The position numbers were made by a program, and so were the translations under genes. Below are positions 1-59,911 of a DNA stretch of 59,911 nt, in pieces. The stretch covers positions 1-59,911 of the forward strand of contig WFNB01000087.1 in the NCBI GenBank assembly GCA_015488755.1. Reading direction: 5' to 3'. This stretch comes from Gammaproteobacteria bacterium. Its GTDB lineage: Bacteria > Pseudomonadota > Gammaproteobacteria > GRL18. Every line of letters starts with the position of its first letter. Position 1 is the stretch's first letter. A model generated the notes under the pieces. It worked only from the letters and a program-made list of their open reading frames with translations. It did not search any database and was not told the DNA's origin.

Positions 1-149
1 ACGTAGGTACTTAAGGATAACTCTGTGTTTACGGAGGAAGTTTTTGCCACATGGATGTGGCAATAAAGCCTCCAGGGATGGATTTACGGCGTCTTGCGTA
101 GTAAATACAGAGTTATCCTGCCTCAGACATGCTTAAGTACCTACCTATG
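1..149 (+). repeat. Palindromic miniature element, copy 1 (left 3 bp outside window)
   Basis: The ends read (cat)ACGTAGGTACTTAAG on the left and CTTAAGTACCTACCTATG on the right. An inner inverted pair, GGATAACTCTGTGTTTAC and GTAAATACAGAGTTATCC, lies inside them. A 12-nt insert sits only in the right arm, between the inner and outer repeats. The centre holds the hairpin GCCACATGGATGTGGC. Aligned to the other copies it would be 152 bp, starting 3 bp before the window. The 10 bases after it (150-159, AAATCAAGTT) are the predicted target duplication. Its end lies 32 bp before the comM start codon. Confidence 0.9.
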
Positions 150-181
150 AAATCAAGTTATTTTAGATTGCAGGAAATGTA

Positions 182-1732
182 ATGTCATTATCTATTGTTT
201 TTAGTCGAGCGGGTGGTTTAGATGCCCCTTTGGTTACGGTTGAGGTTTTATTGACTAATGGTTTACCCTGTTTAGGAATGGTTGGCCTTCCTGAAACAGC
301 AGTTAAAGAAAGTAAAGATCGAGTGCGAGGGGCAATTATTAATAGTCTCTTTGAATTCCCCATACGTCGCATTACCATTAATCTTGCCCCAGCAGATTTG
401 CCTAAAGAGGGTGGTCGTTTTGATCTGGCGATTGCTCTGGGTATTTTATTGTCTTCTCGGCAGTTGGTTTTACCTAGTAAAGAAGCATCTAAAGCGCAAG
501 AAAAATCACCCTATCATATTATTAAAAAATTTGAATTTGTGGGTGAGCTGGCATTAAGCGGTGATCTACGCCCAGTTAAAGGCATTATTCCCATTGCTAT
601 TCAGGCAAATAAAAATAAACGCATTCTCATTGTACCCGAAGAAAATGGCATTGAAGCGTCATTAATTAAAGGCTTGAAAGTTTATACAGCAAAGAGTTTA
701 CTGGAGGTATGTGCTTTTTTAAAAGGCCAGCAAGCACTTAAAGAACCAGAACAAAAACCAAGGGATGAGCAATGCAATTATAGTTTTTGCTTATCTGATA
801 TTCGAGGGCAGCAACATGCCAAACGTGCCTTAGAAATAGCAGCGGCTGGACAACATAGCTTGCTTATGAAAGGCCCTCCTGGCACAGGAAAAACCATGCT
901 TGCCAGTCGGATGATTACTATCTTACCCGATCTTTCTGATGCTGAGGCAGAAGAAGTTGCCGCAATCCGTTCAGTGTGTGGTGAACAGGTTAATTTTAAA
1001 AACTGGGCAATCCGAGGTTTTCGTGTGCCCCACCATACGGCATCCGGTGTTGCTTTGGTAGGTGGCGGCAGTTATCCAAGGCCTGGGGAAATTAGCTTGG
1101 CTCATCATGGTGTTTTATTTATGGATGAACTGCCTGAATTTAGCCCAAAAGTATTGGAAGTGTTAAGAGAACCGTTAGAGTCAGGAAAAGTAGCTATTTC
1201 AAGAGCAGCCCAGCAGGCTGAGTTTCCCGCTTCCTTTCAGCTTATTGCCGCTATGAATCCTTGTCCCTGTGGGTATTGGGGGGATAAGCAAAATAATTGT
1301 CGTTGTACCAGTGAGCAGGTTCAACGCTATCAAAATCGCTTATCAGGCCCTTTTTTAGATCGTATTGATATGCACATTGAAGTGCCTGCGTTATCACATA
1401 GTGATTTACAACAAAATAGTGCTAGTATAGAGAATAGTGTACAAGTGAAACAGCGAGTGATGCTTGCCCAGCAACGGCAGATAGCCAGACGGCAACATTG
1501 TAATGCGCATTTAACGAATAAAGAAATTGAGCAAGACTGTTTGTTATCAGCAGAAAATCAGGCCGTATTGGAAAAAACCATGGCTAAGATGAAACTTTCT
1601 GCCAGAGCCTATCATCGAATATTAAAATTAGCTCGAACAATTGCAGATTTAGAAGCTAGTGACATAATCCAACTACATCATCTAACGGAATCAATCAGTT
1701 ATCGCAAGATGGATCATTTCCAATCAGTATAA
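182..1732 (+). CDS. comM: ComM/YifB family AAA+ ATPase (Mg-chelatase-like), natural transformation helicase
   Basis: This 516-residue protein matches the usual length of the YifB/ComM family, in which ComM is a hexameric helicase that extends branch migration during natural transformation. An N-terminal ChlI-like domain (about 1-170) precedes the AAA+ core, with Walker A GPPGTGKT at 231-238 and Walker B VLFMDE at 311-316. A cysteine cluster, NPCPCG at 359-364 plus C373 and C375, is typical of the family. The C-terminal Mg-chelatase domain covers about 400-510. The ATG is preceded by AGGA at 172-175. Palindromic element copies 1 and 2 lie on either side in opposite orientation. Function in DNA uptake is inferred from the family; no other competence gene is in the window. 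Confidence 0.93.
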   Translation: MSLSIVFSRAGGLDAPLVTVEVLLTNGLPCLGMVGLPETAVKESKDRVRGAIINSLFEFPIRRITINLAPADLPKEGGRFDLAIALGILLSSRQLVLPSKEASKAQEKSPYHIIKKFEFVGELALSGDLRPVKGIIPIAIQANKNKRILIVPEENGIEASLIKGLKVYTAKSLLEVCAFLKGQQALKEPEQKPRDEQCNYSFCLSDIRGQQHAKRALEIAAAGQHSLLMKGPPGTGKTMLASRMITILPDLSDAEAEEVAAIRSVCGEQVNFKNWAIRGFRVPHHTASGVALVGGGSYPRPGEISLAHHGVLFMDELPEFSPKVLEVLREPLESGKVAISRAAQQAEFPASFQLIAAMNPCPCGYWGDKQNNCRCTSEQVQRYQNRLSGPFLDRIDMHIEVPALSHSDLQQNSASIENSVQVKQRVMLAQQRQIARRQHCNAHLTNKEIEQDCLLSAENQAVLEKTMAKMKLSARAYHRILKLARTIADLEASDIIQLHHLTESISYRKMDHFQSV

Positions 1733-1767
1733 GTTTAGAAATAAGGTATCGCTTATTAATAGACTCT

Positions 1768-1919
1768 CATAGGTAGGTACTTAAGAACTTTTGGGCTAGG
1801 ATAACTCTGTGTTTACTACAGAAGACACCGTAAATCCATCCTTGGAGGCTTTATTGCCACATCCATGTGGCAAAAACTTCTTCCGCAAACACAGAGTTAT
1901 CCTTAAATACCTACATATG
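1768..1919 (-). repeat. Palindromic miniature element, copy 2, with 10-bp target duplication
   Basis: This 152-bp element begins CATAGGTAGGTACTTAAG and ends CCTACATATG. It is inverted relative to copy 1. It is flanked by a perfect 10-bp direct repeat, AATAGACTCT, at 1758-1767 and 1920-1929. It fills the intergenic space between the convergent comM and ttcA genes. The core contains GCCACATCCATGTGGC and the segment complementary to the GGATGGATTTACGGCGTCTT motif of copy 1. Confidence 0.93.
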
Positions 1920-1972
1920 AATAGACTCTATGCTGATATTTTGAGAAATATTTATGTGCTTTAGTCTAAGAT

Positions 1973-2749
1973 TTATTTAAATAATTTTTCAATATTGGCA
2001 TGTTCAACAGCCATTAAAGGCTTGAGAGTATTGAGTAAATTAGCAAATAAATTATTATTGCTTTGTTCTTCCTGAGCCAATAACTGCTTCATGTGATCCC
2101 GTTGGGTAGGCATGCTAAAACAGGCGGGGCAACTATCGGCTATAACGGGTAGCTGAGCTGTTTTTGCGTACTCACTGGTCATACTTTCCCTTGTATAGAC
2201 TAATGGCCGGATGACCCGAATATCACCTGATTGGATAGTATAATTAGCCTTCATGGTTTGTAATTTACCATTATGAAAGGCGGACATAAGAAAGCTTTCG
2301 GCGAGATCATCAAGATGCTGTGCCAGTGCCAATACGTTATAACCTTCTTTCCTAAGCGTACTATAAAGAATACCACGCTTCATTCGAGAGCAAAATGAGC
2401 AAAAAGAGTCACCGTGCATAGAACTTTCTGCTTGATCAAGAATAGCTTGTTCCTGATAAAAATAAGGGATACCTAAATTTGCCAGATAATCTTTTAGCGG
2501 TGAAGGATCAAAGCCCTCAATTTGTGGATCAACCGTTATGGCACCCAACTCAAATTTAATCGGTGCGTACTGCTTGAGATGATAAAGTATTAATAATAAA
2601 GACAGAGAATCCTTACCACCAGAAACACCCAGCAATATTTTATCGCCCTCATTAATCATCTTAAAATCAGCAATTGCACGGCCAACAAGACGCATTAATG
2701 ATTTAGGAGGTTTTAAATAACCGAGTTTTAAAAACTTAGCTGTGCTCAT
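1973..2749 (-). CDS. ttcA: TtcA-family PP-loop tRNA 2-thiocytidine synthetase
   Basis: TtcA adenylates and thiolates cytidine 32 of some tRNAs, using ATP and a [4Fe-4S] cluster. The PP-loop SGGKDS is at residues 43-48. Two CxxC pairs are visible, C117/C120 (CSFC) and C207/C210 (CPAC), together with family segments such as DPQIEGFDPSPLKDYL and the IRPLVYTRE stretch. The protein is 258 residues, shorter than the roughly 300 of E. coli TtcA, mainly at the C-terminus. It is the last gene of a leftward mutY-yggX-ttcA set, 32 bp after yggX. A closely related PP-loop subfamily with another tRNA substrate cannot be excluded. No convincing ribosome binding site precedes the ATG. Confidence 0.8.
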   Translation of the reverse strand: MSTAKFLKLGYLKPPKSLMRLVGRAIADFKMINEGDKILLGVSGGKDSLSLLLILYHLKQYAPIKFELGAITVDPQIEGFDPSPLKDYLANLGIPYFYQEQAILDQAESSMHGDSFCSFCSRMKRGILYSTLRKEGYNVLALAQHLDDLAESFLMSAFHNGKLQTMKANYTIQSGDIRVIRPLVYTRESMTSEYAKTAQLPVIADSCPACFSMPTQRDHMKQLLAQEEQSNNNLFANLLNTLKPLMAVEHANIEKLFK

Positions 2750-2781
2750 GGATTATTCTGGTGCAACTGATTTAGGTATGA

Positions 2782-3054
2782 CTATTTAGGTGCGACATAG
2801 TCATCGGGCTTAGCAGAGGCTTCATCACTAAAAAAGAACTTATCCATCTCTGTTTCTAAAAATTTACGATGTTCAGGATCAATGGGTGATAAACGATATT
2901 CATTTATCAACATGGTCTGGTGTTGTACCCAGCCAGCCCATGCTTCTTTTGATACATGCTCAAAAATACGTTTGCCTAAATCACCGGGGTAAGTAATTCG
3001 CTCAAGACCTTCTGCTTCTTTTCCTAGTTTTACACAATTTACTATTCGTGACAT
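2782..3054 (-). CDS. yggX: YggX, probable Fe(II)-trafficking / oxidative damage protection protein
   Basis: This small cytosolic protein of 90 residues has the family length. It carries the conserved N-terminal cysteine (C7 in [11 protein letters not shown]) and the characteristic [16 protein letters not shown] segment. YggX is linked to labile iron and protection of FeS clusters from superoxide. AAAAGG lies about 8 bases before the ATG. The gene starts 12 bp after the mutY stop, the same order as mutY-yggX in enterobacteria, so a shared transcript protecting the MutY cluster is a reasonable inference. Confidence 0.95.
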
Positions 3055-3066
3055 AGCTGTACCTTT

Positions 3067-4167
3067 TTATGCTGTTTGTTCAGTTGTTTTATTTGCTTTG
3101 CCAGCAGATGAATCACTGACAGTCTGTTGTAATATAAGCGTATTTATGGGGGCTGGCATTCCTATTTTCAATGATTTCTTTGGGTTAAACCAACAAATAG
3201 ATGCATTATCATGGATTGCTAATGGTGTTTTAATGTGAATGATGACGGGGGTAATGAATAAGTGAAAGTGACTAAAAGTATGTTTAAATTCAGCTAGAAT
3301 CTGAGGTTGGCTTATGACGTTATAGCGGTGTTGATTGAGCCAATGAGTCACTTCATCCATTGTTAGACATTGAGGAAATGACCACAAGCCACCCCAGATG
3401 CCTTGCTGTGGACGCTGTTCAAGAAAGAACTCTCCCATTTCATTTTTTAGCATAAGCAAATAAGCTGTTTTATTGGGTTTCTTTTTCTTAGGTTTTGCCT
3501 GAGGATAGAGATGAGTCTGTTTATTTAAGTATGCCTGACACTGGCCATTAAGAGGGCAGTGCAAACAGTGTGGCTTGCTGCGACTGCATACGCTAGAACC
3601 TAAGTCCATTAATGCTTGATTAAAATCACCACAATGCTGTTTGGGGGTCAGTTGGTCGATGTATTGCCAAAGTTCTTTTTGTACCTTAGCCAGACCACTC
3701 CAGCCTTCTACTTGATAATATCGGCATAAAATTCGCTTTACATTGCCATCGAGAATACTCTGGTGTTGACCATAAGCCAAGGATAAAATAGCCCCAGCAG
3801 TGGAGCGTCCGATACCTGGTAAGGCCTGTAATTCATCGATTGTTTGGGGAAATTTAGCCTGATGATGGTATTGAATAATGTCTGCCGTTTTATGTAAGTT
3901 TCGACCTCTAGCATAGTAGCCTAAGCCTGTCCAAAGGTACAGAACATCATCAACGGCTGCATCAGCAAGTATTTTCAAAGAGGGGAAGCGTTCCATAAAG
4001 CGTAAGTAATAAGGAATAACTGTTTTAACCTGAGTTTGCTGAAGCATGATTTCAGAGACCCATACTCGATAAGCTGTTTTATTTTGTTGCCATGGTAGGT
4101 CTTTGCGACCGTGTTGATCAAACCAAGAAAGTAGCTGATTAGAAAATTGTGTGCTTAAGTGCTTAAT
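3067..4167 (-). CDS. mutY: A/G-specific adenine DNA glycosylase MutY, probable ATT start
   Basis: MutY removes adenine mispaired with 8-oxoguanine. The helix-hairpin-helix is LPGIGRSTAGAI, the catalytic aspartate is in ILDGNV, and the [4Fe-4S] ligands follow C-x6-C-x2-C-x5-C (CSRSKPHCLHCPLNGQC). A NUDIX-like 8-oxoG recognition domain forms the C-terminus. The first ATG is at 4047, but it would delete the catalytic glutamate (SEIMLQQT) and the N-terminal helix. The frame stays open upstream and encodes QFSNQLLSWFDQHGRKDLPW and then NKTAYRVWVSEI, which matches the normal MutY N-terminus. No ATG, GTG or TTG is available there. An ATT at 4165-4167 lies 10 bases after AGGA, directly after an in-frame TAG, and gives 366 residues. 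The start codon is an inference; the extension is well supported. Confidence 0.9.
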   Translation of the reverse strand: MKHLSTQFSNQLLSWFDQHGRKDLPWQQNKTAYRVWVSEIMLQQTQVKTVIPYYLRFMERFPSLKILADAAVDDVLYLWTGLGYYARGRNLHKTADIIQYHHQAKFPQTIDELQALPGIGRSTAGAILSLAYGQHQSILDGNVKRILCRYYQVEGWSGLAKVQKELWQYIDQLTPKQHCGDFNQALMDLGSSVCSRSKPHCLHCPLNGQCQAYLNKQTHLYPQAKPKKKKPNKTAYLLMLKNEMGEFFLEQRPQQGIWGGLWSFPQCLTMDEVTHWLNQHRYNVISQPQILAEFKHTFSHFHLFITPVIIHIKTPLAIHDNASICWFNPKKSLKIGMPAPINTLILQQTVSDSSAGKANKTTEQTA

Positions 4168-4196
4168 GACAGATAATTCCTATTGTGGATAATCAT

Positions 4197-4221
4197 AAAA
4201 AAGCCGGAGAAACTCCGGCTT
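4197..4221 (-). terminator. Rho-independent terminator of asmA
   Basis: On the minus strand a 9-bp stem (AAGCCGGAG / CTCCGGCTT) with a 3-nt loop is followed by six T residues. It lies just beyond the asmA stop codon and before mutY, so asmA appears to be transcribed separately from mutY-yggX-ttcA. Confidence 0.9.
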
Positions 4222-4243
4222 GTTAGGCTAAATTTGATGATTT

Positions 4244-6367
4244 TTAAAACTTAAAGCCTTTAAACTTATCACCAAACTGTTTCTCTAGTTGTTTATTGAG
4301 CTCTTTTTCAACTTTCTTTTTCACTTCCTTTTCTAACACTTTGCTGATATTGGCTTCTTCTGAGAGCTCAGAAAACTTACCCTTAATGGTATAAGGAAAT
4401 TCTTTTCCTTTGAAATCAGTTCCTTGAGAATCTTTATCAATCTTCATACTATTTAACATTTTAATGGCTAGAGTATAATCCAAGTACTCCTTGGGGACAT
4501 CAGCATAGCCCTTACCTGTTAACTCCATAACGGGTGATTTGCTGGCCAAATCATCATTACGAAATACTCCATTTTTAATCTTCATGGTGCCTTTTAATTC
4601 GGTAAATTTAGTATTTTTATCTTGCGATTCAGTAGGGATTGCTCGGCCTTTTAACAAAGCATCGGCCTTTCTTATGGTACTTAAAATATCTAATTTCTTA
4701 ATATGGCCATCGGTAATAAGAAACTTAGCAATACCATTACTATTTTTTATTAAACGGTCTTTATCATTACCCAAGGTTGTGATATTTGTTGAGATATTAG
4801 CAACACCAGTAAATTCCTGAGTACCGGTTGTGTCTTGCAATAAATCGCCCAATTGTACCCCTTTTAATTGATTAACAATTTTTAGCTTGGGTGTTTTACC
4901 ACGGGCATCAATATCTGTTTTTAGGTTAATGGTACCCTGATACAGCTTGGCCTTTAACGGTGCTAGTTGTACTAAGCCCTTGTGTCCCTTTAAGACAATA
5001 ACCACATCACTCATCTTAGCATTGCCTGCAATAAATTGAGCAATGTGTAATTTGCCACTTAAATTGAGTTTTCGTAATACTTCAACAGGAAATAATGGGC
5101 CTCTGGATGCAGTCTTTGGGGCTGATTTCTTGTTATCAGTTTTTGCTTTAGCGGCTGGGGTGGCTTGCTCAGCAAGGGCATAATAATCAATATTTAATTG
5201 ATTAAGAGTAAGATCAAAGCCATAAAGAGGTTTGCTAAAGTTCTTAATTGAGGCCGTACCCTTTAAAGAGGTATCATCAAGATTGGCTTCCAAGGAGCTA
5301 ATGTTTAGGGTACTGCTGGTGCCGGTAAAACTGAGTTTGGCGTCAGCCGTTGTTAAAGCCTTGTCTTCTTTCATTTTAGGCAAACTGGCACCTAATGTTG
5401 TAGCCAGTGTTTTAGGTGAAAACTGCTCAATACTGAGCTGACCATTAAACTGTGGTGAGCTATTGAGTTTATTTGCATGAAATAAGCCTTTCATAACCAT
5501 ATCAAAGGAGGTGAGTTGCATTTTATTGACTTCAAGTGTTTGTGACTGGCCATTAAAACTAATATCACCAGAAAGCACGGTTTTATTAGCACCACCGGGT
5601 AAAATTGCTCCTTTTAAGTCGAGTGATAATTTAGTATTCGGTAATTGAAACAATTGTTTTGTTAATGAAATTGTGGGTGAGCTATCGAGTGTAAAATCGC
5701 CAGATATGGCAGGATTATTACTATTAATATGGGTAGTAACGGTCAGATCAAAGGGACTATCTTCAACTAATTTACTGATAGTGATATTACTTTTTTCCAA
5801 ACGGATCACTTGCTTAGCCTGCGCATCTGTCCAAGTGATAAGAGCATCACTAATTATTAAACCTTCGACCTCAATGGCGGGCATGGTGCTTGAGTCAGAT
5901 TTTTTCTGAGTGTCTTTATTTTGTTTGGCCGGTGATTTTTTAGATGCCTTATCTTTGCCTGATAAATCACTCCAGTTAGTTTTTCCTTGCTTATTTTTAA
6001 CCAGATTCAACTCCATACCACTGAGCTTGATTTGGCCAATATTTAAACGATTATCATTTATTAAAGGCATTATATCGACAAATAATGAAGCCCCTTTTAT
6101 TTTAGCAAAGGGCTTGTCAGTAAAGCCTTTGGCATTACTCAACTCCATTTTACCCAGCTCCAGAGAAACAGCCAAAGGCAGTGATACGGCCAGATCAATA
6201 TTGCCTTCAATGGTCAGAGTTCGCCCTGTCTGATCAAAGACTTGCTGGGCAATTTGATCCTTATAGTCATTTGGATCGACAAATAGGGGAATCAATATGC
6301 CTGCCAAAACAACAATAATGATAAGAGAAACAATAGTCCAAAGGAAAAATTTAAGTAATTTAGTCAT
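4244..6367 (-). CDS. asmA: AsmA family outer-membrane biogenesis / inner-membrane-anchored protein
   Basis: The protein has about 707 residues. One N-terminal membrane helix (FFLWTIVSLIIIVVLAGILI) is followed by a long periplasmic region rich in beta-strand, the layout of AsmA-like proteins. These belong to the bacterial lipid-bridge group thought to move phospholipid toward the outer membrane. The N-terminal AsmA domain shows DPNDYKDQIAQQVFDQTGRTL and the C-terminal domain includes the NGIAKFLITDGHI type segment. The C-terminus is lysine-rich. The longest frame begins with TTG at 6379; the ATG at 6367 (MTKLLKFFLW) is the more natural start. A strong terminator follows. Confidence 0.88.
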   Translation of the reverse strand: MTKLLKFFLWTIVSLIIIVVLAGILIPLFVDPNDYKDQIAQQVFDQTGRTLTIEGNIDLAVSLPLAVSLELGKMELSNAKGFTDKPFAKIKGASLFVDIMPLINDNRLNIGQIKLSGMELNLVKNKQGKTNWSDLSGKDKASKKSPAKQNKDTQKKSDSSTMPAIEVEGLIISDALITWTDAQAKQVIRLEKSNITISKLVEDSPFDLTVTTHINSNNPAISGDFTLDSSPTISLTKQLFQLPNTKLSLDLKGAILPGGANKTVLSGDISFNGQSQTLEVNKMQLTSFDMVMKGLFHANKLNSSPQFNGQLSIEQFSPKTLATTLGASLPKMKEDKALTTADAKLSFTGTSSTLNISSLEANLDDTSLKGTASIKNFSKPLYGFDLTLNQLNIDYYALAEQATPAAKAKTDNKKSAPKTASRGPLFPVEVLRKLNLSGKLHIAQFIAGNAKMSDVVIVLKGHKGLVQLAPLKAKLYQGTINLKTDIDARGKTPKLKIVNQLKGVQLGDLLQDTTGTQEFTGVANISTNITTLGNDKDRLIKNSNGIAKFLITDGHIKKLDILSTIRKADALLKGRAIPTESQDKNTKFTELKGTMKIKNGVFRNDDLASKSPVMELTGKGYADVPKEYLDYTLAIKMLNSMKIDKDSQGTDFKGKEFPYTIKGKFSELSEEANISKVLEKEVKKKVEKELNKQLEKQFGDKFKGFKF

Positions 6368-6492
6368 ATTGGTTACCAATTTGTGATCATATAGCTTGGA
6401 GTGATTAAATGTGTAGGTCTATAGTAAAATAGATAGGTCTTTGAGCGCAACCTATACTTTATGTCGTAATATTCCAACAGGAAAGTTAATCC

Positions 6493-6975
6493 TTAACTAA
6501 CAGGCTTACGCTGATAATCTAATAATTTATTGGCAAAATACTTATCACCCAACTCTGGATCCACTGTATTGCCCTCTAAATCGACTAATTCAAGTTCGTA
6601 GTCATTCCAACCACGTAGTCCAGTTTTTAGTGAGGAGACATTGTTATAGCCCATTTGCATGAGAGTAAAGGCCGCAAAAATACTTCGACTGCCAGAGCGA
6701 CATACCACAATGACTTCTTTATCTCGTGCTTCGACTAGCTCAGGCTCTGTTTCTTCGTGATCCCACTCTACGGCAGTTTCTAAAATACCACGGGGAACAT
6801 GCAGTGAATTTTTAATATGCATGGTATCGTATTCTTGATTTTCTCGCACATCAAGAAATAATAGGTCATCATTATTGTCTATTTTCTCCTCAATATCCCA
6901 AGGAAAATATTCGCTAATTTGAGGTGAAATCTGGGCAACAAGATCTTGATAAGTGATGCGTTTTTTTGTATTCAT
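6493..6975 (-). CDS. Single-domain rhodanese-like sulfurtransferase
   Basis: This 160-residue cytosolic protein has a rhodanese fold: LFLDVRENQEYDTMHIKNSLHVPRG is read in the first half (LDVRE at 41-45), and the active-site loop is CRSGSRS with the catalytic cysteine at C92. The six-residue active loop is of the type found in small sulfur-carrier rhodaneses. An N-terminal 35-residue segment (ISPQISEYFPWDIEEKI) precedes the domain. It stands alone between asmA and the acyl-CoA synthetase. The sulfur donor and acceptor are not indicated by context. Confidence 0.9.
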   Translation of the reverse strand: MNTKKRITYQDLVAQISPQISEYFPWDIEEKIDNNDDLLFLDVRENQEYDTMHIKNSLHVPRGILETAVEWDHEETEPELVEARDKEVIVVCRSGSRSIFAAFTLMQMGYNNVSSLKTGLRGWNDYELELVDLEGNTVDPELGDKYFANKLLDYQRKPVS

Positions 6976-7068
6976 AGTATTTTTTAATGTTAGTATCGTC
7001 TAAGTGTAACGTGTTTAAATTTTTTGTACAGTGACATTATCACTATTAGGATAAATGATAACAAACGG

Positions 7069-8892
7069 CTATTTGCCTTGATACAAACGCTCAATGTCAT
7101 CTTTGAATTGTTCCAATACGATAGGGCGTTTAACTTTAAGCGTGGGGGTTAATACGCCATTATCCACCGTCCAAGGATCCAATGTTAAAATTACTTTTCG
7201 TATTTTTGCATAGCCTGGGAAATCATGCAGTACGGTTCTTAAATGGCGAATTATTTGCTGCTGAACGGCTTTGTTTTGCAAATTAGCCTTATCGAAGGGA
7301 TCAAGCTTATTTTCCTCAGCAATATGTACCCATTGTTCAGAATTTAAGACCAAGATAGCACCCAAATAGGCTTGGCCTTCTCCAAGTAATAAGGCGTGAT
7401 CAAATTTAGGATCAATAACAATGGTACTTTCAATATCCGTGGGAGGAATTTTCTCGCCATTGGACATAATTAAAATATCCTTTAAACGACCCGTAATATA
7501 AATATGTCCTGTTTTATTGTCAATACGTGCCTGATCACCCGTATGGAACCAGCCATCGGCATCAATGCTTTGTGCCGTGGCAGCATGGTTATTCCAATAG
7601 CCCATCATAACACCGGGACTTTTGATGAGTAATTCATTATTATCACCAATACTGACATCCACGCCTTCTAATGGGTGACCAATTGAACGAGGATCATTAC
7701 TAGCAAGACGATTAAATGTGGCAACTGGACTGGTTTCAGTAAGACCATAGCCCTGAATTAGAGTTAAACCAAGACCAATAAACGTTTTTGCTACGGGAAA
7801 TGGAATCGCAGCACCGCCTGTTGCTGCCAATCGTAAATTACCACCAAATTTTTGCATCACTTTATTGGCAACTAAATGCTTAAGCACAGGCCATAGTAAG
7901 CAAGAGAGACAAAAAATACTTTGTTTCTGCCGATATAAAAATCGCTCCCAGCCAACATAAACGGTGAGTTTAAATAAGGCTCGTTTAATGGGAGACCCTT
8001 TTAATAAAGTGCTTTCAATTTTGGCATAAATACGCTCATAAATACGAGGCACTGAGATGAGTAAGGTTGGTTTAATGGTGAGCATATCATCAGCAAGACC
8101 CTGAATGGAACGGGCAAAGGCAACCTTACAGCCAACCATTACAGTTAAGTAATAGCCCAAACTTCGCTCAAATGTGTGTGACATAGGCAAAAAGGATAAA
8201 AAGATGTCTTTGCTATTGATCTCTAAGCCATGAGCGGATGGAAATGCAATGGAGAGAATATTGCTATGGCTGAGCATAACCCCTTTGGGTTTGCCTGTGG
8301 TTCCAGATGTATAGACAATAGTGGCCAGTTCTTCAGGATCACCATCACGTTTATGCAGTACATGGCCTTGTTCAGGTAACCAGTCCTGCATAATAGTGAC
8401 GTGTGTGGCTTCATCTTTAAATTTATCTTCATGGGCATCAATTAATACCACCCGTTGTAGGAGTGTATTTTCTGCACACTTATCTCGTAAGCGTCGCCAC
8501 TGACTGATATCTTGAACAACTAATAATTTAACGGCAGAGTCTTCGAGTATATAGGCAATATTATCGGGGCGATCTTCCAAATAAAGGGGCACCACGACAA
8601 GTCCTAAACCTAATGCGGCCTGATCAACGGCAATCCATTCCTTACTATTTTTCATTAAAATGGCAATGCGATCACCGGATTCAAGATTTTCCTGTGTGAG
8701 GGCTTTTTGCCAGCGCCCAACAAGAATAGCCATTTCATTCCATGTTGTTTCCTGCCATTCACGAAGTGTTTTATGATATTGAATATAGGCCGTTTCATCG
8801 GCAGAAAGTGCGGTTCTTTCATAAAAAAGTCCATCCAGTGTGCCTACCTGCTTTGGATTTATTGTGGTGCTAAGAAAACTTGATTTTGCCAT
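7069..8892 (-). CDS. AMP-dependent synthetase, probable long-chain acyl-CoA synthetase
   Basis: This is an adenylate-forming enzyme of the acyl-CoA synthetase family, activating a carboxylic acid, probably a long-chain fatty acid, with ATP. The P-loop-like signature YTSGTTGKPKGVMLSH is present, as are GYGLTETSP (the A5-type motif) and GWFHTGD. The large size (about 607 residues) and the insert after the VPRIYERIYAKIE segment fit the bacterial FadD15-like long-chain group. The longest frame begins at 8919, but the ATG at 8892 (MAKSSFLSTTINPK) has AAGG about 7 bases upstream and is preferred. It is transcribed alone, divergently from thiS. Substrate chain length cannot be read from the sequence. 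Confidence 0.88.
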   Translation of the reverse strand: MAKSSFLSTTINPKQVGTLDGLFYERTALSADETAYIQYHKTLREWQETTWNEMAILVGRWQKALTQENLESGDRIAILMKNSKEWIAVDQAALGLGLVVVPLYLEDRPDNIAYILEDSAVKLLVVQDISQWRRLRDKCAENTLLQRVVLIDAHEDKFKDEATHVTIMQDWLPEQGHVLHKRDGDPEELATIVYTSGTTGKPKGVMLSHSNILSIAFPSAHGLEINSKDIFLSFLPMSHTFERSLGYYLTVMVGCKVAFARSIQGLADDMLTIKPTLLISVPRIYERIYAKIESTLLKGSPIKRALFKLTVYVGWERFLYRQKQSIFCLSCLLWPVLKHLVANKVMQKFGGNLRLAATGGAAIPFPVAKTFIGLGLTLIQGYGLTETSPVATFNRLASNDPRSIGHPLEGVDVSIGDNNELLIKSPGVMMGYWNNHAATAQSIDADGWFHTGDQARIDNKTGHIYITGRLKDILIMSNGEKIPPTDIESTIVIDPKFDHALLLGEGQAYLGAILVLNSEQWVHIAEENKLDPFDKANLQNKAVQQQIIRHLRTVLHDFPGYAKIRKVILTLDPWTVDNGVLTPTLKVKRPIVLEQFKDDIERLYQGK

Positions 8893-9007
8893 GTAAAAAC
8901 CTTGCACGATTACTTGCATGATTAAATGATGGGAGGTAAATTCCCAATGTGTTGTCTTTCAGTGTAAAATATAACATAGAGTTGAATTTATAAGTGAGGA
9001 ATTTTTT

Positions 9008-9208
9008 TTGGAAATTTTAGTAAATGGTGAAGTAAAAAAGGTTCATGCCTCTTTTTCAGTTCAGGATCTACTGACTGAAATGGACATAGTTGGGCAACGT
9101 CTAGCAGTTGAAGTGAATGAAGAAATTGTTTCTAAGAGTCGCCATAGTGACTACTGCTTTAAGGATGGAGATAAAATTGAGATTGTCCATGCCATTGGTG
9201 GTGGCTAA
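9008..9208 (+). CDS. thiS: ThiS sulfur-carrier protein
   Basis: This 66-residue ubiquitin-like protein ends in HAIGGG, so it has the C-terminal diglycine that is thiocarboxylated to carry sulfur for the thiazole ring of thiamin. It begins MEILVNGEVKK and has the standard ThiS length. The start is TTG with GAGGA at 8996-9000; no ATG is available upstream in frame. Its partner thiG is 4 kb away at 13282, although many gammaproteobacteria have thiS-thiG-trmB contiguous. No thiF or thiH is in the window. Confidence 0.93.
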   Translation: MEILVNGEVKKVHASFSVQDLLTEMDIVGQRLAVEVNEEIVSKSRHSDYCFKDGDKIEIVHAIGGG

Positions 9209-9238
9209 AGGCTTGTTGTGGATGCCTCATTAGGCCAG

Positions 9239-10045
9239 CTAATGCGGCGTGAATTGTGGCGTAAAATTAAACACTATTATGAGAATTAATGCATATATTA
9301 TATAGGCAGAGCCACTGGCTACTTTACTTAACCAAATTTGCTTTAGCTTATTTTCGCTAATTGGGCTAGGGGAATAATTGCCATTGTTAGGATTTTTCAA
9401 CCATGTGTTTATTTTATTAAGTAGCGACTTGGCAGATAGTGAGTACTCACCATTGTCAATTTCAATGACTCGGCGAATGCCATCATGACCTTGGTAATGT
9501 AATACGACTTTTCCTGGATACTCACTCTTGAGCCTACTGGGTTGGTAAATAATGTCATTAATATGGCTGTGAGGTAAGTAAATAACAGACTGCCCTTGCC
9601 AGTCATCTCCAGGATAACGAATAAGTAAGGCCTGTGATGTCAGTAATATTCCAAAGCGATAGATACCCAACTTATGTAATGATGCTTCAATAAAATTAAA
9701 AATAAATAACATAAAATAGTAAAACCCTAAGCTGATAAAAAGCAAGCCCATAAAACTTAATATGAGTGTTTGTCCTAACTTATCACCAGTAATACCTGCA
9801 ACTAACCAACCCCAAATTTCTACTATACGAGCTTGTGAGAGTATAAATATTATCCATATACCAATAAGTGGGTTGATTAAGCCATAGATAAGGCTAATAA
9901 CGCCACGGATGGAATTAAAATGCCCTGAATTAGGCAGTATGAGCTCACCTAATTTATCTGCTTGGCCTTGTTTGAAGTATTGTTGCCACTCTTTTGGCAA
10001 GTGCGAAAATAAGCAATAACCGATGGGAATTTTGGGGTCTTCCAT
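9239..10045 (-). CDS. Integral membrane protein of unknown function
   Basis: I do not recognise this family. The product (about 268 residues) has hydrophobic segments at about 50-75 (ISLIYGLINPLIGIWIIFIL), 90-125 (LILSFMGLLFISLGFYYFML) and at the extreme C-terminus (SAYIIYALILIIVFNF). A polar domain between them (IRYPGDDWQGQSVIYLP..., VVLHYQGHDGIRRVIEI) could be a cytoplasmic PH-like beta domain. The longest frame starts with GTG at 10084, but ATG at 10045 has AAGGA upstream and begins MEDPKIPIGYCLF. The convergent gap to thiS is only 30 bp. It is part of the segment that separates thiS from thiG. Confidence 0.65.
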   Translation of the reverse strand: MEDPKIPIGYCLFSHLPKEWQQYFKQGQADKLGELILPNSGHFNSIRGVISLIYGLINPLIGIWIIFILSQARIVEIWGWLVAGITGDKLGQTLILSFMGLLFISLGFYYFMLFIFNFIEASLHKLGIYRFGILLTSQALLIRYPGDDWQGQSVIYLPHSHINDIIYQPSRLKSEYPGKVVLHYQGHDGIRRVIEIDNGEYSLSAKSLLNKINTWLKNPNNGNYSPSPISENKLKQIWLSKVASGSAYIIYALILIIVFNFTPQFTPH

Positions 10046-10102
10046 AACATAATATCCTTGCGCTTTAGCATACAATAGAAGCACTCATTATAAAACAGCA
10101 AT

Positions 10103-10144
10103 GTCCATGACGATAGGATAAAAGTCCATGACGATAGGATAAAA
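10103..10144 (+). repeat. Two tandem 21-bp copies containing a ribosome-binding site and a 4-codon ORF
   Basis: The unit GTCCATGACGATAGGATAAA plus one A occurs twice without a gap (10103-10123, 10124-10144), directly before the ATG at 10149. Each copy has ATG-ACG-ATA-GGA-TAA (Met-Thr-Ile-Gly-stop), and the AGGATAA inside it is also the Shine-Dalgarno sequence for the next ATG. Confidence 0.95.
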
Positions 10145-10148
10145 AAGT

Positions 10149-10964
10149 ATGAAAGAACGACGAGAACTATCCCCTATAGGTGCTATTTCAGGCCTAAGAG
10201 GTGTTAAGGAACTTTGGTTGTTTTTGGCCGACTTGCTGGCACCGTTAGGATTTAAAAAAGAACGTTCAAGCCTTTCTTATTGCTGTTTTTTAGGCCAGTT
10301 ACAACAGGACTCTTTGAAAATAGAATTTACTATTCGCAGAACATCACGCTATTTTGGTAGCTGTGAACACATGGGAAGAGTGCGTACCTTTCAGGGTTTA
10401 GATATGAAAATTTCTGTAGCGATAAAAACACAAACACGCTTGGTTATTGGCACGAAAATAGGTGGTGAGGGGAAAATAAGAGCAATCTTACTTTGGCTTA
10501 CAAAAAAGAAACATGCGCAACTGTATATAAGTGCCCAACCGGTGCTAGCTAATAGGGATATCTTTGTCTATGATAAAAAATGGAGTGAGGTTTTTTTAAA
10601 TGATCCAATGGTGATTGAACGACTGGAAAACCTAACCGTTAAGTCTATGAATCTTCTTGGCTGGAGTTTGAAAATAATCCCAAAGAAACTTACTTTTAGT
10701 CGCCGTCTTAGTCGTCTTTCTATGTTAACAACGAAATTGTTTTCACAACATCTGCAAGACTTCATGCTTATAGCAAAGTGTGCTGATAATACCCCTACAA
10801 GCTGTCATATCGAATTAACAAAACTGGAACAATTACAGCAAGATGATCCTAGCAAAGCAATTTGGTATAGTGCAATTAGGGTCTTATCTGTTTTTATGAT
10901 CGCTTTTTTTCTGATTATTGGACTACCGTTCTTATTGCTGCTGTTAATTTCGGGAAAACTATAA
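10149..10964 (+). CDS. Hypothetical protein with a C-terminal membrane anchor
   Basis: I do not recognise this 271-residue product. Most of it is a soluble mixed alpha/beta region with many Lys and Arg. Near the C-terminus there is a single strongly hydrophobic stretch (VFMIAFFLIIGLPFLLLLLI) followed by SGKL, so it is probably a tail-anchored inner-membrane protein facing the cytoplasm. No signal peptide is visible. It is divergent from the membrane protein at 9239, and the two could be a functional pair. The start has AGGATAA from the tandem repeat about 6 bases upstream. Confidence 0.65.
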   Translation: MKERRELSPIGAISGLRGVKELWLFLADLLAPLGFKKERSSLSYCCFLGQLQQDSLKIEFTIRRTSRYFGSCEHMGRVRTFQGLDMKISVAIKTQTRLVIGTKIGGEGKIRAILLWLTKKKHAQLYISAQPVLANRDIFVYDKKWSEVFLNDPMVIERLENLTVKSMNLLGWSLKIIPKKLTFSRRLSRLSMLTTKLFSQHLQDFMLIAKCADNTPTSCHIELTKLEQLQQDDPSKAIWYSAIRVLSVFMIAFFLIIGLPFLLLLLISGKL

Positions 10965-11246
10965 AATAATGGCTTTTTATTATTGCAATAAAAGATATGA
11001 GCAGACAAGGGAGAATCTACTAACGGCTTAATCATTATTTGCTTTTTATAGTCTTAGTGAGCTTTGGGTAGCTGTGTATTGTTTCTTATGGCGAAAGAGT
11101 TATATACTGTGTTAGTCGATAGTTTGAAATATGAGCATAACAAGAGTTATTATTTCACGGCAATAAGGGTGTGTAGGCAAAAGAAAAAAATAATAAAATT
11201 TACCATTGCCCATGCCAATCTGTTTTAAAATCCAAAGGAGAATCAA

Positions 11247-11687
11247 ATGAGAAATACTTACCATCAACTAAGCCAAATGATACTGATTGCTTTATTGTTA
11301 ACAATGAGTTTATCATCTGCTGTTGCTGAATCAATACACCATAAAGTGGTGATTCAGGTCAGTAGCAATGATCCACTAACGCAGAAAATAGCCCTGAATA
11401 ATGCGGTTAATCTACAAAAACATTATGGTATGGATAATATCTCCATAGAAATTGTGGCCTTTGGCCCAGGCTTGGGTTTGTTAACCAAGCGAAGCAAACA
11501 GGCAAAGCGAGTTGAAAGTCTGGCTATGCAAGATATTACCTTTAGTGCGTGTGCCAATACCATGAAAAAAATCACTAAGAAAAAAGGTAAAAAGCCTGCA
11601 TTACTTGAAGGCGTTGGTATTGTACCTGCGGGTGTTGCCAGAATTATTGAATTGCAGGAACAAGGCTATTCTTATGTGAGACCTTAA
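11247..11687 (+). CDS. Periplasmic DsrE/DsrF-like family protein
   Basis: The 146-residue precursor has a signal peptide (MILIALLLTMSLSSAVAES), so the mature protein is exported. The mature part matches the DsrE/DsrF-like (YchN-type) fold: VVIQVSSNDPLTQKIALNNA, then IEIVAFGPGLGLL, then a single conserved cysteine in FSACANTMKK and the C-terminal VGIVPAGVARIIELQEQGYS. Related proteins move sulfur on a cysteine, and exported versions are frequent in sulfur-oxidising bacteria; the role here is inferred. AAAGGAGAA precedes the ATG. The 282 bp upstream holds no gene I can identify. Confidence 0.82.
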   Translation: MRNTYHQLSQMILIALLLTMSLSSAVAESIHHKVVIQVSSNDPLTQKIALNNAVNLQKHYGMDNISIEIVAFGPGLGLLTKRSKQAKRVESLAMQDITFSACANTMKKITKKKGKKPALLEGVGIVPAGVARIIELQEQGYSYVRP

Positions 11688-11798
11688 TGTGGGCTGTATA
11701 TTTAAGCTTTTGGGGGGCTGATGTTTTTGAGGATAAGCATTTACTCTTTCAAACATCAATTATCCCTTCTATGACAGCTAGTTTACTAAAAAATGAGT

Positions 11799-12620
11799 TT
11801 ATTTTTTAGAGCGTAATGATAGATCGAATTGTATCCATTGAGCAATTTCTTGGGCAATTGAGTCCATTTCTTTTCTTATAATAGCACTATCATTTTTTGC
11901 CCATATAGTAATATTCTCCAGCATTATCCTTTGTTTTCCTTTTTCATACTCTATATCTTCTGGTGAATAGTCTATCGAGCTTAATTTTTTATTAATAATT
12001 GTTTTGCTGCGGTAGATGGCATCAGATTGTTGCAAGGTCTCTTGGTCAGTGTCAGGCTTTTGTTGATAAACCATCAGAGCAGGAGCTTTAGGGAATATAT
12101 AGACAGAGACATAGGTGTCAATTCTCTGTGTCCTTGGGTTAAAGATAAAGCGGGGAATGATTGCAAGCAGAGCAGAAGCATCAGAGGTTTTTAGTCTGTT
12201 TTCTATCGCTTTTTTATTGATTTGTTTCTCTATGCTGATTGAATGAACATTGAGCCAGTCATGATGTTGGAGTGCGGTTGTTAAATTACTTTTTAGCACT
12301 TGATCAAAGTGATAGTTTTGTAGACCATTGCGAATGGGTTTGATGTAAGATTCTTTGCGTTGCCTCTGTTTTTCTTCAATAATGCCATCTAAAACGGCAA
12401 AAATAACCCCCCCACCAGCACCTTGAGATAAATAAGATTTTTCAGTAGCTATTTCTAGCGCAGGCTCGTTCATAAAAATAATTACATCAAGTGTCTGTAA
12501 TTGCTCTATGGCCTCTGGTTTTAGGTAGTAATAGGGAGTGCTGAGGCATCCACTAATGGCTAAAAAGAGAATTAATAGGAGTGAATAAGGCAGTAATTTA
12601 TTCTTTTGATAGTTAATCAC
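11799..12620 (-). CDS. Putative lipoprotein, unknown function
   Basis: The product has 273 residues. The N-terminus has a lipoprotein signal (LLPYSLLLILFLAISGC, lipobox ISGC, lipidated Cys about residue 24). The mature protein contains a glycine patch SQGAGGGVIFAVLDGIIEEK and then mostly alpha/beta sequence of no family I recognise. It resembles in general layout the periplasmic lipoproteins of unknown function that occur in pairs. Its start overlaps the end of the next upstream lipoprotein gene (12613-13047) by 8 bp, so the two are translationally coupled and probably act together in the envelope. Confidence 0.72.
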   Translation of the reverse strand: MINYQKNKLLPYSLLLILFLAISGCLSTPYYYLKPEAIEQLQTLDVIIFMNEPALEIATEKSYLSQGAGGGVIFAVLDGIIEEKQRQRKESYIKPIRNGLQNYHFDQVLKSNLTTALQHHDWLNVHSISIEKQINKKAIENRLKTSDASALLAIIPRFIFNPRTQRIDTYVSVYIFPKAPALMVYQQKPDTDQETLQQSDAIYRSKTIINKKLSSIDYSPEDIEYEKGKQRIMLENITIWAKNDSAIIRKEMDSIAQEIAQWIQFDLSLRSKK

Positions 12621-13047
12621 ACTCTGAAGTTCCTTCTTTTAACCACTTTTCAATTAATTGACCATGATTTCGAAAGCCAAAACCCTGATGATAAACGGTT
12701 ATATGGGTAACCCCTTCTTCCTTTGTTTGCATGTCGATCTGTAAGAAAGTATTTACCCAGTTTTTTTCAGTTTGCCTTATTTGCAAGGTAATACCTGCTG
12801 TTTTCGTAGCTTCTTTGTACTCTCCTACCACTTCTTTGGCAAGAGGGATAAAGCTAGATTCTTCAGTCCAACACTGTCTCGCTTTCACTATAACATTGCT
12901 ATAAGCATCCCTTATATTTTTTTTGATTTGAAATTCATAAGCACCATCATGTTTTGTACGAAGCTCATCAACAGAAACAAAGGTAGGAGTACATGAAATT
13001 TGTAGTAGCATTAATAATGAAATAAAAACTACTTTAATTCTATTCAT
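12613..13047 (-). CDS. Small putative lipoprotein, unknown function
   Basis: This 144-residue precursor has the signal MNRIKVVFISLLMLLQISC with a lipobox-like QISC, so it is probably lipidated at C19. The mature portion is a short beta-rich domain (EFQIKKNIRDAYSNVIVKARQC, then ITVYHQGFGFRNHG) with two further cysteines. I recognise no family. It is the first gene of a two-lipoprotein operon, transcribed away from thiG. The 234 bp between it and thiG carry the thiG promoter region. Confidence 0.7.
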   Translation of the reverse strand: MNRIKVVFISLLMLLQISCTPTFVSVDELRTKHDGAYEFQIKKNIRDAYSNVIVKARQCWTEESSFIPLAKEVVGEYKEATKTAGITLQIRQTEKNWVNTFLQIDMQTKEEGVTHITVYHQGFGFRNHGQLIEKWLKEGTSECD

Positions 13048-13239
13048 TTAATCATCCCTGTTTTTATTCTAATGGTGTTTTTTGGTAAATAGGCTCTAGC
13101 TATTTGCCCTAGTTATCTGGTGGTTATTATGCCCTTAACTATTCCTAAAAGGCAAGTGTCAAATCGTGTAAAAATGTGTCTCACCATTTAGTCTAAAGTG
13201 ATCACGTTTTAATGGATAACATTTTTTGAGTAGATTGAG

Positions 13240-13245
13240 TATAAT
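13240..13245 (+). promoter_or_regulatory. Candidate -10 element upstream of thiG
   Basis: A perfect TATAAT lies 37 bp before the thiG ATG, with AGGA at about 13273 as ribosome binding site. The -35 region is weak (TAACAT at 17-bp spacing). No thiamin riboswitch is recognisable in the 234-bp intergenic region. Confidence 0.5.
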
Positions 13246-13281
13246 AGCACTTTTAAGTTTATTAATAAGTTAGGACAGACT

Positions 13282-14064
13282 ATGCAAGATGACTCGTTGA
13301 TTATTGCCGATAAAGCGTATCAATCACGTTTATTAGTGGGTACAGGTAAATACCAAGACCTTGATGAAACTCGTGATGCTATTGAAGCCAGTGGTGCTGA
13401 AATTGTGACTGTGGCGATCCGTCGTACAAATATTGGGCAGAACCCCGATGAACCTAACTTGCTGGATGTGATTTCTCCTGATAAATACACTATTTTGCCT
13501 AATACTGCCGGCTGTTATACAGCCAAAGATGCCGTAAGAACCTGTCAATTAGCACGGGAATTACTGGATGGACACGATCTGGTCAAGCTTGAAGTGTTAG
13601 GTGACCAAAAGACCTTATATCCCAACATGGTTGATACCATTGAGGCAGCCGAAATACTCATTAAAGACGGTTTTAAAGTGATGGTTTATACCAGTGATGA
13701 TCCCATTATTGCCAAACGTCTTGAAGACATGGGCTGTGTGGCGGTCATGCCTTTAGCAGGCCTGATTGGCTCGGGTTTAGGTATTTGTAATCCCCATAAT
13801 ATTCGCTTGATTAAAGAAAATGCCAATGTGCCAATTCTTGTGGATGCGGGGGTGGGTACAGCATCCGATGCGGCCATTGCTATGGAACTTGGCTGTGATG
13901 CGGTGCTTATGAATACTGCCATCGCTGGGGCAAAGAAGCCAGTATTAATGGCCTCAGCAATGAAAAAAGCCATTGAAGGGGGCAGAGAAGCCTTTTTAGC
14001 TGGGCGTATGCCAAAGAAAGCTTATGCTAGCGCCTCTTCACCGATTGACGGTACTTTTTTCTAA
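13282..14064 (+). CDS. thiG: Thiazole synthase ThiG
   Basis: ThiG forms the thiazole phosphate of thiamin from deoxyxylulose phosphate, dehydroglycine and ThiS thiocarboxylate. At 260 residues it has the family length. The Schiff-base lysine is K102 in LVKLEVLGD, the NTAGCYTA loop is at 74-81, and the phosphate-binding segments GLIGSGLGI and [12 protein letters not shown] are intact. The C-terminus ends PIDGTFF. It is followed by trmB after 61 bp, as in Pseudomonas, but thiS is not directly upstream. Confidence 0.97.
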
Positions 14065-14125
14065 CATACATTCACAAAACGACTGGATTTACTGATCGCT
14101 TCATCATGACGAATAATAGAGTGCC

Positions 14126-14839
14126 ATGACAAGACCAATAGACAATCAACCCGATGCTATAGAGCACCCAAGGGCAATTAAAAGTTTTGTGATCCGTTCA
14201 GGGCGTATGACACCGGGGCAGGAAAAAGCCTATGAAGACTTGTGGCAACATTATGGTGTGGATGCTGATGAGCAGATACTTGATTTTGGGCAGTTGTTTG
14301 GTCGCCAAGCGCCGGTTATTTTAGAAATTGGTTTTGGCATGGGAGATTCTCTATTAGAGACAGCGATGGCTCATCCTGAAAATAATTATTTGGGCATTGA
14401 AGTGCATAAACCGGGGGTTGGGCGTTTGCTGGCCAATATTTCTGAGCACTCATTGAGTAACTTAAAAGTAATGAAATTTGATGCTGTGGAAGTGTTAAAA
14501 AAGCAAATTCAGGAGGCGACGTTAAGTGCCGTATACTTGTTTTTTCCTGATCCTTGGCATAAGACTCGGCACCAAAAACGGCGTATTGTTCAAGATGATT
14601 TTATTCAACTAATAAGACAGAAACTGGTTCCTCAAGGCCAGTTTCATATGGCAACTGACTGGGAACATTATGCACGTCAGATGCTCGGTGCTATGAAAAA
14701 AGCCCAAGGTTTTCACAATTGTGCTGATAATGGTGGTTATATTCCACGCCCTGATTATCGTCCTAAGACTAAGTTTGAGCGCCGTGGTGAGTGTCTTGGG
14801 CATGGTGTTTGGGATATTCTCTTTGAGAAGATTGATTAA
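14126..14839 (+). CDS. trmB: tRNA (guanine-N7)-methyltransferase TrmB
   Basis: TrmB methylates G46 of tRNA with S-adenosylmethionine. The 237-residue protein has the SAM-binding EIGFGMGDSLLE motif, the YLGIEVHKPGVGRLL segment, and the diagnostic YLFFPDPWHKTRHQKRR stretch with its catalytic Asp. The C-terminal TKFERRGECLGHGVWD closes the family pattern. It follows thiG and is probably transcribed with it. Confidence 0.97.
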   Translation: MTRPIDNQPDAIEHPRAIKSFVIRSGRMTPGQEKAYEDLWQHYGVDADEQILDFGQLFGRQAPVILEIGFGMGDSLLETAMAHPENNYLGIEVHKPGVGRLLANISEHSLSNLKVMKFDAVEVLKKQIQEATLSAVYLFFPDPWHKTRHQKRRIVQDDFIQLIRQKLVPQGQFHMATDWEHYARQMLGAMKKAQGFHNCADNGGYIPRPDYRPKTKFERRGECLGHGVWDILFEKID

Positions 14840-14940
14840 TATTATCGTCTTTTCCTCTTGCTGGTTTCCTTATGCCTAAACTGGCATAATGCAATATTCG
14901 TTAACATTTTATTGTGCTTATTTTATTAGGATAAATCATT

Positions 14941-16323
14941 ATGGCAAAAGTTGAGTTTGATCCACAACTCATTAAACGGTATGACAAGGCGGGTCCACGT
15001 TATACATCGTATCCCACTGCTGTTCAGTTTGGTACTGAATATAGCGCAGAGAGCTATAAACGATTTGCTGAAAAATCCAATCAATCCGGTCAGGCACTCT
15101 CTCTTTATTTTCATATTCCCTTTTGTGATACCGTGTGTTTTTATTGTGGTTGTAACAAAGTGGTTACTAAGGATCGCTCAAAAGCAGCGCCCTATCTGGA
15201 GCGTGTGCATAAAGAAATTGCTATGCAGGCAAAACTTTTTGACCCATCACGCAAGGTTGATCAATTGCATTGGGGTGGCGGTACGCCTACCTTTATTAGT
15301 CATAATGAAATGCGTGAACTTATGGCGGTTACTCGTAAACATTTTAACCTCCACGATGATGATTCAGGTGAGTATTCGATTGAAATTGACCCTCGTGAAG
15401 TGAGTCGTGAGAGTATCAAATTGCTTCGAGAACTGGGCTTTAATCGTATGAGTCTAGGGGTTCAGGATTTTAACCCAGCGGTACAAAAAGCAGTCAATCG
15501 TATTCAGAGCCGAGAAGAAACCTTAGCTGCTTTGAATGCAGCCCGAGAAGAAAATTTTACATCCATTAGTGTTGATTTAATTTATGGTCTGCCTCTGCAA
15601 AGTGTAGAAAGTTTTGATAAAACACTGGATGAATTGATAGCAATCAGCCCTGATCGCGTTTCAGTCTTTAACTATGCGCACTTGCCTGAGCGTTTTAAAC
15701 CACAACGTCGTATTAATGAAGCAGACTTACCTCCGGCAGCTGTAAAATTAGAAATATTTAAGCATTGTATGGAAAAACTGACCAATGCCGGCTATGTTTA
15801 TATTGGCATGGATCATTTTGCCAAGCCAGATGATGAACTGACCATCGCCCAAAAGAATGGTGAACTGTATCGTAACTTTCAAGGTTATGCGACCCATGCC
15901 GATTGTGATTTAGTTGGTATAGGTATTACTTCTATTGGCACGATTGCTAATAGCTTTGCGCAAAATGTGCGGACAATGGATGAGTATTATGCCAAAATTG
16001 ATCAAGGAGAGCTGGCAGTTTTTCGTGGTGTAGAAATTGATCAGGATGATCTCATTCGCCGTGAAGCAATCATGCAACTGATTTGCCATTTCAAACTGAA
16101 TTTTTCTCAGGTGGAAAAACGTTTTGCTATTAATTTTAAAGACTACTTCTCAGCTGAATTAGCACGTTATGTGACTATGGTGGATGATGGCTTGATTACT
16201 ATGGATGACAACTCCATTGAGGTAACCTCTAGGGGACGCTTATTGATACGTAATATTTGTATGGTCTTTGATCGTTATATTAATCCAGATGAAAAAACAG
16301 AGCGTTTTTCAAAATTGATTTAG
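14941..16323 (+). CDS. hemN: Oxygen-independent coproporphyrinogen III oxidase
   Basis: This radical-SAM enzyme decarboxylates coproporphyrinogen III to protoporphyrinogen IX without oxygen. The cluster ligands are C62, C66 and C69 in FCDTVCFYCGC, followed by HWGGGTPTF and the HemN-specific QDFNPAVQKAVNRIQS. The N-terminal RYDKAGPRYTSYPTA identifies true HemN rather than the HemW subgroup, and the 460-residue length agrees. AGGAT precedes the ATG. A small hairpin TTATGCC/GGCATAA lies in the upstream gap. A separate promoter is likely because it is 101 bp from trmB. Confidence 0.96.
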   Translation: MAKVEFDPQLIKRYDKAGPRYTSYPTAVQFGTEYSAESYKRFAEKSNQSGQALSLYFHIPFCDTVCFYCGCNKVVTKDRSKAAPYLERVHKEIAMQAKLFDPSRKVDQLHWGGGTPTFISHNEMRELMAVTRKHFNLHDDDSGEYSIEIDPREVSRESIKLLRELGFNRMSLGVQDFNPAVQKAVNRIQSREETLAALNAAREENFTSISVDLIYGLPLQSVESFDKTLDELIAISPDRVSVFNYAHLPERFKPQRRINEADLPPAAVKLEIFKHCMEKLTNAGYVYIGMDHFAKPDDELTIAQKNGELYRNFQGYATHADCDLVGIGITSIGTIANSFAQNVRTMDEYYAKIDQGELAVFRGVEIDQDDLIRREAIMQLICHFKLNFSQVEKRFAINFKDYFSAELARYVTMVDDGLITMDDNSIEVTSRGRLLIRNICMVFDRYINPDEKTERFSKLI

Positions 16324-16421
16324 CTTGAATAAGCCTAAAATTTATTGATGGACATTTAAAGAGGTACTTGCCCGAATATAATTATCTAGCTCAGCTATAA
16401 GCTGTATTAAGGAAGCCTATT

Positions 16422-19400
16422 TTGCATAAGTATTTTTTTATAAAGCCGATAATAAATGCTTGCTTATTGTTATTGTTTCCTATTGCTTTTTTCTTATCCA
16501 GTTCTCTTGCTATCGCAACCATTAATGACGCTGACACTATTGTCGCGTCATCTGATAATATACCCAAAGCAGCACTGCTTAAATTAAGAAAAGATGGACT
16601 CACCATTGCCTATCGTTTAGATAGCGCCCCTATGCAATTTAAAAACAAACGGGGTCAGGCTGATGGTATTTTAATTGATATTTGGCGGCTCTGGTCAATT
16701 AAATCAGGGATTCCGATCCGTTTTCTTGGTGCTTATAATAAAGATGCACAAAAGGCTGTGATTGATGGTCGTGCTGATATTAATGCCGGTTTGTTTGTTA
16801 ATAAAAAACGAGCACAGAGTCTGGGCTTTTCTATACCCATATTAGACAGTGCTTATTACTTATTTTATCAACCAGAGCTCAAAGACATTCACTCGATTGA
16901 TAATTTTAGTGCCTATAAAGTCGGGGTTACTCGGGGTAGTTTTCATGAGGGCTATTTGAAGGAACACTACCCAAAATTATCATTACAGTTATATGATGGC
17001 TATGAAAATTTATTCAAAGCCGCTCAAAAAGGTGAAGTTGATGGCTTTGTTACGCAGCTACATTATTTACAATATTATTTAAGTAAACATCATTCCAGTA
17101 CACAATATCCTCATATTTCTCCTGAACTTTATTTGCGTAATTATAAGGCTAGTGTCAAAAAAGGTAATAATAAGTTATTGGCAATTATTAACCAGTTTTT
17201 AATGCATATTAGTATAGAAGATAAACGTGTTGTGCTACAAAATTGGTTAGGTAAGTTAGCCAATAATCTGCCTCAGAGAAAAATAAAATTAACACGTAAT
17301 GAACAAGTGTGGCTTGCTGCCCATCCAGTGATAGAAATAGGGGTAGATGGCAACTGGCCACCATTTGATTTTATCAATGCGAATAATCAAAGTGATGGTC
17401 TAGCGTTTGATTTTCTTCATAAAATAGAGCAGCAATTAGGTATTCACTTTAAGCCTATTGCAGGACCAAATTTTAAAGCCATGCTCAATAAAGTAAAGCA
17501 GGGGAAATTAGCCATTGCCATGGCAATCACTCAAACACCTGAGCGAAATAAAACACTCTGGTTTACAGATTCGTTTGTGACTATTAGAAAAGTCATTGTG
17601 GCAAAAAAAGAGGGGAACGATTACCAAAGCCCAGAAGACTTATTTGATAAGACCATAGCAATAGAAAAAGGTTACTCTGCGGTTGAAGTGATAAAAAATC
17701 GTTATCCAAAAATAAAAATTAAAGAAGTTGCCAGTACCTTAGAGGCTCTAAAAGAAGTCTCATGGGGTAAAGTGGATGCCTATATTGGTAATGGCGCGGT
17801 GGTACAATGGCTTAAGCAAGAGCACCAAATCAGTAATATAGAAGTTAAGGGTGATGCCCAACTAGGTTCCTCTCCACAACGCTTTGCTATTACCCAAGAT
17901 AAGCAATGGCAACCTTTAGTGCAATTGATCAATAAAGCTCTAGTGCAAATTAGTATTGAAGAGAGAAATACCATTTATCGAAAATGGTTGGGTGATCAGT
18001 CATTAACAAAAAGTTTTTTTAGAAATATCCAATTTACAAAACAGGAAAAACAGTTTTTAGCCACACATCCAGAAATTCGCTTAGGTGTTGATCGTCTATG
18101 GCCACCGATTGAATTTTTGGATAAAAAAGGCAACTATCAGGGGATTTCAGCAGAATTTATAAAAGTGATCAGTTCATCACTTAATTTACATATAGCACCT
18201 ATTGAGAATTTAAGCTGGGATAAAGTGATAGATAAAGTGAAAGTTCATCAACTTGATGTCATTCCAGCATTAGTAAAAACACCAGAACGAGAAACCTTTC
18301 TTAATTTTACCCAGACTTATTTAAGCTTTCCTTTTGTAATTTTTGTCAAAGCAGACAGTCCACATACCATGAGTTTGACCGACTTATATGGCAAAAAAGT
18401 AGCAGTAGAAAAATCCTATGTGAGTGAAACCTATCTAAAGCGTGATCATCCAGAAATTAATCTGGTGTTAATGTCTAATACACAAGAGGCATTAAAAGCA
18501 GTCTCTTCAGGATTAGTTGATGCTTATGTGGGCAATTTAACTGTGGGCAGTTTTTTAATTACCAAATATGGCATAAGCAATATTAAAATAGCAGGTACAA
18601 CCGATTATGATTTTGATCTCAGCATGGGCGTTAGAAAAGACTGGCCAGAACTGATATCAATACTGAATAAATTTCTAGATACAATTTCTATTGAAGAAAA
18701 ATCAAAAATACGCAAAAAATGGCTTTCTGTTAATTATAATATGGGTGTGGATTACTCCTTAGTTAAAAAAGTCATAAGCATTGCGGTGCTTTTGTTATTA
18801 GCCAGTTTATTATGGGTTGGTTTTATTAAACGAAAAAATTTACGGCTAAAACAAAGTGAGGAACAACTCAATCAAATTATTAATGCAATTCCTTTAGCAA
18901 TTGTTCTTATGGATGAGTTTGGCTTGATCATTAAAGTAAACCCTCATGTTGGTAAAGAATTTCATAATCATGAGCACTCTATTATTGGACGTAATATTAG
19001 AGACTTTTATGATAATGTTGATAAGGCTCAGCAATTTATGAAGGCCTTATTAAAACATCAACTTGTTAGCGATATGGAAGTTCATTTTCGAGCGGATAAT
19101 GGGGGGGTTGTACGAGGCTTGTTTTCCAGTATTCCAATTGTTTTAGGTAAGAAAAAAATTAATTTGGGTGCGTTTGTTAATTTGACACAAAGACTAGAGA
19201 TGGAGCAGGCACTTAAACAAGCAAAACAAGAATCGGATCAAGCCAGCCAATTTAAGAGTAATTTTCTAGCCAATATGAGCCATGAAATTCGCACACCAAT
19301 GAATGCCATTATTGGTATGTCTTATTTAGCTTTGCAAACAGATTTAGATGCTAAGCAATTTGATTATATTAATAAAGTAAAACTATCAGCCGATCATTTA

Positions 19401-21518
19401 TTGGGTATTATCAATGATATTTTAGATTTTTCAAAAATTGAAGCAGGTATGCTGATACTAGAAAAAACACGTTTTTCCTTAAATGATGTGTTGGATAATT
19501 TATCGGGGATTGTTGATTTAAAAGCATCTGAAAAAGAGTTAGAAATTCTCTTTAGAAAAGACTTATTAATACCGGATATGCTTATTGGTGATCCTTTAAG
19601 ACTGGGTCAGATTTTGATTAACTTGGTTCAAAATGCGATTAAATTCACCCATGAAGGTGAAATTGTTATTTCATTAGAGTTACAAGACAACAGCTGCTCT
19701 AAGAATGAGAATGATATCTGTATTCGATTTTCAGTAGCAGACTCAGGTATTGGTATTAAAGCGGAGCAGTTAAAAAATCTCTTTGAAGCATTTATACAAG
19801 CAGACAGCTCAATTAGCCGAAGACATGGTGGTACTGGCCTAGGACTAAGCATTTCTAGACAATTAGTTGACATGATGGGTGGGCGACTGGAAGTTGCTAG
19901 TGAGTTTGGTAAAGGAAGTACTTTTAGCTTTACTATTCCCCTTGAACAATCCGATGCCTCACAAAACGTATTGCCACAAAGTATATCAGAGCTTAAAAAA
20001 GGGATGCATGTATTGGTGGTTGATGACAATCCTGTGGCTCAAAAAATATTAAAAGAAACCCTAGAATCATTCAGTTGTCTCGTTGACTTGGCTGATTCTG
20101 CAGAGCAAGCATTTGTCTTATTACAAGAAAATAATAGCCAAGAAATGGGTAAAGCTAATCCCGTTGAAATTGTTTTTATTGATTGGCGTATGCCAGGGAT
20201 GAATGGTGTGGAAGCGATAAAATGCATACGTACCGACTTATCACTTCATTGCCAACCAAAAATTATTCTTATCACTGCTTATGGCAAAGATGAAATTGCT
20301 CAAGAAATAGATAGTATTCAACTGGATGCTTTATTAACCAAGCCTATTAACCCATCAATATTATTTGATGAAATTATGCAGGTCTTGAATATTAATAAAT
20401 ATGAAAATAAAAAAGCAGCAAAAAAATTATCACTACAGCCTGAAGAACGAGTGAAAGGAAAAATTCTCCTTACAGAAGATAATAAAATTAACCAACAGGT
20501 TGCTAGGGAGCTATTAGAGAGTTTTGGCCTGATGGTTGTTATTGCTGAAAATGGCCAGCAGGCAGTAGACTTATTGAATAAAAGTGATTTTGATCTAGTG
20601 CTTATGGATATTCAGATGCCGGTAATGGATGGTTTTCAAGCAACACGTATTATTCGTACCATAGAAGCCTTTCAAGAACTGCCCATTATTGCTATGACTG
20701 CTCATGCTATGCAGGGAGATAAAGAAAATTGTCTCTCAGAAGGCATGAATGATTACTTATCAAAGCCTATCGAACCAAAAAAATTACATCAAATGATGGT
20801 GAAATGGTTAGCTAAGGAAAAATTGTCTAATGATATGATTGATCTGAGTTCTGATAAGGCATTAAATTCATTTGCTATAGAGTTGGGTAAAAAACTAAGC
20901 AATATTGACTTACTTTGGGGCTTGCAGCGTGTTGGGGGTAACCAAGAGTTGTATTTAAAATTATTAAGTGACTTTTACTCTAAATATAAGGATTCGCCAT
21001 TACATTTAAGGGATTTTCTTAATACGAATTCTCTTGAAGAGGCACGTCGTTTAATTCACACCATTCATGGTGTGGCTGGAAATATTGGCGCAACTGAAAT
21101 GCACTATGTTGCCCGAGACATTGAAGCTTCTCTGCGGGAAAATACCATTAAAGATAATCACTTTGTTTTATTATTAGATGAGTTTACGCAAATTTCTGAG
21201 AAAGTCTTTACCGAATTAGAAATAGTTGCTCAACAATGGCAAAAAGACACTAATAATGCATTAAAGACTGAAGGTGTAGAACTGATTAAGCTGGATTTAA
21301 TCGCCAAAGATGAGTTGCCTAGTTTACTTAGATCGTTAGATAAGCGCTTGCTTGAAGGTGACTCAGAAGCCTTGCTTATTATTAAACAGATTAAGAAACT
21401 ATCAAGCTATGTGCCAGAACTTGATAGTGAACAACTGGCATTACTAGAGCAGCAAGTGGATGATTATGAATATGAAGAGGCACGAGAGAGTTTACAACAA
21501 CTTAAGAGTCTTTTATGA
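16422..21518 (+). CDS. Large hybrid histidine kinase with three periplasmic solute-binding domains
   Basis: The 1,698-residue protein is an EvgS/BvgS-type unorthodox sensor. After a signal segment come three type-3 solute-binding domains (about 45-275, 289-525, 537-765). The last two begin with similar motifs ([38 protein letters not shown]). One membrane helix is at about 784-803, then a PAS domain (about 815-925), HisKA with H954 ([11 protein letters not shown]), an HATPase with GTGLGLSIS, two receiver domains with D1254 (FIDWRMPG) and D1396 (LMDIQMPV), and an HPt domain with H1549 ([10 protein letters not shown]). All phosphorelay residues are intact. The start is TTG with AAGGA about 10 bases upstream. 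The next gene, 32 bp on, is an HD-GYP response regulator, a likely output. The ligand is unknown; amino acids or similar small molecules are typical for these domains. Confidence 0.93.
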
Positions 21519-21550
21519 TATTAATAAGCCTCTACAGAATGAAAGGTTAA

Positions 21551-22645
21551 ATGGAAATTCAAATGGACACGTATATGCCACGAATATTAGTTGTTGATGA
21601 TGAGAAATTCTATATTGATGTGTTGGTTAATCTTCTGCAAGCGGACTACCGTGTTTCAGTCGCTAAAAATGGCGATTCGGCACTGAAACGCGCCTTTAGT
21701 GAAACTCCACCTGATTTAATCTTGCTCGATGTATTAATGCCCGGAATTGATGGCTACGAGGTCTGTCGTCAACTTAAAGCGGATGAAAGAACGGCGGATA
21801 TCCCCATTATATTTTTAACAGTGAAGAGTGAAGTGGATGATGAGGTTAAGGGGTTTGAAATAGGAGCGGTTGACTATATTGTAAAACCTATGAGTCCACC
21901 GATTGTTCTGACACGGGTTAAAAATCATCTTATGCTGACCCAGGCAAGAAAAATATTAGAAGATCAGCAAAAAGTATTGCAGCAAGAAGTTGCTGAGCGA
22001 ACAAGAGAAATTCGTCGAACTCAGGATGTTGCTATCTTATGCATGGCCTCCTTGGCAGAGACCAGAGATAATGAAACAGGCAACCATATTCGGCGCACTC
22101 AGCATTATATGCGCTTATTATGTGATGCTTTAAAACAGCATCCAAAATTTGAAAACTATTTAGATAATGAAACCATTGAGCTACTGTTTAAATCAGCCCC
22201 TCTTCATGATATAGGCAAGGTGGGTGTTGCGGACAAAATACTGCTTAAGCCCGGCCCTCTAAGCGAAGAAGAATGGTTAGAAATGAAACAGCATCCTCTT
22301 ATTGGTTATGATGCCTTGCTCAAGGCAGAGGAGGATCTTGGCAGCTCTTCTTTTTTAGTACTGGCCAAAGAAATTTCTCTAACCCATCATGAAAAATGGG
22401 ATGGCTCTGGTTATCCCAACCATTTATCTGGGGAAGAAATCCCTATTCCCGGTCGCCTTATGGCCTTGGCTGATGTTTATGATGCTCTTATATCAAAACG
22501 GGTGTATAAAAAAGCATTTTCTCATGAGACATCCGTAAAAATGATCCTTGATGAAAAAGGGACGCATTTTGATCCCGTTATAGTAGAGGCATTTGAAGCG
22601 TTTTCAATTCAATTCAAATCAATTGCTGATGCGTTTAAGGATTGA
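21551..22645 (+). CDS. Response regulator with HD-GYP domain (probable c-di-GMP phosphodiesterase)
   Basis: The 364-residue protein has an N-terminal receiver domain with phospho-acceptor D60 (LILLDVLMPG) and signalling lysine in YIVKPMS. A coiled linker (about 130-158) leads to an HD-GYP domain with HDIGK at 219-223 and HHEKWDGSGYP ending at 289. All metal and GYP residues are present, so c-di-GMP hydrolysis is likely. It lies 32 bp after the giant kinase on the same strand, which makes it the best candidate for its phosphoryl output. AAAGG precedes the ATG. Its 3' end overlaps the convergent GNAT gene by 37 bp. Confidence 0.92.
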   Translation: MEIQMDTYMPRILVVDDEKFYIDVLVNLLQADYRVSVAKNGDSALKRAFSETPPDLILLDVLMPGIDGYEVCRQLKADERTADIPIIFLTVKSEVDDEVKGFEIGAVDYIVKPMSPPIVLTRVKNHLMLTQARKILEDQQKVLQQEVAERTREIRRTQDVAILCMASLAETRDNETGNHIRRTQHYMRLLCDALKQHPKFENYLDNETIELLFKSAPLHDIGKVGVADKILLKPGPLSEEEWLEMKQHPLIGYDALLKAEEDLGSSSFLVLAKEISLTHHEKWDGSGYPNHLSGEEIPIPGRLMALADVYDALISKRVYKKAFSHETSVKMILDEKGTHFDPVIVEAFEAFSIQFKSIADAFKD

Positions 22646-23163
22646 TTAATACGTTTAAGATGGAGCAATCTTTGCATATTTGCTTGGCTTTGTTTTTTTA
22701 ATAAGTCATCAGGTATATGACATTTTTCTTCTGCATAGGCTTGAAAACCTAGATTTTTATACAAAGATAAGGCGTTAGTATTTGTTTGGTAACAAGATAG
22801 GTGGATTTCTTTTAGCTGTAATTCTTGAAACCCTTTAGCAATTAAATGGCTTAAAAAATAGTAGCCAAGTCCTTGTTTTCTTTTATTGGGATGAATAATT
22901 AAATTGCCGATAAAGGCGATATTCTGCTGTTTAATTAACTGAAAGTTAGCAAAACCAAGGAGCTGTTGCTGGCTTTCTAAAACAATGGATTCACAGGGTT
23001 GATTAATGATTTTTTTCAATTGTAATAGGTTAAATGGTGTGTGTGCAGAGGGCGAAAAATAAAATAGTTCGAGTGTGTTTTTAGGAAAGAGTAATAGTTT
23101 CTCTAAGTCAGAGTCTTTAATCACCCTCAGTGTCAATTTTTGTTTATTAAGCTTGTCTTTCAT
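22609..23163 (-). CDS. GNAT family N-acetyltransferase
   Basis: The 184-residue protein has the GNAT acetyl-CoA site: IAFIGNLIIHPNKRKQGLGYYF gives the beta4 strand and the (R/K)xxGxG pyrophosphate loop (KRKQGLG), followed by ALSLYKNLGFQAYAEE, the usual beta6 region. The substrate cannot be predicted. It overlaps the end of the HD-GYP gene by 37 bp. Palindromic element copy 3 ends 18 bp before its start codon, so its original promoter has probably been displaced or replaced. Confidence 0.87.
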   Translation of the reverse strand: MKDKLNKQKLTLRVIKDSDLEKLLLFPKNTLELFYFSPSAHTPFNLLQLKKIINQPCESIVLESQQQLLGFANFQLIKQQNIAFIGNLIIHPNKRKQGLGYYFLSHLIAKGFQELQLKEIHLSCYQTNTNALSLYKNLGFQAYAEEKCHIPDDLLKKQSQANMQRLLHLKRINQSLNASAIDLN

Positions 23164-23181
23164 AATTGATTATATCGACCA

Positions 23182-23333
23182 CATAGGTAGGTACTTAAGA
23201 ACTTTTGGGCTAGGATAACTCTGTGTTTACTCCACAAGACGCCGTAAATCCATCCTTGGAGGTTTTATTGCCACATCCATGTGGCAAAAACTTCTTCTGT
23301 AAACACAGAGTTATCCTTAAGTACCTACCTATG
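23182..23333 (-). repeat. Palindromic miniature element, copy 3, with 10-bp target duplication
   Basis: This 152-bp element has ends CATAGGTAGGTACTTAAG and CTTAAGTACCTACCTATG forming a perfect outer inverted repeat apart from the flanking insert. It is flanked by a perfect direct repeat ATATCGACCA at 23172-23181 and 23334-23343. It has the same orientation as copy 2 and is almost identical to it, including the AACTTTTGGGCTA arm segment. Confidence 0.95.
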
Positions 23334-23348
23334 ATATCGACCAACATT

Positions 23349-23420
23349 AAAAAGCAAGCCTACTTGCGGAACTGGAGATTTAGCCCCACCTAGTAAACGG
23401 GACTAAAGTCCCAACTCCAG
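23349..23420 (-). terminator. Hairpin pair downstream of rdgB, possible terminator
   Basis: Two hairpins lie after rdgB in the minus direction. The larger has CTGGAG/CTCCAG outer (23372-23377, 23415-23420) and TTTAGCCCC/GGGACTAAA inner (23379-23387, 23399-23407) stems. The second is GCAAG-CCTA-CTTGC (23354-23367), followed on the minus strand by five T residues. The stem of the second is only 5 bp, so termination is plausible but not strong. Confidence 0.5.
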
Positions 23421-23473
23421 AAGCAGGATGTATTTATAAAATAGAGCAATTAACTATGTATGGCTCTTGGCTA

Positions 23474-24109
23474 CTATTGATAAAGTTGGGTCAATTCCTG
23501 ATGTAATTCTCTTAATGCCTTGCCTCGATGGCTCATACCATTTTTAATATTTGGATCAAGCTGAGCTGAGGAAACGCCATGTTCAGGTACCCAAAATAAT
23601 GGGTCATAACCAAAGCCATTATCGCCAATTTGTTCTCTCATAATGACCCCTTCCCAAGCAGCCTGACAGATAATTGGCGTGGGGTCAGCAGCATGACGCA
23701 TATAGACTAAAATACACTGGTATCGGGCAGTGCGTAAATTATCATCACTGACGTCTTTTAAGGCATCAAGTAGCTTTAAATTATTATTCTTATCGATAGA
23801 GTCAGCACCATAATCTTTACTGCCATCTAATGTTGAATAGCGAGCAGAGTAAATCCCTGGTGCCCCTTTAAGATAATCGACTTCAATGCCTGAATCATCG
23901 GCAATGGCCGGCATTGCTGTAATTTCTGCGGCATAGCGTGCTTTAATAATGGCATTCTCGACAAAGGTTGTACCAGTTTCTGGCACATCACCGACGCCGA
24001 GCTCTGTTTGTGGAACAATAGCCAAACCTAGATCGCTAAACATTTTTACAAATTCTCGAACCTTGCCTTTATTGCCACTGGCCAAAACAATTTTTTTATC
24101 TAATGCCAT
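23474..24109 (-). CDS. rdgB: RdgB/HAM1 non-canonical purine NTP pyrophosphatase
   Basis: This enzyme hydrolyses ITP, dITP and XTP to the monophosphates, cleaning the nucleotide pool. The 211-residue protein has the family start [13 protein letters not shown], the [24 protein letters not shown] segment with the catalytic acidic pair, and the C-terminal [12 protein letters not shown] and SHRGKAL motifs. AGGAAAG precedes the ATG. It is 30 bp downstream of rph, the usual gammaproteobacterial order. Confidence 0.97.
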
Positions 24110-24139
24110 TTTCTTTCCTGCATATTTTTTGTTTTCATC

Positions 24140-24868
24140 TTAAGAATTTAACGCGTCATTTTGTTTTTCAATTAAATGTTTAATGCCCTGCTTGCCTAAT
24201 TCTAGCATGGCATTAAGCTCTTCTGGTAAAAAGGCATGACCTTCGGCGGTACCCTGAACTTCAATAAAACCACCGGCCTCATTCATGACTAAATTCATAT
24301 CTGTTTCGGCATTAGAATCTTCTGCATAATCTAAATCCAAAACGGCTTCGCCATTATAAATACCGACAGAAATAGAAGCGACCTGACCATGTAAAGGATT
24401 TTTCTTAATAATTTTTCTCTCTAGCATATAATTGACAGCATCAACCAAAGCAACATAAGCGCCAGAAATAGAGGCAGTACGAGTACCACCATCGGCTTGG
24501 ATAACATCACAATCTAAAGTAATGGTATTTTCTCCCAGAGCTTCAAGATCCATTACAGCTCGCAAAGAGCGACCAATTAAACGTTGGATTTCCATGGTAC
24601 GACCACTTTGTTTACCTGCTGAGGATTCACGACGCATTCTACTACCCGTTGAGCGGGGCAACATGCCGTATTCTGCTGTTACCCAGCCTTGCCCCTTGCC
24701 TCGTAAAAATCCGGGCACACGAGTTTCAACTGAGGCAGTACAGAGTACTTTAGTTTCACCACTTTCGATTAACACAGAACCTTCGGCGTGTTTGGTGTAA
24801 TTGCGGGTAATTTTAACAAGGCGTTGTTCGTTATTAGCACGACCGCTTGGGCGTTTGCTACTGCTCAT
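24140..24868 (-). CDS. rph: Ribonuclease PH
   Basis: RNase PH trims 3' ends of tRNA precursors by phosphorolysis. The 242-residue protein begins with [20 protein letters not shown] and contains [16 protein letters not shown], the phosphate-binding Arg/Ser region [17 protein letters not shown], and [19 protein letters not shown]. The full length and the C-terminal helix are intact. It heads the rph-rdgB unit, with AGGA upstream of the ATG. A protein-kinase gene lies between it and yicC, the gene more commonly found next to it. Confidence 0.97.
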
Positions 24869-24982
24869 AAAATGGTTTTCCTACGGATTGAATAAATCGT
24901 TGACGAATTTTGAGGTGCGATTATAACATTCTGCTGGCAGATTGTTATATGAGTATGCTCTGATTGGCTCAAAAAATAGAGC

Positions 24983-25948
24983 TTATTGAGAATTTTTCCA
25001 AGGTAGAACTTTGCTCAATGTATTGAGATGAAATTTATTTAAGAATGATTGAGGTTCTTTATAGTCTTCTTCAGGAATTTGCTTAAGCAAGTCCAATAGT
25101 TCATCACAATTCTGAGGGCGCAAGCGTTGATCGGTTTCCATTGCCCAGTCAATGGCTTCAAGAATTGTTTTACTGTATTTTTTCTTAAAGGCATCCACTG
25201 CGGGTTTCATGGGATCATTTTCTTTGCGCTGTTTAGCAGAAGGGGGAGGTGAGCCTTGAATACAGCTACGCATGGTTGCACCAAGGGCATAGATGTCTGT
25301 CCAAGGCCCCATGTAACCACGCTCAGTAACTTGTTCTAGTGGGGCAAAGCCTGATGTGGCAACGACACGGGCATCATACAAACGGGTTTTCATTTGTTCT
25401 CTGACGGCACCAAAGTCTAATAGTAGGGGGCGCCCCCCCTGACGTAGGTGAATATTGCTGGGCTTAATATCTAAATGCAATAACTCTTTCTCATGTAACA
25501 TCTTTAAGGCTGACAAGAGGTCTGGGAAAACTCTGCGTAATAGTTTTTCACTGAGCTTACCCTTATATTTACGGATATAGTCTTGTAAATTAACTCCTTT
25601 TTCATCTTTCATTACCATATAAGCCGTGCCATTGGTCTGGAAAAAATTGGTTACATCGACAATATTTGGGTGTTTTAATGTGGCTAAGGTACTGGCTTCC
25701 TGAAAAAAAAGTTTGCGCCCTTTGTTGTAAGACTCAGGGTTAGATGGGTCGAGACTGGTGACCTCTGTGCCATTGACTCGAACAGCGAGTTTTTTAGGCA
25801 TAAATTCTTTAATAATAACGGTGTGTGTTGGCTCTGATATAAGATGAGCATTATAAACAATGCTGAAGCCACCACCACCAAGCACACTGTCAATAATATA
25901 CTCATCGACCTGAGTACCATTGACTAATGGGTCTATACTATGTGCCAT
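24983..25948 (-). CDS. Serine/threonine protein kinase
   Basis: This is a Hanks-type kinase of 321 residues. It shows the glycine loop LGGGGFSIVY (23-32), the ATP-positioning K47 in VIIKEFMP, the catalytic loop HLDIKPSN with D160, and DFG at 178-180. The activation segment contains TSGFAPLEQ, which replaces the usual APE and is common in bacterial PpkA-like kinases. There is no membrane helix or sensor domain, so it is a bare cytosolic catalytic domain plus a short C-terminal tail. AAGGAAG lies 11 bases before the ATG. It is between rph and yicC, with no phosphatase next to it. Its targets are unknown. Confidence 0.92.
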   Translation of the reverse strand: MAHSIDPLVNGTQVDEYIIDSVLGGGGFSIVYNAHLISEPTHTVIIKEFMPKKLAVRVNGTEVTSLDPSNPESYNKGRKLFFQEASTLATLKHPNIVDVTNFFQTNGTAYMVMKDEKGVNLQDYIRKYKGKLSEKLLRRVFPDLLSALKMLHEKELLHLDIKPSNIHLRQGGRPLLLDFGAVREQMKTRLYDARVVATSGFAPLEQVTERGYMGPWTDIYALGATMRSCIQGSPPPSAKQRKENDPMKPAVDAFKKKYSKTILEAIDWAMETDQRLRPQNCDELLDLLKQIPEEDYKEPQSFLNKFHLNTLSKVLPWKNSQ

Positions 25949-26153
25949 AAGTTTTGCTGCTTCCTTTCATTATAAGCTCATTATAATCGCTATTGTCTTG
26001 TATTTTAACATATTATTTATAGTTAATAGCTAGATCATCTTTATTATTTTGCCTCACCCTTAATTATAGTGAGATAAACTAAGAATTACTATCGACTATG
26101 CTACAATCGTTACGAGCAGTCAGTGATAAAAACAGCAAAAAGTGGGGAATTTT

Positions 26154-27020
26154 ATGACCAAAAGTATGACCGCCTATGCACGCCAAGAAGAAAAATTATC
26201 AGTGGGGAATATGGCCATTGAAGTGCGCAGTGTCAACCATCGCTTTTTAGAAGTGAGCATCAAATTGCCTGATGATTTGCGAGCATTAGAAATACCATTA
26301 CGAAACCAGATAAAGGCAACGCTCAAACGTGGCAAAGTGGATGTCACACTGCTCTTGCACTTAGAACAGGATGAACAACACGCATTGAGCTTTAATTATG
26401 AACGTGCCCAACAAGTTGCTAAAACTCTGCATGATATTGACAAGTTAATCTATAATGCAGCACCTGTAAATGCTCTTGATATTTTAACTTGGCCAGGTGT
26501 TATGGATACCCAAAGTTTGGATCTTGATATAATGAAAGAAACCAGCAGCGCCTTATTAGATCGGGTATTAACCGTTTTCTTAGCTGATAAAGAAAGAGAA
26601 GGTAAGGCCTTAGAAGTCATGATTCATCAACGAGTTGCTGCTATGCGCAAACTCACTCATCAGATCCGTCAGCAGATGCCGGAGTTATTACAATGGCAAC
26701 GTAAGCGCTTAGAGGAAAAATTAAATGCCTTAAGTGTTGAACTGGATCACGATCGCTTAGAGCAAGAAATTGTCTATCTAGCACAAAAAGCCGATGTTGC
26801 AGAAGAGCTGGATCGCCTTGATACTCACCTAGATGAGATTGAACGAACCTTAACAACGGATGATGCTATTGGTCGGCGTTTAGATTTCTTAATGCAGGAA
26901 CTTCATAGAGAAGCCAACACCTTAGGGTCTAAGTCTATAGCGAATGTTATGACGCAGGTTGCTATAGAAATGAAGGTATTGATAGAGCAAATGCGTGAGC
27001 AAATACAGAATATTGAATAG
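26154..27020 (+). CDS. yicC: YicC family protein (endoribonuclease-type)
   Basis: The protein (about 288 residues) begins MTKSMTAYARQE, matching the invariant MxxSMTAYA start of the YicC/YloC family, and includes EVRSVNHRFLEVSIKLPD and the C-terminal DUF1732 region ending GRRLDFLMQELHREANTLGSKS. Members have been linked to RNA turnover. The longest frame begins with GTG at 26142, but ATG at 26154 preceded by GGGGAA gives the conserved N-terminus. It is divergent from the kinase and rph genes. Confidence 0.94.
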   Translation: MTKSMTAYARQEEKLSVGNMAIEVRSVNHRFLEVSIKLPDDLRALEIPLRNQIKATLKRGKVDVTLLLHLEQDEQHALSFNYERAQQVAKTLHDIDKLIYNAAPVNALDILTWPGVMDTQSLDLDIMKETSSALLDRVLTVFLADKEREGKALEVMIHQRVAAMRKLTHQIRQQMPELLQWQRKRLEEKLNALSVELDHDRLEQEIVYLAQKADVAEELDRLDTHLDEIERTLTTDDAIGRRLDFLMQELHREANTLGSKSIANVMTQVAIEMKVLIEQMREQIQNIE

Positions 27021-27174
27021 GGTTTTAGGTGGATTTTGGATGCTTTTTTATCTGATAAAATAGGGATAAGCGTTTCTTTTACTTGATTAGGTCGCCAGTG
27101 CAATGCCAAAATCATCAGGGCGTCTTTTTGCCTCCAATGCATTTTTTTGCTTATGCCTCTTATAGTGTAACTAT

Positions 27175-27483
27175 TCAGCAAACCACACCGTGCCGGCCAA
27201 CCATCAAAAAGTTACAAAAATATAAACATCTATAATTCAAAGACTTATGATTTTGTAACTTAGAAGCGAACAAGGCACCGGTACTGGTAGCAACAAAGGT
27301 AATAAACATTTCTGTTTCGTCACTAAAAGCAATGGCATTTTCAATATCTTCAATGCCTTTTTTGAAGTTGTAAACCGTATAGGTTGGTGAAAGAACTTTG
27401 ATATCCTTATCATCAATAGTTTTTAAATACTTATAGGCAGTATTGTTTCCCGTGCTATTCAATCCATGTAAATTAATGATCAT
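27175..27483 (-). pseudogene. Truncated YqiA-like alpha/beta hydrolase
   Basis: From the ATG at 27483 the frame reads MIINLHGLNSTGNNTAYKYL, the HGxNS start of UPF0227/YqiA-type esterases, and later FITFVATSTGALFASKL, which aligns with the nucleophile elbow but has Ala where the first Gly is expected. Only about 102 codons remain, against about 190 in the family, and the sequence becomes unrelated after LNYRCLYF before stopping near a GC-rich stretch (27187-27199). The acid and histidine of the catalytic triad are therefore missing. The longer frame to 27615 is probably not the real start. Confidence 0.55.
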
Positions 27484-27553
27484 GTCATTTATTTCGTTTA
27501 GAGTGAAAATTGATACAGCTAAGCTTAGATTGTCTTTATCCCAGAAAGCTGTT

Positions 27554-27919
27554 TTATGATCCTTCTTTAAGTATGATTTTTCTAGCCTCTTTTTTACAAA
27601 GCGCTCGTGTGTCATTTGACGTACTCATTCCGTTGTCAGATAATGGGCTAACACCTAAAGCTAGCCTTTTTTTGTTGATTTTTTCAATGTATTGCTGATT
27701 CATGGGGTTTATGCCATTATTTCTGTCTTGTAAATCTAAACGACTGTCATAAATAAAATCATATTCTTCTGGAAATTTATCACAATGAATTTTGTGTGCC
27801 AGCTCATCAATTTTGGCATCAAGCCTTTCTTTTTCATCTAGAATGGCAATCTGCTCTTGTGATAAACCTTTTCTAGCTTCCTTATATTTTCTTTTTTCTT
27901 CTTTTTTAAAACGATTCAT
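27554..27919 (-). CDS. Hypothetical charged protein
   Basis: I do not recognise a function. From the ATG at 27919 (MNRFKKEEKRKYKEARKGLS) it is about 121 residues, very rich in Lys and Glu, helical in its first half, with EEYDFIYDSRLDLQDRNNGINPM in the middle. A longer GTG start at 27982 exists, but AAAGG lies upstream of 27919. No membrane or signal segment is visible. It could be a small cytosolic accessory protein of the variable island. Confidence 0.6.
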   Translation of the reverse strand: MNRFKKEEKRKYKEARKGLSQEQIAILDEKERLDAKIDELAHKIHCDKFPEEYDFIYDSRLDLQDRNNGINPMNQQYIEKINKKRLALGVSPLSDNGMSTSNDTRALCKKEARKIILKEGS

Positions 27920-28035
27920 TTGTAGTAAACCTTTGGGTTGATTGTTTTGTGTTATTACATCAAGTATAAAGCTCATATTCACAAATAAGGTTGGCTTTCA
28001 TACTATGTATTGGTGTATTAATAGATTGTTTGAAC

Positions 28036-28998
28036 TTATTTTGAAATTAAAGAGGCATCTACAAAAATAAAATTATCATTAGATAAAAACTTATCATGCT
28101 CATTCCATTGGTACGCAACCAATTTTTGACCATTGCCAGAGGAAAAATCCAAGCAAGCAATGTGTTTATTAATTATTTCTGGTTTTATACCTGAAAACCA
28201 ATAATGACCAAAGAAAACGGGGTTATTATCTGTATAGATAGGTTTTTTAAAATCATCAGGTAAATTTGTTTTGGGAATAATACGTCTAGTTTTTTCATCT
28301 TGAACTACTGCATAATCATGATAGGTAGTAGCTGTATTATCCCACCATTTTATACGAATATCGTAGCGTTTATTTTTTTCCTGATCTAAATAATAAGCGG
28401 AACCAGGTAATTTTAATTCGATACCTTTTAATAAGGTTTCTAAAATAGAGTATTCATTTTTCCCTTTATTAGCCGCATTACTTAATTGCTCTTCTGTTAA
28501 TACATTATCCCCATTTTTAAATATTTTTTTAATCTCGCTTATTTTACAATCATTCCAGCAAGCGTGAATAACCCTAAAGTCATCCAGTTCCAAAAATATA
28601 GGTAAGGTTTTAAACCATTCAATAATAGGCTTTGTTTTTTCACTTTCAAACGGATAATCATCTAGGAAAGCCTGATGTTGTCCAATATTTTTTTCAGAAT
28701 GCTCCCTTAGTGGTTTGTTTGTATTAGAGTGTCTTGTATGGAAATGAATTGCATTGAGTTCATGATTACCCATAATTGCTAAAGCATATTTTTTTTCAAC
28801 CATTGATTTAACAATATTAATAACCCTAGCTTGATTAGGAATTCTATCAATAAAATCACCTAAAAAAATAACCTGACGACTTGGATGAAAATAAACACCA
28901 TCAGAATCTTTGCTATAAGCCAACTTTTCTAATAGTTGGCTTAGTGCATCAGCATGACCGTGAATATCCCCGATAATATCAAAGTTTTTATTTTTCAT
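28036..28998 (-). CDS. Calcineurin-like (PPP-type) metallophosphoesterase
   Basis: The 320-residue protein has the three N-terminal metal motifs of the PPP family: GDIHGH at 10-15, GDFIDR at 47-52 and GNHE at 77-80. A later histidine metal ligand is in VIHACWND, and another in FFGHYWFSG. The layout resembles bacterial bis-tetraphosphatase/protein phosphatase relatives such as ApaH, but the long central part differs and the canonical apaH is elsewhere in the window (50548). AAGGAAAA precedes the ATG. It could oppose the nearby Ser/Thr kinase, but that is speculation. Confidence 0.87.
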   Translation of the reverse strand: MKNKNFDIIGDIHGHADALSQLLEKLAYSKDSDGVYFHPSRQVIFLGDFIDRIPNQARVINIVKSMVEKKYALAIMGNHELNAIHFHTRHSNTNKPLREHSEKNIGQHQAFLDDYPFESEKTKPIIEWFKTLPIFLELDDFRVIHACWNDCKISEIKKIFKNGDNVLTEEQLSNAANKGKNEYSILETLLKGIELKLPGSAYYLDQEKNKRYDIRIKWWDNTATTYHDYAVVQDEKTRRIIPKTNLPDDFKKPIYTDNNPVFFGHYWFSGIKPEIINKHIACLDFSSGNGQKLVAYQWNEHDKFLSNDNFIFVDASLISK

Positions 28999-29111
28999 TC
29001 TATTTTTCCTTGCTTAGTATTTTTATTATTGTGTTCATCAATCCAAGTAAAATAATGCTTTTTTGAGCATCTGGTATTACTATTTTGAATTCTTTACTCT
29101 CTAAACAAAAC

Positions 29112-29795
29112 TCACTTAATTGATAATATTGCTCTTGACTCACTGATAGTATGGCTAGAGTCAAGCAAACAACCATTGTTATCAAAGATATATGTGTTGC
29201 CATCAAAATGATGGTAATGATAATTATCAATTTTCCCCCACATTGGGAGTTTGCCATGAGTTTTCTGATAGTGTTTTTTTATTCGTTTTGAAATGTGCTC
29301 AAATACTTTCTTATTTGTTTTGAACATGAGTTCTTGCTTTTTAGGTCTCAATCTTCGATGATTTTCCATAAAGGCAAGTGAAAATATAGGCTGGCTTGTC
29401 CGGTGGAAATTTGTATTAACAAAAATATAACAGCCTTTGATTTTATTATATTCATTTTTTAAAATATCATAATGATTTATTGCATGAATATATAAGTCAG
29501 GATTGATATTTAATACAGAAGAGAGTTTTTTAAGAAACTCTTTGGAATTATAACGAAAGTCATAATGTCCTGATCTTAACCAGTCATAGATCGTGCAGCT
29601 GGAAAGAAATTGTTCTAATGTATCCAGCCCTTTTTGGGTATTGCTATAACCCATAGTATGCAAAATATTATGAATATTAGGATTAGTTTTATTGAGAGTG
29701 CCTGTGAATGGCAACTTTGCTTTTATTTTATTTAATAATTCTCCTGATTCAGGAAAAGAGGAATTGTCATCTTGCTTTGTGGTTAACTTTTTCAT
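29112..29795 (-). CDS. Hypothetical protein
   Basis: I recognise no family in this 227-residue protein. The N-terminal half looks helical (ILHTMGYSNTQKGLDTLEQFL, then FLKKLSSVLNINPDLYIHAINHY). The C-terminal half has IFVNTNFHRTSQPIFSLAF and a histidine-rich stretch NYHYHHFDGNTYIFDNNG. No signal or membrane segment is visible. Another frame overlaps its 3' end (29000-29257) and is probably a shadow. It lies in the AT-rich accessory island, upstream of the phosphatase gene on the same strand, with 113 bp between them. Confidence 0.6.
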   Translation of the reverse strand: MKKLTTKQDDNSSFPESGELLNKIKAKLPFTGTLNKTNPNIHNILHTMGYSNTQKGLDTLEQFLSSCTIYDWLRSGHYDFRYNSKEFLKKLSSVLNINPDLYIHAINHYDILKNEYNKIKGCYIFVNTNFHRTSQPIFSLAFMENHRRLRPKKQELMFKTNKKVFEHISKRIKKHYQKTHGKLPMWGKIDNYHYHHFDGNTYIFDNNGCLLDSSHTISESRAILSIK

Positions 29796-30042
29796 AATAC
29801 TATCTCATAGCCCAAAAGAATAAAACGATGATGGCTGTGCGGGCTATAGACAGGATCAACGCTTTAGCAGATATTTAATGAATCGCCCTGCAAGTTGTTG
29901 TCAATATTAACTCGGCGATGAATGTAAAAACTAGAGTAAAAAATCAGAAAATGTGCTTTGATGTATAAAGTATAAGATATTGAATAGTCATATTATGTCG
30001 TTTAGACTAACAAATTTAATTTTTTTTAAATTAAGTTACTTA
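29796..30042. other. Intergenic stretch in the accessory island
   Basis: About 250 bp of strongly AT-rich sequence between the hypothetical gene and the helicase remnant. I see no ORF, tRNA, clear repeat or terminator in it. Confidence 0.6.
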
Positions 30043-30386
30043 TTAATTTAAAACTGAGGAAAGTGAGTCTTTAATAAGACTTAGTGAACCCATAATATGT
30101 TCACCAAATTCTGTTGTAAATCTTAGAATGGTTGCTGGGAATATAAAGTAGGGGAGGGAGCCCACTATATCTATTTTATAAAGTCTTGCCCTTTCGTTTG
30201 CCAAACTTGTTAAATTAAACATCTTATCAATATCGGCCAGCTTGTCTACAAGCTCGTGATAAAAAAAGAGTTGTCATTTTCATCAAGTCGGCTATCTTTT
30301 AAGTCTTTTGCTAACTCTTCAAAGTTATCAATGCCAAAGAGTGATAATAGATAAGAGTTTAATACTAATTTTTCATTAAATTTCAT
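30043..30386 (-). pseudogene. Frameshifted helicase-like N-terminal remnant
   Basis: The ATG at 30386 begins MKFNEKLVLNSYLLSLFG, then NFEELAKDLKD, which I associate with the N-terminus of a family of large DEAD/SNF2-type helicases. The frame ends at TAG after 46 codons. Adding one base in the A7 run at 30261-30267 restores NDNSFFYHELVDKLADI and keeps the frame open to a TAA at 30043. No helicase motifs follow, and the rest of the frame does not look like helicase sequence, so the gene is both shifted and truncated. The ATG overlaps the last codons of the AlbA_2 gene, showing that the two were once translationally coupled. Family assignment is from memory. Confidence 0.55.
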
Positions 30387-31545
30387 CAGCAGTACTTCTT
30401 GGTATAATACATTTAAATTGCTCTAGTTCTTTATTATTTATAAACTCTACATTGGAGTCTATTTCTAAAATTCTTCTAATACCACTTCCATATCCAGTAA
30501 AAGGAAGTACATTTTTAGCAATTGATGATAAAATTGGATTTCTAGGTATTGATATACCACTTTTAATTTTATCAATAGTTAAAGAATTCGTTAGTTTCCC
30601 CGGACTAATGATCTCAACACGATTATGAAAAATAAAGACCTTAATAGATGAATTGATATAGTAGTCTCTATGAATTAATGCATTTACTACTAACTCAGTT
30701 AATATCACTTCACTAATTTCTAATTTCCCATTTGAGTTAAACTCTTTTTGTATTTGATAATTTCTTAGTTGACTTGTCACAAAACTAACGGCATTGTCTG
30801 CCATAAAGGAGAATGTTCCTTTTAATGTTTTTTCAGATATGTATTTAGTTGTAGATACATCATTACCATCAAAATAACAACAATCTATATAAAAAAGTGG
30901 TGAAAATCTTTGTGGTTCTAAGCCAAATATTAAATTCCCTGCTAATGTTAGATGATTATTTTTTACTAATTCTCTGTTTTCCAATACTTGACTTAAGGAT
31001 GTTTTTTTCAATTTTAATGATTTATATATTTCCACATTGTCTTTTTTCAAAAATTGCATAAACATTTCACTGTTTATATCACTTATATCTGTTGTTGCTA
31101 GTACCTCTTCATCTGCATAAAGTCTTTTAGGTTCAGAAAATAGCCTTTTTAACTCTTCATCAGACATAATTTTTTTATCGGCACCAGCTTTTGTATAATA
31201 AATACCGCTACTTGTTTTATATGGTTTAGAAAATCCACTTTCAATTGCTACTACAACGACTCTCTTATTATCAATAGTGAAATTTTGAGTAAGTGGGTGT
31301 ATAGGTGGTTTTACATTTTCTTGCCCAACATTTCCTACCAGTTGTCCCAGTTTTTCTATCTCTTGTTTTTCTAAACCTAAAATATTTTCATCATCATCTA
31401 CGCCAAATATTATGATACCACCACCTGAGTTAGAGAATGCAACAAATTCTTTTGCTAAATCTTTTGAAGATATTATTTGTTGTTTAAACTGTGTATAGCT
31501 ATCTTCACCGTTAGAGATTTTCTCGATTAATTCTAATTTATTCAT
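30376..31545 (-). CDS. AlbA_2 / Schlafen-type ATP-binding protein with HATPase-like C-terminus
   Basis: The 389-residue protein has an N-terminal AlbA_2 (AAA_4) putative nucleic-acid-binding domain, with KEFVAFSNSGGGIIIFGVDD and IYYTKAGADKKIMSDEE. The C-terminal part has an HATPase_c_4 domain: ELVVNALIHRDYY carries the N-box and GYGSGIRRILE the glycine motif. Such proteins act as regulators or as parts of phage-defence gene sets. The ATG at 31545 with GGAGA just upstream is preferred to the TTG at 31557. Helicase-like remnants lie directly on both sides (31547-31714 and 30043-30386), and a WYL regulator is upstream. Function is not established. Confidence 0.85.
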   Translation of the reverse strand: MNKLELIEKISNGEDSYTQFKQQIISSKDLAKEFVAFSNSGGGIIIFGVDDDENILGLEKQEIEKLGQLVGNVGQENVKPPIHPLTQNFTIDNKRVVVVAIESGFSKPYKTSSGIYYTKAGADKKIMSDEELKRLFSEPKRLYADEEVLATTDISDINSEMFMQFLKKDNVEIYKSLKLKKTSLSQVLENRELVKNNHLTLAGNLIFGLEPQRFSPLFYIDCCYFDGNDVSTTKYISEKTLKGTFSFMADNAVSFVTSQLRNYQIQKEFNSNGKLEISEVILTELVVNALIHRDYYINSSIKVFIFHNRVEIISPGKLTNSLTIDKIKSGISIPRNPILSSIAKNVLPFTGYGSGIRRILEIDSNVEFINNKELEQFKCIIPRSTADEI

Positions 31546-31546
31546 G

Positions 31547-31714
31547 TCATTCTCCAAACATCAACTTCTTAAACTCTTGCTCTATCAACTTAACTTTATA
31601 ATGGTCTTCATCTTTTCTAAGGCTTGATGGTACTATGATAATTATCTTTCTTTTTCTCTCACTCCAATATTGGATAAGAATAAGAGTTGCTTCTACTTGA
31701 TGGGGGCTGGGCAT
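31547..31714 (-). pseudogene. Internal fragment of a SNF2/DEAD-type helicase
   Basis: A 55-codon frame includes TLILIQYWSERKRKIIIIVP followed by SSLRK. This resembles the region after Walker A through motif Ia of SNF2-like helicases, where the pattern is (Q/L)(Y/W)W-x3-(R/K)(R/K)-IL-IVP-x-LRKQW. No Walker A precedes it and no DExH box follows. Its stop is one base from the start of the AlbA_2 gene. It may come from the same ancestral helicase as the remnant at 30043-30386, or from a second one. Confidence 0.45.
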
Positions 31715-31761
31715 TAAAAATTAACTGAGACAGCCTATCAATATAATGTGTTGATAACTTT

Positions 31762-32769
31762 TTATTGGTATGTTTGAGTCATTTTTTTAACAATTTTGGT
31801 GATTTTCTTTCGTAAAGAAATAGGTTTTATTACTTCAATTTTGTCACCAAAGCCTAATACCCACCATAAAAACTGCTCGGTATTTTGTACGGTTGCCTGA
31901 AGTAAATAATGGTTTTTGTCTTTGCTAATGACTTGATCTTTACTTAGAGACAGTTCTCTTACCGATTTTATAACCTTTTTATCAAAATAGGCTTTGAACT
32001 TGATCATTTTTTCACCTTCAGCAGGAAATTGGAATTTTCCTCTGTCTATATACTGCTTGAGTTTAAAGTCGATGGGTGGGGTAAATATTTTATTGGTTAT
32101 TTCAACTGCTTCAATTCGATTTAGGGTAACTTGGCGATAGTCGGTATAATCATTAAATAAACCGATAAAATAAGTCATTTCGCCACGAATGACAAAACCT
32201 AATGTGCTGAAGTGATTTTCTTTACCCTTGTAGAGTAGTTTGACTTTTTTATTTTCAAAAAGTGCCAGTAGCATGGTCTTTTGTATTTGAGGATTGATTT
32301 CAGGCGGTATAAATTGAAGACTTCTTGGGATCATTGCTATTTTTTCTGACCACTTAGCAATTTTTTGTTTTTGTGGGATGGGGTATGTTTTGTCGAGCAC
32401 ACTTTTATATTCTTTGAAATAAGGCGATAAATATTGAATGCTTGATATCGGGAGTAGATTTTTGACGTATTTTTCAATCAATAAAAATGCTAACGCTGTA
32501 TTCAAATCCATTTCTTGTGTCAATGGATTACTTATCAATTTCCATTTTTTTGGTTTTTTGCCTTCACTTTCAAGTAAATTGCTATAGTTATCCTCTAACC
32601 AAGATAAATCTCTTTGAATTTGACGGATGCTTGGTACGCTGTCTTTATTAAAACATTGCTCTAACGCATTGTGTATTTCTGCCGTTGTCTTACCTTGTTT
32701 TGAAAAAGAGAGAATTTTAAGCATCTCAAGATTTCGTAACAAGTATGTTTTATTTATTGTATTGTTCAT
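31762..32769 (-). CDS. WYL-domain transcriptional regulator
   Basis: The 335-residue protein has an N-terminal helix-turn-helix (about 10-60, KQGKTTAEIHNALEQCF...RQIQRDLSWLE). The WYL ligand-sensing region (about 165-240) has KVKLLYKGKENHFSTLGFVIRG read in part, then TYFIGLFNDYTDYRQVTLNRI. A C-terminal WCX-like extension includes LLQATVQNTEQFLWWVLGFGDKIEVI. Proteins of this layout regulate defence loci, DNA repair and other genes; here it lies just upstream of the AlbA_2/helicase remnants. It is also only 30 bp downstream of prc, so it may share that transcript. The regulated promoter is not known. Confidence 0.86.
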   Translation of the reverse strand: MNNTINKTYLLRNLEMLKILSFSKQGKTTAEIHNALEQCFNKDSVPSIRQIQRDLSWLEDNYSNLLESEGKKPKKWKLISNPLTQEMDLNTALAFLLIEKYVKNLLPISSIQYLSPYFKEYKSVLDKTYPIPQKQKIAKWSEKIAMIPRSLQFIPPEINPQIQKTMLLALFENKKVKLLYKGKENHFSTLGFVIRGEMTYFIGLFNDYTDYRQVTLNRIEAVEITNKIFTPPIDFKLKQYIDRGKFQFPAEGEKMIKFKAYFDKKVIKSVRELSLSKDQVISKDKNHYLLQATVQNTEQFLWWVLGFGDKIEVIKPISLRKKITKIVKKMTQTYQ

Positions 32770-32799
32770 TCAATAATAGAAATTGCTGACATGCTAATG

Positions 32800-34962
32800 T
32801 TATTTGTTAACCAGCTTATCTTGTTTTAGATGAATAAAATCAAGCAGGATATGGGCAGACTCTAATAGCATGGTATGGCTGTCTCCCTTTTTCTTATCAT
32901 CTTCTTCGTCTTTGTCGTGATCGTCATTTAAGCCAAGGACATCTTCGTCTTCATCAAGTTCTTTAATATTTTTAAAGGGTTTTTCTCCTTTGGCAATACG
33001 GCGCTTGTTTTCAATAGCCAATTGCTCTTGGCGTGACTTCTGATATTCTTTCTGACGAATTGAAAAATTAAGAGAAACAGTCTTTTTATCTTTTTTCTTA
33101 TCAATACGCTCGATAGTTTCTTGAATGTATAAAAAATCAGGATCATGAGCGACTCGTTTTTTATGCATTTCTTGGAGTGTGGCAAATGTTGTGTTAAGTG
33201 CAGGGAAATTATCATAGTCTACTTTATCTACTTGATCCCATGGCAATGCTTCGGGCAAAGAGCTTTCGCCAATGTCATCTTTATCATATAAGGCAGGGAA
33301 AGTGATATCGGGCAGTACGCCTAAGTTTTGTGTACTGCCACCGGAAACACGATAAAACTTAGCATGAGTCAATTTGAGTTGACCTTGTTCCAAAGGTTGT
33401 AACGCTTGTACGGTACCTTTACCAAAGGTCTGATTACCAATAATTAAACCACGGTTATAGTCTTGGATAGCACCGGCAAAAATTTCAGATGCTGAGGCAC
33501 TTAGGCGATTGACCAAAACAGCTAATGGGCCAGTATAGTCAACACTCTCATCCTCATCTCTGAGCTGGGCTATACGACCGTCTGCGGACTTTATTTGTAC
33601 GGTAGGACCCGATTTTATAAATAAGCCAACCAATGAATTGACTTCTTGTAGGGAGCCGCCACCATCATTTCGTAAATCAATAACCAGACCATCAATGTTT
33701 TTTTCTTTTAATTCTTTAATGAGTTTTTTGACATCACGGGTGGTACTTTTGTAGTTTGGGTCACCTGCTTGAGCGGCTCTAAAATCAATATAAAATGCAG
33801 GGATATCAATAACACCTATTTTTTTCTTCTGGCCATTATTGTCGGTGATTTCAATAATCTCCTGTTTGGCTGCCTGTTCTTCAAGCTTCACGGTGTTGCG
33901 AACAATTTTAATGGTTTTGGTTTTATGCTCATCCTTGCTTTTTTGTGGGATCAGTTCTAAGCGAACCGTTGTGCCTTTTTTGCCCCGAATAAGTTGTACC
34001 ACATCATCCAAGCGCCAGCCAATAACATCAACCAGTTCACCACCGGTTCCCTGACCTACGCTGACAATACGATCACCTGCTTTTAGCTGGCCGGCTTTTT
34101 CGGCAGGGCCTGCTGGAACAAGACGTTTGACTTTGGTGTAGCCATCTTCTGATTGCAACATAGCACCGATGCCTTCAAGTGATAAGCTCATTTGAATATC
34201 AAAATTTTCAGAGACACGAGGTGAAAAATACTGTGTGTGAGGATCGTAAGATTCAGCTAGGGCATTAATATAAATACGAAAAGCATCTTCGCTATTAGTT
34301 TGTTTTATGCGGTTGAGCTGACTTTTGTAACGCTTTATTAGTAATTTCTGAATCTCTTTATCTTTTTTCCCAGCCAGTTTAAAACTAATGATTAGGTTTT
34401 TAAGTTGTTTGCGACTGAGATTGTTCTGTTCAGTAAGATCCTTGGGCCATGCGAGTTTGTCCCGTTTTAAAATTAAGCTTTCATTTTTACTTAAATCCAA
34501 TTCATTAAAATGATTCTCAAGTAAATTTAAGGTGTAAGTAAGCCGTTGAGCATGGCGTTTTTGGTAAAGATTAAAGGCGCCAAAGGCATTATCGAGCTCC
34601 CCCCGACGGAAGTTATTATCAATGAGTAAACGAAAGCGTTCAAATTTTTTGATATCGGAAGCAAGAAAAAATGTCCGGTTAGGATCTAAAAATTTGATAA
34701 ATGCATCAAATACTTTAGATGATAACTTATCATCTAATACCATTTGGCGATAATGTTGATATTGTAGTTGCTTGGCAATAATAAAACTTAGTTTTGCATG
34801 TTCTTTAGCTGGAGCGACAGGATGAATATAATCTTCAGCCTGATAAATTTTGGCTGTGGAGAGTAATGGGGCAATTAAAAAGAGGCTACCGATAGCTAGA
34901 GTAAAGAGTAATCTTGAGTGATTAAGTGATTTTTTTGGAGATAAATTAATAAGTTTAGGCAT
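32800..34962 (-). CDS. prc: Tail-specific periplasmic protease Prc
   Basis: The 720-residue S41 protease degrades misfolded periplasmic proteins and processes lipoproteins and cell-wall hydrolases. A signal-like helix (LFTLAIGSLFLIAPLLSTA) is followed by a helical N-terminal region, a PDZ domain (GIGAMLQSEDGYTKVKRLVP and GDRIVSVGQG), and the catalytic core with the Ser of RLSASASEIFAGA and the Lys of FGKGTVQ. The C-terminal part is helical and ends with an acidic stretch DEDEDVLGLNDDHDKDEEDDKK. The length fits family members. It is divergent from greB across a 272-bp gap. Confidence 0.95.
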   Translation of the reverse strand: MPKLINLSPKKSLNHSRLLFTLAIGSLFLIAPLLSTAKIYQAEDYIHPVAPAKEHAKLSFIIAKQLQYQHYRQMVLDDKLSSKVFDAFIKFLDPNRTFFLASDIKKFERFRLLIDNNFRRGELDNAFGAFNLYQKRHAQRLTYTLNLLENHFNELDLSKNESLILKRDKLAWPKDLTEQNNLSRKQLKNLIISFKLAGKKDKEIQKLLIKRYKSQLNRIKQTNSEDAFRIYINALAESYDPHTQYFSPRVSENFDIQMSLSLEGIGAMLQSEDGYTKVKRLVPAGPAEKAGQLKAGDRIVSVGQGTGGELVDVIGWRLDDVVQLIRGKKGTTVRLELIPQKSKDEHKTKTIKIVRNTVKLEEQAAKQEIIEITDNNGQKKKIGVIDIPAFYIDFRAAQAGDPNYKSTTRDVKKLIKELKEKNIDGLVIDLRNDGGGSLQEVNSLVGLFIKSGPTVQIKSADGRIAQLRDEDESVDYTGPLAVLVNRLSASASEIFAGAIQDYNRGLIIGNQTFGKGTVQALQPLEQGQLKLTHAKFYRVSGGSTQNLGVLPDITFPALYDKDDIGESSLPEALPWDQVDKVDYDNFPALNTTFATLQEMHKKRVAHDPDFLYIQETIERIDKKKDKKTVSLNFSIRQKEYQKSRQEQLAIENKRRIAKGEKPFKNIKELDEDEDVLGLNDDHDKDEEDDKKKGDSHTMLLESAHILLDFIHLKQDKLVNK

Positions 34963-35125
34963 AAATAGTTTCTTAGTTTTTGTATTTGTTCTTTGAGTTA
35001 GCTCATTAAAATAGAAGTCTGTTAGATAAATAAGCGCTGTAAACAGGGCTATTTTTTGTTAACCAATAGTCAATGTATCAATATAAAGGTGTAAACCTAG
35101 TCAGTACTAATAGAGACAAATGATT

Positions 35126-35206
35126 ATGAAAACAGTTCACTACCTTATAATACACTATAGAGTGCTTTTTATGGCAATACTTTTACTATATAGTGACTGT
35201 TTTCAT
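35126..35206. repeat. Inverted repeat between prc and greB
   Basis: ATGAAAACAGTTCACTA at 35126-35142 faces TAGTGACTGTTTTCAT at 35191-35206; the arms differ by one inserted base. Inside are TATAAT (35146-35151) and a second smaller near-palindrome CACTATAGAGTG. It may be a regulatory or transposable hairpin in the divergent promoter region. Confidence 0.75.
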
Positions 35207-35234
35207 GTTTTTAAATGTTTGCAAGGCATAATTT

Positions 35235-35744
35235 ATGGGACGTTATCGGCCACCAAGACCGCCCTCATCAAAATATATTACCGCAGAAGGCAAGTCTCGT
35301 TTAGAAGAAGAGTTACGTTATTTATGGAAAGATAAACGCCCTGTAGTCACTCAGGCAGTCTCTGAGGCAGCAGCTCAGGGTGATCGAAGTGAAAATGCAG
35401 AATATATTTATGGTAAAAAGCAGCTAAGAGAAATTGATGCGCGAGTACGTTTTTTGTCAAAGCGTCTGGATGATATGGTGGTGGTGGATCGTATCCCTAA
35501 AGATACTCAAATCGTGTTTTTTGGTGCTTGGGTTGCGTTGGAGGATGAAGACGGTAATAGTAAACAGTATCGTATTGTTGGTCCAGACGAATTTGATGTA
35601 TCTCAGGGGTTGATCAGTGTTGACTCACCTTTAGCTAAAGCATTGCTGAATAAGCGACAGGGGGATGATATTGTTGTGCAGGGGCCTCGTGGTCAGATTG
35701 AGTATTATCTAAGTCAAGTTCAGTACCAGCCTTTTAGTGGCTAA
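35235..35744 (+). CDS. greB: Transcription elongation factor GreB
   Basis: GreB rescues backtracked RNA polymerase by stimulating transcript cleavage. The 169-residue protein has the N-terminal coiled coil (LEEELRYLWKDKRP) with the acidic tip residues in AAAQGDRSENAEYIYGKK, and the C-terminal FKBP-like domain (QYRIVGPDEFDVSQGLISVDSPLAKALL). The start MGRYRPPRPPSSKYIT is characteristic of GreB rather than GreA. It is monocistronic and convergent with the next gene at 19 bp distance. Confidence 0.95.
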   Translation: MGRYRPPRPPSSKYITAEGKSRLEEELRYLWKDKRPVVTQAVSEAAAQGDRSENAEYIYGKKQLREIDARVRFLSKRLDDMVVVDRIPKDTQIVFFGAWVALEDEDGNSKQYRIVGPDEFDVSQGLISVDSPLAKALLNKRQGDDIVVQGPRGQIEYYLSQVQYQPFSG

Positions 35745-35763
35745 AAGTTATCCTATAGCCTTC

Positions 35764-36096
35764 TTATTTTTGTAAGCTAAATACGGTTTCAGCCGTCTTT
35801 TTATCAATACTGACATGCAGCTCACAATAGGTATTTTCCTGCATGGGATCATCACCACAATTACAGCCAGCAATGATTTCATTAAAAAAAATGCCAACAT
35901 GAATGCGTATATGGGTATCGTTTTCTTCTGCTTTATTGATGAGAGCAGAAATGTTGCTATCATCTGCTTGACCACCCTGACAAGTGGCTTTATTTAATGG
36001 CAGGGTGTCTTTTGGGAGGTTCTCAAGTTCCTGTTTTAGCACTTTTTTGAAGTCTTCATATTCCCAATGCTTTAATGATCGGCTTAGTTTTATCAT
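35764..36096 (-). CDS. Conserved hypothetical protein with a cysteine cluster
   Basis: I recognise no named family. The 110-residue protein ends with a beta-rich domain HIRIHVGIFFNEIIAGCNCG followed by DDPMQENTYCEL. Together with the earlier Cys of KATCQGGQADD there are four cysteines, which could bind metal. There is no signal or membrane segment. It is 18 bp downstream of the DUF971-MoaD gene on the same strand, so the two probably form an operon. Confidence 0.75.
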   Translation of the reverse strand: MIKLSRSLKHWEYEDFKKVLKQELENLPKDTLPLNKATCQGGQADDSNISALINKAEENDTHIRIHVGIFFNEIIAGCNCGDDPMQENTYCELHVSIDKKTAETVFSLQK

Positions 36097-36114
36097 GATT
36101 ATCTATTGGGAACC

Positions 36115-36732
36115 TTATTTTGCCTTTGGGATCAGAGCGATTTCATCACCATGTTCTAATACGGTAAAAAGCTCAGCAAATTCTTTATTAACGGTAAATT
36201 GAATGCTGTCGTCACTGAAGGCACGTTGCCAGCGGTTACCCCGTTTTCTTAATAACTCAAGCAATTGTTCAACGGTATTGACGCCTATGGGTAACTCAAG
36301 CTCTTCTTCCTCTTTAGTAAATTTAATGAGTTTATCCATAAAATAAAGCACTTTGATTGTTGCTGGACCATCGTGGCTGCTATTAATATCACCACGAGTC
36401 AGACAGTGTTGTTCAAGTGTTTTTAGATACTCAGACCAATAAGATTGGTAGTTTTTTCCTAGCTCATAGAGTGTTTGCCAAGAATAAATACCCTGATCAT
36501 AACCATCATCAAAAAATAGCCTTAGAGCATAGCTTCCCTGTGCTTCTATGGAGTCAATATTGACATTGATTTTTCCTGAAACGGGTATGTCAGAGGTTGT
36601 TATTTCAGCTGATTTAGCATGAGTACGTAAATACTCACAACTGAGACGATAATTTTCTCCGGTATCAAAACTGATTTCTAATAAGCGGGATTTTTTATGT
36701 AGATTAATTGCAATTGGATTGTGTTCAGTCAT
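36115..36732 (-). CDS. DUF971 domain fused to a MoaD-like ubiquitin fold lacking the C-terminal diglycine
   Basis: Residues about 5-100 match DUF971 (the N-terminal domain of gamma-butyrobetaine hydroxylase-like proteins): IAINLHKKSRLLEISFDTG, SCEYLRTHAK and the FFDDGYDQGIYSW segment. Residues about 125-205 look like MoaD/ThiS: IKVLYFMDKLI, VNTVEQLLELLRKRG, and FTVNKEFAELFTVLEHGDEI. In MoaD the segment after GDE runs into a terminal GG that is thiocarboxylated; here it ends ALIPKAK with no glycine. It is therefore unlikely to carry sulfur by the usual chemistry. It sits in front of the cysteine-rich hypothetical gene, with palindromic element copy 4 starting 36 bp upstream. Domain assignments are from motif reading. 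Confidence 0.8.
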   Translation of the reverse strand: MTEHNPIAINLHKKSRLLEISFDTGENYRLSCEYLRTHAKSAEITTSDIPVSGKINVNIDSIEAQGSYALRLFFDDGYDQGIYSWQTLYELGKNYQSYWSEYLKTLEQHCLTRGDINSSHDGPATIKVLYFMDKLIKFTKEEEELELPIGVNTVEQLLELLRKRGNRWQRAFSDDSIQFTVNKEFAELFTVLEHGDEIALIPKAK

Positions 36733-36767
36733 ACTCTTTGATTAGCCCTAATTAATTAGTCTTGACT

Positions 36768-36875
36768 CATGAATAGGTACTTAAGGATAACTCTGTGTTT
36801 ATGGAGGCTTTACGGCGTCTTGCATAGTAAACACAGAGTTATCCTACCTTAAAAGTACTTAAGTACCTACCTATG
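36768..36875 (+). repeat. Palindromic miniature element, copy 4 (internally deleted, 108 bp)
   Basis: Both ends match the family (CATGAATAGGTACTTAAG; CTTAAGTACCTACCTATG), as does the inner pair GGATAACTCTGTGTTTA and TAAACACAGAGTTATCC. The central GCCACATGGATGTGGC hairpin is missing, which makes it 44 bp shorter. The flanks AGTCTTGACT (36758-36767) and AGTCTTGGCT (36876-36885) are a 10-bp target duplication with one mismatch. Confidence 0.93.
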
Positions 36876-36944
36876 AGTCTTGGCTAATATGGGGGCAACT
36901 ATTTGAAAATCATAGGCCAAAGACTTAATTTTCCTGTTTGTAAG

Positions 36945-37832
36945 CTAAGATTTAGCAATATGGATAAGATTTTCTGCTTCAATGAGTAAACAATCAGCTT
37001 GTTCGGTCTGTTTTAAATAGGCAATAATTAACTCAGCTGCTTCACTTGTTAATAGGGTATTAATTCTATTCATAGGTTTAAATTGTTTGGCTTTAAAGTC
37101 AATGACATCATTAATATCATCAATTCTTAGAGCAACTGAAGGAGATCGGCCATCTTCTGTAATATAAAGCAGTACTTGGCGAGTAGACTCTTTTAAATGC
37201 ACTCGTGCTTGTTCAAAACGTTTCATTAAACGTTTTAGGGTGACATTTTTTTCAAAACGTAACCTCTTTAAGGCTTCATCACCGCGATGCTCTTTTTTTA
37301 TATCCAGTAATGTGTCTGCTAGAGAATGAATGAGCTGGTGAGGCTGATTAAATTCACTGAGAATTTCCATAAAAGTTTCATCACGAGTATTAAAACTGTC
37401 ATACCATTGACCAAAGGCGCACTTATGATGATCTCTGGCTTTTAGAAAAGGTGTGTCATTCAGTAAACTGTCTTCTAATGCTGAAATCCAGTCAATATGA
37501 TCTTTTTCCTGTTCATTAAGTAATTGAATTAAATGGTCACTTTTTTCAATACCAGAAGTAAAGCCCAGCATATTGGCAAAGTCTAAAACAGGAACCGCAT
37601 TATCTTGAAACTCAACCATTCCGACTAAGCCTTTTGCTTGAGCGGGTACGCTTTGAATTTGCCCCATTTCCTGGCTAATAGTCAATACGTTTGCAATATC
37701 AATGGCATAGAGTGTATCTGCAATCCAAAAAGTAAAGGCTCGAAGACCGTCAGCGTATTTATCTGCTAAGGGAGTAAGGAGGCTTGGATTGTGTGCGGTG
37801 GCTTCCACGGCCTGTACTGCTGACATATTCAT
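36945..37832 (-). CDS. CheW-like protein with an internal CZB zinc-binding domain
   Basis: The 295-residue cytosolic protein begins as a CheW domain (about 31-95: FTFWIADTLYAIDIANVLTI, then GLVGMVEFQDNAVPVLDFANML). It is then interrupted by a CZB domain (about 110-210) with candidate zinc ligands H112, H135 and C138 in DHHKCAFGQWY and H165 or H169. The CheW fold seems to resume at about 218-285 (RQVLLYITEDGRSPSVALRIDDIND). CZB domains sense zinc or hypochlorous acid in chemoreceptors and diguanylate cyclases. No che genes lie nearby, so the partner kinase or receptor is unknown. Confidence 0.82.
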   Translation of the reverse strand: MNMSAVQAVEATAHNPSLLTPLADKYADGLRAFTFWIADTLYAIDIANVLTISQEMGQIQSVPAQAKGLVGMVEFQDNAVPVLDFANMLGFTSGIEKSDHLIQLLNEQEKDHIDWISALEDSLLNDTPFLKARDHHKCAFGQWYDSFNTRDETFMEILSEFNQPHQLIHSLADTLLDIKKEHRGDEALKRLRFEKNVTLKRLMKRFEQARVHLKESTRQVLLYITEDGRSPSVALRIDDINDVIDFKAKQFKPMNRINTLLTSEAAELIIAYLKQTEQADCLLIEAENLIHIAKS

Positions 37833-37982
37833 GTTTAAGTCCTATTGCGTATGGTGCTGTGAGTCTTTATTGTCTATCGGTGCGTTACTAATAAGAATAA
37901 CGGATAAATTAAATAAATCTTTACTATTGAGGTAAATTTTTGTTGAATTTAAATAAATTCTGATTTATAGAGAACATTCCGT

Positions 37983-37988
37983 TATAAT
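37983..37988 (+). promoter_or_regulatory. Candidate typA promoter and long leader
   Basis: TATAAT at 37983-37988 followed by GCGCC would give a transcript with a leader of about 170 nt before the GTG at 38173. The leader contains a small hairpin GTATGTTTTCATAC (near 38110) and is otherwise unremarkable. The -35 region (TGATTT) is weak. No gene lies in 37833-38172. Confidence 0.5.
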
Positions 37989-38172
37989 GCGCCTTTTCTT
38001 TTGAGTCGATGCCGATACTAAGGCAATTAATTATTGCTTTTAACTTACTCAGGTATTAGTTTTACTTCGACTTTAGCTCAAATTGATATTATTTTGGTAA
38101 CGTTTCAGTATGTTTTCATACCGAATGCTTACTTATTTTTTTAAACTATAGCTTAATTTTTGGACTTTCACA

Positions 38173-39999
38173 GTGAAAGATATTAGTAAAATTAGAAACA
38201 TCGCCATCATCGCACACGTTGACCATGGCAAAACGACGCTCGTTGATGAGCTACTGAAGCAATCAGGTACTTTTGATGACCGTCAGGAACTTTCTGAACG
38301 GATGATGGATTCTAACGATCTTGAGAAAGAACGTGGTATCACAATTTTATCTAAAAATACGGCTATTGAATGGAAGGACTACCACATCAATATTGTTGAC
38401 ACACCAGGACACGCTGATTTTGGTGGTGAGGTAGAACGCGTTTTATCTATGGTCGATTGCGTTTGCCTATTAGTTGATGCGGTTGAAGGCCCTATGCCAC
38501 AAACGCGTTTTGTGACCCAAAAAGCCTTTGAACTAGGTTTAAACCCAATTGTTGTGGTTAATAAAATTGACCGTGACGGTGCTCGCCCAGACTGGGTCAT
38601 TGATCAAACTTTTGAGCTATTTGATCGTTTGGGTGGTAACGATGAGCAATTAGATTTCCCTATTGTTTATGCCTCAGCCATTAATGGTTATGCATCGCTT
38701 GAAGATGATGTTCGTGAGGGTGATATGTTGCCTTTATTTGAGACCATTGTTGACAAAGTATCGCCACCGGATGTCGATATTGATGCACCTTTTCAAATGC
38801 AAGTTATTAGCTTAGATTATAATAGCTATCTGGGTGTTATTGGTATCGGGCGTATTAAGCAGGGTATTATTAAGGCGAATACCCCCGTTGTGATCATTGA
38901 TCATGAAGGTAAAGAACGTAAAGGGCGTATGTTAAAACTCTTTGGTTTTAAAGGACTTGAGCGAATTGAAGTCGCCGAAGCACAAGCAGGCGATATTATT
39001 GCCTTTTGCGGCATCGAGGGTTTGAATATTTCCGATACCCTATGTGATCCTAATTCAGTAGCAGCGTTACCAGCATTAACCGTTGATGAACCAACGGTAA
39101 CGATGACCTTTCAAGTGAATAACTCGCCTTTTGCTGGTCGTGAAGGTAAATTTGTTACCTCTCGCCAGATCAAAGATCGCCTAGAAAAAGAGTTATTGCA
39201 CAATGTTGCCCTACGAGTTGAACAAACCGAAGATCCTGATAAATTTAAAGTCTCAGGCCGAGGCGAATTACACTTAGGTGTGTTAATTGAAAATATGCGT
39301 CGTGAGGGTTTTGAACTCGGTGTTTCCCGACCAGAAGTGATCATCAAAGAAGTTGATGGTGTCATGAGTGAACCCTTTGAAGATGTTATGTTAGATGTTG
39401 AAGAGCAGCATCAAGGTAGCATTATGGAAAAAATGGGTGATGTCAAAGGTGAGCTTAAAGATATGGTTCCTGATGGCAAAGGTCGGGTCAGATTAGAGTA
39501 TATTGTACCTTCTCGTGGCCTTATTGGCTTTCAGACTGAATTTATGACCCAAACATCAGGTAGTGGCTTGTTTTATCATAACTTCTCCCATTATGGGCCT
39601 ATGGTTGCGGGTGAATTTGGCAATCGTGATAAAGGTGTTCTAATCAGTAACTCCCAAGGAACATCCGTTGGTTTTGGTCTCTTTAACCTGCAAGAACGTG
39701 GTCGTCTCTTCATTGGTCATGGTGTGGATGTTTATGAAGGTATGATCATCGGTATTCATTCTCGCAGTAATGATTTAGTGGTTAATCCGCTAAAAGCCAA
39801 GCAGTTAACCAATGTTCGTGCCTCTGGTACCGATGAAGCCGTCACCTTAACGACACCGGTCACAATGTCTCTGGAGAAGGCTTTAGAATTTATTGATGAA
39901 GATGAACTCGTTGAAGTTACACCAGAAAGTGTTCGTATTCGTAAGCGTATGCTGGGTGAAAATGAACGTAAACGTGCGGGTCGAGCGAAAAAAGCGTAA
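38173..39999 (+). CDS. typA: Ribosome-associated translational GTPase TypA/BipA
   Basis: This GTPase of the EF-G superfamily assists 50S assembly and stress adaptation, particularly at low temperature. The 608-residue protein has the P-loop AHVDHGKT at 14-21, GITI in switch [12 protein letters not shown], and [10 protein letters not shown], followed by EF-G-like domains III and V and the TypA-specific C-terminal domain ([38 protein letters not shown] in part). The length matches. The start is GTG. It is monocistronic and followed by a hairpin. Confidence 0.97.
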
Positions 40000-40026
40000 C
40001 TATTTATAGTTAATTACGTTCTATTT

Positions 40027-40059
40027 AATTGCGACTTATTATCTTAATAAGTTGCAATT
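40027..40059 (+). terminator. Strong hairpin after typA
   Basis: A 15-bp stem, AATTGCGACTTATTA with TAATAAGTTGCAATT (one mismatch or G-U pair), has a 3-nt loop. The U tract is interrupted, so termination is likely but not certain; it also separates typA from the RDD gene. Confidence 0.65.
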
Positions 40060-40183
40060 CCATCCTCTAAAATTTCTTTTGCTTGTTTCCATCTTTAATT
40101 CTTGCTACAAAATACCTGATTGTCTTTTCTTTCAAGCGTATAATCACTCGCTTAATGACAACTTCTAGCTGAACTATAAATAC

Positions 40184-40879
40184 ATGCTTGATACCATAAA
40201 AACAGTCGAAACCCCTGAAGGTGTGACCTTACAATTAACCTGTGTGGGTTTTTATGCCCGTAGTATTGCTTGGTTGATAGATGCCTTGATTCATGCTGCT
40301 TTGCTAATATTTTTTCTCTTTGTGTTACCAAAGTTGGGTGATTTTGGTATGGGCTTATTTTTAATCGTCCTATTTTTACTGACTTGGCTTTATCCGGTAT
40401 TATTTGAAATTTATATGCAGGGGCAAACACCGGGGAAAAAAGTGATGGGGATTCAAGTATTACTCATGGATGGCTCTATGGTTAATTGGAGTGCTTCCTT
40501 ATTACGAAACCTACTAAGAACTGTTGATTTTCTACCCTTTATGTACGCCCTTGGGGTTGCTAGTATGTTGGTGAGTAAAGATTTTCGTCGCTTAGGCGAC
40601 TTGGCTGCCAATACGATTGTGGTTTATAAAAAACAGCTACAAAAGCACAAAGAAATTGCTTTTGTAGAGCCAGAAGCCCCAGATTGTGTGCTCAGTGCAA
40701 AAGAACAACAAATTATTATTAACTACGCTGAACGCATGCATGAATTTTCTAATGAGCGTGCCGAAGAACTGGCCTTGTTGGCCGAACCCTTAGTAAAAAA
40801 TATAAGGGCATCAAAACAGAATTTTCCTGCCAGTTATAAACTACTCGCGATTGCTAATTATCTTGTGGGGCGTAGATGA
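40184..40879 (+). CDS. RDD family membrane protein
   Basis: The 231-residue protein has the RDD signature (YARSIAWLIDALI near the N-terminus) and three predicted membrane helices (HAALLIFFLFVLPKLG, GLFLIVLFLLTWLYPVLF, and a third near FMYALGVASMLV). PGKKVMGIQVL and FRRLGDLAANTIVVYKK are typical of the family. The cytoplasmic C-terminus is helical. It overlaps the SpoIIM gene by 4 bp (ATGA), heading a tightly coupled operon of membrane genes. Function in this family is largely unknown; some members affect ion exchange. Confidence 0.9.
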   Translation: MLDTIKTVETPEGVTLQLTCVGFYARSIAWLIDALIHAALLIFFLFVLPKLGDFGMGLFLIVLFLLTWLYPVLFEIYMQGQTPGKKVMGIQVLLMDGSMVNWSASLLRNLLRTVDFLPFMYALGVASMLVSKDFRRLGDLAANTIVVYKKQLQKHKEIAFVEPEAPDCVLSAKEQQIIINYAERMHEFSNERAEELALLAEPLVKNIRASKQNFPASYKLLAIANYLVGRR

Positions 40880-41958
40880 ATCAAGAACAATTTATTGCTA
40901 AACATGAACAACAATGGCTGATATTGGAAGTGCTCCTTAATCCAACAATTAAAAGTCGTTTATTAAAAGGTGAAGTGCTGACTAAAGAGGGAAAAACTAA
41001 AAAAATTAGTCCCTATGAAGATAAAATTAAGGCATTGGATCATCAATTAATTACTCAGGCTGATTTTACCGCCTTGTATAAAGAGATCTGTCAACATTTA
41101 TCTCTGGCTCAGTCCAGACGTTATAGTCCTTATTTGCTTGAACGCTTAAGCTTTTTAGTTGACAGTGCTCATCAAAAATTTTATCAACCGATGCATACCC
41201 ATAGTGAAAAACCCTTTCGAGCTGTGGTTAATTTTTTTATGCACACCTTTCCGCAAACGGTGCGCAGAGAAATTAAATGGCTCTACTTGTCCTCAGCTTT
41301 CTTTTTCTTGCCATTAGTGATAATGATTGCCTTAATTCAAGTTCAGCCAGAATTTGTTTATAGTATTTTATCACCGGATACCGTGTTTGAAATGGAAGCG
41401 ATGTATGATCCTTCAGCGGGTCATATTGGTCGAGAACGTGGTTCTGACTCAGACAGTAAAATGTTTGGCTTTTATATTTTTAATAATACTGGGATTGGCT
41501 TTAGAACCTTTGCCACGGGATTTTTTTTTGGTATTGGCAGTCTATTCACCTTACTTTTTAATGGCTTTTATATTGGTGCGATTGCCGGCCACTTAACACA
41601 AATTGGCTATGGTCATACCTTTTGGCCCTTTGTTTCAGGACATAGTGCGATGGAACTAACAGCCATTGCGCTCAGTGGTGCAGCAGGGCTAAAACTGGGC
41701 TTTTCATTATTAATACCTAGGCGAAAAAGTCGTTATCAGTCATTATTGGATGCTGCTCATATCGCTGTAAAAATAATGTCAGGTGCTGCCCTGATGTTTT
41801 TTATAGCGGCTTTTATAGAAGCCTTTTGGTCATCCTCACAAACAGTCCCTATTGGTATTAAATACCTAGTCGGTATTGCTATGTGGCTGGTACTGATCGT
41901 ATTCTTTAGTTTTTCAGGACAAAAACAAAAAACTGCTTCCATAGGTAATGAGCAATGA
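40876..41958 (+). CDS. Stage II sporulation protein M (SpoIIM)-like membrane protein
   Basis: The 360-residue protein has a soluble N-terminal helical region (about 1-120) and a SpoIIM-type membrane domain with helices near SSAFFFLPLVIMIALIQV, ATGFFFGIGSLFTLLFNG, and two at the C-terminus. FYIFNNTGIGFRTFA and FVSGHSAMELTAIALSGAAG are recognisable family motifs. In spore formers SpoIIM works in engulfment; in Gram-negatives this family is found next to MoxR and DUF58 genes with unknown role. Overlaps both neighbours by 4 bp, indicating translational coupling. Confidence 0.9.
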   Translation: MNQEQFIAKHEQQWLILEVLLNPTIKSRLLKGEVLTKEGKTKKISPYEDKIKALDHQLITQADFTALYKEICQHLSLAQSRRYSPYLLERLSFLVDSAHQKFYQPMHTHSEKPFRAVVNFFMHTFPQTVRREIKWLYLSSAFFFLPLVIMIALIQVQPEFVYSILSPDTVFEMEAMYDPSAGHIGRERGSDSDSKMFGFYIFNNTGIGFRTFATGFFFGIGSLFTLLFNGFYIGAIAGHLTQIGYGHTFWPFVSGHSAMELTAIALSGAAGLKLGFSLLIPRRKSRYQSLLDAAHIAVKIMSGAALMFFIAAFIEAFWSSSQTVPIGIKYLVGIAMWLVLIVFFSFSGQKQKTASIGNEQ

Positions 41959-43535
41959 ACCTAGAAGCTTTAGCACTTGAAGTACGCCCTAGAACACCTT
42001 GGGAGGCAATGGATGTTGCTATTCGTTTGGTGGTTAAGCATTGGCAGATATTGTTTTATAGTTGGATGGTAACGGTCTTTCCTTTGGTGCTGCTTATTAA
42101 TATGGTGTTACTGGAAGAGTATTCTATCTGGGCTTTTTTTCTTGTTTGGTATTTAAAACCACTCTATGACCGAGTACCCCTTTTTGTGTTATCCCGTGTT
42201 ATTTTTTCTGATCAGGTGAGTGTAAAAGAGGTGCTTTATGCGATCCCCTCTTTTTTAAAAACGGGTATTATTCAAGCCTTAACACTAGAGCGTTTAGATT
42301 CTGGGCGTGCCTTTTGGTTACCTTTAAGGCAGTTAGAAAAATTAACTGGAAAACGTAGAAAAAGACGCATGACATCACTATCCCGAAATGCTAAAAATAG
42401 AGAGAATGTGTTATTTTTTCTATGTTTTAATCTGGAATCATTAATTGCTTTGGGTCTTATGGGCTTTGTCTTAATGCTCTTGCCTGAAGACACAGCCACG
42501 CAGAGTTTTAAAACACTTTTTATGCAAGAAGAACCCAGCTTATTACATAATAGCTTGCAAATGGTATTGTATTTTTTTGTTATGATGGTGGTGGAATCCT
42601 TATACGTTGCTGGTGGTTTTGTACTTTATCTTAATCGGCGCATTATATTGGAAGGCTGGGATATTGAACTGGCCTTTAGACGATTAACAAAACGCCAGAA
42701 AAGAAAACCAATCTATATCAGTACTATTATGATGCTATGCTCAAGTCTTGTCTTTATGGCTATCAATCTGCCTCAAAATGCTTATGCCTTAGTTGATACA
42801 AATAATGACTATTTACCTGCTGTAAATCCAATACCGTTAGCAGGAAATCAATCTAAAGAGGTGATACAGGAGGTAATGAAAGCACCTGTTTTTAATCGTA
42901 AACAAGAAATTGAGTACCCAAAGTATACCGGTGATTTCTCGTTGCGTAATAAAAATAATCCAGAAGATACCCTATGGTTGGTGGATGTTTTAGAAACAGT
43001 AGGCAAAGTGTTAGCTCGTATTTTTGAACTGGGTTTATGGCTTATTTTATTGATAGCACTTTTTCTTCTGATAAAATATCGCCAACATCTACACTTTGGT
43101 TGGGCTAAGAAAACCGTGCCTCTTATTGTTAAACCTAAGACTTTATTCGGTTTAGATTTAAGAGAAGAATCCTTTCCTGATGATGTGGCTACATCGGCCC
43201 TGACATTATATCAAGATAAACATTATCGAGAAGCAATGGCCTTGCTGTATCGAGCAACATTAGCATATTTAGTACAGCATTATCATTTTGATCTAAAAAC
43301 AGGTGCTACCGAAGGTGACTGTCTTGATTGGGTGACACAGGCATTATCAGATAAAGAGCAAGTGAGTTATTTTTCTGAATTGACACGTTCATGGCAATTA
43401 ATTGCCTATGCACACCAATGCATAAGTGAAAAAGAAATGCGTTGGCTTTGTGATAATTGGTCAAATTACTATGCTATGTCTTCAGTGACTGACAATGACT
43501 CAGATAATAGCACACAGGTAAAACATCATGAGTAG
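41955..43535 (+). CDS. Large membrane protein with C-terminal DUF4129 domain
   Basis: The 526-residue protein has several N-terminal membrane helices (WQILFYSWMVTVFPLVLLIN, LEEYSIWAFFLVWYL, SLIALGLMGFVLMLL, SLQMVLYFFVMMVV, and one near FMAINL). A periplasmic region follows (ALVDTNNDYLPAVNPIPL...), then another helix (GLWLILLIALFLLIKY). The cytoplasmic DUF4129 domain is at about 405-510 (ATSALTLYQDKHYREAMALLYRATLAYL). DUF4129 proteins occur beside MoxR ATPases and transglutaminase-like genes. It overlaps SpoIIM by 4 bp and the next gene by 8 bp. Biochemical role unknown. Confidence 0.85.
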   Translation: MNLEALALEVRPRTPWEAMDVAIRLVVKHWQILFYSWMVTVFPLVLLINMVLLEEYSIWAFFLVWYLKPLYDRVPLFVLSRVIFSDQVSVKEVLYAIPSFLKTGIIQALTLERLDSGRAFWLPLRQLEKLTGKRRKRRMTSLSRNAKNRENVLFFLCFNLESLIALGLMGFVLMLLPEDTATQSFKTLFMQEEPSLLHNSLQMVLYFFVMMVVESLYVAGGFVLYLNRRIILEGWDIELAFRRLTKRQKRKPIYISTIMMLCSSLVFMAINLPQNAYALVDTNNDYLPAVNPIPLAGNQSKEVIQEVMKAPVFNRKQEIEYPKYTGDFSLRNKNNPEDTLWLVDVLETVGKVLARIFELGLWLILLIALFLLIKYRQHLHFGWAKKTVPLIVKPKTLFGLDLREESFPDDVATSALTLYQDKHYREAMALLYRATLAYLVQHYHFDLKTGATEGDCLDWVTQALSDKEQVSYFSELTRSWQLIAYAHQCISEKEMRWLCDNWSNYYAMSSVTDNDSDNSTQVKHHE

Positions 43536-44673
43536 GGGGATGATGACCTTATATGCACTGGTGTTCTTAGTGCTTTCTCTACTGGGTTATTGGTTTTATA
43601 GCAATTTTACTTGGGTTGTTAAAGAGGTTGATGTAGGTTTTCAAGGACGGGCTAAAACTAATCAATTATTAGCCGGTGAAATGTTTCTTAGAAAAATGGG
43701 TGTGCCCGTTCATCAGGTTAATAGCTTATCTGAACTGCGTCACCTGCCTTCAAAGCAGACGACTATTTTAATTGCCACACAAAGAAAAACACTTAACAAA
43801 GAACTATCACAGAATTTATTAAACTGGGTACAGGCGGGAGGGCACCTCATTGTTGAAGCACAATATCAAGCAGATAAGACTAAGCAAGGATCTGAAAAAG
43901 ATGCGTTATTAGCTAACTATTCGTTATACACAAAACAAAATACGACTAAAAAGAAGTCTGAAAAGTCACCCGTAACTGTTTTTTTAGAACGCTCATTGAG
44001 TAAAATTTCGGTTGATTTTATTGATAATAGAAGCTTAAGCAATGCCACATACGATAGTTCATGGTCAATTGTTCAGGATAAAAGCCAGTATCTTATGCAA
44101 TTTCATTTAGGGACAGGTTTGTTGACAGTGCTTAGTTCAACAAAAATGTTCCGTAATGGCTCGATTGCAATGTATGATAATGCCCAGTTTTTGCATTACT
44201 TGGTGCAGTTCCCTAATCATAATCAAGGTGTGTGGCTACTCCGAATTGATGATATGCCAGCATTGTGGTTATGGCTATGGCACTTTGCATTTTATGCGCT
44301 ATTAAGTCTCATCTTACTGCTCATACTTTTTCTTTGGCGAGCACCTTTTCGTTTTGGCCCCTTACTTAATGATCAGCCACAGGCTCGTAGGAGTTTATTG
44401 GAACATATTCAGGCCAATGGTTACTATCGTTGGCATAATAAGCAATCAGCTTATTTGTTAGCTCAGGTTCAACAGCGTGTCTGGCGAAAAGCAGAAAAAA
44501 TGCATCCCGCTATTAACCGAGATAATTATTCACAGGCTTGTGATTTATTAGTTAATATCAGTGGTATTAATCGCTCAGCAATTGATGATGCCTTGCAAGA
44601 GCTTGAGACACTTGCTGAATATGAGTTGTTACAAAAGGTTAACGTATTAAAATTATTAGAACAGAGTCTATAG
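43528..44673 (+). CDS. DUF4350 domain membrane protein
   Basis: The 381-residue protein has an N-terminal membrane helix (LYALVFLVLSLLGYWFYSNF), a periplasmic DUF4350-like domain (about 25-235) and a second membrane helix (WLWHFAFYALLSLILLLILF), then a cytoplasmic helical tail. The periplasmic part has TNQLLAGEMFLRKMGVPVHQ and LNWVQAGGHLIVEAQYQ, the class-I glutamine-amidotransferase-like fold that DUF4350 shares with GldG-type proteins. Catalytic residues of amidotransferases are not obvious. It ends the four-gene overlapping block; its stop codon forms the first bases of a perfect 16-bp palindrome. Confidence 0.85.
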   Translation: MSRGMMTLYALVFLVLSLLGYWFYSNFTWVVKEVDVGFQGRAKTNQLLAGEMFLRKMGVPVHQVNSLSELRHLPSKQTTILIATQRKTLNKELSQNLLNWVQAGGHLIVEAQYQADKTKQGSEKDALLANYSLYTKQNTTKKKSEKSPVTVFLERSLSKISVDFIDNRSLSNATYDSSWSIVQDKSQYLMQFHLGTGLLTVLSSTKMFRNGSIAMYDNAQFLHYLVQFPNHNQGVWLLRIDDMPALWLWLWHFAFYALLSLILLLILFLWRAPFRFGPLLNDQPQARRSLLEHIQANGYYRWHNKQSAYLLAQVQQRVWRKAEKMHPAINRDNYSQACDLLVNISGINRSAIDDALQELETLAEYELLQKVNVLKLLEQSL

Positions 44674-44704
44674 CTAGATAAGCTGAGTTCAGCTTATCTA
44701 GCTA
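44671..44704 (+). terminator. Perfect 16-bp palindrome at the DUF4350 stop codon
   Basis: TAGCTAGATAAGCTGA (44671-44686), a 2-nt spacer, and TCAGCTTATCTAGCTA (44689-44704) form a perfect inverted repeat whose first three bases are the DUF4350 stop codon. Only a short T run (ACGTTTTGC) follows, so it could terminate or attenuate before the MoxR gene, or protect the upstream mRNA. Confidence 0.7.
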
Positions 44705-44764
44705 ACGTTTTGCATCTAAATTTATGGTTTAGACATTTTTATATTAAAAAATAGAGTACCTACT

Positions 44765-45751
44765 ATGGATAATAATGAATTAAATAATTCTTCATCACCT
44801 GAATTATTAGCACAGCTATGTCAGAAAATAAAAATAGAAATTTCTCATGCCGTGGTTGGACAAAATGATGTCATCGAACAAATACTGGTGGCCTTAATTG
44901 CCAGTGGTCATGTGCTTTTGGAAGGTGTTCCGGGACTGGGAAAAACATTAATGGTGCAGGCATTGGCTAAAACATTTAGTGGCGATTCTTCTCGTATTCA
45001 ATTCACCCCCGATCTTATGCCTAGTGATGTCACAGGGCATGTACTTTATGATATGAAATCAGAAAGTTTTAAGGTTAGAAAAGGACCTGTATTTAGCCAT
45101 TTATTGCTTGCAGATGAAATTAATCGAGCACCGGCAAAGACTCAAGCAGCCTTACTTGAAGTGATGCAAGAGCAACAAGTGACCCTTGAAGGAAAGGCCA
45201 TGCCAGTACCTAAGCCTTATATGGTACTAGCCACACAAAATCCTATTGAGCAAGAAGGCACCTATCCCTTGCCTGAAGCACAATTGGATCGTTTCTTATT
45301 TAAGGTGCTTATTGATTATCCTGAGGATAGTGAAGAGTTTCTATTGGTAAAACATATTACCAATAAGCAGGCGGGTGATAAACTGAATGTCTCAGTAGTA
45401 AGCCCCTGTGTGACCAGCCAAGAAGTTCTCTTATTGCAACAGCAGGCAGCAACATTAGAAGTCGATGATAAGGTCTTGCACTATGCTGTGGACATTGTCC
45501 GTGCTACAAGAAAGTGGCCAGGTGTTGCTATTGGTGCAGGGCCTAGGGGGAGTTTGGCTTTGATCCGTGCGGCTAGAGCCTATGCGGTTATTGAGGGGCG
45601 TAGTTTTATTACCCCAGATGATGTGAAGAAAGTGACTTTGCCTGCTATGAGGCATCGTATTGTCTTATCTCCAGAAATGGAACTTGAGGGTATTCATGTG
45701 GATCGTGTATTAGATATTATTTTAGATAAAGTGGCAGCCCCCAGAGATTAA
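44765..45751 (+). CDS. MoxR family AAA+ ATPase
   Basis: The 328-residue cytosolic ATPase has Walker A GVPGLGKT at 54-61, Walker B LLLADE at 113-118, sensor-1 ATQNPIEQEGTYPLPEAQ and sensor-2 GAGPRGSLALIRAARA. MoxR ATPases act as chaperone-like activators of partner proteins with von Willebrand or DUF58 domains. The DUF58 gene follows directly (16 bp), and the DUF4129/DUF4350/SpoIIM/RDD membrane genes precede it, so a membrane-complex maturation role is inferred. Confidence 0.95.
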   Translation: MDNNELNNSSSPELLAQLCQKIKIEISHAVVGQNDVIEQILVALIASGHVLLEGVPGLGKTLMVQALAKTFSGDSSRIQFTPDLMPSDVTGHVLYDMKSESFKVRKGPVFSHLLLADEINRAPAKTQAALLEVMQEQQVTLEGKAMPVPKPYMVLATQNPIEQEGTYPLPEAQLDRFLFKVLIDYPEDSEEFLLVKHITNKQAGDKLNVSVVSPCVTSQEVLLLQQQAATLEVDDKVLHYAVDIVRATRKWPGVAIGAGPRGSLALIRAARAYAVIEGRSFITPDDVKKVTLPAMRHRIVLSPEMELEGIHVDRVLDIILDKVAAPRD

Positions 45752-45767
45752 TCATGAGTCTATTGTT

Positions 45768-47132
45768 GTGCTGAAATTTTTAAAGCAATTTATAACCACA
45801 TTAAAACCTAATAAGAACCTTTTTTTTCTTGTTATTGGTTTGTTTTTCTTGGCTTGTATTGTGGCTTTTTTGCCAGACTATCAATGGTTTTGGTGGCTTA
45901 CTTTTGCTATTGGTATCGCCCTTATTCTATGGGATCTTATACGTCTTTATGGTATTAGAAAATTGACTTGTGAACGAGAGCTTGCTGGTAGATTATCCTT
46001 GGGTCTATGGCATGATGTAACATTAACCTTTCACTATGAAGCCACAGAATTTTCCACAGGTGAGCTGCATCTTGATGTCTTTGATCACTATCCTGTTAAT
46101 TGTGAATACCGTGATTTACCACAGCATTTAATACTTCAATCTGGACAATGGACGAAGCTAAATTATGCGATTAAGCCTCTAAAAAGAGGAGATGAAATTT
46201 TTCCTAGTGTGCAATGTTTATTGCATTCGCCTTGGTCTTTCTGGTTAAAAAATCAGCTAATACCATGTCATTCTTCTGCTATGGTCTATCCTAACTTTGC
46301 TGCGATCAGTCAATATTCGATTCTAGCTATGGAAAATCATCTGAGCCAGCTCGGTATTAGAAAAATTCGTCGCCGTGGTGAAGGGATGGATTTTAATCAA
46401 CTCAGAGAATTTCGAGAAGGAGACTCAATTAAGCAAATAGATTGGAAAGCCACCTCTCGCCTCAGAAAACTTATCTCACGAGAATATCAGGATGAAAAAG
46501 ATCAAGAGATTATTTTTCTTTTAGACTGTGGTCGGCGAATGCTCTCTCATGATGGTGAGCTATCACATTTTGATCATGCCCTTAATGCTATGTTATTGCT
46601 TTCTTATATCGCCCTGCATCAAGGCGATGCGGTGGGTTTTAATACCTTTGCAACAACGGATAATGAGCATTTAAAACGTTGGTTCCCAGCTCGAAAAAGT
46701 ATGGCGACCATTCATTCAATATTAAATAATGTTTATGACCTACACGCCTGTACACAAACACCTGACTATACACAGGGGATCACCGATTTATTGCTAAGGC
46801 AGAAAAAAAGAGCCTTAGTGATTGTGTTAACGAATTTGCGTGATGAAGATAATCAGGATTTACTCAATGCTCTAAAATTATTAACACGTAAGCATTTGGT
46901 CATTTTGGCCAGCTTAAAAGAACAATTATTTGAGCAAATTAATAATAAGCCTATTAATGACTTTTCTGATGCCTTATTATTTGCCTCAAGTTGTGACTAT
47001 CAGGCACAACGACAAAAAATGCTGGATAATTTATCCATTCGGGGTATTAATTATTTAGATGTTCCACCTGACAAACTAGCCGTTAGTCTGGTTAATCGCT
47101 ATTTAGACATTAAGAGTAGTGGCCAGTTATAA
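45768..47132 (+). CDS. DUF58 domain protein
   Basis: The 454-residue protein has two N-terminal membrane helices (FFLVIGLFFLACIVAFL, FWWLTFAIGIALILWDLI), a beta-rich region, and the cytoplasmic DUF58 core with REGDSIKQIDWKATSRLRKL, then a vWA-like fold (QEIIFLLDCGRRML) that retains part of a MIDAS-like pattern. DUF58 proteins are the standard partners of MoxR ATPases. The start is probably GTG at 45768; no good ribosome binding site is seen, which suggests coupling to moxR. The next gene, folA, follows after 28 bp. Confidence 0.92.
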   Translation: MLKFLKQFITTLKPNKNLFFLVIGLFFLACIVAFLPDYQWFWWLTFAIGIALILWDLIRLYGIRKLTCERELAGRLSLGLWHDVTLTFHYEATEFSTGELHLDVFDHYPVNCEYRDLPQHLILQSGQWTKLNYAIKPLKRGDEIFPSVQCLLHSPWSFWLKNQLIPCHSSAMVYPNFAAISQYSILAMENHLSQLGIRKIRRRGEGMDFNQLREFREGDSIKQIDWKATSRLRKLISREYQDEKDQEIIFLLDCGRRMLSHDGELSHFDHALNAMLLLSYIALHQGDAVGFNTFATTDNEHLKRWFPARKSMATIHSILNNVYDLHACTQTPDYTQGITDLLLRQKKRALVIVLTNLRDEDNQDLLNALKLLTRKHLVILASLKEQLFEQINNKPINDFSDALLFASSCDYQAQRQKMLDNLSIRGINYLDVPPDKLAVSLVNRYLDIKSSGQL

Positions 47133-47160
47133 GCCTGTATTTAACTCATAGATTCAACGA

Positions 47161-47694
47161 ATGGAGAGGTTTTTGAAAATTTCATTGATTGCTGCCATGG
47201 CAGAAGATAGGGTGATTGGTATTAATAATCAATTACCATGGAAACTACCGGCAGATTTAGCATGGTTTAAAAAAAATACCTTAAATAAACCCATTGTTAT
47301 GGGACGAAAAACATGGGAGTCTTTGCCGTTTAGGCCATTACTCGGTCGTGATAATATCATTATTACCCGTAATAGTGATTATCAGGCAAAAAATAAAAAA
47401 GGTGAGGTGCTTGCTGAGGTGATTATTTGTGCTTCTGTGAATGAGGCTATTGACTATGGTATCAAGTCTGAGCATGAAGAACTCATGTTTATAGGAGGGG
47501 CAACGCTCTATCGGCAAGTGCTTGATAAAGCGGATTGTTTATATCTTACTTTAGTGAAAGGGCAGTTTGAGGGAGATGCATGGTTTCCAAAAATTGATTT
47601 TTCACATTGGCAACAAAGCTTTTCTCAAAAACATGTCCCCGATGATAATAACCCCCATTATTATGAATTTTCTATTTACCAACGTCAGCAATGA
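47161..47694 (+). CDS. folA: Dihydrofolate reductase
   Basis: The enzyme reduces dihydrofolate to tetrahydrofolate with NADPH. The 177-residue protein has ISLIAAMAEDRVIGINNQLP, then WKLPADLAWFK with the catalytic acidic residue, PIVMGRKTWESL, IIITRN and MFIGGATLYRQVL. The ATG at 47161 is the longest start, but the TTG at 47173 (giving MKISLIAAMAEDR, as in other DHFRs) has GGAGAGG just upstream and may be the real one. Its last 23 bases overlap the convergent DUF1631 gene. A drug-resistance role is not suggested. Confidence 0.96.
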   Translation: MERFLKISLIAAMAEDRVIGINNQLPWKLPADLAWFKKNTLNKPIVMGRKTWESLPFRPLLGRDNIIITRNSDYQAKNKKGEVLAEVIICASVNEAIDYGIKSEHEELMFIGGATLYRQVLDKADCLYLTLVKGQFEGDAWFPKIDFSHWQQSFSQKHVPDDNNPHYYEFSIYQRQQ

Positions 47695-49924
47695 TGGTGC
47701 AAATACCCTGACGAAAAGCATGGCTGATATTGTCAAACGAGAGTTCAACAAAGTGATTATTATTGGTTAGGCAATGAAATTGTTGCTTATCATCAGAAAT
47801 CCAAGTAATTTTTGCTTTGGAGTAATGTTTACCAAAAGAAAAATTCAGCCAAGTATCGCTACTAAGAGAATGTGTTAATGATGAATACTTATCTGAGCCG
47901 TTATAGTGGGTATTGGTTTCATTTGAAAAACGCACCAGTTCAAAATCAGTGAGTGATGCTTTTTGTTTTTCTACGGATGCTTCACTTATTTTATCTGTTT
48001 TAGCTAATAAGCTTTCTGCACGTTCAACTGATTTGCTGACACTTGAGTTGCTGCTCTTTGATGGCTTGATTTTGGCTTCGGTTTCCAATAATTGTATTTC
48101 AAGCTTCATTAATTCATCTTCAACACTGACTTCGTACTGTTCAGTGTCTATGTCATTTTCTAAGTCTGTTTCGCTTTGTTGATTGGTTTGAATTTCTTGG
48201 TTTTTTTCTATTGTATCGGCTGTCTGTAATGCTGTTTGATGCAAGCCATGTAAACAATGTATTATAGATTTTCTAGCAGGGGCAGACACGCTAATTAAAG
48301 CCATGCCTTTTTCAAATTCCTGCATAACAACGGGGATCAAATGCTCTAAACGTTTTTTTTCTATTGTGTTTTTGGCGGGGCTAATGCTTAATATTAGAGA
48401 GTTAATGAATAATCCAGCTTGTTCTTTACTATCGTGATCACACTGGCTTTGTGAGCAACGGGCAAGCATGACTTTTTTCCAAACATTATTAATAATAAGG
48501 GATAAGTCTTTTGGAATATTTTTTCCTCGGGTTGATTGGCTAATTATTTGATTAATTTGCTCTTCAATTTGAGGAGATAAAAGAGCCTGCTGCTGTTCTG
48601 TTTCAGTACGAATAAACTGTTCTAAATGAGCATATAATTTATTAAAAAACACACCACTGAGCTGTTCTTGTCTACCCATAAGTTCACTGATCTGTTTTAA
48701 TTTTAAATACAGTCGATCACTATGTTGCACAGCTGATTCAGTAAGTTCTGAGCATATTGTTGCAAAGTAATTAAGAAAAAGAATAGCAGGATGATCAGGA
48801 TTATTTATTAAGTGCTCATCGACTAAGGTCATATGGACAAAAGGGAGTTTCAATGAACGTATGAATTCCAACGTTATTGATGGAATATTTTTATTGCGTG
48901 TAATTTGGTTAAATTTTTCTTCAGCTAAGTTAATCAGATATATTTTATTACTGCTTAGTTGGGTATTGTCTATATCTTGATTGTTTTGAGATAAAATGGT
49001 GTGACACACCTGCTGGTGAATAGACTGCTGACTGGAATAGCTATTGTTTAGCTGAATATCTCTAATGGCGGCAATAAGTTCTTCTGTACTGGCATGATAC
49101 TGGAGACTATTATTGGTAAGCAAGTTTAGAATGCCTTGCTGGCCATCAGTCTTGCTTGGGACTTTTTCTAAAGGTTCATGGTCTTTTTCAGATGTATCAT
49201 CACTATTGCTTATAATCTCTTTTGGTTTGGTGTTTATTTTTTGATATTTTTTTAAACTGTCAGGGTTTTGCAGGCCTTGATGCAGTTGTTCAAGAAAACT
49301 GGGTATGTGCAGACTAATATGTTGTTCAAATAACTGATAGGAAAGTTTGCGTATACTGCTGGAAAAATTGCAGGGTTTCATACCATCATCACAGGCAAGC
49401 ATGATATTTTTTGGTGTTAGTGGTGCTTGAGTAAGTGTTTCATTACATGCTTTGTAGTATTTTAAAATTTGTGTATTGACTTGTTTAAAGGCATTTTCAT
49501 TTTGAGTCGTGAGTCGTTTTACGGCTCGATCAAAAGATAAGTTTTCTTCTAATGCTGTTTCACTGACTAAATTAAATTTATCAATATTTGCTAGTTTATT
49601 GGTATTATTTAACGTAAGTGGTTTTTCTTGAGTGCTTGAATTGTTATCTGGAGGCGTTTTGTTTTCTGGTTCCGTGCTAAAGTGAGCAGTGAGTGACTCT
49701 AGAAAATGCTTAATTGCTACATCTGATGAGGTGCGGATGCCTTTTAGGGCAGAAAAATATTCAAATTGAGCTTTGGTCTCTTTAGAAACTTCTGCATTTT
49801 CACTAAATCGTTCAATGAGTTGGCTGGAAAATTGCTTTAGTGAATCACTAAACCAATACTCTGTGAAAGCAATAATGGATGCTAAGGTCTGATTCTCTGC
49901 TGTTTTAACAAGGATTTCTTTCAT
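47672..49924 (-). CDS. DUF1631 domain protein
   Basis: The 750-residue, mainly helical, acidic and Gln/Asn-rich protein has the DUF1631 pattern, for example LKLPFVHMTLVDEHLINNPD (read in part) and HPAILFLNYFATICSELTES. The C-terminal 80 residues form a beta-rich domain (WLNFSFGKHYSKAKITWISD) similar to PilZ-like folds. Proteins of this family are of unknown biochemical function; some are tied to c-di-GMP or phosphate-related phenotypes, which I cannot confirm here. There is no signal peptide. Its 3' end overlaps folA. Confidence 0.82.
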   Translation of the reverse strand: MKEILVKTAENQTLASIIAFTEYWFSDSLKQFSSQLIERFSENAEVSKETKAQFEYFSALKGIRTSSDVAIKHFLESLTAHFSTEPENKTPPDNNSSTQEKPLTLNNTNKLANIDKFNLVSETALEENLSFDRAVKRLTTQNENAFKQVNTQILKYYKACNETLTQAPLTPKNIMLACDDGMKPCNFSSSIRKLSYQLFEQHISLHIPSFLEQLHQGLQNPDSLKKYQKINTKPKEIISNSDDTSEKDHEPLEKVPSKTDGQQGILNLLTNNSLQYHASTEELIAAIRDIQLNNSYSSQQSIHQQVCHTILSQNNQDIDNTQLSSNKIYLINLAEEKFNQITRNKNIPSITLEFIRSLKLPFVHMTLVDEHLINNPDHPAILFLNYFATICSELTESAVQHSDRLYLKLKQISELMGRQEQLSGVFFNKLYAHLEQFIRTETEQQQALLSPQIEEQINQIISQSTRGKNIPKDLSLIINNVWKKVMLARCSQSQCDHDSKEQAGLFINSLILSISPAKNTIEKKRLEHLIPVVMQEFEKGMALISVSAPARKSIIHCLHGLHQTALQTADTIEKNQEIQTNQQSETDLENDIDTEQYEVSVEDELMKLEIQLLETEAKIKPSKSSNSSVSKSVERAESLLAKTDKISEASVEKQKASLTDFELVRFSNETNTHYNGSDKYSSLTHSLSSDTWLNFSFGKHYSKAKITWISDDKQQFHCLTNNNHFVELSFDNISHAFRQGICTIIADVGK

Positions 49925-49932
49925 TTGAAACC

Positions 49933-50148
49933 TTATAGCTTAGAGAAAGTATGGCTTTTCCATAAAAAATAAAAGGCGTGGCCTGTAAGCATAAAACCAA
50001 TTATTTTTAATAATGTTGCTGTATTGACGTATTCCATGAGTGTCCCTGCTGTGAGCAAGTAAACAGCAATTGTAAAATAAACCAAAGCCCTATCTTGAAG
50101 CTGTTGTTGGTTGTTGCTTTTAGCAACCATTTCTTTAAGTTTTGTCAT
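49933..50148 (-). CDS. Small two-helix membrane protein
   Basis: About 71 residues from the ATG at 50148 (MTKLKEMVAKSNNQQQ), with GGA in front; a longer TTG start at 50157 is possible. Two hydrophobic segments are present (ALVYFTIAVYLLTAGTLMEY and LLKIIGFMLTGHAFYFLW). I recognise no family. It is 8 bp upstream of the DUF1631 gene on the same strand, so the two are probably one transcript. Confidence 0.65.
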   Translation of the reverse strand: MTKLKEMVAKSNNQQQLQDRALVYFTIAVYLLTAGTLMEYVNTATLLKIIGFMLTGHAFYFLWKSHTFSKL

Positions 50149-50194
50149 AATTTCCAACCTGAGTTAGGATAAATCTAAACGTACTTATCTAAAG

Positions 50195-50379
50195 AACCTG
50201 AACTCTGGATAAGATGATCTTGAAAATAACTTCAGAGTGTTGATTAGCCTGTATTTGTGGAAGAAGTCTCTTTGGCATGGATGCCAAAGTGAAGCCTACA
50301 AGGATGTATTCACGGCGACTTCTGTAACAAATGCAGGCTAATCAATACGTTATTTATTCAGTTATCCAGAACTCAGGTT
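50195..50379. repeat. Second palindromic element (185 bp), related core, different ends
   Basis: The outer arms are AACCTGAACTCTGGATAA and TTATCCAGAACTCAGGTT. The inner arms are TTGATTAGCCTGTATTTGT and ACAAATGCAGGCTAATCAA. The centre has TTTGGCATGGATGCCAAA followed by GGATGTATTCACGGCGACTT, a motif close to that of the 152-bp family (GGATGGATTTACGGCGTCTT). A partial extra copy of the end (AACCTGAGTTAGGATAA) lies at 50156. No clear target duplication was found. It fills most of the 399-bp gap between apaH and the small membrane gene; nothing else is apparent there. Confidence 0.85.
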
Positions 50380-50547
50380 AAAGAGATAGAATCATGGTTT
50401 AGATTTGATCTGATTTTAGAATAATTATAAGCCCTTGTTGTCATAAAGGAAATAAGAGTTGACTAATAAAATAGCTATTGTAAGATTTAGCCTACATTAA
50501 GCAAGATGTTATCGTGTTTATATTGGCATTGAATAGTTATGATAAGG

Positions 50548-51375
50548 TTAGTATTTCTTACAATTGACCGTAATAAGTTTTGTTTGCTTGTTCGATGTCT
50601 TATCTAATCTCATGGCGGTTAAGCTACCGCCCCATAGACAGCCGGTATCAAGGGCATGTACATTGTTTTGCTGTGTGTCACCAAACAAAGTCGACCAATG
50701 ACCAAAAACAATGTTTAGGTCTTTATTTTTTCGTTTGCTCAGGCTAAACCAAGGCTTATAACCCTTTTTTTGACTACCGATAGGCCCCTTATCCTTAAAG
50801 TTTAGTTTGCCTTTTGGCTTACAATAACGCATGCGGGTGAAACTATTAGTAATAAAGCGCAGTCGATCCCAGCCTGTGAGTGATGCTTGCCATTTTTTTG
50901 GCTGATCGCCAAACATATTCGCCATAAAGTCAGGGTATTGTGAGCCCTGTAAGACCTGTTCGACTTCATGAGCGCATTGCTGGGCAAGGGCAAGATCCCA
51001 TTGTGGGGGAAGGCCTGCATGAATCATGGTATATCCCAATGTGGCATCATGGTGTAATAAGGGGCGGTGTCGTAACCAAAGCAATAATTCTTCTCGGTCA
51101 GGTGCATTGAGGATATCATCGAGTGTATGGTAGCGGACTTTTTTATTTCCCTGTGCTAGAGCAAGCAAAGTTAAATCGTGGTTCCCTAATACGGATATGG
51201 CACTGGCACCAAGATTTTTTATAAAACGCAGTGTTTCGAGTGACTTATCACCACGATTGACCAGATCACCGGCAAACCAAAGCGTATCCTTTTTAGGGTT
51301 AAAATGAATTTTTTCCAGCAATGCATTCAAGTCGTCCAAGCAACCTTGAATATCACCAATAGCATAAGTAGCCAT
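50548..51375 (-). CDS. apaH: Symmetrical bis(5'-nucleosyl)-tetraphosphatase ApaH
   Basis: ApaH cleaves Ap4A to two ADP and removes Np4-type RNA caps. The 275-residue protein has GDIQGC at 7-12, GDLVNRGD at 36-43 and GNHD at 64-67, later MIHAGLPPQW, and the C-terminal VFGHWSTLFG and LDTGCLWGGSLTAMRL motifs. The family length is preserved. The gene is divergent from ilvE. Confidence 0.97.
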   Translation of the reverse strand: MATYAIGDIQGCLDDLNALLEKIHFNPKKDTLWFAGDLVNRGDKSLETLRFIKNLGASAISVLGNHDLTLLALAQGNKKVRYHTLDDILNAPDREELLLWLRHRPLLHHDATLGYTMIHAGLPPQWDLALAQQCAHEVEQVLQGSQYPDFMANMFGDQPKKWQASLTGWDRLRFITNSFTRMRYCKPKGKLNFKDKGPIGSQKKGYKPWFSLSKRKNKDLNIVFGHWSTLFGDTQQNNVHALDTGCLWGGSLTAMRLDKTSNKQTKLITVNCKKY

Positions 51376-51557
51376 TGATTGTCCTTTTTCAGTGGTATTA
51401 AATAGCAGATAATATCATTATTTGTTCTTTATATGTTGCCACTTAAGCAGAAAATGGTCTTCATTGCTCTGAGATTATGGAGTGATAAGCACTCATAGTG
51501 TAGAATGGCGTTTTTTTATGAGTTTATTAATCCCTTATTTGAGTGAGGAGTTCAGTT

Positions 51558-52484
51558 ATGTCTATGGATGACTTAGATGGCGTCATCTGGTTTGATGGTA
51601 AAATGGTTCCTTGGCGTGAAGCAAAAGTACACGTCTTAACCCATACACTGCATTATGGGATGGGTGTATTTGAGGGTGAACGAGCTTATCAAACAGATAA
51701 GGGAGCAGCGATCTTTCGTTTGCAAGAGCACACTGATCGTTTGTTTCGCTCGGCACATATTTTAAATATGCCAATGCCATTTGACAAAGCAACCATTAAT
51801 GAAGCGACTAAAGCCGTGGTGGCTGAAAACAATTTAGATTCTGCCTATATTCGCCCAATGGCTTTTTATGGCAGTGAAGGTATGGGACTACGTGCTGATA
51901 ACTTAAAAGTACATGTTATGATTGCTGCTTGGCAATGGGGTGCTTATTTAGGAGCCGATAATCTGGAAAAAGGCATTCGTATTCGTACTTCATCGTTTAC
52001 CCGCCACCATGTCAATATTACCATGTGTAAAGCAAAGGCCAATGGTAATTACATGAATTCAATGTTGGCCTTACAAGAAGCCTTAACCGATGGTTATGAT
52101 GAAGCCTTATTATTAGATGTTGATGGTTTTGTTGCTGAGGGTAGTGGTGAGAATATTTTCATTGTTCGTAATGGTACTATCTATACACCTGATTTGACAT
52201 CTGCTTTAGAGGGTATTACTCGTGACACCATTTTTACTATGGCTGCAGAATTAGGTTATACCATTAAAGAAAAGCGCATTACCCGTGATGAAGTCTATAG
52301 TGCAGATGAAGCCTTTTTTACGGGTTCGGCTGCTGAAGTGACACCGATTCGTGAGTTGGATAATCGTCAAATTGGCAATGGTGGTCGTGGCCCGATTACC
52401 GAGCAACTACAAACCATGTATTTTGATCAAGTCCATGGGCGCAGAGAACTTTATCCTCAGTGGCAAACTTTAGTACGTGCGTAA
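51558..52484 (+). CDS. ilvE: Branched-chain amino acid aminotransferase
   Basis: This fold-type IV PLP enzyme carries out the last step of valine, leucine and isoleucine synthesis. The 308-residue protein has VIWFDGKMVPW, THTLHYGMGVFEGERAY, the PLP lysine region with NITMCKAKANGNYMNS, LLLDVDGFVAEGSGENIF, and FFTGSAAEVTPIRELD. The longest frame starts with GTG at 51543, but the ATG at 51558 has GAGGAG upstream and is preferred. A small hairpin TGCGTA/TACGCA spans the stop codon. It starts the run of genes leading into LPS core synthesis, as in Pseudomonas. Confidence 0.95.
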   Translation: MSMDDLDGVIWFDGKMVPWREAKVHVLTHTLHYGMGVFEGERAYQTDKGAAIFRLQEHTDRLFRSAHILNMPMPFDKATINEATKAVVAENNLDSAYIRPMAFYGSEGMGLRADNLKVHVMIAAWQWGAYLGADNLEKGIRIRTSSFTRHHVNITMCKAKANGNYMNSMLALQEALTDGYDEALLLDVDGFVAEGSGENIFIVRNGTIYTPDLTSALEGITRDTIFTMAAELGYTIKEKRITRDEVYSADEAFFTGSAAEVTPIRELDNRQIGNGGRGPITEQLQTMYFDQVHGRRELYPQWQTLVRA

Positions 52485-52584
52485 TTTTGTACGCAATTAA
52501 TGGTACGGTCGGTGTATAGAATGCGGTGAGTGTAAAGTTTGGGCTGATCGCATGAGTAGATAATCAACGTTAAGGTTTTATCCT

Positions 52585-52782
52585 ATGTCACAAGCAGAAG
52601 AATTATTAACCCCTAATACCAGTAAACGCTATGAGTTGAATGAATCACAACTTCCTGCTCATTGTCCTATGCCCGGCAGTAGCCTTTGGAACTCTCATCC
52701 TCAAGTCTATCTAGCAATTAAAGAAAATGGTGGCATGGCCAAGTGCCCTTATTGTGGTGCGGAATATTCCCTTAAAAAATAA
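52585..52782 (+). CDS. Zinc-finger (CHCC-type) domain protein
   Basis: The 65-residue protein contains the pattern C (in LPAHCPMPG), H (in WNSHPQVYLAI) and CxxC (in AKCPYCGAEYSLK), which is the zf-CHCC zinc site related to the complex I NDUFS6 domain. It has no other domain. In many gammaproteobacteria a gene of this type lies between ilvE and waaF, as here. Its role is unknown. Confidence 0.9.
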   Translation: MSQAEELLTPNTSKRYELNESQLPAHCPMPGSSLWNSHPQVYLAIKENGGMAKCPYCGAEYSLKK

Positions 52783-52818
52783 TGTTTGTTTGACATGAAT
52801 GCCAAAGGGAACAACAGC

Positions 52819-53943
52819 ATGGCTATTGATTTGGGTGACGCTAACCCATCGATTATCCATAAGGATCAAAAATGCCTAATTATCGGCCCCTCTTGGGTGG
52901 GTGATATGGTAATGGCTCAAAGTCTGTTTATGGTATTAAAACAGCAAAATCCAGAGTTACAAATTGATGTTATGGCTCCTTCATGGAGCAATGCTTTACT
53001 AGAGCGTATGCCTGAAGTCTCTAATGTATTGGCTATGCCTTTGGGACATGGTCAATTGCAACTCAAATTACGTTACCAATTAGGTTGCTCGCTACGTAAT
53101 AAACACTATGACCGTGTTATTTTATTGCCCAATTCGCTTAAATCAGCACTGATCCCTTTTTGGGCGAACATTCCCTTACGCACCGGTTATCTTGGCGAAA
53201 TGCGCTATGGTTTACTTAATGATATTCGTAAACTGAATAAAACGCTGCTCACCATGACGGTACAACGTTTTGTGGCATTGGCTTTAACTAAAGAGACCCT
53301 GTTTGATAAGCAACAAATTGCCTTAGAAAACATTCCAGTTCCTACACTTAGAGTCTCCGCTGAGCAGGTTGCTATCAGCTTGGAAAAATTTCATTTAAGA
53401 CGACAAAAAAAGGTGCTTGCCTTGTGCCCTGGTGCAGAATATGGGCCAGCAAAACAATGGCCAGCACGACATTATGCTCGCTTAGCTCAACAGATCATAA
53501 CAGAAAAACTGGCGACTCAAGACGATTGGCAGGTGTGGATTTTTGGCTCACAAAATGATCAGGCCATTGGTGAGCACATTAAAGACTTACTAAGTGAACA
53601 GAACTTAACTGATCAGGTTGTTAATTTATGTGGCCAGACCCAATTAGCCGAAGCCATTGATTTAATGTCAGTCAGTCAGGCAGTGGTCAGCAATGACTCC
53701 GGCCTAATGCATATGGGAGCTGCTCTTGGCGTCAATGTTGTGGGTCTTTATGGTTCTAGTGACCCCAATTTTACGCCACCATTAGGCCAGCATTCAAGGA
53801 CTCTCAGTCTTAATATGGATTGCAGTCCTTGTTTTAAACGTGTTTGTCCACTGGGTCATACGGATTGTTTGGCAAAGCTTGAACCCCGACAAGTCTATGC
53901 CAGCTTATTAACATTACAGGCAAAACAGGCTGTCTCTGAGTGA
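52819..53943 (+). CDS. waaF: ADP-heptose:LPS heptosyltransferase II
   Basis: WaaF adds the second heptose to the LPS inner core. The protein (about 374 residues) is a GT9 glycosyltransferase, with LIIGPSWVGDMVMAQSLF near the N-terminus, LCPGAEYGPAKQWPARHYA, SNDSGLMHMGAALGVNVVGLYGSSDP and the cysteine pair CSPCFKRVCPLG near the end. The longest frame begins with TTG at 52786, but ATG at 52819 is 8 bases after AAGGGA. That leaves a non-canonical 18-residue extension before KCLIIG. It overlaps waaC by 4 bp. Confidence 0.95.
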   Translation: MAIDLGDANPSIIHKDQKCLIIGPSWVGDMVMAQSLFMVLKQQNPELQIDVMAPSWSNALLERMPEVSNVLAMPLGHGQLQLKLRYQLGCSLRNKHYDRVILLPNSLKSALIPFWANIPLRTGYLGEMRYGLLNDIRKLNKTLLTMTVQRFVALALTKETLFDKQQIALENIPVPTLRVSAEQVAISLEKFHLRRQKKVLALCPGAEYGPAKQWPARHYARLAQQIITEKLATQDDWQVWIFGSQNDQAIGEHIKDLLSEQNLTDQVVNLCGQTQLAEAIDLMSVSQAVVSNDSGLMHMGAALGVNVVGLYGSSDPNFTPPLGQHSRTLSLNMDCSPCFKRVCPLGHTDCLAKLEPRQVYASLLTLQAKQAVSE

Positions 53944-55037
53944 AAACGGTCTTAGTGATTAAAACCTCCTCTTTGGGTGATGTTATCCATACGCTACCGG
54001 CATTGAGTGATGCTCAAAGGGCATTGGGGGATATTCAGTTTGATTGGGTGGTGGAAGAAAACTTTGCTGAGCTCCCTGCTTGGCATCCTGCGGTAAGACA
54101 GGTTATTCCTGTTGCATTACGGCGTTGGCGGAAAAGTTTTTTTAAGTCGTTTTTTAGTCCGGCTAAAGACAGTGAATGGCACAGCTTTAAAAGACAATTA
54201 CAAAGCCAATGCTATGATGCCGTTATTGATGCTCAAGGCTTACTAAAAAGTGCTGTGCTGAGTCGTCTGTCTTGTGGCGAACGTTATGGTCTGGACAAGC
54301 ACTCAGTCAGAGAATCACTGGCATCTTATTTTTATCAGCATCCACAAGCAATTGCCAAAGGGCAGCATGCTGTTGAACGCGTCAGACAGCTATTTGCCAA
54401 GAGTCTTGCTTATGACTTGGATGGTTTGCCTTTGGACTATGGCTTGCACTTGCAAGAGACGGGGCTAGAAAAGAGGGGCTTAGAAAAGGCAAATTCAGAT
54501 AAAAACAAACAAGAAAACCGTTCTAACAGTATACTGTTTTTACATGGTACGACATGGCAAAGTAAACACTGGCCAGAGCAGTATTGGCTTGACTTAGCCA
54601 ATAAGGTAACGGCTTTGGGCTATTGTGTTTTACTGCCTTGGGGTAATGATAGCGAATATCAGCGTGCCTTGATGCTACAAACACAGTGTCATAAACCGCT
54701 TTTGGTGCAGGTCTTAGATAAAATGACATTGAATGAACTGGCACAAAAAATACGCCTTGTTGATGCCGTTGTATCAGTCGATACTGGGCTAGCACATTTA
54801 GCGGCAGCATTAGATAAGCCAACAATTGCCTTATATGGTGCCACCAGCTCTGGCTTGACGGGGACTTATGGGCAAAACCAGCAACACTTGCAGAGTGATT
54901 TTCTTTGTGCCCCCTGTTTTAATAAACACTGTGTAAAAAGCAAGCAAGGGATCATCCCAGAGTGCTATACTGCGCTTTCACCTGAACATGTTATATTGGC
55001 GCTACATTCACTGTTAAACGAGTCTGTAAAGAAGTAA
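53940..55037 (+). CDS. waaC: ADP-heptose:LPS heptosyltransferase I
   Basis: WaaC adds the first heptose to Kdo2-lipid A. The 365-residue GT9 protein begins MKTVLVIKTSSLGDVIHTLP, with the catalytic Asp, and contains AVIDAQGLLKSAVLSRL, LFLHGTTWQSKHWPEQYW, and SVDTGLAHLAAALDKPTIALYG. Start is GTG overlapping the waaF stop (GTGA). A Lys/Glu-rich insertion (ETGLEKRGLEKANSDKNKQE) extends a mid-protein linker. Order waaF-waaC-waaG matches Pseudomonas. Confidence 0.96.
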   Translation: MKTVLVIKTSSLGDVIHTLPALSDAQRALGDIQFDWVVEENFAELPAWHPAVRQVIPVALRRWRKSFFKSFFSPAKDSEWHSFKRQLQSQCYDAVIDAQGLLKSAVLSRLSCGERYGLDKHSVRESLASYFYQHPQAIAKGQHAVERVRQLFAKSLAYDLDGLPLDYGLHLQETGLEKRGLEKANSDKNKQENRSNSILFLHGTTWQSKHWPEQYWLDLANKVTALGYCVLLPWGNDSEYQRALMLQTQCHKPLLVQVLDKMTLNELAQKIRLVDAVVSVDTGLAHLAAALDKPTIALYGATSSGLTGTYGQNQQHLQSDFLCAPCFNKHCVKSKQGIIPECYTALSPEHVILALHSLLNESVKK

Positions 55038-55043
55038 TCATCC

Positions 55044-56207
55044 ATGAAACTTGCCTTTGTCTTATTTAAGTATTTCCCCTATGGTGGTCTGGAGCGTGAT
55101 TTTTTGCGTATTGCTAAAATCTGTCAGGCGCGTGGCCACGATATTCATGTCTATAGTTTTATTTGGCAAGGTGAGGTACCCGAAGGATTTAAACTTACCT
55201 TAATTCCTGTAAAGGGCATGAGCAACCATCAACGTATTTATGATTTTTCAAATAAGTTTTCACAACTGCTATTAGAAGAACAACAGTCATTTGATTTAGT
55301 GGTTGGCTTTAATAAAATGCAAAATTTAGATTTGTACTATGCGGCGGATCCCTGTTATGAAGCCAAGGTAAGGGAGCAACATGGCCGATTATATCGTTTA
55401 AGCAAGCGTTATAAAGTGTTTCAAAGCATGGAAGAAGCGGTTTTTGCAGCAGATAAACAGGTGGAACTCTTATTTATCTCTGATATACAAATGGAAAATT
55501 TTAAACAAATCTACCATACACCCGCAGAGTGCTTTCACTCATTACCACCAGGTGTGGATCGCTCTCGTATTCGACCTGATAATGCCATAGAAATTCGCAC
55601 TCGAGTACGCCAAAGCTTATCTTTACAGGAAGATGACAAGCTACTATTAATGATTGGTACCGGTTATAAACGCAAAGGGGTGGATCGAGCAATGACTGCT
55701 TTGGCGAGTTTGCCAGATGCCTTGCGTAAAAAAACCTATTTACTGGTGGCGGGTGAAGATAAAATCAGTAAATATCAGGCCTTGGCTAAAAAACTGGGCA
55801 TTGCTGATCAAGTCCATCTTCCTGGTGCTCGTGATGATGTGCCCGAATTGCTTTTGGCTAGTGACTTATTTATGCATCCTGCACGCCATGAAAATACCGG
55901 TACGGTTCTATTAGAAGCAATAGCAGCAGGTATTCCGCAGGTGATCTCAGGTGTCTGTGGCTATGCCTTTCATATTGAACAGGCGCAAGCGGGTAAGGTG
56001 CTCGCAGAGCCCTTTGAGCAAAATCAATATAATGAGGTATTACTTGATATGCTAACCTCTGATCAATGGCAGCAATGGCAGGATAATGCCTTATACTACA
56101 TGCGCCATAGTGATATATTCAGTATGCCGGATAAAGTATCTGATATTATTGAAGCAACGGGAGAAAAACGTACCATTGCTAACGTCTACCGAATGGCTCA
56201 GAAGTAA
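55044..56207 (+). CDS. waaG: LPS core glucosyltransferase WaaG family (GT4)
   Basis: This GT4 glycosyltransferase adds the first hexose to heptose II. The 387-residue protein shows KLAFVLFKYFPYGGLERDFL at the N-terminus, VVGFNKMQNLDLYYAADPCY, PPGVDRSRI, and the nucleotide-sugar site DLFMHPARHENTGTVLLEAI with the E-x7-E pattern. It lies 6 bp after waaC. The WaaG name follows the motifs and the operon order. Confidence 0.93.
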   Translation: MKLAFVLFKYFPYGGLERDFLRIAKICQARGHDIHVYSFIWQGEVPEGFKLTLIPVKGMSNHQRIYDFSNKFSQLLLEEQQSFDLVVGFNKMQNLDLYYAADPCYEAKVREQHGRLYRLSKRYKVFQSMEEAVFAADKQVELLFISDIQMENFKQIYHTPAECFHSLPPGVDRSRIRPDNAIEIRTRVRQSLSLQEDDKLLLMIGTGYKRKGVDRAMTALASLPDALRKKTYLLVAGEDKISKYQALAKKLGIADQVHLPGARDDVPELLLASDLFMHPARHENTGTVLLEAIAAGIPQVISGVCGYAFHIEQAQAGKVLAEPFEQNQYNEVLLDMLTSDQWQQWQDNALYYMRHSDIFSMPDKVSDIIEATGEKRTIANVYRMAQK

Positions 56208-56221
56208 TTCGGTTCGTTACT

Positions 56222-57715
56222 ATGTCAGTTTATCAAACTACCTTAGATGCGTTACAAAAAATAGACTATCAGCTCACTCTACCATTACAGTTAATAATTA
56301 ATGGCCAGTCTCTTCAATGTGATAACTTATTGCGTATCGTGCCGAAAAAAAGAATGGTTTTTCAGGGAAAATGGGCCAATGAAACCGTTATTATTAAATT
56401 ATTCTTGCATCCAAAACGAGCTAAAAAACACTGCTCAAGAGAAGCTTCTGGGGCTAAACTACTCGATAGTAAACACATATTAAGCCCCGAATTAGTAGCA
56501 CAAGGTCTTTCAGATGAAGGTATTTATTATTTAATTTTTCGTTATATTAACGGGCAAAATCTGGCTCAATTTTGGTCTAAAAATAGTCAAGAAAAACGCT
56601 TTAATATACTGAAAAAACTGATGTTTGTGTTAGCACAACACCATCGTTCTGGTTTGATTCATCAAGATCTGCATTATGCTAATTTTTTTCTAGCAGATAA
56701 TGATTCTATTTATACGCTTGATGGTGAGGAAGTTCGAGCGATAAGCGATAGTGCTTTAAATAAAAAAGACCGCTTAACGAATCTGGCTTTATTTTTGGCA
56801 CAGACCTTTGATGTGACAGAAAACATGAGTTATTTATTACTAGACTATTATGCCTCTTTAAGTACGCTTAATATAAGCAAAACAGATCAGAAACAATTTT
56901 TTTTAAGCATTAAAGACCAGCAAAAAAAACGCATACAGCACTATCTAAAAAAAATATTACGAGATTGCACCGATGTTAGTTATCAAAAAATACCTCAGGG
57001 CTATACTCTGTGCCGAAGAGAGCACCATAATTCAGACATACAACAATTTTTAGAACAACCGGATGTTTTTTTTCAGGATAAAAATTCGCGTTATTTAAAA
57101 CAGGGTAACACCTGTACGGTTAAATCCATCCTAATTGCCAACAAACGTTATGCTGTAAAACGCTACAACCCTAAAGGCATTATGTATGAACTCTTGCATA
57201 AGGGACAGTTCTCTCGGGCTAAAAAATCATGGCTTAATGCTCATTTATTAGGCTTTATGGGGATCGCAACACCAGAACCTATTGCCTTGATAGAACACAC
57301 CCCCTCATTAGGGCAACGGTGTAGTTATTTTATGAGTGCTTATATTGAGGGGCAAAGCAGTTGGGACTTTTTTTGTGAGCAAGATGAGACTGCTCCTCTT
57401 GATAGTACAAAGCGGGATAACACAAAACAAGTCATTGCCGATAAACTTGTCGCAACATTAGCAAAATTTTGCGATTATCAAATCACTCATGGTGATCTCA
57501 AAGGCAGTAATTTTCTGGTGAGTGAAAATAAGCTTTGGGTGCTGGATTTAGATGCGATGACACAGCATAATAGTCAGCAACAATTTATGAAATACTGGCA
57601 AAAAGACAAACACCGTTTTTTACAAAACTGGTATAAAAAAGACTGCTATTTACCTTGGCAAGGGTATTTTAATCAAGCTATTGAACAAATGAGTAAACTC
57701 ATACCATGCAAATAG
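56222..57715 (+). CDS. Two-domain LPS core kinase-like protein
   Basis: The 497-residue protein consists of two kinase-like halves. The N-terminal half (about 1-240) has HQDLHYANFFL and YTLDGEEVRAI; the C-terminal half (about 265-497) has THGDLKGSNFLV and WVLDLDAMTQH. Both keep the H-x-D-(L)-x(3)-N catalytic loop and a DxD/DGE-type metal site, so both could be active. The layout resembles the PA5006-type protein in the LPS core cluster of Pseudomonas aeruginosa. It is 14 bp after waaG and overlaps waaP by 10 bp. Phosphorylation of inner-core heptose is inferred. Confidence 0.85.
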   Translation: MSVYQTTLDALQKIDYQLTLPLQLIINGQSLQCDNLLRIVPKKRMVFQGKWANETVIIKLFLHPKRAKKHCSREASGAKLLDSKHILSPELVAQGLSDEGIYYLIFRYINGQNLAQFWSKNSQEKRFNILKKLMFVLAQHHRSGLIHQDLHYANFFLADNDSIYTLDGEEVRAISDSALNKKDRLTNLALFLAQTFDVTENMSYLLLDYYASLSTLNISKTDQKQFFLSIKDQQKKRIQHYLKKILRDCTDVSYQKIPQGYTLCRREHHNSDIQQFLEQPDVFFQDKNSRYLKQGNTCTVKSILIANKRYAVKRYNPKGIMYELLHKGQFSRAKKSWLNAHLLGFMGIATPEPIALIEHTPSLGQRCSYFMSAYIEGQSSWDFFCEQDETAPLDSTKRDNTKQVIADKLVATLAKFCDYQITHGDLKGSNFLVSENKLWVLDLDAMTQHNSQQQFMKYWQKDKHRFLQNWYKKDCYLPWQGYFNQAIEQMSKLIPCK

Positions 57716-58524
57716 AACTAAGTCATCCATTTGCCCAACAATGGCAAGCTAAGGATCCATTTACTGAAATAGAAAAACTAGATGGCAAAATCTATCGGGC
57801 ACTAGAAGCCCGTAAAACCATGCAGTTTATTTTCCAAGAAAAATCCTATTTCATAAAAATTCACCGTGGTGTTGGCTGGTTTGAAATTATTGAAAACTTG
57901 TTACGCCTGCGCTTACCTGTACTCGGTGCAAGTAATGAATATTATGCCATTAAAAAACTGGAACAATTGCATATTGATACCATGAAAATTGTGGCCTATG
58001 GTATTAAGGGACGAAATCCAGCAAAGCAACAGTCTTTTATTATTACCGAAGAGTTAAGCCCAACAATTAGCTTAGAAGATTTTTGTGCACCATGGAAAAT
58101 ACAAGCCCCAAAATTTCAATTAAAATATCATATTATTCAAAAAGTAGCCTATATCAGTCGCACCTTGCATAAACATGGTATTAATCATAGAGATTATTAT
58201 ATTTGCCATTTTCTACTTGATATTAGTGATGGCTTGGAGCAAGTTCAGGCGACTCATTTAACTCTGTCTTTGATTGATTTGCATCGTGCGCAACTGCGTT
58301 CTGTTACACCAGAACGTTGGTTGGTCAAAGATATTGCCAGTTTGTATTTTTCGGCAATGGATATTGGTTTAACACAGCGTGATTTTTTTCGTTTTATGAA
58401 ATATTATCACCATGCCAGCCTACGAGAATGTTTAGTAAAGCATATAGGATTTTGGCAAAAAGTTGAGCAACAAGGACAGAAACTTTGGCGTAGAAAACAA
58501 CGTAAGGGTGATGCCATTGCGTAA
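57706..58524 (+). CDS. waaP: LPS core heptose(I) kinase WaaP/RfaP
   Basis: WaaP phosphorylates heptose I, which is essential in some Pseudomonas. The 272-residue protein has the family signature FIKIHRGVGWFEIIENLLRL, RLPVLGASNEYYAIKKL, TEELSPTISLEDFC and the catalytic NHRDYYICHFLLD, followed by LIDLHRAQLR. It overlaps the upstream dual-kinase gene and precedes a further kinase by 26 bp. Confidence 0.96.
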   Translation: MQIELSHPFAQQWQAKDPFTEIEKLDGKIYRALEARKTMQFIFQEKSYFIKIHRGVGWFEIIENLLRLRLPVLGASNEYYAIKKLEQLHIDTMKIVAYGIKGRNPAKQQSFIITEELSPTISLEDFCAPWKIQAPKFQLKYHIIQKVAYISRTLHKHGINHRDYYICHFLLDISDGLEQVQATHLTLSLIDLHRAQLRSVTPERWLVKDIASLYFSAMDIGLTQRDFFRFMKYYHHASLRECLVKHIGFWQKVEQQGQKLWRRKQRKGDAIA

Positions 58525-58550
58525 TCACATGAAACTATCAACTACTTTTT

Positions 58551-59354
58551 ATGTTTAAATTATTAGTCAATTATTTAATGCCAAGTAAGATTGTTTGGCA
58601 TATTATTTCTGAATATAAAGACACTTTATTGGGGCAACTCTTATCTGACTTTGATGATGCCTATTCCTTTAATGAAAGTGCTCACTTTGAAGGTAAATTT
58701 ATTACTAAAAGCCCTCTGAGTCAGGTGTATAAAGCAACAATTGATGGTCGCTGTTATTACCTTAAAAAATACAATATTTCACGTAAAAAAATACAGCGTT
58801 ATTTAGGGCAAAGTAAAATAAAAACAGAATGGCAGAATTTACTTTGGTTTGAACAATTAGGCATACCCGCAGCACGGGTTATTGCCTATGGTCAAGAAAC
58901 AAAAGGCTGGGTAACTCATCGAGGTTTATTGATAACAGAAGAACTTATCAATACCCGTGATTTGGCCAACATTGCCGATGATTATTCACATCTGATTAAA
59001 AATAAAAAATGGTTGTCAGCAGTCAGTCATCAAGTGGCCAATGCTGCCAGAACCTTGCATCAACATCGTTTTGCCCATAATGATTTTAAATGGCGTAATA
59101 TTATGGTGGATATTAACGCAGATTATCCACAAATTTATTTAATAGATTGCCCATCGGGTATGAAATGGTATGCGCCTTTTTTGGAATTTCGCATTATAAA
59201 AGACTTGGCCTGTTTAGATAAGCGAGCCAAGTATGAATTATCAAACACACAACGTTTGGCTTTTTATAAAGATTATGCTCAATGTCATAAGCTTAGAAGT
59301 AATGATAAAAAACGCATTAGAAAAATTTTACAATTTTTTCATAATCGTGAGTGA
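58551..59354 (+). CDS. InaA/RfaP-like LPS core kinase
   Basis: The 267-residue protein has a kinase fold with LKKYNISRKKIQRYLGQSK in the N-lobe, GLLITEELINTRDLA, and AHNDFKWRNIMVD as catalytic loop with YLIDCPSG as the metal site. It matches the InaA-type kinases next to waaP in Pseudomonas (PA5007/PA5008-like). As the last gene of the LPS operon it ends 101 bp before the CRISPR array. Substrate is inferred to be core heptose or a related sugar. Confidence 0.87.
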   Translation: MFKLLVNYLMPSKIVWHIISEYKDTLLGQLLSDFDDAYSFNESAHFEGKFITKSPLSQVYKATIDGRCYYLKKYNISRKKIQRYLGQSKIKTEWQNLLWFEQLGIPAARVIAYGQETKGWVTHRGLLITEELINTRDLANIADDYSHLIKNKKWLSAVSHQVANAARTLHQHRFAHNDFKWRNIMVDINADYPQIYLIDCPSGMKWYAPFLEFRIIKDLACLDKRAKYELSNTQRLAFYKDYAQCHKLRSNDKKRIRKILQFFHNRE

Positions 59355-59455
59355 TTATGAATTTATTTTAGAAATAATTATGCCAAAGTGCAAAAGATAT
59401 TTTCCTGTGAATAGTGAGCTGTGTGAGATTTGTATCGGTAAAAATAAACATTACC

Positions 59456-59911
59456 GTTTCAATCCATACGCCCGTGAAGGCGTGACGAGCAAGCTTTGAG
59501 GTTGGCATAATACATGATGCTGTTTCAATCCACACGCCCGTGAAGGCGTGACACGACTCTAATGAGTTTTCAGGATTGGATAGCAAAGTTTCAATCCACA
59601 CGCCCGTGAAGGCGTGACTGGCTCCATATCGTGCTGTATGGCTCGTTATGCTGTTTCAATCCACACGCCCGTGAAGGCGTGACCTGGCACCAGTACGCAA
59701 TCGACCACCGAAAAGATGGTTTCAATCCACACGCCCGTGAAGGCGTGACAACGATTTATTGATAAAGATAAACAATTGAGAGCAGTTTCAATCCACACGC
59801 CCGTGAAGGCGTGACGTTTTCCTCAACTTTTATTGATTTGTTAATATTTGTTTCAATCCAAACGCCCGTGAAGGCGTGACTGATAATTTATACTTTGTCT
59901 TCCCTGTAATC
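59456..59911 (-). CRISPR. CRISPR array, type I-C-like repeat, truncated by the window end
   Basis: Seven 31-bp repeats occur at 59456, 59522, 59588, 59653, 59719, 59785 and 59850. They begin GTTTCAATCCAC and end GAAGGCGTGAC on the plus strand. Six complete spacers are 34 or 35 bp, and a seventh is cut by the window end. The first repeat has CATACG and the last visible one CAAACG in place of CACACG. Read on the minus strand each repeat ends GTGGATTGAAAC, the handle end typical of type I-C, so transcription is probably leftward with the leader beyond the window. The variant first repeat then marks the old, trailer end. No cas gene is visible. Confidence 0.95.

Follow-up and report, generated by a model that had tools for sequence, protein, structure and literature searches.

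The window analysed here, a 59,911-nucleotide stretch comprising contig WFNB01000087.1 of a Gammaproteobacteria bacterium (assembly GCA_015488755.1), carries a gene that joins a DUF971 domain to a MoaD/ThiS-family domain, followed by a gene for a small four-cysteine protein (Table 1). The initial annotation, drawn from the letters of the window, had described the larger product as a MoaD-like domain fused to DUF971, and both domains score above their Pfam cut-offs. PF06155 (GBBH-like_N, equivalent to DUF971) reaches 80.2 bits against a cut-off of 22.8, with residues 9-89 covering profile positions 1-85 of 85, and PF02597 (ThiS) reaches 34.2 bits against 22.5, with residues 131-202 aligned to profile positions 3-71 of 76, so that the alignment stops short of the GG. 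The best NCBIfam family for the second domain is moaD (TIGR01682), which at 41.9 bits lies under its cut-off of 66.15. The 2OG oxygenase domain of gamma-butyrobetaine hydroxylase has no Pfam match in the 205-residue protein, which holds only the two small domains.

Table 1. Features of the fusion locus and the internal control, in window coordinates
Feature	Position	Strand	Remarks
DUF971-MoaD (no GG) fusion gene	36115..36732	-	205 aa (codons) plus stop; ATG start; C-terminus ...GDEIALIPKAK, then stop
DUF971 / GBBH-like_N domain, residues 9-89	36466..36708	-	PF06155 E 2e-22; model matches structures 2l6p, 2l6n, 3luu
MoaD/ThiS-family beta-grasp domain, residues 131-202	36127..36342	-	PF02597 E 3.8e-8; model matches structures 1jwb_D, 1fm0_D
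Fusion C-terminus P202-K-A-K plus stop	36115..36129	-	canonical MoaD sulfur-carrying tail PVTGG missing
Four-cysteine protein	35764..36096	-	110 aa; family without a name; 18 bp downstream of fusion
thiS (internal control, outside the unit)	9014..9205	+	protein ends GGG

An AlphaFold model of the fusion was built from a 52-row alignment of homologues (mean pLDDT 85.8, pTM 0.73). Its predicted N-terminal half resembles DUF971 structures, with Z 14.9 for 2l6p (residues 2-117), Z 14.0 for 3luu (residues 1-94) and a score in the Z 14-15 range for 2l6n, and the modelled residues 125-205 resemble MoaD, with Z 12.3 for 1jwb_D (77 residues aligned, rmsd 1.6) and Z 12.2 for 1fm0_D (rmsd 2.0). Pfam and the predicted structure together confirm the fold and identify the C-terminal half as a genuine MoaD/ThiS-family domain, as the initial annotation had proposed; a chance likeness to MoaD is ruled out by the Pfam score above cut-off and by the structure matches.

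The translated reading frame bears out the earlier statement that this domain ends EIALIPKAK with no diglycine, and alignment of homologues extends the loss well beyond the window. A MoaD-type GG is absent from all 52 full-length fusions in the alignment (one of them the window's protein), from the 20 fusions read in genomes of the class (partly the same genomes as the 52) and from the 11 stand-alone GG-less relatives that were read, which are about 82-84 residues long. Both Pfam domains were found in all 52 full-length fusions, with PF02597 at E <= 0.001 in every case. Among at least 62 loci listed, a set of 56 (L146-L201) comprises 51 full-length fusions together with partial, internally deleted or stand-alone copies, and GG is not at the end in 55 of them; the remaining one, the partial L175, ends PTPGG, but this GG closes a Pro-rich extension running 11 residues past the normal end, and its relatives have the extension with no GG. 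From the same list, L202-L207 are canonical MoaD with GG. Because the GG is missing from 52 of 52 full-length fusions, the end of the window's chain is not a truncation, and a frameshift or premature stop hiding a GG is ruled out by close relatives, whose ends differ from it by a few residues at most. Farther afield, none of the plasmid records covered 80% of the fusion protein, the best 5 of 17 matches spanning residues 1-113 only, and a phylum-wide draw of 349 genomes, some of them from the same class, gave no match above 77.2 bits except the window's own; the 11 other loci inspected from that draw all carry PPV(T/S)GG.

In an unrooted tree of 108 domains, a branch with support 100/98 separates 84 GG-less rows from canonical MoaD. 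Two internally deleted copies (L171 and L201) and the window's ThiS, too short once trimmed, were dropped beforehand, and some genomes occur twice in the tree and in the column counts below, as two overlapping genome collections were used. L207 was tagged as GG-less by a rule that considers the end only, but this MoaD-MoaE-like fusion has PPVSGG internally and groups with canonical MoaD; for the same reason L203 was moved by hand to the canonical rows, and both were excluded from the column counts. The separation of the GG-less rows from canonical MoaD, stand-alone versions included, points to an early loss with retention of the fold. Judged from the alignments and the tree, the loss of GG is both general and old.

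Ordinary sulfur carriers persist alongside the GG-less domain. The window's own ThiS ends in GGG, in agreement with the initial annotation, and a search of the rest of the genome found a separate canonical moaD on contig 111, ending GDEVAFFPPVTGG and adjoining moaE; the moaE match pairs with this moaD and not with the fusion. At least two ThiS-family matches are present in all 38 carrier genomes tested, and MoaE in 36 of the 38, the exceptions being G065 (96% complete) and G237 (77% complete).

An even draw of 369 genomes from the class was used to assess the distribution of the GG-less domain, and a profile of the domain matched 144 of them; carrier counts cover the matches listed, which leave out at least five of the weakest-scoring genomes (G084, G147, G270, G277 and G357) and some second matches. 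Among the matches listed, the domain occurs in 34 genomes from 20 families, fused in 23 (in G003 and G311 cut by contig ends) and read as stand-alone in 11, and a script check of the 99 remaining listed matches found 97 with GG and two that run off a contig end. All 34 carriers among the matches listed possess dsrA above cut-off, against 112 of the 369 genomes of the draw overall (genome-level p 4e-20, a significance inflated by shared ancestry). At the level of families, the 20 carrier families among the matches listed lie within 57 dsrA families (p ~5e-12, assuming 182 families in the draw). As a control, dsrA was found in 35 of 103 genomes whose listed matches all bear GG (a smaller set counted earlier gave 7 of 14). 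The sulfur link suspected in the initial annotation is supported by the 34 of 34 carriers among the matches listed and by the neighbourhoods described below. Among the matches listed, the domain is absent from 78 of the 112 dsrA genomes of the draw and so is not generally required for dsr.

Within the genus of the window, an internally undamaged fusion is present in 11 of 15 other genomes (G004-G013, and G003, where a contig end cuts it); the copies of G001 and G015 have internal deletions, G014 retains a relic, and no fusion was matched in G002. Beyond the genus, the fusion occurs in scattered members of the class. In the family as a whole, dsrA is above cut-off in 11 of the 14 intact carriers (G000, G003-G013, G016 and G019). 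The three intact carriers without a full dsrA, in draft assemblies, are G009 (95% complete), with a 55-residue fragment, G011 (79%), with a partial match, and G010 (64%), with none, and assembly gaps may be the cause in each. Five genomes of the family that have no fusion (G002, G018, G021, G022 and G023) retain dsrA, as do G014 and G015 with their degraded copies; G001 has only dsr fragments and G017 lacks both genes. Retention of dsrA in these fusion-less and degraded-fusion genomes indicates that the fusion is dispensable.

The window's genome itself carries a dsr cluster (L231) in which a family search recognised dsrA, dsrB, DsrE-, DsrF- and DsrC-type genes and dsrK, and which presumably also holds the dsr-like genes dsrH, M, L, J, O, N and R; aprBA is present elsewhere (L212). 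Two full-length dsrA genes occur in this genome, on contigs 68 and 81 (L230 and L231), and the copy of L230 has no recognised dsr neighbour in a 16-kb stretch, the other lying inside the dsr cluster. Reverse-Dsr sulfur oxidation sustains vent, seep and sediment symbioses, and the carriers among the at least 62 loci listed include Sedimenticola, Ca. Thiodiazotropha, the Lamellibrachia and Escarpia symbionts and Thiogranum, with symbionts of tubeworms and lucinid clams among them.

The association extends to the Apr enzyme, as aprA is above cut-off in 33 of the 34 carriers against 34 of 46 other dsrA genomes, the 46 being the best-scoring dsrA genomes rather than a random sample. By score and length, the AprA matches divide into two groups consistent with Apr lineages I and II (L212-L229), and carriers lean towards lineage II. 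The longer, lower-scoring type is found in 30 of the 34 carriers against 12 of the 46 (Fisher 2e-8, from a hand count in which carrier G120 was classed from a partial gene); the exceptions are G003, G181 and G354, with the lineage I type, and G007, with no aprA. A gene that we take to encode an aprM-like membrane protein adjoins aprB in L224 and L227, both of the lineage I class, and its copy in L224 has only weak NCBIfam matches, to QmoC and TcuB. The AprB loop KGQD(K/R), where read, fits Apr lineage II as described in the available portion of PMC2211403. Apr lineage II as a trait of carriers is not relied on here, given the non-random set of 46, the post hoc split and the four exceptions.

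Gene neighbourhoods link the fusion to the same pathway in part of its range. Of the 56 loci L146-L201 (among at least 62 loci listed), BLAST places aprB in 12, aprA in 9 and sat in 7. In G159 and G271, which belong to one family, the fusion adjoins aprB and aprA, and in G271 also sat; NCBIfam confirms both aprB and aprA in G159 and sat in G271. A DsrE-family gene adjoins the fusion in G106; the neighbours in G065 are a gene resembling A-type Fe-S carriers and a QueD-like gene. The linkage to apr is confined to one lineage, and the neighbours elsewhere look unrelated. A gene of about 110-140 codons lies 3' of the fusion in G080, G216 and G148 (L037:6891-7238; L129:4623-4952; L107:3386-3805), and its copy in L129 has no Pfam or NCBIfam match. 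The stand-alone GG-less MoaD genes of G105 and G332 adjoin one and the same gene (L140:2962-4218; L144:~4400-6089), which by its look we take to be SirB1/transglutaminase-like.

We tentatively propose that the domain is a former sulfur carrier that has been kept for non-covalent docking, within an accessory factor that serves sulfur oxidation in the cytoplasm. The C-terminal half would descend from a MoaD sulfur carrier whose thiocarboxylate-bearing tail was permanently lost; it would neither carry sulfur nor undergo the usual conjugation, and would dock non-covalently instead. Joined to DUF971, or alone in some lineages, the GG-less domain would serve as an accessory factor of the reverse Dsr pathway, usually together with Apr, and would most likely use the retained face of its beta-grasp fold to bind a Dsr or Apr enzyme or the machinery that matures it. 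Such docking could help to assemble or hold an enzyme of the Dsr/Apr pathway, or affect its turnover. The initial annotation had likewise supposed that sulfur transfer was lost in favour of a structural or binding role; the general absence of GG agrees with this, and the lost chemistry and the docking are what we infer from it. Our confidence in the reading as a whole is limited mainly because the partner is inferred and because several dsr genomes manage without the gene.

The face in question can be followed in a column comparison of the 84 GG-less rows with 22 canonical MoaD rows, in which an assumed E. coli MoaD sequence gives the MoaD positions. F7, L59 and F75 presumably form the face of MoaD that contacts MoaE and MoeB. 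F131, the equivalent of F7, is kept in 84 of 84 GG-less rows and F185 occupies position 59 in 83 of 84; T180 stands in place of A54 in 83 of 84, and K/R183 in place of Q57 in all 84. The column of MoaD Arg11 holds R in 21 of 22 canonical rows and mostly A, V or L in the GG-less rows, and that of F75 holds V or I in 81 of 84, with PVTGG lost. By these columns, the predicted beta-grasp face has been kept hydrophobic but altered, as would suit a module that docks to another partner or to a modified one.

A retained face could also mean that the old partners are still engaged, with the GG-less MoaD competing with the real MoaD for MoaE or MoeB and thereby damping or scaffolding the supply of Moco, for example to a Mo-dependent sulfite oxidase. 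This would suit the partial retention of the face at F131 and position 59, the presence of MoaE in nearly all carriers tested and the identity of the top MoaD match of the model, 1jwb_D, which is MoaD complexed with MoeB. However, the Arg11 column is lost and F75 replaced by V or I, no moa gene was seen beside the fusion in the neighbourhoods inspected by eye, and in G065, a single draft, the fusion is accompanied by one further ThiS-family match but MoaE was not matched. We consider a regulator of Moco synthesis unlikely and prefer docking to a component of the Dsr/Apr pathway.

The DUF971 half of the proposed accessory factor brings in a second set of candidate partners. DUF971-only paralogues adjoin hslU in 11 of 11 loci examined, the best-scoring ones (L023-L033), and the window's genome has a DUF971-only gene beside hslU and hslV (L042:6364-8750; NCBIfam identities), which hints that DUF971 works with HslUV. 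The fusion might accordingly be imagined as an adaptor of HslUV (ClpYQ), in which an HslUV-associated DUF971 and a GG-less ubiquitin fold present clients in the manner of the UBL of a proteasome shuttle factor. But the (R/Q)GHG loop present in the 9 hslU-linked DUF971 proteins compared is missing from the fusions, hslU was matched around 72 fusion loci only once, weakly and over 60 residues (L036), and the case for a contact between DUF971 and HslUV is one of gene neighbourhood; an adaptor of this kind is improbable.

Sulfur might instead be carried by another route, as a persulfide on C32 of DUF971, with the MoaD-like half docking to a relay of TusA, DsrEFH or rhodanese. C32 is the one conserved cysteine column of the fusions (50 of 52), a DsrE-family gene is a neighbour in G106 and the carriers are nested within dsr genomes. 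The equivalent cysteine, however, is also present in 8 of 9 hslU-linked DUF971 proteins compared, which weakens the case for a special sulfur site; the column holds Y in two fusions and S in G159, and the stand-alone GG-less relatives, read by eye, have no DUF971 part at all. This route, too, has little probability. The cysteine also bears on a metal role, one of the two suggested for the unit in the initial annotation, for which the sequences give no support: the CxCxxC motif of the metal-binding DUF971 type, described for HCF101-type DUF971 in the accessible part of PMC7980591, is not present in the 52 fusions compared, and the single conserved cysteine is the one shared with the hslU-linked proteins.

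Decay of an accessory gene with no specific function, the least credible reading, would draw on the three broken or internally deleted copies of the genus and on the lack of a match to the fusion in G002 and in 6 of the family's 8 other genomes, but is already disfavoured by 27 columns invariant over 52 fusions, with identity to the window's protein down to 43%; together with presence in 20 families, these columns indicate purifying selection. Decay is visible locally, in three sister genomes: G001 (L046:2853-3500), G014 (L045:6900-7322) and G015 (L020/L201).

Set beside known systems, the protein that we read as a docking factor shares with MoaD (TIGR01682; E. coli 1fm0_D) the beta-grasp fold, the VN and GDE(V/I)A motifs and the invariant F at position 7, but it lacks GG, scores below the TIGR01682 cut-off, has lost Arg11, does not lie beside moaE and is attached to DUF971. 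RnfH, which we take to be a prokaryotic beta-grasp protein without GG, offers the same GG-free ubiquitin-like fold; it belongs to a different family, whereas the present domain is a direct relative of MoaD. With DUF971 proteins (PF06155; 2l6p, 2l6n, 3luu) the fusion shares its N-terminal half (80.2 bits, Z 14-15 for the model), but the hslU-linked members examined have a single domain and the (R/Q)GHG loop, whereas the fusion has two domains and no loop. HCF101, an Fe-S protein composed of MIP18/DUF59, a P-loop domain and DUF971, likewise joins DUF971 to another module according to the available parts of PMC7980591, PMC11838916 and PMC5890173; the fusion differs in having no P-loop NTPase, DUF59 or CxCxxC. 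The function of DUF971 is termed elusive or undefined in the available parts of PMC7980591 and PMC11838916. The MoaD/ThiS fusion partners named in the accessible portion of PMC1779556 are MoaE, ThiG, sulfite reductase and aldehyde ferredoxin oxidoreductase; these proteins likewise combine the domain with a partner, but DUF971 is not among the partners named there, and the present fusion has lost its GG. Within the open-licence PMC literature, no paper was found that mentions both DUF971 and MoaD.

A gene found almost only with the reverse-Dsr pathway is a candidate new component of that pathway, and the fusion could offer a route to a function of DUF971. As a natural example it is also clear-cut: a sulfur carrier would have lost its chemistry, with the fold and much of the face conserved. 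It is possible, although we regard it as rather doubtful in this specific form, that the protein is a new reverse-Dsr/Apr accessory protein combining a sulfurless ubiquitin-like docking module with a DUF971 from an HslUV-associated family, and that it may guide the assembly or turnover of Apr or Dsr.

The four-cysteine gene downstream is, judged from the spacing, perhaps co-transcribed with the fusion. Its product has no Pfam or NCBIfam family at cut-off; an alignment of 11 family members (the window's protein, nine others from the genus and one from a sister genus) keeps three of the four cysteines in every row, and the family motif is GC(N/S)C-x-D(D/E)P...YC-like (window 35764-36096; L050-L076). 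An AlphaFold model (pLDDT 85) has no PDB match at E <= 0.001, and several NTF2-like structures appear at E 0.01-0.1. The initial annotation had joined this gene and the fusion into an undescribed metal- or sulfur-related unit; a neighbour with four cysteines is indeed there, but a special unit is not borne out. The two genes adjoin in 10 of the 56 loci (among at least 62 listed), all from the window's own genus or one sister genome, and 27 further four-cysteine loci inspected by eye with 1.5-kb flanks show no fusion alongside. Of 274 genomes from the class, 55 have the gene; 38 of these are dsrA-positive and 11 carry the GG-less domain. In G001, G014 and G015 the gene is undamaged beside a degraded fusion. 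An obligatory unit is rejected on the strength of this wider family, the overlap of 11 in 55 and the survival of the gene beside degraded fusions; the four-cysteine protein is a neighbour from a wider family, not an obligatory partner. In G085, the fusion is followed by a gene for a protein that looks receiver-like by eye (L036:6556-6945), a copy without a Pfam or NCBIfam match, and homologues of this gene precede the four-cysteine gene in G237 and G117 (L050:153-536 and L053:1802-2230), an indirect link between the fusion and the four-cysteine gene.
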